Shown here piece after piece: positions 1 through 25,330 of a DNA stretch of 25,330 nucleotides. Every line of letters begins with the position of its first letter. Position 1 is the stretch's first letter. Origin of the DNA: a virus; the IMG/VR virus record IMGVR_UViG_3300025828_000171, positions 1 through 25,330 of that record, one strand, 5' to 3'. The notes under the pieces were generated by a model. That model was not told the origin of the DNA. It was given only the letters and a program-made list of their open reading frames with translations, and ran no database searches. The position numbers and the translations under genes were made by a program.

Positions 1-3000
1 ATATATTAATTGATTTGGGTTTGCTGTTCTAGTTTCAACTACTGGCCCACCATCTACTGTGTCTGGACTTTCAATATTAAATCCTCTAGAAGTCATTTTG
101 CTTCCATTATAGAATGAATTTTCTACTCCAGTACCAATAAAATCTTGAAATTGTGCTGGGCCATTAATATCAATGCCTCTCACCGGATTTCCATTTACGT
201 CAGGTGTTAATATGTCTGACCCAGATACAACAATATAACCTATTGGGGTGTTCCCGTATATGAATGAAGATGTATATGAAAAGAATATGTTTATATTTTT
301 AACACGTGCTTTTGCTACAAGAGCATTTGTTTCATATACATTAGTAATAATCGCCGGCTGAATACCGAATTCTATGATGTCACCTTCATCTACAAATGCT
401 TGTAAATCTCCGATAATAACACCATCTGCTCCGGTTTCTAAACCATACGATGCACTTAATCCGGGTGTTAAAGTTGGGTCATCCCCATAAGCAACCGATT
501 GCCAAGACGCACTTCCTGTACGATATGCAGTCACTACATTTCCATCAATAGTAATAATATAATCGTTAGCTGACTGCGGAGCCGATGCTCCCAGGGCTTC
601 CGGGTCTTGAATTTCACTACCGGTAATAAACCATTTTTCCCATTCTATCTGAATACCTGTATATTCATTGAAACTTGAACTATATGTAGCAGCTATTGAT
701 GCTGATATGCTACTTGATAAACTCAATTGTAACACTGATGCAGATGCATACAAAGCGACTTGTAATGCCGCGGCCTCGTCTCCTGCTACAGCATATTCTA
801 AATCAGACAGTCTAGTGTCAAACACAGACCCACTACTGAAATACCATTCTGCATATGGATATAGTTCTGCAGAAGACGTAACAGATGTTGATGCTGTAGT
901 TTGATAATTCAAACTAGCACTTGCTGCAAAATTGATATGCCCGTTTGGTGGCGAAACTGCAGAATCATTAAGTGTTACAAGAGCAAATGTGTCGCCATCG
1001 AACACCGACCCCGAGTCTGCTGCAAATTCGAATTTCCATTGTGCGAATACCCCAAAGCCGCCGCTATAACTTCCACTTCTTTCTAACGCCTCCAACAAAC
1101 TACCGGTGGTCAAAGAGCCTGTTAACAGCATATCGATTGGCGTTGAGTTATACGGCGTTCCCCCAGAGCCTGTAAAAGCAGCTTGACCCGTCCAAACCGG
1201 TATAGACCCAGTTGAGAATGAAAATGCCGGACCGAGGCTTGCAGTTCCTATAAATAAAGATGCTGTAACAGAATCAATTTGAAAATCAGTTCCTTCTGGG
1301 AGTAATCTCAATGGTAACCAAAAAGGATCGGGATACTTATCAATTTCATCAACTTGTAGCGTTTCCCAACGTTTCAATCCTTCATATAAATCGCCCCAAA
1401 GTGTTGATCCACCACTAGCAGTAGGATGTCCTGACCCGGAGTTGATTAATTCATATATATCGACAGTTTCTGAACTCACACTATCAATTGATGCAGGTAA
1501 CGCAATTTCAAAGAGATATCCTCCTCCTGGAGTCTGGACATTGCTGAATCCACTTACGTTACTTGAGCTTATTATAGTAGCATCGGCCCCGGCCGATAAC
1601 AAATACGCGCCACTTCCAGACTCTGGAGCATTATAATCATGATACCACGTATCTATTATATCAATAGAACTACTTGAAAATGTAAATTCGGTAGAATTAG
1701 AACCTGTATGTGCAACGCCTTCAAATACTACATCAGACCCAGAATCAGCTACAGATGATGTCGTTGTTAAAACTGCAGTTTCATTATATAATGTTTTGCG
1801 GTATTCAACATAACTAAGACTTTCTCTTGTTTCTGACAACGTTGCGCCAGTTATCGGCAAGAATACTGCCTGCGACATCCATGTAGGTGTTGATCCTGTA
1901 ATATACTGCGATCCGCTCAATACTGCATATTGATACGAATATGTTGTCCCAGCATATCGTTCATCTGATGATTTCGTTAGATATGCTTGCCATTGATCAT
2001 CATCTTGTGCTGTTATTGTTACAACTGCGCCTTCAATGCCACCTAAATATACTGGATAACTACCTGTTACAACCGTAGTTTCTTGAACATTGATATCTGT
2101 ATTATATCCTGCATTTTGTTTGTTTACGCGAGGTAAGAATGAATCTTTATTTCTTTCTAGAATATTAGGCTGAATCAATAATCCAGTTATTTTATCAGCA
2201 CGAGCCGGCAACAATTGATCTAACTGCTTAAAGAAAGAAAGATCAAACAATGTAAATATTTTGATGTATGCATTAAGATCATTCTTAGTTTCATATTTCT
2301 TCCAATATGATTGTGCAGCTTCAATTAAATCTGGGTATGATCGTTCATATTGCTGGCCAGGATCGCCAATATATGAATCTAATTCAGTAAATCCAAGTTG
2401 TGCAATGATATCCTCATCAATCATTGTTTGTGGAGAAAAATATACTCCTAAACGATTTGAATCTAATGGAGCTTTATCAAATTGGCTTCTTTCTGCTCTT
2501 GTTTTAACATCTAATGTTCCGACAAGTTCATTATCTTCTAATCTAATCTTGTTGTCATCAAATGTACCTGCTGCTAATGATATTCCATCATAATAATATG
2601 TTTCTTCAATTGAGTCATACGGCTCTGCATTAGTCCAACTTGCAAATGAAGCTGATATTCCTGACAAATTAGGTTCAACACCTGACATTGTAACAGCTGT
2701 TGTGTGATTTGTTTTTTCTGTTAGTGGCAAACGAAATACTAATTCATCATATGCATCAACGTTGCCATCATATGCAGCAGGTGCTTTAGTATGATTATTA
2801 AATGGTGAATCTTGTAAACTAGATGACCAAAGTCTTAATTCTTGAAGTTGTCCTTCTAGACGTGAGCCGCCGCCATTACTACCGAGCATTACCGTGCCTG
2901 TTGATGCAAATGATGCTGTTGCAGATGCAGATACTGCTGCTACAATTTTTCCGTATTTTGATTTTTTTGCAACAACTTCTAATGATCCATTACTTCCACT

Positions 3001-5121
3001 TCTTAATAATACATTCAACCAGCCGCCATCAAACATTTCAATATCAGCTGATGCAGTTTCGTTAATTCGAATTGTCCCTAATGTGCCGCGCGTAAAATCT
3101 ATTGTAACATCATTTGAATCTACTGAAAATAAATTCATTGTGCTCGGCAATGCTGGGTTTGTTAATACATTGTCTGTTCGGAAACGAAGTTCTACTGAAT
3201 TAATTGGTTGATCGTAATCAACAGTTACTGTTCCTGCAGGATTTTGAATTAAGTCTAATGCATAATCAAAATTCAATTTTTCATAAACTGGAGGACGTTC
3301 AATTCTCGGCCCGCCATATTCGTTGATTGATATCATGCTCTGTGGTATTCCATAACATGATAACAATGCTTTTACGCTTCTTTTAGTTCCTTTTGATTTT
3401 AATAGTCCTGGCAAGTTGTTAACAATACGACGCCATATGTGGTACGTCATATCCTTGCCTGGTAATGATGCATCACCTACCGTATTAGAACCAGTAATCG
3501 GAATTCCTGCTTCGTTAGTACCTAAAACATACTCCCAAAGATCTTTGTATTGATTTCCATCTGTTAAAGACCATCCAAATTGTTTAGCTACAGAATAAAG
3601 TAATTCATTTGGAACGCCGTATTTAGGGTGTTCATCTCTAGAATATATTTTAGAAACATTGCGAATATATGTATAAATAATATCATAATGTTGTCCTAAC
3701 ATATGAATAAACGTTTCTAAACCTTCATTGTCAGGATTAGTTCGTAAATACAACGGAACGCCGTTAATCAAAGAATTATAATTTGCTCTATCATATATAT
3801 CTGCGTTGTCTAACAATGTCGAATACCATTCTTGAGCAATGCTTGATGTGCTACTATATAATGTATGTGGACGAGATGTTGTTGTCTTAGGCCACGGATC
3901 AATATAACTACCCGTGATGTATGAAACATTAGGATCTGCTAATGGTAGATCATATGTGAATAGTGTTGATGATGATTCAAAATAAAGATACTTTTCAAAT
4001 TCATCAAATCCACCAATTAATGAATTTTTAAGATTTGTAAATTCTTGGATATTAGTAATAGCAGTACTGCCTGATATAGAACCTAAGGTATTTAATTGCG
4101 AATCATATGATTCAATCAATCCGATTTTATATTTGAAATTCTTAACTCGTTCTGTAGCCGAACTGTAAAATACAAAGTTATTAAAATCTGAATAATCAAT
4201 ATTCAAATCAATACCCGAAAGACTTCCAGAAAATATCGAATCAACCAATTGCTGTGATGTTGAAACGCTTGATCCTAATATGTCATTCCAATTTTTTAAA
4301 CCTGTGTCTGTGCTTGTGCTAGCACGATCGGATGCATCCCAATTCGGCCCTGATAATTTTCTTGTTGTTCCTGCTGCTAAACCTAACCCAAACGTTTCTA
4401 ACGTAACACGATCAATATATGTAGGACGTTGTTCTTCAACTATCCAACATTTAAAATCTTTTTCAATATCATCTGCTAATGGCTCATACAATTTTACATA
4501 AACATATTCTCCAATTACTACACTGTTAGTAAACAACGCAGTTTGGTTTCTGCTAAAATTAACAAGCAGTGTACGATATGATTCTGTTGAAGTTAAACGC
4601 GTAACAGCATTTCCAACACTTTGTATGTAATTTGTAATTTGCTCTAAAAATTCTGAGTCATCTGGATCAATTGCTCGTAATCGTAATTCTGTACGATCTG
4701 GAGATATTTCATCTATTTTTAATTTTTGTGATTCATATGACCCAATAAGGTTGGTAAAGAAATTTACCGCAATTCTATATTCACCCCTTTGAATATTCAG
4801 ATTATTGAATTCATTGAATAGATTAATCTGCCATGGTTTAGCTGGCAATCTATAATCAACGTTACTCTCCGGGTCAGTATATGTAATCTGATTTTTAGGC
4901 TGTAAATCAATTCGATGATTTCCTGTGATCCAAGTATCGCCAGAATATACATGAAACTCAATTCCATTATCACGAGGATCAGAAGCCAATATGTTATTTT
5001 TCCAAGCATATTTTAATGCCGGTGAAGACAACAATTCAATTTCTTTGTCTGAAAATCGTTGCCCTTGCGTAGCTCTCGTCGAGCTAAGAATTTTATCGAT
5101 ATTTTTATATTGTGATAACAT
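1..5121 (-). CDS. Giant tail/fibre structural protein with LamG-like domain (3' end outside window)
   Basis: The frame starts with ATG at 5121 and stays open to base 1, giving at least 1,707 residues; the C-terminus is missing. A GGAAT SD lies just before the start, and it begins 11 bases after the preceding structural gene. Around residues 557-604 there is a helical segment with KSKGTKRSVKALLSCYG, reminiscent of the KGT region of P2 gpI-type tail proteins. Around residues 632-777 lies a concanavalin/laminin-G-like jelly roll ending in GQLQELRLW. The remainder is rich in Ser, Thr and Gly, with at least ten scattered TGS tripeptides. By inference it is a distal tail or fibre protein, with the LamG-like domain binding surface glycans. 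Tail location is well supported by the baseplate genes upstream. The exact structural role is not known. Confidence 0.8.
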   Translation of the reverse strand, partial: MLSQYKNIDKILSSTRATQGQRFSDKEIELLSSPALKYAWKNNILASDPRDNGIEFHVYSGDTWITGNHRIDLQPKNQITYTDPESNVDYRLPAKPWQINLFNEFNNLNIQRGEYRIAVNFFTNLIGSYESQKLKIDEISPDRTELRLRAIDPDDSEFLEQITNYIQSVGNAVTRLTSTESYRTLLVNFSRNQTALFTNSVVIGEYVYVKLYEPLADDIEKDFKCWIVEEQRPTYIDRVTLETFGLGLAAGTTRKLSGPNWDASDRASTSTDTGLKNWNDILGSSVSTSQQLVDSIFSGSLSGIDLNIDYSDFNNFVFYSSATERVKNFKYKIGLIESYDSQLNTLGSISGSTAITNIQEFTNLKNSLIGGFDEFEKYLYFESSSTLFTYDLPLADPNVSYITGSYIDPWPKTTTSRPHTLYSSTSSIAQEWYSTLLDNADIYDRANYNSLINGVPLYLRTNPDNEGLETFIHMLGQHYDIIYTYIRNVSKIYSRDEHPKYGVPNELLYSVAKQFGWSLTDGNQYKDLWEYVLGTNEAGIPITGSNTVGDASLPGKDMTYHIWRRIVNNLPGLLKSKGTKRSVKALLSCYGIPQSMISINEYGGPRIERPPVYEKLNFDYALDLIQNPAGTVTVDYDQPINSVELRFRTDNVLTNPALPSTMNLFSVDSNDVTIDFTRGTLGTIRINETASADIEMFDGGWLNVLLRSGSNGSLEVVAKKSKYGKIVAAVSASATASFASTGTVMLGSNGGGSRLEGQLQELRLWSSSLQDSPFNNHTKAPAAYDGNVDAYDELVFRLPLTEKTNHTTAVTMSGVEPNLSGISASFASWTNAEPYDSIEETYYYDGISLAAGTFDDNKIRLEDNELVGTLDVKTRAERSQFDKAPLDSNRLGVYFSPQTMIDEDIIAQLGFTELDSYIGDPGQQYERSYPDLIEAAQSYWKKYETKNDLNAYIKIFTLFDLSFFKQLDQLLPARADKITGLLIQPNILERNKDSFLPRVNKQNAGYNTDINVQETTVVTGSYPVYLGGIEGAVVTITAQDDDQWQAYLTKSSDERYAGTTYSYQYAVLSGSQYITGSTPTWMSQAVFLPITGATLSETRESLSYVEYRKTLYNETAVLTTTSSVADSGSDVVFEGVAHTGSNSTEFTFSSSSIDIIDTWYHDYNAPESGSGAYLLSAGADATIISSSNVSGFSNVQTPGGGYLFEIALPASIDSVSSETVDIYELINSGSGHPTASGGSTLWGDLYEGLKRWETLQVDEIDKYPDPFWLPLRLLPEGTDFQIDSVTASLFIGTASLGPAFSFSTGSIPVWTGQAAFTGSGGTPYNSTPIDMLLTGSLTTGSLLEALERSGSYSGGFGVFAQWKFEFAADSGSVFDGDTFALVTLNDSAVSPPNGHINFAASASLNYQTTASTSVTSSAELYPYAEWYFSSGSVFDTRLSDLEYAVAGDEAAALQVALYASASVLQLSLSSSISASIAATYSSSFNEYTGIQIEWEKWFITGSEIQDPEALGASAPQSANDYIITIDGNVVTAYRTGSASWQSVAYGDDPTLTPGLSASYGLETGADGVIIGDLQAFVDEGDIIEFGIQPAIITNVYETNALVAKARVKNINIFFSYTSSFIYGNTPIGYIVVSGSDILTPDVNGNPVRGIDINGPAQFQDFIGTGVENSFYNGSKMTSRGFNIESPDTVDGGPVVETRTANPNQLIY

Positions 5122-5132
5122 ACTTATTCCAA

Positions 5133-6320
5133 TTACGGATCTACCGCTTCAATTTCCCAATAACACTGATCTGCAAAATATAATCCGCCGTTGAATTTTC
5201 CATTTACAGTGACAGTATTAGTTCCACATTCGCCTTCAATATACCACTTATCCCAAGCTCGCATATTTCGATTTTCTAACACATATTCTCCCGACAATGA
5301 GTCATATCCATTTGAAATTACTTTAACGTAATTTGATACCCCAGCTGCTGTATTACCTTCGAGTGCTGGTTGATAATCTGCAGATTTTCTCTGCAATCTA
5401 GCTCTAAATCCTACTTCCCGGCCTATAGATTTTTTATCGCTTTCTAATTCTCTACGTTTTTCCGCAAGGGCTTTTATTTTGTTTTGATATACATAATATC
5501 CTCTAGATCGAGGGTTGGATTTTGCCTGAAGCTCGCGGAAAACTCTTATAGAAGAATTAATTACATCAATTACTGCATTTATATCATTAATTTCATCAGC
5601 TGGATTGCCTTCTACATCAGGATTTGCAAAATGTACATCTACTTTATAACGCATTCGAAGATTTTTACCAGATTCAATTAGTTCAGGTGTAATTGTATAA
5701 GTACCAGGCTCAATCTGTTGCGGACCTCGTAGTACATTATTAAACTCCAATTTTTGGAATCCATGAGCTTTTCCAGCAACAGGATAACTAGGAGCAAATA
5801 CAAACCATTGTGTTACAAAATCTGGTGTATATCTTGCGCTAAATACATCCAATTCATTTTCTGGCAATTCTATATCAATCTCGCCAATATCCGTTTGCCT
5901 TGAAATAATAGTTGGAGGAAATTTAAAGTATTTAAACTGCGTGTCAATAACTCTATTAACAGAACTATTCGTATATAATCTATCATTAGCTTCAACGATT
6001 ACCGTTTCATTGTATTGTGCAGCGTCTTCATCAGTAACTTGCTGTACAGTACCATTAATAATCAAATTACCTGCTGCATCTCTTTTATTTATGAATGGTA
6101 AATTAGATGCATAGTCTAATCCTTTTTGATCATAAATGATTTGTTCTTGCCTGCTTGCTATTTGAAAGGATTGTTCGTATGTACTTGGCTGTAATATTTC
6201 AGCTCTAGTTTGACTGCGCATGTCTCGAATTGCATTCTCATCAACAAATGCAGATGCTTCTGATGAAATAGAATCACTGAAAAATTCTGGTGCAAAATAT
6301 TCTGATTGTTGTTCTGCCAT
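5133..6320 (-). CDS. Virion structural protein, baseplate/tail cluster
   Basis: A 395-residue protein that I do not recognise at family level. Its start overlaps the stop of the upstream DNRLRE gene by one base (TAATG), so the two are probably translationally coupled. The N-terminal 100 residues are polar and acidic. The middle looks beta-rich. Around residues 245-310 a charged helical stretch contains KIKALAEKRRELESDKK, a likely short coiled coil. The C-terminal ~60 residues are again beta-like, with several Trp and Tyr residues and two Cys. Position between the wedge genes and the giant tail protein suggests a baseplate-periphery or fibre-attachment part. That role is inferred from context only. 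Confidence 0.75.
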   Translation of the reverse strand: MAEQQSEYFAPEFFSDSISSEASAFVDENAIRDMRSQTRAEILQPSTYEQSFQIASRQEQIIYDQKGLDYASNLPFINKRDAAGNLIINGTVQQVTDEDAAQYNETVIVEANDRLYTNSSVNRVIDTQFKYFKFPPTIISRQTDIGEIDIELPENELDVFSARYTPDFVTQWFVFAPSYPVAGKAHGFQKLEFNNVLRGPQQIEPGTYTITPELIESGKNLRMRYKVDVHFANPDVEGNPADEINDINAVIDVINSSIRVFRELQAKSNPRSRGYYVYQNKIKALAEKRRELESDKKSIGREVGFRARLQRKSADYQPALEGNTAAGVSNYVKVISNGYDSLSGEYVLENRNMRAWDKWYIEGECGTNTVTVNGKFNGGLYFADQCYWEIEAVDP

Positions 6321-7459
6321 TATCTAACTACTTTAAAATAATATTCATTATCAATATACTGTTCTGTGAAACCATCAACAATTTTTAATGCTATGCGATA
6401 ATAACGCTCTGGCATCAACCCATTCATATCTAAATAAATGAAGTTGCTGGTGTCATCACAACTCACTTTAGTATAAATATCGTCAAATGGAATTATTGTT
6501 TCATCTGTAGCAGCATCGACAACTGAATAATATGTAGTCTCTGGCAAGCGCTTAACTGTCTGTAATGGAAATAAATTTGTAGCTGATTTTTGTGGATATT
6601 TGTCTCGTCCATAAAAGCGTATACGAGCTATTTCCGTGTCTTTATACGATTTATTAATTTTTGGGTAAATGATATTCGATTCTAAATCAAGTGCGTCTAA
6701 CGTGCTAGAATACGCTGACTGATCCCAATACATGGTTAGCCTTGGAACATATATAGTATGTGTTTCTCTAGAAAAGAATCTTACATACCCAGTAGTGTCG
6801 CCAGACGCTTCATCGGCATCAGAAAATTTAAGCAAGAATCCATTATTTGAAATTGTTGTTCCTGCACTACCATTGATCCATAATTTAACTGCATCTGTTA
6901 CATCCATGTTAATATCAGTAGGACGATAACTAAATGACTCTTGTTCTTCTAAGCCCGGTTGTGTATAAAAACTTTGGTCATATTGCGTTAAGTCATATGA
7001 TGCAGACCCACTTTGATATATCCAGCTACCACCCTGACTTCCGGTAATTTTTAAAGATGTTGTAACATCACCTGAGGTAGTCCATGATGAACCAGAAGCA
7101 GGATATTGCCACGAAACACCATCGGTAATAGAAGGCGATGAATTTTCAAAACCAACGCCATTCGTCCAAGAATCATATGCAATTTTTGCTTCAACTGTAT
7201 ATTCTGAAGAAAGTGTTTTTGCATGAGAAGTATATAGTTGTAAAACAAACTTACATGCATCTAAAGTTGTAGAATATTTTGTTAATGTAGATTGAATTTC
7301 AGACATATCAAACTTAAGAAGAGACCTACTTCGTACATAAGCATCTCCAGAAGTATTAATGCGTTTGCCTACTTCAAGAATTTCATCGATACCAGTATTA
7401 AGTGTCGGTACAGATTCATATAATGTAGCATCTTTTTCTGCGTAAAATATTCTGAACAT
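6320..7459 (-). CDS. DNRLRE-domain (jelly-roll) tail protein
   Basis: A 379-residue protein. Residues ~10-55 carry the pattern of DNRLRE modules: DATLYESVPTLNTG, a short strand, then RSLLKFDMSEI. Residues ~184-211 carry the second half, DVTDAVKLWINGS followed by NNGFLLKF. DNRLRE modules are beta-sandwiches of secreted or surface proteins, often carbohydrate-associated, so a glycan-contacting tail or fibre component is the likeliest role; this is inference. The C-terminal ~110 residues look like a separate beta domain. It has an AAGGAT SD just before ATG, and its leader carries both an ATATTTAT octamer and a T4-late-type TATAAATA. Confidence 0.75.
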   Translation of the reverse strand: MFRIFYAEKDATLYESVPTLNTGIDEILEVGKRINTSGDAYVRSRSLLKFDMSEIQSTLTKYSTTLDACKFVLQLYTSHAKTLSSEYTVEAKIAYDSWTNGVGFENSSPSITDGVSWQYPASGSSWTTSGDVTTSLKITGSQGGSWIYQSGSASYDLTQYDQSFYTQPGLEEQESFSYRPTDINMDVTDAVKLWINGSAGTTISNNGFLLKFSDADEASGDTTGYVRFFSRETHTIYVPRLTMYWDQSAYSSTLDALDLESNIIYPKINKSYKDTEIARIRFYGRDKYPQKSATNLFPLQTVKRLPETTYYSVVDAATDETIIPFDDIYTKVSCDDTSNFIYLDMNGLMPERYYRIALKIVDGFTEQYIDNEYYFKVVR

Positions 7460-7477
7460 GAGTTATCCTTACTAGTT

Positions 7478-7485
7478 TATTTATA
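7478..7485 (-). promoter_or_regulatory. TATAAATA, identical to the T4 late promoter -10
   Basis: The minus strand reads TATAAATA 18 bases before the ATG of the DNRLRE tail gene. This is the exact core of T4 late promoters, which are recognised by gp55, and a gp55-like protein is encoded at 12624-13325. The implied 5' leader would be only ~10-12 bases, holding the AAGGAT SD. In a genome this AT-rich the octamer can arise by chance. Confidence 0.4.
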
Positions 7486-7493
7486 ATAAATAT
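7486..7493 (-). promoter_or_regulatory. ATATTTAT intergenic octamer
   Basis: The sense strand reads GGAATATTTATT between the gp6-like stop and the DNRLRE gene. It is one of seven copies found in gene gaps and is a candidate late promoter or processing element. Here it sits directly upstream of TATAAATA. Confidence 0.35.
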
Positions 7494-7496
7494 TCC

Positions 7497-9383
7497 TTAG
7501 TAAGATACTATTCGTCCTTTGATGTCTTGGTTTGGAAATTTAACTTCAAAAATTGAAGGATCTAATGATGGATATACAACGCCATTCTTTTCTGCCGTAT
7601 TTAAATCGTATATATTTCCAGAATAATTTTGGGTTGTGTCATATAAATTAGTAAACTGTACATCTAACACTGACTGAACACCATCAACGTTGCCCAATGC
7701 ATTCAATATTTCAGATTTAATTATTGGTTGATTGATCTGCCATCTTGAAATGTCAAAATAACGCTTTAGACGATCAACACAACGAAGTAGAACATCATTA
7801 CTATTATAATTTGCTCTAGCACTAATTTCGAAATCAACACCAATATTGATAATAAATGCATTTTTTATGTTAACTGCATCCGTTAATATACGATAATTTC
7901 CAAGATATGTTTTTAAATTTTCTTTTACAGCATCATTTAAATTAACTAACTTTTTAGTTGCATCATATCCTAATACATAAAGATTCATTGCCAATGGATT
8001 TGAAACTCGTCTTTCTTCTAAATCGTCTTGAGCGATTTGATCGTCGGGAACAATGTATGCTTTTGCAATGCTACCAAAACGAGCTGGCATAGAATATGCT
8101 CTAATAATATAATCTTCTCTTGTTACCAATCTGTTTTGTGTTGCAAAATTAGCTAGTGCATTATTTTTGATATCTTCAATGTTATCCGTCGACTTTGCTC
8201 CTCGTGCTGGCTCTGGGTTATTTGCTGCAATTGAACTCTTAACAAAATTCAATACCCCACCTGATATGTCAGCATTTGGATCATCATCATAACTTACTGA
8301 AGAAATTGATGTTAATGTATTTGCTTCTACATTGTCAGCAAATCCAGCTCCTACTGTATATGTAACTGTAAGAGTTGTGTTAGCAGGAGCTTGTCCATAT
8401 GCTCGTGTATATAAAAAGTTTGATGGATCTATATCAACATCAATATTTCGTCTAAACCCAGCTAATCCAGATCCTACGTTGTCTGGGTTAGGAATAATTT
8501 CTTCATCGTTATTATCAGAAACACCTGCACCAAATTGAAGTTCTGTTAAACGGTCTTGTCTAAGTCTAGTAACAAATCGTTTAGAAGATTTTCTCATTTT
8601 TAAAAGATATGGAGCACTCGCTCTATATACATTTAAGTCTGGATCGTTTTCTGCTAAATTTGGAACTTCTTCAAAAACAGTATCTTGAGCTAAATAAGGA
8701 ACTTGGTACCAATTATCTCCATCTGATTCTTCGACTGAAACTATGTCAATAACGTTAGTGTCTGGCAATACAACTTTATCATATGCAACAGGTGCATTAA
8801 ATGTAAAGGTCGACGTTCTTACTGTTCCAGATACAGCACGTACCGTCTTCTTAGCTAAATAATATACAGGTGCATTAGTAGCATCATTAGTTTCATATAT
8901 TGTGATTTCAGTTGGATCAAATGATGAAGAAAACCCAAAATCTACTGAGTCTAATGTTCTGAAAATAGCATCGCCCGATGCTTGTTTAATTTGCATTCCA
9001 GAACGTATTGTTAACGCATATCTAAAATCTGGGGCAACTCCATCCCCAGACCCCGAAGCCGGAAGTAGTTGAAATACATCAATATTGGTATATGCTGGCG
9101 TTGAAGCTTTTACATTGTATCCTAATGATCTAGCAATGTCAAATACATTGCCTTCTTCTTGTGCATGTTGTAAAAATGACTCTTTAAGATTAGTATCAGT
9201 ATAATATGATAAAACATCACCAACATATGATGCTAATTCTAAAAACAACATTCCAGGCGATGACTCATTAAAATCTCGATAGGTATCTGGAAAATATTGT
9301 TTGGTAAAATCAATTAGATTTTTTCTGAATTGACCAAAATCTTTTCCTAAATATGTTACATCTTTTTTTATTTCAGTCGCCAT
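7497..9383 (-). CDS. 6: Baseplate wedge protein, T4 gp6-like
   Basis: A 628-residue protein, close to the ~660 of T4 gp6. The N-terminal ~80 residues are characteristic of gp6/gpJ-type wedge proteins: DFGQFRKNLIDFTKQYFPD, then SPGMLFLELASYVGDVLSYY. In T4, gp6 dimers join neighbouring wedges into the inner baseplate ring and drive the hexagon-to-star change. The C-terminal third (NRLVTREDYIIRAYSMPARF through VDGVQSVLDVQF) matches the layout of Baseplate_J-type domains. It has a GAGGAAT SD and begins one base after the gp25-like gene stops, the usual gp25-gp6 neighbour pair. Assignment is strong. Confidence 0.9.
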   Translation of the reverse strand: MATEIKKDVTYLGKDFGQFRKNLIDFTKQYFPDTYRDFNESSPGMLFLELASYVGDVLSYYTDTNLKESFLQHAQEEGNVFDIARSLGYNVKASTPAYTNIDVFQLLPASGSGDGVAPDFRYALTIRSGMQIKQASGDAIFRTLDSVDFGFSSSFDPTEITIYETNDATNAPVYYLAKKTVRAVSGTVRTSTFTFNAPVAYDKVVLPDTNVIDIVSVEESDGDNWYQVPYLAQDTVFEEVPNLAENDPDLNVYRASAPYLLKMRKSSKRFVTRLRQDRLTELQFGAGVSDNNDEEIIPNPDNVGSGLAGFRRNIDVDIDPSNFLYTRAYGQAPANTTLTVTYTVGAGFADNVEANTLTSISSVSYDDDPNADISGGVLNFVKSSIAANNPEPARGAKSTDNIEDIKNNALANFATQNRLVTREDYIIRAYSMPARFGSIAKAYIVPDDQIAQDDLEERRVSNPLAMNLYVLGYDATKKLVNLNDAVKENLKTYLGNYRILTDAVNIKNAFIINIGVDFEISARANYNSNDVLLRCVDRLKRYFDISRWQINQPIIKSEILNALGNVDGVQSVLDVQFTNLYDTTQNYSGNIYDLNTAEKNGVVYPSLDPSIFEVKFPNQDIKGRIVSY

Positions 9384-9384
9384 T

Positions 9385-9831
9385 TTATTCCTCTGCTACT
9401 TCAAAGTCGCCATTTTCATTTGCAAAAACAGCAATAGTTAATTCAGAACCCGTAGGTTTTACTAGAAATGATATTGATACATTAACCTGATGTACTAACG
9501 TTGCATCACTTTGGCCTGTTGTAACATCTATATTAGTAATTTGTATGTATGGTAACCAAAATGAAACTGCTTCTTTAATAGTATCTTGTATTGCCTGAAT
9601 TAATTCATCTGTATTTGGTTCAAATATTAAATTTAACAAACCAGATCCAAATGTCGGTAAATTATATCGTTCACCCTTACGGGTTAGCAATAAATTCTTT
9701 AGATTAGAAACTGCCTGTTCATCTGTAGTAAATGATTGTGTGAATAGTTTGTCTTTAGCAAATTGTGTTTTAACTGCAATTGGCGAATCATCTCTACGAA
9801 ACGACTCTCTAGACTCTATTCTAAAACCCAT
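9385..9831 (-). CDS. 25: Baseplate wedge protein, gp25-like (GPW/gp25 family)
   Basis: A 148-residue protein. Residues ~36-70 give the family pattern: AVSNLKNLLLTRKGERYNLP, then FGSGLLNLIFEP. In T4, gp25 bridges the wedge core and the sheath and nucleates sheath contraction. The family's usual EPR motif in the segment that follows is replaced here by WLPYIQI (~residues 92-98). An AAAGGAT SD precedes the ATG. Despite older names, family members are not lysozymes in this context. The downstream neighbour is gp6-like, as in many contractile-tail gene clusters. Confidence 0.9.
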   Translation of the reverse strand: MGFRIESRESFRRDDSPIAVKTQFAKDKLFTQSFTTDEQAVSNLKNLLLTRKGERYNLPTFGSGLLNLIFEPNTDELIQAIQDTIKEAVSFWLPYIQITNIDVTTGQSDATLVHQVNVSISFLVKPTGSELTIAVFANENGDFEVAEE

Positions 9832-9835
9832 TTAC

Positions 9836-10327
9836 CTATCCTTTACCTTTTTTCTTATCCATTGCTTTCATTAACGCCGAATAATCACGTGTCATTGCTT
9901 TTGCTACAACTGGATCTACTTGCAAGGATTTGCCAGTTTCAGGATCATCCATTACAGAAGGGGTTTCAATGCCCATCATTTGTGCACGCATTTTTTCACG
10001 TACTGCACCAAAGCCTTGTGCGTCAGCTGACGTCATTGTAATGTTTTCATTTAATGGCTGATTCATCATCGCACCATATGGCGATTGTTCTCGCAACGAA
10101 TCTGTTTCGTTAAGAATGTCTGAAAATTTATTTTTTTTAAATTCAATTTTCTTTTTCTTTGATTTTACAATTTGTGGCGCTGGAGTTGCTGTTTCTCTAA
10201 GCGACATTTCGTTGATTGTTGATTGTAACCCTTCTTGCAAGATTTCAGAAAGTTCTTCTTTAATAACAGAACGAACTTCTTCTCTTACCACTTTTTTTAA
10301 AACTTTAACTAATGTTTTTGAATCCAT
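9836..10327 (-). CDS. Helical virion-associated protein of unknown function
   Basis: A 163-residue protein that I do not recognise by family. The first ~45 residues form a continuous amphipathic, highly charged helix (VKVLKKVVREEVRSVIKEEL). A Lys-rich patch follows at ~55-66, then a Gln/Met/Asn-rich segment and a Lys-rich C-terminus ending KKKGKG. The helical VREE/IKEE N-terminus resembles that of the 253-residue protein at 22735-23496. It lies just before gp25 in the baseplate block and has only a weak AAGAAG SD. A virion or assembly role is inferred from position. Confidence 0.7.
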   Translation of the reverse strand: MDSKTLVKVLKKVVREEVRSVIKEELSEILQEGLQSTINEMSLRETATPAPQIVKSKKKKIEFKKNKFSDILNETDSLREQSPYGAMMNQPLNENITMTSADAQGFGAVREKMRAQMMGIETPSVMDDPETGKSLQVDPVVAKAMTRDYSALMKAMDKKKGKG

Positions 10328-10343
10328 AGTTTCTTCTTTTTTA

Positions 10344-10351
10344 ATAAATAT
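10344..10351 (-). promoter_or_regulatory. ATATTTAT intergenic octamer
   Basis: The sense strand reads GTAAATATTTATTAAAAAAG, 17 bases before the ATG at 10327. It belongs to the seven-copy set and is a candidate late promoter element for the baseplate sub-operon containing gp25 and gp6. Confidence 0.35.
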
Positions 10352-10364
10352 TTACACTGTAATT

Positions 10365-11132
10365 TTATTCAAAATTTATTCCATCCGCCCATTCTGTTCT
10401 TGTAGGCTTTGGGCCATATATCAATTTATTTTGTAAATCAATATAATAATCACCTGGTTTACCAAGATCTGAACCTGGTGCCCCATTGTCAGAATATACT
10501 TTACTTGGAGCTTCTTCTAATGATTGTAATAAATCTTTTTGTTGTTTAAGCATATTATCTAATTCAGAAATGTCTAGAAGATCTGATACACTATCAGATG
10601 ATGTATTTAAATTATCAATATTAAATTCTATTCCATTTTGATCACATACAGTTGCTAAACGTTGTGCTATATCTGTTAGTGTCGGTCCCAATCCTAATAT
10701 TGCATTTTCAATCAACCCCGGAATATTTCGAAATTGTTGTACTGCAATTAACGCATTTGCAATAGTCATGTTTTGTACAATTACCAATTCTGCAGCAATA
10801 ACAGCTGGAGCAGTTACTGGGTTAAGAAGTTGCGCAGCTTTCACAGCTTGGGCAACTCCAATCACGGTTTGTACTGTGTTAGTAATACGCTGGATTGTAG
10901 GTATTAAATCACGAATTCTATTGATTAAATCATTCAAATTATCAAATGCTTCGATAGCTGCTTGAACTCTCGGATCATCGCAATCAACTTGATCAGGCAA
11001 TGAAGAACGTTCAATAGCATCGATTGCTTGTTCTTGTAGATTGTTAATTTGATTGCTTATTAATTCCATGATTGCAGTTACTGCTTGTGCTGGCACTGCT
11101 GGTATTTTATCTAATGGAGGACTTACTGGCAT
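10365..11132 (-). CDS. Baseplate/fibre structural protein with C-terminal fibre-type motif
   Basis: A 255-residue protein. Residues ~1-180 are helical and unusually rich in Ala, Ile and Gln, with a long apolar helix around 85-140 that looks like internal packing rather than a classic transmembrane segment. The last ~40 residues carry GAPGSDLGKPGDYYIDLQ followed by LIYGPKPT and a Trp. This resembles the collagen-like GxxG plus GDYYIDxxxxxLYGP ending seen in many tail-fibre and baseplate proteins. An AAGGAAT SD precedes ATG. It lies three bases after the spike gene. The role is inferred from the motif and its neighbours. Confidence 0.75.
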   Translation of the reverse strand: MPVSPPLDKIPAVPAQAVTAIMELISNQINNLQEQAIDAIERSSLPDQVDCDDPRVQAAIEAFDNLNDLINRIRDLIPTIQRITNTVQTVIGVAQAVKAAQLLNPVTAPAVIAAELVIVQNMTIANALIAVQQFRNIPGLIENAILGLGPTLTDIAQRLATVCDQNGIEFNIDNLNTSSDSVSDLLDISELDNMLKQQKDLLQSLEEAPSKVYSDNGAPGSDLGKPGDYYIDLQNKLIYGPKPTRTEWADGINFE

Positions 11133-11135
11133 AAC

Positions 11136-12176
11136 TTATTCCTTGTCTATTTTAAATTTAGTACTCTTCATTGAATTTAATAATCCTTCTGCTGTAGCTA
11201 GAGCGCCTTCGCCTGGTACTGGTGTTGAATATGCACCAGCTGGGCCGATGACGCCTGCTCTAATTGCAGAAATTATTGCTTTCAATACTTGTTCTAATAC
11301 ATCACCTTTTACTAATGGCGAAGCGGCTCCTTCACTACCCAATAGTATTTCATCGGCATTCATTGATATTCTTTTAGATGCATCTAATACAATTGTTCCA
11401 GTTTTAGCTTGTAATACTACTTTATCAGCTGAGCCAATGAGTTGTGACCCACTGAACCCATTCGAGCGTGTTAATTCTTTAGAAAGTTGTATTGTTTTTA
11501 TTTCTTGATTAGGTGATGTTAAATATATTGAAGAATAATCATCATTAACATTTTCTAATGTAAATTTTTTAGGTGTACCTGGTTTTCTATTTGATAAAAT
11601 TATAATAGGGCTACCAGCTGGTCCACTAAAGGCAGAAGATTGAGCCTGACTGTATTTACCCGTGCCAGTATGAGTACTTCCAAATCGAATAGAATTTCCA
11701 AAACGTCCTTCTATTAATAGATCACCTTCGAATGGTTGTAAGAATGGAATATCACTTCTTTCTTGAAAGGTATCACCTAACGCCGTTTGCTGTGAAGTGT
11801 TGGCGTCTTGAGTAGATTTTGGAACAGAAGAATCAATATCTGTTTTTTGTTGTTGTGACTTCTTAGTTGTTCCTGGCAAAGAATTATGATGAATTGACGA
11901 TTGTAAAGGTAATGTATTTAGATAATACCATCTTATTCGTACTTTATTATCGTTTGATTCAGCATTTAAACTTCTATATATAAAAACGTGTTCTCCAACT
12001 AATGGTATTTGTTTAATATTAATACTAGCCGGCTGGCAATATAAACGTTGGCTGTTATAATCATTATATGTTTTAACTAAAACTGAATACAGATTGTTAG
12101 AATTAGAGTCTTGATATGTTTCTTCATATACTTCAACAACTTCCCCTATGAAAAATTCAATTTTAGTCTTTGTCAT
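11136..12176 (-). CDS. Baseplate central spike, gp5/gpV-like (OB fold plus beta-helix)
   Basis: A 346-residue protein. Residues 1-90 look like an OB-fold beta barrel (FIGEVVEVYEE, VGEHVFIYRS). A low-complexity Gln/Ser/Thr linker lies at ~105-135. The segment FEGDLLIEGRFGNSIRFGS at ~149-167 is typical of spike proteins of T4-like marine phages. Short repeating strands at ~250-290 (VVLQAKTGTIVLDASKRISM) fit an intertwined beta-helix. Members form the trimeric tip that pierces the outer membrane. No lysozyme domain is present, unlike T4 gp5. The start overlaps the upstream gene by 14 bases. Confidence 0.8.
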   Translation of the reverse strand: MTKTKIEFFIGEVVEVYEETYQDSNSNNLYSVLVKTYNDYNSQRLYCQPASINIKQIPLVGEHVFIYRSLNAESNDNKVRIRWYYLNTLPLQSSIHHNSLPGTTKKSQQQKTDIDSSVPKSTQDANTSQQTALGDTFQERSDIPFLQPFEGDLLIEGRFGNSIRFGSTHTGTGKYSQAQSSAFSGPAGSPIIILSNRKPGTPKKFTLENVNDDYSSIYLTSPNQEIKTIQLSKELTRSNGFSGSQLIGSADKVVLQAKTGTIVLDASKRISMNADEILLGSEGAASPLVKGDVLEQVLKAIISAIRAGVIGPAGAYSTPVPGEGALATAEGLLNSMKSTKFKIDKE

Positions 12177-12600
12177 GATTCTGACTCACCTTCTCTTTAA
12201 CTTCAGCAATTTTTTGTTTAAGAACTCGATCTTCATTTTCAAGACGTTCTACTTCTTCCGTTAATTCATTTTCAAATGTTTCATTTGCTACCGCAAGAAG
12301 TTGTTTTTTCTCGTCTTCTGAAAGCAATGAACCTTCCCCGGCAATAGTTTGTTTCGTAGAAATAAATCTTTGAACTATTGCAGTTAATTTAACAAGATGG
12401 TCATCATTTTTAACTGCAATATCTAAATATTCTTTAATTAATGGAACTACAATTGTAGCGTCAGATGTAGTTCTAATTAGTGGTTGTAACTGAGATATAA
12501 GTTGATTGATCTGGCGATCTTTTTTCTTACTATTATGATATACGTCAGACATCAGGTCAGAAAATGATACCCCTTTAAATAATTCTTCCGTATTTTCCAT
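12163..12600 (-). CDS. Coiled-coil protein of the tail cluster, unknown function
   Basis: A 145-residue protein predicted to be all helical. Residues ~105-140 (ELTEEVERLENEDRVLKQKI) form a clear heptad coiled coil. The N-terminus ELFKGVSFSDLMSDVY is more conserved-looking. It has an AAAGGACG SD and overlaps the spike gene by 14 bases. An ATATTTAT element overlapping the sigma-factor stop sits just upstream, so this may be the first gene of the baseplate transcription unit. It could be a chaperone or a tail-assembly factor for the spike; both are guesses. Confidence 0.7.
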   Translation of the reverse strand: MENTEELFKGVSFSDLMSDVYHNSKKKDRQINQLISQLQPLIRTTSDATIVVPLIKEYLDIAVKNDDHLVKLTAIVQRFISTKQTIAGEGSLLSEDEKKQLLAVANETFENELTEEVERLENEDRVLKQKIAEVKEKVSQNHDKD

Positions 12601-12616
12601 GAAACCGTCCTTTAAA

Positions 12617-12624
12617 ATAAATAT
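12617..12624 (-). promoter_or_regulatory. ATATTTAT octamer overlapping sigma-factor stop
   Basis: The sense strand reads TAATATTTATTTTAAAGGACG: the TAA stop of the gp55-like gene, the octamer, then the SD of the next gene within ~20 bases. It belongs to the seven-copy set. Confidence 0.35.
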
Positions 12625-13325
12625 TAGAACGGCAGAATCATGAAATTATTAGTTTCATATTCTTTGAATTTGTCTTGATATATTTGTTTTAATACTTTTA
12701 CAACTCTAGTAATGTTGTTAGTTTCTAAACCAGTACGTTCTCTTATAAAGATATAAAGAGCCTTTTTATTGAATTGCTCAATGTTTTCTCGATTTTCAAA
12801 TAAGTGTAATACAGAGTCAGCAACATGGATATCGGCTGAATTTGAAAATATATGATTTAGATTATCGTAACAATAATCTACATATGCATTCATGAAATAC
12901 TCAATTGTTTCAGACATTTCGTCATTATGCATTTCTATCAACACGTTGCGTTCTTCATCTACATTGAGTGGTTCTAGATTACTTTTAAGTTTTGCATAAC
13001 CTTTTTGATTCTCAGCAATTAAATAGTTAAATGCAGTTCTTGTATAATATGAATATGCTTTCCCAGCATTTGGATTAAACTTACTTAGACGTTCTGTAAG
13101 ATATGTTACTAGATCTGTCTGAAGGTCCTGAAATGATGAATCAATATAATCCGGCTTCATCTTGTTGATTAAATTTTCTGCCATTTTCATTAGTGCAGGA
13201 AATAAAAATCTTCTATATATGCGTTCCCGAAGCACAGGCTCTGGCTCAGAAAGATTATACGCAGTAACGGCAAGTTCTGTTATCTGAGTCCAATATCTAT
13301 TACTCTTCTTCTTTTTTCGGCCCAT
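12624..13325 (-). CDS. 55: Late-transcription sigma factor, T4 gp55-like
   Basis: Start placed at the internal ATG at 13325 (MGRKKKK), which has AGGAAG five bases upstream; the ATG at 13337 lacks an SD. This gives 233 residues versus ~185 in T4 gp55. Residues ~40-120 match the gp55/sigma region 2 layout: FLFPALMKMAENLINKM, SSFQDLQTDLVTYLTERL, KFNPNAGKAYSYYTRTAFNY. In T4, gp55 replaces sigma70 and reads TATAAATA late promoters. A C-terminal extension includes a helical segment (FIRERTGLETNNITRVVKVL) that could be an added DNA-binding unit. The protein ends in hydrophobic NNFMILPF, where T4 gp55 carries its clamp-binding tail. Confidence 0.7.
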   Translation of the reverse strand: MGRKKKKSNRYWTQITELAVTAYNLSEPEPVLRERIYRRFLFPALMKMAENLINKMKPDYIDSSFQDLQTDLVTYLTERLSKFNPNAGKAYSYYTRTAFNYLIAENQKGYAKLKSNLEPLNVDEERNVLIEMHNDEMSETIEYFMNAYVDYCYDNLNHIFSNSADIHVADSVLHLFENRENIEQFNKKALYIFIRERTGLETNNITRVVKVLKQIYQDKFKEYETNNFMILPF

Positions 13326-13599
13326 TTGCTTCCTCATATAAATCGTCTATAACTTGTTTTAATAAAGCAAATGTTGTTCCAGCTTCGTCGTCTGATTCAA
13401 ATGCTCCTTTAGAATCTATGCGTTGCATTTCGTCATATGATTTTTGCACTCTATCTAACAACATTGCGTATGTAAATTCTAATTGTTCTAAATATTCTCT
13501 GTCGTCAGCAACTACTCCTGCTAGGATGTAAGCACGATACCCAAAATATCCAGCAGCAGCTGCTAATAATATACTAGAAATAAGTAAAAATATATTCAT
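13300..13599 (-). CDS. Small single-TM protein with cytoplasmic coiled-coil tail
   Basis: A 99-residue protein. Residues 3-27 form an N-terminal membrane helix (IFLLISSILLAAAAGYFGYR). An acidic helical domain follows (DDREYLEQLEFTYAMLLDRV), and the end is highly charged (PKKEEE). GGAG lies seven bases before ATG. It begins two bases after the HD-hydrolase gene and overlaps the sigma-factor gene by 26 bases. I do not recognise the family. Small one-TM proteins beside late-regulator genes are frequent in T4-like phages but mostly uncharacterised. Confidence 0.7.
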   Translation of the reverse strand: MNIFLLISSILLAAAAGYFGYRAYILAGVVADDREYLEQLEFTYAMLLDRVQKSYDEMQRIDSKGAFESDDEAGTTFALLKQVIDDLYEEANGPKKEEE

Positions 13600-13601
13600 A
13601 T

Positions 13602-14378
13602 TTAATCTCCAAATGAACTAAAGATATCAGCAATACCCTTTCCTGACTCAGGATTATTTTCAGCTAAATTCTTTACAGCCGTTGTTTTAGTTGCTTTAGC
13701 TTTTGGGGCTGACACTTTAGGTGTTTCGTTCTGTGAATTTCTCCATGTTTCATATTCAATTTGAGCTGCCATATGATCTGCATGATGAAGAATTAACGGT
13801 AAATTTGTTTTTAATTTTGCTTTTGCTGTCCTTGCAACAAAGTATGGTTTGTTACCATCATCATACATACCATCGTGAATTTTGATAGCTTGGTATTCAT
13901 TCCATGACATATCAACATCGTATTGATGAAGCAAATAAATTGAAAGGTCTGGTACCATAGTGAAAGGAATATTTTCGTTATGTTTATACATCCGTCCCAT
14001 ATTCTTTCGATGCCAATCAGATGTTTCAACTTGGTATACTTCATTACCTTCGCCCGGAAATCCTGCTTTGCCTAAATCATGATGCATTGCTGCAAACATC
14101 AATTCTTCGAAAGTATAACCAGACATATCAGCACCCGCGCCTTTCCACATATTATATTGTAACTCTGCACAACGCATTACATTTAAAACGTGTGCAACAT
14201 AGCCACCGGCAAATGCATTATGATAATGAGCAACTGATGATGCTGGCATCATAGCCATTCTATTTTCATACTCGTCATACATTTTGTTGAGCGAGTCTTT
14301 TCGTGTAGGAAATAGTTCATTTACTCTAGAACGATATGTTTCCCAATTTTGCTTGATTGTCTCTGCGGATAGATTCAT
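13602..14378 (-). CDS. HD-superfamily metal-dependent phosphohydrolase
   Basis: A 258-residue protein. His63, the His100-Asp101 pair in AAMHHDLGKAG, and Asp201 in LHHADHMAAQ follow the H...HD...D metal-site pattern of HD hydrolases, which act on nucleotides or other phosphoesters. The substrate cannot be read from the sequence. A Lys/Ala/Thr-rich linker (~215-240) leads to a C-terminal IADIFSSFGD, a short hydrophobic tail reminiscent of phage sliding-clamp-binding peptides; this is speculative. The gene has its own sigma70-like promoter interlocked with a terminator just upstream, and no SD. Confidence 0.8.
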   Translation of the reverse strand: MNLSAETIKQNWETYRSRVNELFPTRKDSLNKMYDEYENRMAMMPASSVAHYHNAFAGGYVAHVLNVMRCAELQYNMWKGAGADMSGYTFEELMFAAMHHDLGKAGFPGEGNEVYQVETSDWHRKNMGRMYKHNENIPFTMVPDLSIYLLHQYDVDMSWNEYQAIKIHDGMYDDGNKPYFVARTAKAKLKTNLPLILHHADHMAAQIEYETWRNSQNETPKVSAPKAKATKTTAVKNLAENNPESGKGIADIFSSFGD

Positions 14379-14398
14379 TCGTAACTGTTTTTATTTAT

Positions 14399-14426
14399 AA
14401 TATAATGAAAAAAAGTTATCTAACAA
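14399..14426 (-). promoter_or_regulatory. Sigma70-like promoter of the HD-hydrolase gene
   Basis: On the minus strand: -35 TTGTTA (14426-14421), 16-base spacer, -10 TATATT (14404-14399). The -35 occupies the loop of the upstream terminator and its T7 tract lies in the spacer. The -10 matches those at 16951, 17925 and 21793. Confidence 0.55.
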
Positions 14427-14433
14427 AGATAAC
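14408..14433 (-). terminator. Intrinsic terminator after the zinc-ribbon gene
   Basis: On the minus strand a perfect 7-bp stem, GTTATCT / AGATAAC (14433-14427 with 14421-14415), encloses the 5-base loop TTGTT and is followed directly by seven T. The stem contains the TAA stop of the zinc-ribbon gene. It should end the UvdE / membrane protein / zinc-ribbon transcript. Confidence 0.8.
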
Positions 14434-14613
14434 ACTTCTTTCTTTTTCACCCATTTCTGAAATTTCTTGTAAAGAATATCCTTCAGTATATAAATGTGTA
14501 CACTCCCAGCACATTACTGATTTTGCTGAAGAATCAACACGTTCTACTTTGTTTGAACATAATTTACATTTCATGGTAACATAACCATCTGATCGTAACT
14601 TCTTTTTTGCCAT
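14416..14613 (-). CDS. Small zinc-ribbon protein
   Basis: A 65-residue protein. Cys16-x2-Cys19 and Cys35-x2-Cys38 (KCKLCSN and MCWECTH) form a likely four-Cys zinc site, flanked by a basic N-terminus (MAKKKLR). The C-terminal half is a short helix. Proteins of this size with a zinc ribbon often contact nucleic acid or RNA polymerase, but I cannot assign a target. It starts three bases after the membrane-protein gene, without an SD (AAGTTATGGC). Its stop codon is built into an intrinsic terminator, so it is the last gene of its unit. Confidence 0.75.
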   Translation of the reverse strand: MAKKKLRSDGYVTMKCKLCSNKVERVDSSAKSVMCWECTHLYTEGYSLQEISEMGEKERSVIFVR

Positions 14614-14616
14614 AAC

Positions 14617-15711
14617 TTATGATATAATTTTAGGTCTATTTGTTTTTTTCTTTTCTTGATATAATTCTTCCTGTTCAGCTTGTTTTCGAAGCCATTCAAT
14701 ATCGTCGACTTCAAATTCTTCTGCTGCTAACGTGTCATCCAAACCATCATTCAACGTTGAATCCCAATCATCATACAATCCATCTTCTTCATCTGCACGC
14801 ATCATTTCAATGATAGCTTCACGTTGCTTTTGTTTTTCTGCTGCTTGTTTCAAATTATCATTTGGTTCTGGTGGATTGTCATTGGTATCTATGATTGTTT
14901 TTACGTCTTGTTCAGTCATATCTGTTTTTTTATTTGCAATTTGTGCTGCAATTAGTAAGGTTACTGCTAACGGGTCGAATACAAAAATAAAAATAAGAAT
15001 GAACCAATTCACAACCTGGTTCATTGGTTTATCTGTTATTTCAGCAACATATCGCAACGGACCTAATTCTGCAGCAACATCATTATTTGATTCTATATCC
15101 AATACTTGCAAATCTAAACTAGTAATTGAATCAGTTAAAGATTCTATTTTTAAATTTACTGTATTTCTCTGTTGTTTAGAATCATCAAGTTGCCTTTCTA
15201 AAACTCTACGAGTAGAAGAGGATGTTGTTGTTATAATCTCCCCCGTTTCTTGATCTCGATATTGAATTACATTGTTAGATAAACCTTTAGATAATTCTGA
15301 TATTGATTCGCTCAATTGTTTCTTTTCTTCAGAATATTCATCTAATTGTGTTTGAAATCTTTCACGCTTCAACTCAATTACATCTACTTGTTTGTCTAAT
15401 ACTGTAAGTTGATCGGCCGTTGTTTGATATGCTGATACTAAGAATCCATATATACCTATAGATGTAATAAACATCAACACAAATACTGCAGTAACAAGAT
15501 AGGTTTTTAATAAAAATCCTATGCGTTTCCAATATTGATGAAGATATGATGCAGTAATAAGTTTAGATACTTCTAAAGTACCAGCCATTATGACAACAGC
15601 TAATGCCTGAGCTGAAAATAGTTTGCTTAATCCGAATACACTGTAATAGGCAGCGCTGCCGGCTAATGCAAATGCTGAAGCGTATACAATGTATGGAAAA
15701 ACATTTTTCAC
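14617..15711 (-). CDS. Polytopic membrane protein with large coiled-coil domain
   Basis: A 364-residue protein starting with GTG, coupled to the upstream 59-residue gene (TAGTG overlap). Three membrane helices lie at ~5-27, 34-56 and 66-92. A long charged coiled coil spans ~95-210 (LDKQVDVIELKRERFQTQLD) and leads into LGPLRYVAEI and a fourth helix at ~233-258 (VNWFILIFIFVFDPLAVTLL). An acidic cytoplasmic tail of ~100 residues ends KKKTNRPKIIS. The architecture suggests an inner-membrane protein that places a coiled coil outside the cytoplasm. Function unknown; superinfection exclusion and a lysis or envelope role are both possible. Confidence 0.75.
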   Translation of the reverse strand: MKNVFPYIVYASAFALAGSAAYYSVFGLSKLFSAQALAVVIMAGTLEVSKLITASYLHQYWKRIGFLLKTYLVTAVFVLMFITSIGIYGFLVSAYQTTADQLTVLDKQVDVIELKRERFQTQLDEYSEEKKQLSESISELSKGLSNNVIQYRDQETGEIITTTSSSTRRVLERQLDDSKQQRNTVNLKIESLTDSITSLDLQVLDIESNNDVAAELGPLRYVAEITDKPMNQVVNWFILIFIFVFDPLAVTLLIAAQIANKKTDMTEQDVKTIIDTNDNPPEPNDNLKQAAEKQKQREAIIEMMRADEEDGLYDDWDSTLNDGLDDTLAAEEFEVDDIEWLRKQAEQEELYQEKKKTNRPKIIS

Positions 15712-15890
15712 TATTCTCTATCTAAATAATACTTTGCTGATTCTAATTTTCTATAAGCAGCAGTTAAATTTGTTAGTATTGCATTTTTGTCTGCATGACC
15801 TGCTGCAATAGACTTTCCTGCACTTTTAATAATTTCCATAGCGTCTACCATGTCATCAGAAATTTTTGCTTTAAAACGATAATGTGCCAT
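15711..15890 (-). CDS. 59-residue helical protein
   Basis: A short gene filling the gap between UvdE and the membrane protein. It starts with ATG at 15890, with AAAGGAAAG as SD, and ends in TAG overlapping the next GTG start. The product begins MAHYRFKAKISDDMVDAMEI and is mostly amphipathic helix (NAILTNLTAAYRKLESAKYY). SD, coupling and exact gap filling support a real gene. Its role is unknown; it may partner the membrane protein it is coupled to. Confidence 0.7.
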   Translation of the reverse strand: MAHYRFKAKISDDMVDAMEIIKSAGKSIAAGHADKNAILTNLTAAYRKLESAKYYLDRE

Positions 15891-15904
15891 AACTTTCCTT
15901 TTGT

Positions 15905-15912
15905 ATAAATAT
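15905..15912 (-). promoter_or_regulatory. ATATTTAT octamer after the UvdE stop
   Basis: The sense strand reads TAATATTTATACAAAAGGAAAG, combining the UvdE stop, the octamer and the next SD. It belongs to the seven-copy set. Confidence 0.35.
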
Positions 15913-16934
15913 TAATCTTGTAAAATCTGTGGTGTTTCGTACAACCCAATTTGCAACAATGACTGTTCTTTTGCTTTAGCTTCAACCTCAATGTCTAAAT
16001 CATCAACATCATAAGTATTAGGTAATTCTAAGATATAATCACTATGTGCCTGTTCTTTGATCTTGCTGAATTCTTTGTATAACTTTTCAAATGTCGGCCA
16101 TTCTTCTAATTTGTCAAATGGAATATTGTGTTGTTCACAAATCAATTCTAACTTCTTTTGGTATTCTTTGCGACGAGATTCAGAATAATGGGTACATTGG
16201 GTAACGCCATGAACCTCATATGTTTCTCGAGCCATATAGAAAGCTTCTTCTTCAGACAAATCACCGGTATTGAATTTGTGATGCCAATAATCAAAAGTAA
16301 CCGGAGTGCCTGTCTGCTTATGTACCATTTCATAAAGATCTCGTACAGAATACATTGAAGCCTTGTCGTCATTCTCTACAACTAAGCGAGCTTTAAGACG
16401 ATCTGACAAGCGATCAAAATTACGAAGCCATCTGGCAATCGTATTAGGCTTATCGCCATAAGTAGCACCTATATGAATATTGATAAGGTTATCAGGAGTA
16501 GCATCATCATAACCTAGCAAATCAAACATCTCTGAATGTCGTTCGAGACTAACAATTGTATTGTCTACTACAACCGGATCTGGAGAACCTAATATGTTGA
16601 ACGGCCCAGGATGTGTAGTGAGTCGATGACCATGTTCACGAGCATAATCACCCGCTTCACGAAGTATGTCTGCAATAAGATCAATTTCAGGTAAATCTTC
16701 TAGTTTGTAATGATTCCAACGAGGAAATATCTCAGAGCCAATTCGAAACAATCGAATGCCTCTCTCTTCATTCCACTGAAGTATAGGAAGCAAATCCATT
16801 GCATTTTCTAAAGATATATCAGAAGCAAGTTGCAAACCACCCTCTTCAAATTTTCGTTGAATCATCGTACGACCCGTACGAATCTTTTGCTTGCCCAACT
16901 CCATGTTGATGCAACAATACCCATATCTAACCAT
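15912..16934 (-). CDS. uvsE: UV-damage endonuclease (UvdE/UvsE family)
   Basis: A 340-residue protein. The family nicks DNA 5' to UV photoproducts in an alternative excision pathway. Visible family blocks: MVRYGYCCIN at the N-terminus, IRLFRIGSEIFPRW (60-73), TTHPGPFNIL (106-115), INIHIGATYG (151-160), VVENDD (185-190), PVTFDYWHH (211-219), TQCTHYS (245-251). Candidate metal ligands are the His residues at 108, 154, 218/219 and 249, Glu187 and Asp215. The end, DIEVEAKAKEQSLLQI, matches the usual E-K-KE closing block. It has its own sigma70-like promoter and no SD. It probably repairs virion or intracellular phage DNA in sunlit water. Confidence 0.92.
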   Translation of the reverse strand: MVRYGYCCINMELGKQKIRTGRTMIQRKFEEGGLQLASDISLENAMDLLPILQWNEERGIRLFRIGSEIFPRWNHYKLEDLPEIDLIADILREAGDYAREHGHRLTTHPGPFNILGSPDPVVVDNTIVSLERHSEMFDLLGYDDATPDNLINIHIGATYGDKPNTIARWLRNFDRLSDRLKARLVVENDDKASMYSVRDLYEMVHKQTGTPVTFDYWHHKFNTGDLSEEEAFYMARETYEVHGVTQCTHYSESRRKEYQKKLELICEQHNIPFDKLEEWPTFEKLYKEFSKIKEQAHSDYILELPNTYDVDDLDIEVEAKAKEQSLLQIGLYETPQILQD

Positions 16935-16950
16935 AATGTTTCTTTTTTAT

Positions 16951-16979
16951 AATATAAGAAAAATTATGTAAACTTCCTA
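16951..16979 (-). promoter_or_regulatory. Sigma70-like promoter of uvsE
   Basis: On the minus strand: -35 TAGGAA (16979-16974), 17-base spacer containing a T5 run, -10 TATATT (16956-16951), then an A-rich leader of ~17 bases to the ATG with no SD. It differs from TTGGAA by one base. No convincing terminator hairpin accompanies it. Confidence 0.5.
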
Positions 16980-17503
16980 AGAAAATCTTTTTGTTTTTGT
17001 ACTGCCTCGTCTAGTTTAGAATAGCTTTTTCTTCTTCTAGTTGTAGTTCCCTTACTGTTTGCTGTATTGCTAGACTTATCATCATTTTTTGTGCGGTGTT
17101 TGGTGGCTCTTTTAGGTTGTGATACCTCATTGTTAGTTGCCTTAACATTTCCTCCCCGAACTTTATTTTTGCTTGACTGAGTTCTTTTTGTCCTTGTGCT
17201 GTCTTGAGATACTGTTCTAGACTCAAATCTTCTTCGAATTTCATCTTGTCCGAATTCTTGTGTCTGTTCATAGAAGATATATCCAGCGGTACCAGATCGC
17301 CATGTTTTGATTTGAACGCCGCACGGATAGCGATGCTTTTTTCCTTGAACCATGTACGTAGTCGTTCCGCTACTCTGATAAATTCGTATAACATGCCCAT
17401 ATTCTTTTTGTCCTAGCCAATCAAAATAAACATAATCGCCGACTTTGTAAAGTTCTCGTTTAAATTTATTTTGAATTGAAGTTGGTATCTTTTGTTTCGC
17501 CAT
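16964..17503 (-). CDS. Basic SH3-like protein, unknown function
   Basis: Start placed at ATG 17503 (MAKQKIPT); the longer frame would need TTG at 17530. The product has 179 residues. Residues ~15-65 look like a small SH3/KOW-type barrel (YKVGDYVYFDWLGQKEYGHV, then TYMVQGKKHRYP). Residues ~85-160 are low-complexity and strongly basic (Lys, Arg, Ser, Thr, Asn), followed by a helical end, DEAVQKQKDFLRKF. An SH3-like module with a long basic tail suggests nucleic-acid binding; this is inferred. It overlaps the upstream gene by 38 bases. Confidence 0.65.
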   Translation of the reverse strand: MAKQKIPTSIQNKFKRELYKVGDYVYFDWLGQKEYGHVIRIYQSSGTTTYMVQGKKHRYPCGVQIKTWRSGTAGYIFYEQTQEFGQDEIRRRFESRTVSQDSTRTKRTQSSKNKVRGGNVKATNNEVSQPKRATKHRTKNDDKSSNTANSKGTTTRRRKSYSKLDEAVQKQKDFLRKFT

Positions 17504-17690
17504 CCCATTGAATTTTATAAATACGTTCAATTAACTCAACCAAAGGACTATCAGAGTAAATCGTACTATTAATTGTTTCTATACACGTACTACTGCCATT
17601 TGGAGTATCATATAAATCTACAATATGATTAATATTCACATAATGCGTTACGCCAGCCTTTGTAGATACACGTAAAAAATTATTCTGCAT
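17466..17690 (-). CDS. 74-residue protein, FlbD-like appearance
   Basis: The central run HYVNINHIVDLYDTPNGSS, a Ser/Thr strand, then PLVELIERIYKI resembles the short FlbD-type pattern (INxxxI..I...PDT...G..., then a helix), though weakly. It starts inside the end of the 75-residue gene (11-base overlap) and ends inside the start of the SH3-like gene. No SD is seen, so translation probably depends on coupling. Function unknown. Confidence 0.65.
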   Translation of the reverse strand: MQNNFLRVSTKAGVTHYVNINHIVDLYDTPNGSSTCIETINSTIYSDSPLVELIERIYKIQWDGETKDTNFNSK

Positions 17691-17907
17691 CTTGTTGTGG
17701 TATTTCTTGCTCGCCCATTTTCTTCATGAAGTCCATGAATTGGGTGAAACGTTCTCTGCCAAACCGTTTATACATTTTTAAAAATTGCTTGTTAGCTTTT
17801 TGTCGTTTTTTATAATCTTCACGACTTTCATCCTCATATCGTGCTGCGTGAAAGAATGAATCATCAAATACACTTTTAACTTCGGTTTTGTTTTCTGTGT
17901 TTGCCAT
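17680..17907 (-). CDS. 75-residue charged helical protein
   Basis: Unrecognised. The product is highly charged and helical: SREDYKKRQKANKQFLKMYK, then FTQFMDFMKKMGEQ. It is the first gene behind the strong terminator-promoter element at 17925-17969 and has a very short A-rich leader with no SD (ATAGTTATGGC). It is followed by two overlapping small genes, so it heads a three-gene unit just upstream of uvsE. Confidence 0.65.
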   Translation of the reverse strand: MANTENKTEVKSVFDDSFFHAARYEDESREDYKKRQKANKQFLKMYKRFGRERFTQFMDFMKKMGEQEIPQQDAE

Positions 17908-17924
17908 AACTATAACTTTTATAT

Positions 17925-17953
17925 AATATAAGATAAAAAATGGGAAGATCCAA
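17925..17953 (-). promoter_or_regulatory. Sigma70-like promoter of the 75-residue gene
   Basis: On the minus strand: -35 TTGGAT (17953-17948), 17-base spacer, -10 TATATT (17930-17925). The -35 overlaps the loop and first two bases of the 3' arm of the terminator at 17935-17969, and the T6 tract lies in the spacer. Confidence 0.6.
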
Positions 17954-17969
17954 TCAAGAATCTTCCCAT
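17935..17969 (-). terminator. Intrinsic terminator after the 67-residue gene
   Basis: On the minus strand a 10-bp stem, ATGGGAAGAT (17969-17960) with ATCTTCCCAT (17949-17940), encloses a 10-base loop, and its 3' end merges into a T6 tract (17940-17935). The TGA stop of the upstream gene falls within the hairpin. This is the strongest terminator in the window. Confidence 0.85.
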
Positions 17970-18157
17970 GGTGTGAATTCTATAATTTCTGCTTCTTCTA
18001 TTTCTGATACAAACCAAAAGTAACCATCTTTTCTAAGTACTGTATCAGACCCCGTAACTTCTTTCCACGCTTCTAAAATAGGACTATAAGATTCGCGGAT
18101 TTTTCTTTTTACTTGATATAACTTGTTTTGAAACTCAACTATAGGATAACAGAGCAT
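17954..18157 (-). CDS. 67-residue protein, unknown
   Basis: Unrecognised. The product contains FQNKLYQVKRKIRESYSPIL, a helix, then a beta-looking DGYFWFVSEIEEAEII and an acidic end, WEDS. It starts 20 bases after hsp20, without an SD, and ends within an intrinsic terminator, so it is probably cotranscribed with hsp20 and closes that unit. Only one ATG is available for its start. Confidence 0.65.
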   Translation of the reverse strand: MLCYPIVEFQNKLYQVKRKIRESYSPILEAWKEVTGSDTVLRKDGYFWFVSEIEEAEIIEFTPWEDS

Positions 18158-18177
18158 AGGAAGGTCTTTTACTGCGT

Positions 18178-18588
18178 TTACTTAATTTTTAATTGTTTTG
18201 GTGCTCTAGACTCAGCAAACGGAACTTCCACTGTAAGAAGCCCTTTATCCATAGTAGCCGAAGCCTTATGTAAGTCTAAGTCAGAAGAAATTTTCCAAGC
18301 CAAGTCAAAAGACCTACGTGCTATGCCTCGATGAATATAAATTTCATCATCCTGTTTAGCATCAGGCTTGTATGCTACTCGAAGTGTTTCTCCTTCTGTA
18401 GTAATAGTAACATCCGTTTTTTCTAAGCCTACTGCGGCTATTTCAAAACGAACGCCTTCTGTTGTTCTAACGATGTCTACTGGATAACCTATTTTACTTT
18501 CACGAACTGAAGTATAAGGTCGTTGATCAAAGAAATTTTTGAATACTAAATCTAAATCATTTAGCATTCGCTCATTAATTAGTGTCAT
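18178..18588 (-). CDS. hsp20: Small heat-shock protein, Hsp20/alpha-crystallin family
   Basis: A 136-residue protein. The alpha-crystallin domain spans ~33-125: YPVDIVRTTEGVRFEIAAVG, then IARRSFDLAWKI, then ATMDKGLLTVEVP, the diagnostic A...GLL...VP strand. The C-terminal QLKIK supplies an L-x-I oligomerisation motif. Hsp20 is an ATP-independent holdase, and T4-like cyanophages also carry one, probably to assist folding or assembly. It has the best SD of the window (AGGAGG, seven bases before ATG), displayed in a hairpin loop, and a leader with two further hairpins. Confidence 0.93.
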   Translation of the reverse strand: MTLINERMLNDLDLVFKNFFDQRPYTSVRESKIGYPVDIVRTTEGVRFEIAAVGLEKTDVTITTEGETLRVAYKPDAKQDDEIYIHRGIARRSFDLAWKISSDLDLHKASATMDKGLLTVEVPFAESRAPKQLKIK

Positions 18589-18591
18589 AAT

Positions 18592-18629
18592 TAAACCTCC
18601 TGTGTTTATGCGGTTGCATTAGCTAACCG
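18592..18629 (-). promoter_or_regulatory. Structured hsp20 leader with SD in a hairpin loop
   Basis: On the minus strand TAAAC (18608-18604) pairs with GTTTA (18596-18592), leaving ACAGGAG in the loop, so most of the SD AGGAGG (18601-18596) is exposed. Just upstream, CGGTT (18629-18625) pairs with AACCG (18615-18611) around a 9-base loop. Both stems are only 5 bp and could respond to temperature or a bound factor. Confidence 0.35.
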
Positions 18630-18640
18630 TTGTTGTTAAT

Positions 18641-18663
18641 AAAAAAGACCTTCCGTGTCTCTT
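18641..18663 (-). terminator. Possible weak terminator upstream of hsp20
   Basis: On the minus strand AAGAGAC (18663-18657) can pair with GTCTTTT (18649-18643), including one G-U pair, around the loop ACGGAAG. The pairing uses most of the T6 tract, so termination is uncertain; a 4-bp form leaves more T free. Confidence 0.35.
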
Positions 18664-18665
18664 AT

Positions 18666-18673
18666 ATAAATAT
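18666..18673 (-). promoter_or_regulatory. ATATTTAT octamer upstream of hsp20
   Basis: The sense strand reads TAACATATTTATATAAGAG directly after the stop of the upstream gene, ~78 bases before hsp20. It belongs to the seven-copy set; here it could drive a transcript with a long leader. Confidence 0.3.
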
Positions 18674-18674
18674 G

Positions 18675-19112
18675 TTAATTCCAACAAAGTGGATCTACTT
18701 GACTCACAATACGAAATACTCTAAGATATTTTGTAATTTTATCCTGCTTAAACATTTTTTCTGTATCTTCATCTCTTAACAGAATAAAACCATTTTCTAT
18801 GAAACGATTCCTGATAATACGTAATGCTTTTAGACTATTAGACTCAATCAAAATATTTTGATCGTCTATCATCACATCAACATGATAATTGTCTCCTATA
18901 TCAAATTCTTCAATATTGGGTGAATCTTCAGGAATAAATTCAGCATCTTCTAATTCACTGAAAAAATCTCTCAAATTTAAATTAGGATTTTGCTTTTTTG
19001 CTCGTTCTAAATCATATAATTCAAACAAATAATGAACTCGTTCACTCGGCGGTAACCCGATGACATATTCGAGCTCAGCATTCGGTACATGTATATTTTC
19101 AAACAGATTCAT
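18675..19112 (-). CDS. Acidic 145-residue protein, unknown
   Basis: Start placed at ATG 19112 because it forms an ATGA overlap with the stop of the upstream gene; an earlier ATG at 19154 would overlap by 46 bases. Residues ~1-70 are acidic and helical (NLRDFFSELEDAEFIPEDS). Residues ~75-140 alternate strand and helix (VDVMIDDQNILIES, LKALRIIRNRFIENG, YLRVFRIV). No family is recognised. It closes the run of small genes that begins at the DUF4494 promoter. Confidence 0.65.
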   Translation of the reverse strand: MNLFENIHVPNAELEYVIGLPPSERVHYLFELYDLERAKKQNPNLNLRDFFSELEDAEFIPEDSPNIEEFDIGDNYHVDVMIDDQNILIESNSLKALRIIRNRFIENGFILLRDEDTEKMFKQDKITKYLRVFRIVSQVDPLCWN

Positions 19113-19294
19113 ACAATACGTTTGTTTTGAATTATATTTTGATATACCGTCCACGCAAGATACAATGGATCATCTGTTAATTCAGACATTTTAGTTTGCA
19201 TGAAATATGATTTTAAACTTTCAAATAATTCTTCATTTGAATTACTTTTGTTTATCATGTTTTGTATTTCTAATATGTCGTCGTCTGTCAGCAT
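19109..19294 (-). CDS. 61-residue acidic helical protein
   Basis: Unrecognised small protein: MLTDDDILEIQNMINKSNSN, then helices with SLKSYFMQ and YLAWTVYQNIIQNK. It overlaps the next gene through ATGA and begins nine bases after the preceding stop, whose codons include an ATATTTAT element. Gene packing supports it as real; function unknown. Confidence 0.6.
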   Translation of the reverse strand: MLTDDDILEIQNMINKSNSNEELFESLKSYFMQTKMSELTDDPLYLAWTVYQNIIQNKRIV

Positions 19295-19303
19295 ATCACT
19301 TTA

Positions 19304-19693
19304 TTATAAATATAATCCTAGCTGATATCCTTTCGGAATGATTTCAGCTGCCGTTTCTAAAGTTTCAGCAACTTTTCGTATCTCTAACTGCGATAACACA
19401 AAGTCTTTGTTCATAATCGAAACTTCAAATTTTCGACTTTTATCTTTTCTGTATGGGTACAATGAATCTAGAACATTGAATAACTTGGTAGCTTCAGATA
19501 TTACATTTTTAAACTTCATTGGAATTTTTGCATTTCCAACATACAATGTTCCAACTTTTGTATTCATTGGATCATTTTTAAATTGAGATTCGTAAATGTT
19601 TTGCATTACGAAATCTGTATTTGCCCATGTTTTGCCGTATCTCTGTATTGCTTTTTCTGGGATACCCCATGGGTGATTAACACTTCCTGTCAT
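19304..19693 (-). CDS. 129-residue protein, unknown
   Basis: Unrecognised. It is an alpha/beta protein with a central strand pair (VGTLYVGNAKIPMKF), a helix (VISEATKLFNVLDSLY), a basic segment (YRKDKSRKFEVSIM), and a C-terminal helix with KVAETLETAAEIIPKGYQL. The leader is a run of nine A directly before ATG (ACTAAAAAAAAATG), with no SD, the A-rich style typical of Bacteroidota. It lies six bases after the methyltransferase gene. Confidence 0.65.
   Translation of the reverse strand: MTGSVNHPWGIPEKAIQRYGKTWANTDFVMQNIYESQFKNDPMNTKVGTLYVGNAKIPMKFKNVISEATKLFNVLDSLYPYRKDKSRKFEVSIMNKDFVLSQLEIRKVAETLETAAEIIPKGYQLGLYL
19306..19313 (-). promoter_or_regulatory. ATATTTAT octamer at a gene end
   Basis: The sense strand reads TTATATTTATAATAAAG across the YL-stop codons of the 129-residue gene, 11 bases before the next ATG. 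It belongs to the seven-copy set, but coding constraint may explain it here. Confidence 0.25.
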
Positions 19694-19699
19694 TTTTTT

Positions 19700-20359
19700 T
19701 TAGTATTTATAAATTGTTACTGTATAGATTGAATTTGAATAATTGTGTTTTACGGTTACTAATTGATATTTTTCAATCAGCATATCTAATATAAGACCAG
19801 GATGTACATAGAAATGCCCATCATGTATTTCGTTGTTGATAGGAGATAATAAATTGAAAGATACTGCAGTAGACGCAGAGTTATACATCTTATCAACGGC
19901 ATCTAACAAATAATTAAGATCTTCATCTTCTCGTTCGTGTCGTCTTTGAAAGAAAAATGCATTTGCAACTACCCAACTTTTTCGAGGTAGTTCATTCATA
20001 TCATCAAAATTGCGATTGTCTAAACTAACGCCCCATTTTTCTGCAGCTGCATCTACTAACAACGGACTTTGTTCAAACCCGTAATAACTAGGTTCTACGC
20101 CATAAAAGTCTTTGATAAATCCATAAAGATCAGCACGTCCGGCACCCACATCTGTAATAGTATCTGATGTAGGGCTGTATCCGAACAATAAATTTAAAAA
20201 TAAATTCATTTGTTCTGAAGTAGATTCAAATCCAACTGCTTTAGGCGAATTTTTCATGAAATCCGGATCTGCAGGTGGTAATGCATCTGCTTTAATTGTC
20301 TCTTCATCTAATTGCCCGGACAATATAGATAATATTTTTTCTCGTAATTTATCTAGCAT
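19700..20359 (-). CDS. Class I SAM-dependent methyltransferase-like protein
   Basis: A 219-residue protein. Residues 67-77 (TITDVGAGRAD) are a good SAM-binding motif I (DxGxGxxD), and YYGFEQSPLLVDAAAEKW (~92-110) fits the second strand with acidic Glu96 positioned for the SAM ribose. After that come WVVANAFFF, a motif-IV-like strand, and C-terminal strands around LVTVKHNYSN and YTVTIYKY. The substrate cannot be inferred; there is no DPPY-type DNA methylase motif, so a small-molecule, protein or RNA target is as likely. The start overlaps the upstream gene by 11 bases. Confidence 0.75.
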   Translation of the reverse strand: MLDKLREKILSILSGQLDEETIKADALPPADPDFMKNSPKAVGFESTSEQMNLFLNLLFGYSPTSDTITDVGAGRADLYGFIKDFYGVEPSYYGFEQSPLLVDAAAEKWGVSLDNRNFDDMNELPRKSWVVANAFFFQRRHEREDEDLNYLLDAVDKMYNSASTAVSFNLLSPINNEIHDGHFYVHPGLILDMLIEKYQLVTVKHNYSNSIYTVTIYKY

Positions 20360-20648
20360 AATGTATACGTTTTGCTATTCGTTCTTTATTTTGATTCTTA
20401 GCTGTTTGGCTCCACATCTTTTTTAACGGATGTGTACGATTAATATGCTGCTCATGCTTAGCAACAGTAACTGCCTGTTCCCATGCAGCTTCCTCTGTAT
20501 CCGAATTATCCAATAAAAATATGTCATTGAGATTAATGTCGTTCCACACAATGTGCCAACCCACATCATTAACTGCATAAGCGCCAGGATACCTTTTACG
20601 TACCCTGCGCTGCAGTTTTTCAATGTTTGATAATTTCAAATTTGCCAT
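20349..20648 (-). CDS. 99-residue basic protein, unknown
   Basis: Start placed at ATG 20648 (MANLKLSN), one base after the stop of the upstream gene; a longer frame from 20681 would overlap it. A helical N-terminus (IEKLQRRVRKRYPGAYAV), a strand region (GWHIVWNDINLNDIFLLD), then a helix with EEAAWEQAVTVAKHEQHIN and a basic C-terminus. The pattern of a short beta hairpin followed by a helix recalls small phage nucleic-acid-binding proteins, but no family is recognised. Confidence 0.65.
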   Translation of the reverse strand: MANLKLSNIEKLQRRVRKRYPGAYAVNDVGWHIVWNDINLNDIFLLDNSDTEEAAWEQAVTVAKHEQHINRTHPLKKMWSQTAKNQNKERIAKRIHYAR

Positions 20649-20649
20649 G

Positions 20650-20958
20650 TTAGAAACTTCTAGGGCCTGATGATGTTTCATTGTATGCAGGAATCAACCA
20701 TTGTTCTACCATATATGTATAGTCTGGTAGTGTTGATTCAATTTCACCAGTTGAAACCAATCGCTTAGTTAGATTATCATCTATATAAGCCTGTTTAGAT
20801 ACTGCACCTCTTGGAACTGCAGCAATGATCGATCTTGTTTCAAGCAAAACATCATAAAGTGTCTTTTTATTGGCATTGGACTTGCCAACAATCATTGCAA
20901 CCTGATAACGGTCTTTATTGAATACAATTACTGTATCTCCTTCTGTGTATCCAGTCAT
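20650..20958 (-). CDS. 102-residue protein with SH3-like N-terminus
   Basis: Unrecognised. Residues ~4-45 read as a small beta barrel (YTEGDTVIVFNKDRYQVAMI, then KTLYDVLLE). A basic middle follows, and the C-terminus contains YTYMVEQWLIPAYNE. The start overlaps the DUF4494 stop by one base (TAATG), so translation is coupled. It resembles the barrel part of the SH3-like protein at 16964-17503 in layout only. Confidence 0.65.
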   Translation of the reverse strand: MTGYTEGDTVIVFNKDRYQVAMIVGKSNANKKTLYDVLLETRSIIAAVPRGAVSKQAYIDDNLTKRLVSTGEIESTLPDYTYMVEQWLIPAYNETSSGPRSF

Positions 20959-21167
20959 TAGTCAATGATTTTTACGATCTTACTCTGATTAACTCCTTTT
21001 ACTTCAAAATCGAAGCTGTAACCTTCGAAGTCTTTTACTACCTTTGCTTCTGCTTCCGTCACTGACATTGCATCAATCAGATAGGTTTCGGTTACTTTCT
21101 TTTCTTTTTGTCCTTTTGGGGTGTCAACGACATCAACCCATTGTACTCGTGCTGTGTAATACGCCAT
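20958..21167 (-). CDS. DUF4494-like protein
   Basis: A 69-residue protein. The pattern ARVQWVDVVDTPKGQKEKKV, then TETYLIDAMSVTEAEAKV matches the DUF4494 signature (strand, KKVTExYLVDAxSxTEAE). That small family is found mainly in Bacteroidota and their phages and has no established function. It is the first gene behind a near-consensus sigma70 promoter (TTGGAA-N17-TATAAT) and has no SD (AAAGTTATGGCG). It heads the gene string down to 18675. Confidence 0.75.
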   Translation of the reverse strand: MAYYTARVQWVDVVDTPKGQKEKKVTETYLIDAMSVTEAEAKVVKDFEGYSFDFEVKGVNQSKIVKIID

Positions 21168-21192
21168 AACTTTAATTTAATTTATTTTACTT

Positions 21193-21221
21193 ATTATACT
21201 GATTATTTATTGAGATTCCAA
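21193..21221 (-). promoter_or_regulatory. Near-consensus sigma70 promoter of the DUF4494 unit
   Basis: On the minus strand: -35 TTGGAA (21221-21216), 17-base spacer, -10 TATAAT (21198-21193), then a ~20-base A/T-rich leader without SD. It lies between the CAP gene and the DUF4494 gene. Confidence 0.7.
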
Positions 21222-21224
21222 CCA

Positions 21225-21773
21225 TTAATAGAAGGTTTGAACTGCAAAGACTTTGTACATTGACACGCTGCCAGAAATATTGTAGAATCTAAGTGATAGA
21301 CCAAATCCAAACTTTGTGTAATTACCCAACATGTTTGCTCGATGACCTGGAGACCGTTCCCATTGTTCTACTAACTCTTTAGCAAGTTCCCTTTCATTGG
21401 CAGATAACGGCCCATTGAGAGAATCTGCATAACAATAATTCATTGCACAATTCTCGCCTACGGACAACATTTTGCACCTAACTGATGGTGTCTTGCCTGT
21501 ATAATATTTAGAGTTACTTTCAGTTTCAATGTGAGCAAATTCATCATGACAGGCTAAATACAATGAATGATTAAATGCTCCAACATTCAATGATGAATCA
21601 TATTGTAAAGGTTGTCTTCTATTTTTCACTCTAAATTCATTTACGTATTTCAACATGTAAAATCTTAATGAGTCTTGAGTCAAATTACATTCTGTTAAAT
21701 CTGATGCTTGATATTGTTGAGCAGATACAGATAATGAAAATAATACAAATAATCCTACAAATAACTTTTTCAT
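21225..21773 (-). CDS. Secreted CAP/SCP-domain protein
   Basis: A 182-residue protein. Residues 1-20 form a signal peptide (MKKLFVGLFVLFSLSVSAQQ) with the SVSAQQ ending common in Bacteroidota exports. A CAP (cysteine-rich secretory / PR-1 / SCP) domain follows: YVNEFRVKNRRQPLQYDSSL (43-62), His69, His81, GEN at 106-108, and WERSPGHRANML at 138-149 with His144. Five Cys (29, 75, 100, 109, 114) could form disulfides outside the cytoplasm. Bacterial CAP functions are poorly known. It has its own sigma70-like promoter and no SD, so it is probably expressed from host polymerase. Confidence 0.85.
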   Translation of the reverse strand: MKKLFVGLFVLFSLSVSAQQYQASDLTECNLTQDSLRFYMLKYVNEFRVKNRRQPLQYDSSLNVGAFNHSLYLACHDEFAHIETESNSKYYTGKTPSVRCKMLSVGENCAMNYCYADSLNGPLSANERELAKELVEQWERSPGHRANMLGNYTKFGFGLSLRFYNISGSVSMYKVFAVQTFY

Positions 21774-21792
21774 CTCTTTTAATTTATACTAT

Positions 21793-21821
21793 AATATAAG
21801 AAAAAAAGATGTAGAATCCAA
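21793..21821 (-). promoter_or_regulatory. Sigma70-like promoter of the CAP gene
   Basis: On the minus strand: -35 TTGGAT (21821-21816), 17-base spacer with a T7 run, -10 TATATT (21798-21793). Both hexamers and the spacer length are identical to those of the promoter at 17925-17953. Confidence 0.6.
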
Positions 21822-21834
21822 ATATTATTTTCTA
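21801..21834 (-). terminator. Possible weak terminator after the OmpA-like gene
   Basis: On the minus strand TAGAA (21834-21830) can pair with TTCTA (21816-21812) around a 13-base loop, followed by CATC and seven T (21807-21801). The stem is short and AT-rich. The layout mirrors the stronger elements at 14408 and 17935. Confidence 0.3.
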
Positions 21835-22733
21835 GTTTGATCTTTTATTTGATCTAATTCATCTCTACTTACTTGCTGAAAGAAGTTTACTATTTGACGT
21901 TCATCATAAATAAACCAAGCATGTTTGCCTGTCGTGTCTTCTAATCTTATTTTAGTTTTAGGATTAATTGTACTCTGAGTAGCACCATATTTTTTAAGTA
22001 AATCTACTAATGGCTTAGATCTAGGAGACTTAGGAGATATAACCGATCCATATATTGCTGTAGAATACGAGTCTCTCATTTTTCCAGTTAAATTATCTCT
22101 CATCCATTGATATGAATCTAGATATTGTAATTCATTGCCTTCGGCTGTGCTAAGCGTTTTGATATTTTTATCTACATAACCTAAAATTTCATTTACAGGC
22201 GTAGCTTCATAATTTTTTAAATTTTCCATGCAGAAAAATGAAATCGCAGAATCACTAAATCCTAACGCAATTCTATGTAGCGGTGTCTCCGTAATTTGAA
22301 TAGGCGGATCTGTCTTGATCACAGCTCGTACATATTGTTCTTGTTTATATTTGTCATCACCCGGGTCATCTGTCCCACGAACATATTCGGTAGTACCAAT
22401 TTTAGTTACTACATTAATCTGATTAACATATTCTGGCAATTGTTTAGCTAACTGTTTTTTAACAGCTTCAGCACGTTTTTGAGCTAACTCGTTCGGCTTA
22501 TATTGTGTACTAGGAACTCGAGACTCGCTTGATTCAATTGTTATGCCCGCGATCTTATAATTTTGCCTAACTAAAGCTTTAACTCGTGATACTACTCGAT
22601 CTATATTTTTCTGCTGTTCTGGCGGCAACACGGATTGGCCAGACTCAAAGTTAAAATTAACCGGCTCATATGATTGATCTCCTTGTTCTTTCAACAATCC
22701 AGCTTCACGCAATATGCTTTTCAATTTAATCAT
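21825..22733 (-). CDS. Protein with OmpA-like domain
   Basis: A 302-residue protein. After a helical start (MIKLKSILREAGLLKEQGDQ), residues ~25-143 follow the OmpA C-terminal fold: FNFESGQSVLPPEQQKNIDR, KIAGITIESSES, then NELAQKRAEAVKKQLAK and INVVTKIG. The Arg of the peptidoglycan-binding loop (KRAEAV) is kept, while the usual Asp-containing loop reads SSESRVPSTQY. The rest (~145-302) is unrecognised. There is no signal peptide. An LKE/Q site near residue 16 resembles the I/L-x-E sites cut by T4-type prohead protease. AGGA acts as SD. It could be a virion protein contacting cell wall; this is inference. Confidence 0.7.
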   Translation of the reverse strand: MIKLKSILREAGLLKEQGDQSYEPVNFNFESGQSVLPPEQQKNIDRVVSRVKALVRQNYKIAGITIESSESRVPSTQYKPNELAQKRAEAVKKQLAKQLPEYVNQINVVTKIGTTEYVRGTDDPGDDKYKQEQYVRAVIKTDPPIQITETPLHRIALGFSDSAISFFCMENLKNYEATPVNEILGYVDKNIKTLSTAEGNELQYLDSYQWMRDNLTGKMRDSYSTAIYGSVISPKSPRSKPLVDLLKKYGATQSTINPKTKIRLEDTTGKHAWFIYDERQIVNFFQQVSRDELDQIKDQTRK

Positions 22734-22734
22734 G

Positions 22735-23496
22735 TTATTTTCCTACTATTCGTTGCAAACGATTCTGCGATTTATAATAAATATAACTACGATATATCTG
22801 CGTAGGCGTTAAACCAAAGTTATGTGCTAAATTGTCAAGTATGTCAGCAACAAGATGTTCTCTTTCTAAATTGTTATGCACCTTTTTAGACAGTATGCGA
22901 ATAATTTGTTCTAGATACCGTAAATATCCTTTTGGAAGTCGTTTTAATGTTCTCGATGACTTTGCGTATACCTTAGCTTCGTTCTTTTTTTTAGAAGCCA
23001 TGACCTTTTTTGCTACATTAACTGTTTCTGTAAGAACGTCCCCATAATTAGCCACCCACTCGGTAGGCCCAGCCTCAGGAACTTCAGCGCCTGTTTCTTC
23101 CGGGGCTTCTGCACCACCTTCTGCTCCGGCTGCTGCAGTATCATCGCCGCCCATACCTTTGAATGGCATCACATCATCTAGCTTGATATTGAGCTTTATG
23201 GTGTAATCTTCATTGCGTCCGTAGCCGCCATATGGTGTAATACTTACAATTTTATTTTTTATGAGGTTATCAAGCACTGGACGTGTTAAATTTAATGTCG
23301 ACCCTGCTCGTGTAATGAACTCTTCGAAGCCAATATCAGTTTTTGAATAAAGAATGCCTAAATATTGACTTCCTTTCTCTGCAAATTTGCCTAAGAATGC
23401 TTGTTCTTCTGCAGAAAATGGTGAAGTATCCACCTCTTCTGCCTGTTCAGCAACAATTCTTTGCAATTCTTCTTGAACTATTTTACGTACATCCAT
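22735..23496 (-). CDS. Possible internal/structural protein with low-complexity linker
   Basis: A 253-residue protein. The N-terminus MDVRKIVQEELQRIVAEQAE is a short amphipathic helix like that of the 163-residue tail-block protein. Residues ~35-110 are an alpha/beta domain, followed by an Ala/Gly/Glu/Pro-rich acidic linker at ~115-145. The C-terminal ~100 residues are basic and helical (VAKKVMASKKKNEAKVYAKS, YLRYLEQIIRILSKKVHNNL). It abuts the Hc1-like gene with no gap. Linker and basic tail suggest a DNA-contacting head or scaffold-like protein. No family is recognised. Confidence 0.65.
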   Translation of the reverse strand: MDVRKIVQEELQRIVAEQAEEVDTSPFSAEEQAFLGKFAEKGSQYLGILYSKTDIGFEEFITRAGSTLNLTRPVLDNLIKNKIVSITPYGGYGRNEDYTIKLNIKLDDVMPFKGMGGDDTAAAGAEGGAEAPEETGAEVPEAGPTEWVANYGDVLTETVNVAKKVMASKKKNEAKVYAKSSRTLKRLPKGYLRYLEQIIRILSKKVHNNLEREHLVADILDNLAHNFGLTPTQIYRSYIYYKSQNRLQRIVGK

Positions 23497-23682
23497 TTAT
23501 TTGTCTCTTGTTTCGGATAAATTTGTATGTCTGTAATTACTTGCAAGTTTTTTAAGGTGTGTTGCTGCCTTTCTTGCTCTTGCACCTGCCGCTTTGATGT
23601 TTTTTTCGTAAAATCTTGTGTGATCTTTCTCAAATGCATCCCAGGTTTGCTTCATTTCATCGTAAATTTCTTGCGATGTCAT
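23497..23682 (-). CDS. Hc1 / histone-H1-like DNA-binding protein
   Basis: A 61-residue protein. The segment WDAFEKDHTRFYEKNIKAAG followed by ARARKAATHLKKLASNYR is the typical core of the Hc1-type histone-H1-like proteins of Bacteroidota: an acidic helix, K-AAG-RARKA, then LKKL. Hc1-family proteins bind DNA without sequence specificity and compact nucleoids. AAAGGAT SD, with an ATATTTAT element in the leader, suggests late expression beside two possible virion proteins. DNA packaging or host nucleoid remodelling are both plausible. Family match is good, role inferred. Confidence 0.8.
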   Translation of the reverse strand: MTSQEIYDEMKQTWDAFEKDHTRFYEKNIKAAGARARKAATHLKKLASNYRHTNLSETRDK

Positions 23683-23706
23683 ATAACATTATCCTTTTAT
23701 TTAATA

Positions 23707-23714
23707 ATAAATAT
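23707..23714 (-). promoter_or_regulatory. ATATTTAT octamer upstream of the Hc1-like gene
   Basis: The sense strand reads CTGATATTTATTATTAAATAAAAGG in the 40-base gap before the Hc1-like gene. It belongs to the seven-copy set and is a candidate promoter for the Hc1 / 253-residue / OmpA-like unit. Confidence 0.35.
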
Positions 23715-23722
23715 CAGAAATG

Positions 23723-23998
23723 TTACTTTGCCATGTTTTTCAAAGTTTCTGCTTGAACAGCAGCTATGGCCTTGCGATCAGATGCCGTTAATTTGTCTTG
23801 CGGAACGTATCGATACCCGATTCCTACATGGTCAATTACTGTATTTTCATTGATTCCATGAACTTTGAGATCGACTAACTTGTCAATATTGTCAGATGTC
23901 TTGCCTCTCATTATTTTTATGAGCTTCTTTTTGCTTCTCTGAGTGCGTCGATAAGTGATTACGAGCGGTAATCTTAGATATGATCCTTTTGTTGCCAT
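23723..23998 (-). CDS. 91-residue basic protein, unknown
   Basis: Unrecognised. The N-terminal half is basic (YRRTQRSKKKLIKIMRGKTS). Next come DLKVHGINENTVIDHVGIGY and a helical C-terminus (ASDRKAIAAVQAETLKNMAK). The start overlaps the DUF192 gene by 25 bases, with ATTATGGCA as start context and no clear SD. It is the last gene before the gap holding the Hc1 leader. Confidence 0.65.
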   Translation of the reverse strand: MATKGSYLRLPLVITYRRTQRSKKKLIKIMRGKTSDNIDKLVDLKVHGINENTVIDHVGIGYRYVPQDKLTASDRKAIAAVQAETLKNMAK

Positions 23999-24327
23999 AA
24001 TGTAACTTTTTGACCTGGTATTATTTTATGTATGAATACTGTATTTGCTGGTAATTCAACAACTGCATCTCCAAACCCAACATAAGACTCACCCGAATTC
24101 GGTACACAGTTTGGATAAATCTTGATAATTTTGCCATTATTAACAAAAACGATATCCATTGGTACTATACAATTCTGTGTATGAAAAGAATGCATTCTTG
24201 GTGTCATTGCAAAATACATAGAATCACTACCATTCCATGTACGTCCTTGCATTCCTTGGGCATGTTGCCATTCAGTACGTTGAATTTCTGTGCTGAATTT
24301 GTTTGTTCCTATTATTACGTAATTCAT
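23974..24327 (-). CDS. DUF192 family protein
   Basis: A 117-residue protein. Visible family blocks: a start-strand, RTEWQHAQGMQGRTW (17-31; the GL/GM-r block), SMYFAMTPRMHSFHTQNCIV with MDIVFVNNGKIIKI (36-70; equivalent of the usual FWMxxxxxPLDxxF), and DAVVELPANT (~87-96), then GQKVTLW. DUF192 is a small beta-barrel family common in bacteria and found in some phages, without established biochemical function. No signal peptide. It begins three bases after the two-TM gene, whose final TATTTATAA supplies its AT-rich leader. Confidence 0.8.
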   Translation of the reverse strand: MNYVIIGTNKFSTEIQRTEWQHAQGMQGRTWNGSDSMYFAMTPRMHSFHTQNCIVPMDIVFVNNGKIIKIYPNCVPNSGESYVGFGDAVVELPANTVFIHKIIPGQKVTLWQQKDHI

Positions 24328-24330
24328 ATA

Positions 24331-24630
24331 TTATAAATACTGTGCAATTAAATTTACAAGTTTGTATCCTGCGAATGCTCCCAATGCAGTTGGTACAGGA
24401 AATACAATAAATTTGCCTAATGATGTAACATATTTAGGTCGATTCACAACTTTACCAACAAAGAAGTAATACGACATATATGCAATCAATACAGCAATAT
24501 CAATTCCTAATGTAATAAACACTACAATGATCGACCCCAAGAACCCATACACGAAGTTCTCGATAGCAGCTTCGCGAATTTCTCGTTTAGGAGTTTCTCT
24601 ATACTCCTTTCCAATTTTTTTTATACTCAT
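24331..24630 (-). CDS. Two-TM membrane protein
   Basis: Start placed at ATG 24630 (MSIKKIGKEY), one base after the upstream stop (TAGTATG); a longer frame would overlap the upstream gene by 116 bases. The product has 99 residues. A basic cytoplasmic start leads to a long apolar stretch at ~25-58 (NFVYGFLGSIIVVFITLGID), possibly a helical hairpin, and a second stretch at ~73-97 (IVFPVPTALGAFAGYKLVNL). No family is recognised; its size and topology would suit a small envelope-modifying protein. Confidence 0.7.
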   Translation of the reverse strand: MSIKKIGKEYRETPKREIREAAIENFVYGFLGSIIVVFITLGIDIAVLIAYMSYYFFVGKVVNRPKYVTSLGKFIVFPVPTALGAFAGYKLVNLIAQYL

Positions 24631-24631
24631 A

Positions 24632-25264
24632 CTAATCCCACCATCTTTCAATGTTTTGTTCCATAATTTTAAAGAGTAACTTTCTGGCTCTATCGTGATT
24701 GATATGAGCGATATTACTTGCGATTCTTTGCTTATCATCCGTACCATCTAATTTAAAAATACCTTCACCATTTATTACTCTCTTATAGATTCGAGGATAT
24801 TTCGCAAAATAGTCATCGAAGTTTTCTTCTAACTCACGAGACTCCCAAGTTGAATAACCTTCTTTGTCTGGAACAGGCTCGAACCAATTCTTGGTCTTGT
24901 GATAGTCCATGTATTCAGAACTATAAAACTCATCTTGAACCTTTTCGATTAGTCGAACACAAGTCATCATTACCTCAGCATCTCGTTTTGCGTTTTGGTG
25001 AATATCTCTACCACCAATGTATTCTGATTGAGCTTTGAGTTTATGTGAAAGAATATCAAAAATATATTGGTGGTCCCAATTTCTATCTTTCCAAATTACA
25101 GGCAACCAATACCAAAGATTTTTAATACCTCTAATAAATTCTTTGATTAAATATCGACCATTATGTTCCCACCAAAGTGAGATGTAGTCTATCTTTCTTC
25201 TTAACCAAGAACGAGATTCTCTCTCTTCTGCCCATTGTTCAAATATGTCTTTTTCTGGTTCCAT
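24632..25264 (-). CDS. Conserved phage protein of unknown function (WLPVIWKDRxWDH type)
   Basis: A 210-residue protein rich in Trp and charged residues. The segment GIKNLWYWLPVIWKDRNWDH (~46-65), followed by IFDILSHKLKAQSEYI, is one I know from uncharacterised proteins of many unrelated tailed phages. The C-terminal half (FDDYFAKYPRIYKRVINGEG, DRARKLLFKIMEQNIERWW) is helical. It has no membrane segment. It is coupled to the upstream partial gene by TAATG and to the two-TM gene by a one-base gap. Confidence 0.75.
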   Translation of the reverse strand: MEPEKDIFEQWAEERESRSWLRRKIDYISLWWEHNGRYLIKEFIRGIKNLWYWLPVIWKDRNWDHQYIFDILSHKLKAQSEYIGGRDIHQNAKRDAEVMMTCVRLIEKVQDEFYSSEYMDYHKTKNWFEPVPDKEGYSTWESRELEENFDDYFAKYPRIYKRVINGEGIFKLDGTDDKQRIASNIAHINHDRARKLLFKIMEQNIERWWD

Positions 25265-25330
25265 TACTGTATAAGTTCATCTAAATTAATACCATGTTCA
25301 TCCATTAGTTTGTAAATCTCACTAAATGTT
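25264..25330 (-). CDS. 3' end of an upstream gene (partial)
   Basis: The final 21 codons of a minus-strand frame that enters from the right edge: FSEIYKLMDEHGINLDELIQ, then TAA. The TAA shares one base with the ATG of the next gene (TAATG), the coupling used elsewhere in this window. Too little is present to name a family. Confidence 0.55.
   Translation of the reverse strand, partial: TFSEIYKLMDEHGINLDELIQ

Follow-up and report, generated by a model that had tools for sequence, protein, structure and literature searches.

Why would a phage carry a histone-like gene, and at what stage of the infection would its product act? Histone-like proteins are not usually considered part of DNA packing in tailed phages. 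We have analyzed a 25 kb virus record (IMG/VR IMGVR_UViG_3300025828_000171, all 25,330 nucleotides of the stretch, hereafter the window), a phage fragment carrying gp6-like and gp25-like baseplate wedge genes together with a short ORF that the initial annotation had taken for a histone-like protein of the Hc1 family. The assignment was confirmed. The product matches Pfam PF07432 over residues 5-53 (E 5.7e-16, 58.6 bits for a cut-off of 23.5), and on this match we consider the family membership firm. A PHROG search with the same protein gave no good match (best E 0.013). The coordinates of all the features discussed are collected in Table 1.

Table 1. Features of the Hc1 region of the window and copies of the promoter-like motif
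Feature	Position	Strand	Basis or remarks
Second window copy of the promoter-like motif, ATATTTATTATAAATA	7478..7493	-	before the 379-aa gene at 6320-7459
OmpA-domain protein with leader-like N-terminus, candidate head cargo	21825..22733	-	PF00691, E 7.2e-9
Leader of the OmpA-domain protein, residues 1-10	22704..22733	-	N-terminus common to G001/G002 proteins, strict-pattern control
w253, 253 aa: leader, predicted winged-helix domain, acidic linker, basic helical C-terminal half	22735..23496	-	pairing, model, fold comparison
Predicted winged-helix domain of w253, about residues 22-112	23161..23433	-	pLDDT block, element order, fold matches
Leader of w253, residues 1-17, candidate prohead-protease site after E17	23446..23496	-	(I/L/V/M)xE in 49/49
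Hc1 (PF07432), histone-H1-like, 61 aa, predicted two-helix hairpin	23497..23682	-	Pfam, AlphaFold2, dN<dS
Promoter-like motif ATATTTATTATTAAATA, starting 32 nt upstream of the Hc1 start codon	23698..23714	-	conserved, recurring

The comparison of the window gene with two relatives gave dN values of 0.0068 and 0.098 for dS values of 0.060 and 0.475 (L002 and L003, respectively), and because dN stays below dS we conclude that purifying selection acts on it. AlphaFold2 placed helices at residues 3-27 and 30-60 with a mean pLDDT of 97.4. An alignment of 31 phage and cellular copies showed no variation at four residues of the basic segment KAAGARARK (A32, A36, R37 and K38), and the window protein as a whole has 13 K/R for 9 D/E, a net charge of only about +4. 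Searches for solved-structure relatives found nothing better than E 0.22 by sequence and nothing better than E 1.2 by fold, the latter being expected because the hairpin is so simple a shape. The chlamydial Hc1 has a long lysine-rich C-terminal tail, whereas the window protein stops at residue 61 and has no such extension. The short Hc1 proteins encoded in the chromosomes of Bacteroidota and Fidelibacterota (about 58 aa, median pI about 9.7) have the same core as the window copy, which differs from them in its phage gene context and in its phylogenetic position.

The initial annotation had described Bacteroidota-type Hc1 proteins as chromosomal nucleoid proteins. A recent acquisition of the window copy from the host was not supported, because phylogenetically it is separate from the Bacteroidota chromosomal copies. 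In a tree of 88 rows and 61 columns, in which 19 of the 85 inner branches were well supported, a group of 49 rows, nearly all of them chromosomal copies from Bacteroidota, included no phage row, and the window-type copies fell outside it. We omitted 7 of 75 cellular rows on account of their identity, length or unknown residues, together with two duplicates among the 22 phage rows, and the INPHARED copies, those of Lak phages and immuto among them, are not represented in the tree. The Hc1 of Lak-A2 (L197:8010-8189) appeared by eye closer to the Bacteroidota chromosomal copies than to the window one, so that some phages may well have a host-derived Hc1. Taken side by side, these sequences give hints of separate acquisitions by phages.

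We searched for other examples in two scans of viral contigs, which gave 11 and at least 12 loci, with two common to both. In 10 of the 22 loci examined, the window included, a gene that we call w253 is located right downstream of Hc1. In four others (L007, L008, L126 and L130) Hc1 is flanked by tail-tube and baseplate-hub genes, with an endolysin-type gene also present in the region of L126, and another four (L010, L011, L012 and L131) share a different neighbourhood including a putative phosphoribosyltransferase gene that matches a gene so annotated in Flavobacterium phage immuto. The settings of the remaining four are different again. In INPHARED, the Hc1 of L128 matched 22 records, i.e. 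15 Prevotella phages (the 14 listed being Lak phages), four of Flavobacterium phage immuto, two uncultured and one marine; the Hc1 of the window, that of L008, a Flavobacterium chromosomal Hc1 and w253 found no match there. The immuto gene is annotated as a hypothetical protein and is located after GroEL, at a distance from the genes annotated for tail and head. Hc1 thus recurs among phages, at several different genomic positions. Outside the usual phyla, an Hc1 gene 47% identical in its best segment was found in a contig titled Sulfuricurvum (L102:2965-3183), with surroundings that look cellular.

One of these settings is the pair with w253. In the window the w253 gene begins immediately after the Hc1 stop codon. 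We identified 63 w253 loci, partly redundant and coding for 51 distinct proteins, and in 57 of them an Hc1 ORF (39 distinct proteins) is located directly upstream, with a 4-nt overlap between both genes in 22 of the 57. Five of the six others end at a contig border, leaving as the single true exception L134, where w253 is present and no Hc1 was found in the 77-kb record (G018). Seen from the w253 side, this is therefore a near-obligate and often overlapping gene pair. Seen from the other side, w253 was not found in 8 of the 20 Hc1 phage records searched, many of these being fragments, nor in any of four further genomes (immuto, Lak-A2 and two huge phages), and because several Hc1 phage records are without w253, Hc1 cannot generally depend on it. 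Seven loci (L135, L136, L137, L138, L139, L140 and L142, the first two alike) have a second Hc1-like gene of 56 aa about 2.5-2.9 kb downstream of the w253 start, and therefore some phages have two; records G019, G020 and G021 gave two Pfam Hc1 matches apiece.

The neighbour had been described as a basic, linker-containing protein. The linker is there (pI 4.1, acidic), and the basic character is restricted to the C-terminal 107 residues (pI 10.1), the whole protein being neutral with a pI of 6.9. The structural model of w253 was poor overall (mean pLDDT 58.6), with only the N-terminal domain well predicted (71-87 over residues 31-110). The order of elements in this domain, H-E-H-H-E-E-H, fits a winged helix. 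The best VIA-align matches were mostly MarR-type winged helices, with a top Z of 6.1, a value that can reflect just a common structural arrangement, and the best Foldseek match had an E-value of 7e-3. We take these matches to the predicted domain as fitting a DNA-binding domain rather than as proof of one. No solved-structure relative of w253 better than E 0.1 was found by sequence, and none of ten long w253 proteins scanned had a Pfam match over the cut-off. The case for w253 being a baseplate protein consisted of a weak PHROG match (E 0.0077), and this reading was rejected. Upstream of the pair, a DUF5856 gene was found in 24 of the 41 w253 loci with at least 2 kb of upstream sequence. The corresponding PHROG (phrog_858) is named starvation-inducible transcriptional regulator, and we read the protein as Dps-like. 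Besides, a DUF192 protein (PF02643) is coded within the Hc1 gene run of the window (23974-24327, minus strand).

The cleavage of capsid-targeting leaders in phage T4 follows an (L/I)xE rule. Such propeptides, of 10-20 residues, target T4 head proteins to the prohead and are removed there by gp21 (PMC5694885; see also PMC3012670). We have examined w253 for a similar signal, with the pattern widened to I/L/V/M (the site of the window protein is VAE). After omitting two partial sequences from the 51, all 49 distinct proteins had the site immediately ahead of the folded domain, compared with a frequency of 18% in 2550 control windows, although here as for the promoter-like motif below the pattern was devised after some of the sequences had already been seen. 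When w253 is fused to the cargo that follows, the 40-residue junction contains the site in 12 of 12 distinct proteins (in three of them, L184, L185 and L190, the match covers no more than the first two thirds of the w253 profile), to be compared with 80 of 600 windows further downstream. An S77 prohead protease was found in four of 11 records (G001, G003, G004 and G005), all four carrying w253, and scored above the cut-off in 8 of another 12 records, including immuto and Lak-A2; none was found in the 25-kb window, itself a fragment. These data suggest that w253 is likely a head-targeted protein.

The third gene of the run, after Hc1 and w253, is swapped between relatives. In the window it codes for the OmpA-like protein of the initial annotation, whose domain was recovered by Pfam (Table 1). 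In G001 and G002 a different protein replaces it, with the likeness limited to about the first 21 residues (81% identity). A strict pattern of this leader was found in 5 of 113 genes of G001, 1 of 37 of G002 and 6 of 195 of G005 (0, 0 and 0.014 expected), and a loose one in 15, 3 and 17 genes (4.5, 1.2 and 5.7 expected). The strict pattern gave none in either immuto or crAss001; the loose one was found in immuto for 20 of 159 genes (about 123 kb, 8.0 expected) and in crAss001 for 2 of 41 (50 kb, 1.6 expected). Three immuto proteins (L195, L199 and L200, of 182, 333 and 99 aa) share a similar N-terminus that may be immuto's own head-targeting leader. At the 3' side of the OmpA-domain gene, a CAP-domain protein (21225-21773, minus strand) was variable, with 23-36% identity between relatives.

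The resemblance to the internal head proteins of T4 consists thus of the short N-terminal leaders of w253 and the OmpA-domain protein, with their (L/I)xE-type site, and of the S77 protease of the relatives. In w253 the likeness is one of leader type, no sequence relation having come up in the general searches, and the window Hc1 differs from the T4 proteins in being without a leader: the site was absent from its first 30 residues. Of the 39 distinct Hc1 proteins adjacent to w253, 22 have the pattern within that stretch, mostly at residue 6; as it is not conserved we do not read it as a leader, and cleavage at this type of site could still take place in relatives.

With regard to timing, we compared 41 distinct regions 5' of Hc1, and 33 of them have an AT-rich motif with core ATATTTAT, in 27 cases in its full form; of the eight without it, one (L182) is interrupted by the contig end. 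Counts of the full motif were 8 in G005, 5 in G001, 2 in G002 and 2 in the window, where 0.4, 0.0, 0.0 and 0.05 were expected, and all 17 copies are on the strand with most genes. The second window copy precedes a gene that comes after the gp6-like baseplate gene. In the three relatives, a gene start was called no more than 90 nt from 12 of the 15 copies; of the remaining three, one precedes the Hc1 gene of G001, which an overlap filter had removed from the ORF set. ORFs were called separately for each 20-kb piece, so that genes spanning a border, such as gp6 of G001, were cut or missed. A relaxed form located at most 60 nt upstream was found for 31 of 191 genes in G005, 21 of 112 in G001 and 9 of 37 in G002, compared with 6.0, 3.7 and 1.2 in shuffled controls and 8, 6 and 3 in the reverse orientation.

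In G005 the motif, partly in its relaxed form, precedes among others the genes for tail sheath, tube and hub, for GroEL, for the DUF5856 protein and for Hc1. In G001 it precedes the portal gene, and many further genes of unassigned identity have it as well. The DUF5856 gene of G005 (94142-94516, minus strand), with the relaxed form, is about 1 kb from Hc1. In G001, a relative of 93 kb, a single strand carries Hc1 (at about 43.0 kb), the gp25- and gp6-like genes (about 58.2-60.5 kb), the terminase (86.4 kb) and the portal (88.0 kb). The motif was missing at the four tail-context loci and at the immuto Hc1 gene. We infer that it is a late promoter and that Hc1 is likely expressed late, because the motif upstream of it recurs before tail and head genes of relatives. 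The late-looking unit of candidate virion genes proposed by the initial annotation has thus gained support on both counts, from the promoter-like motif common to Hc1 and these genes and from the leader peptides on both Hc1 neighbours together with the prohead protease of related genomes.

Our leading explanation, in which we have a little less than even confidence, is that Hc1 is a late phage protein that organises the genome for packaging with its co-encoded partner w253. We arrive at it because of the Hc1 match, the pairing, the leader, the S77 protease, the winged-helix-type domain, the late-type motif and the DUF5856 neighbour. Both genes would be co-transcribed late; w253 would enter the prohead, be trimmed by the S77 protease and bind DNA, and Hc1 would bind and condense the phage DNA just before packaging, or in the head through either DNA or w253. 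A joint action of the two proteins on phage DNA is plausible. Several observations weigh against this explanation: the window Hc1 has no leader-type site and a low net charge, L134 has w253 with no Hc1, several Hc1 phage records showed no w253, the motif is missing at the tail-context loci and in immuto, and the w253 model is poor overall. In a more elaborate version, rather unlikely in our view, Hc1, the prohead-targeted w253 and the swappable leader-tagged cargo would form an in-head nucleoid that organises the genome and is delivered into the next host. Alternatively, Hc1 could be an intracellular nucleoid or regulatory protein with no role in the head, coating the replicated phage DNA and tuning replication or late transcription with w253 as co-regulator. 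The best fold matches of w253, mostly transcription regulators, would agree with this, as would the absence of a leader-type site in the window Hc1 and the place of the immuto gene after GroEL and distant from tail and head genes; however, the conserved (I/L/V/M)xE leader of w253 and the late-type motif point to the virion, and we judge such a regulator improbable without dismissing it.

The initial annotation had also offered silencing of the host nucleoid, and condensation of phage DNA at packaging time fits the evidence better. Hc1 might compact the host nucleoid at takeover, or be ejected with w253 to act in the next host. The chlamydial Hc1 considerably lowers DNA and protein synthesis in E. 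coli, as cited in PMC12619734, and ejected phage head proteins are described in PMC5694885, but a motif common to late structural genes would be late for a takeover of the same cell. This objection applies to same-cell takeover only and not to ejection, and we regard silencing in either form as distinctly unlikely. A last possibility is that Hc1 does not bind DNA and acts in assembly, as a co-factor or chaperone of w253 and, in other phages, of tail parts. The predicted hairpin is a common protein-binding form, the coupling to w253 is tight and four of the 22 loci examined have the gene among tail genes. On the other hand, the residues invariant between phage and cellular copies, the widely differing position of Hc1 among phages and the similar tail genes of G005 and immuto with no Hc1 between them argue against it, leaving this chaperone only a slight chance of being right. 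Tail assembly as the main role was set aside because in both these genomes the sheath, tube and hub genes are found without Hc1 between them.

That a phage Hc1 compacts the phage genome is already a published idea. PMC12619734 (2025) reports Hc1 in four complete genomes of Bacteroidota moraphages and suggests compaction at packaging. Moraphages share with the phages analyzed here a phage-encoded Hc1; they are large and aquatic, have gp6, gp25, sheath, tube and prohead protease genes, and their predicted hosts are mostly Bacteroidota. Compared with the parts of that report relevant here, we add the w253 pairing and leader, the late-type motif and the varied contexts of Hc1, the tail one among them. 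No other paper on phage-encoded Hc1 was found in the open-access literature by title or abstract. A similar situation involving a different protein family is found in crAss001, a Bacteroidota phage. The annotation of its first 50 kb (L201) includes HU, HU/IHF-like and DpsA-like genes, and one of these nucleoid-type genes is the immediate neighbour of a tail tubular gene.

The leader allows candidate head-cargo proteins of uncultured phages to be listed from sequence only, and Hc1 could be tested in Flavobacterium phage immuto, whose laboratory host is known by name (Flavobacterium sp. LMO8). A conserved late nucleoid-type pair, one of its members with a head-targeting type of leader, would make the in-capsid organisation of large-phage genomes by proteins a testable matter.
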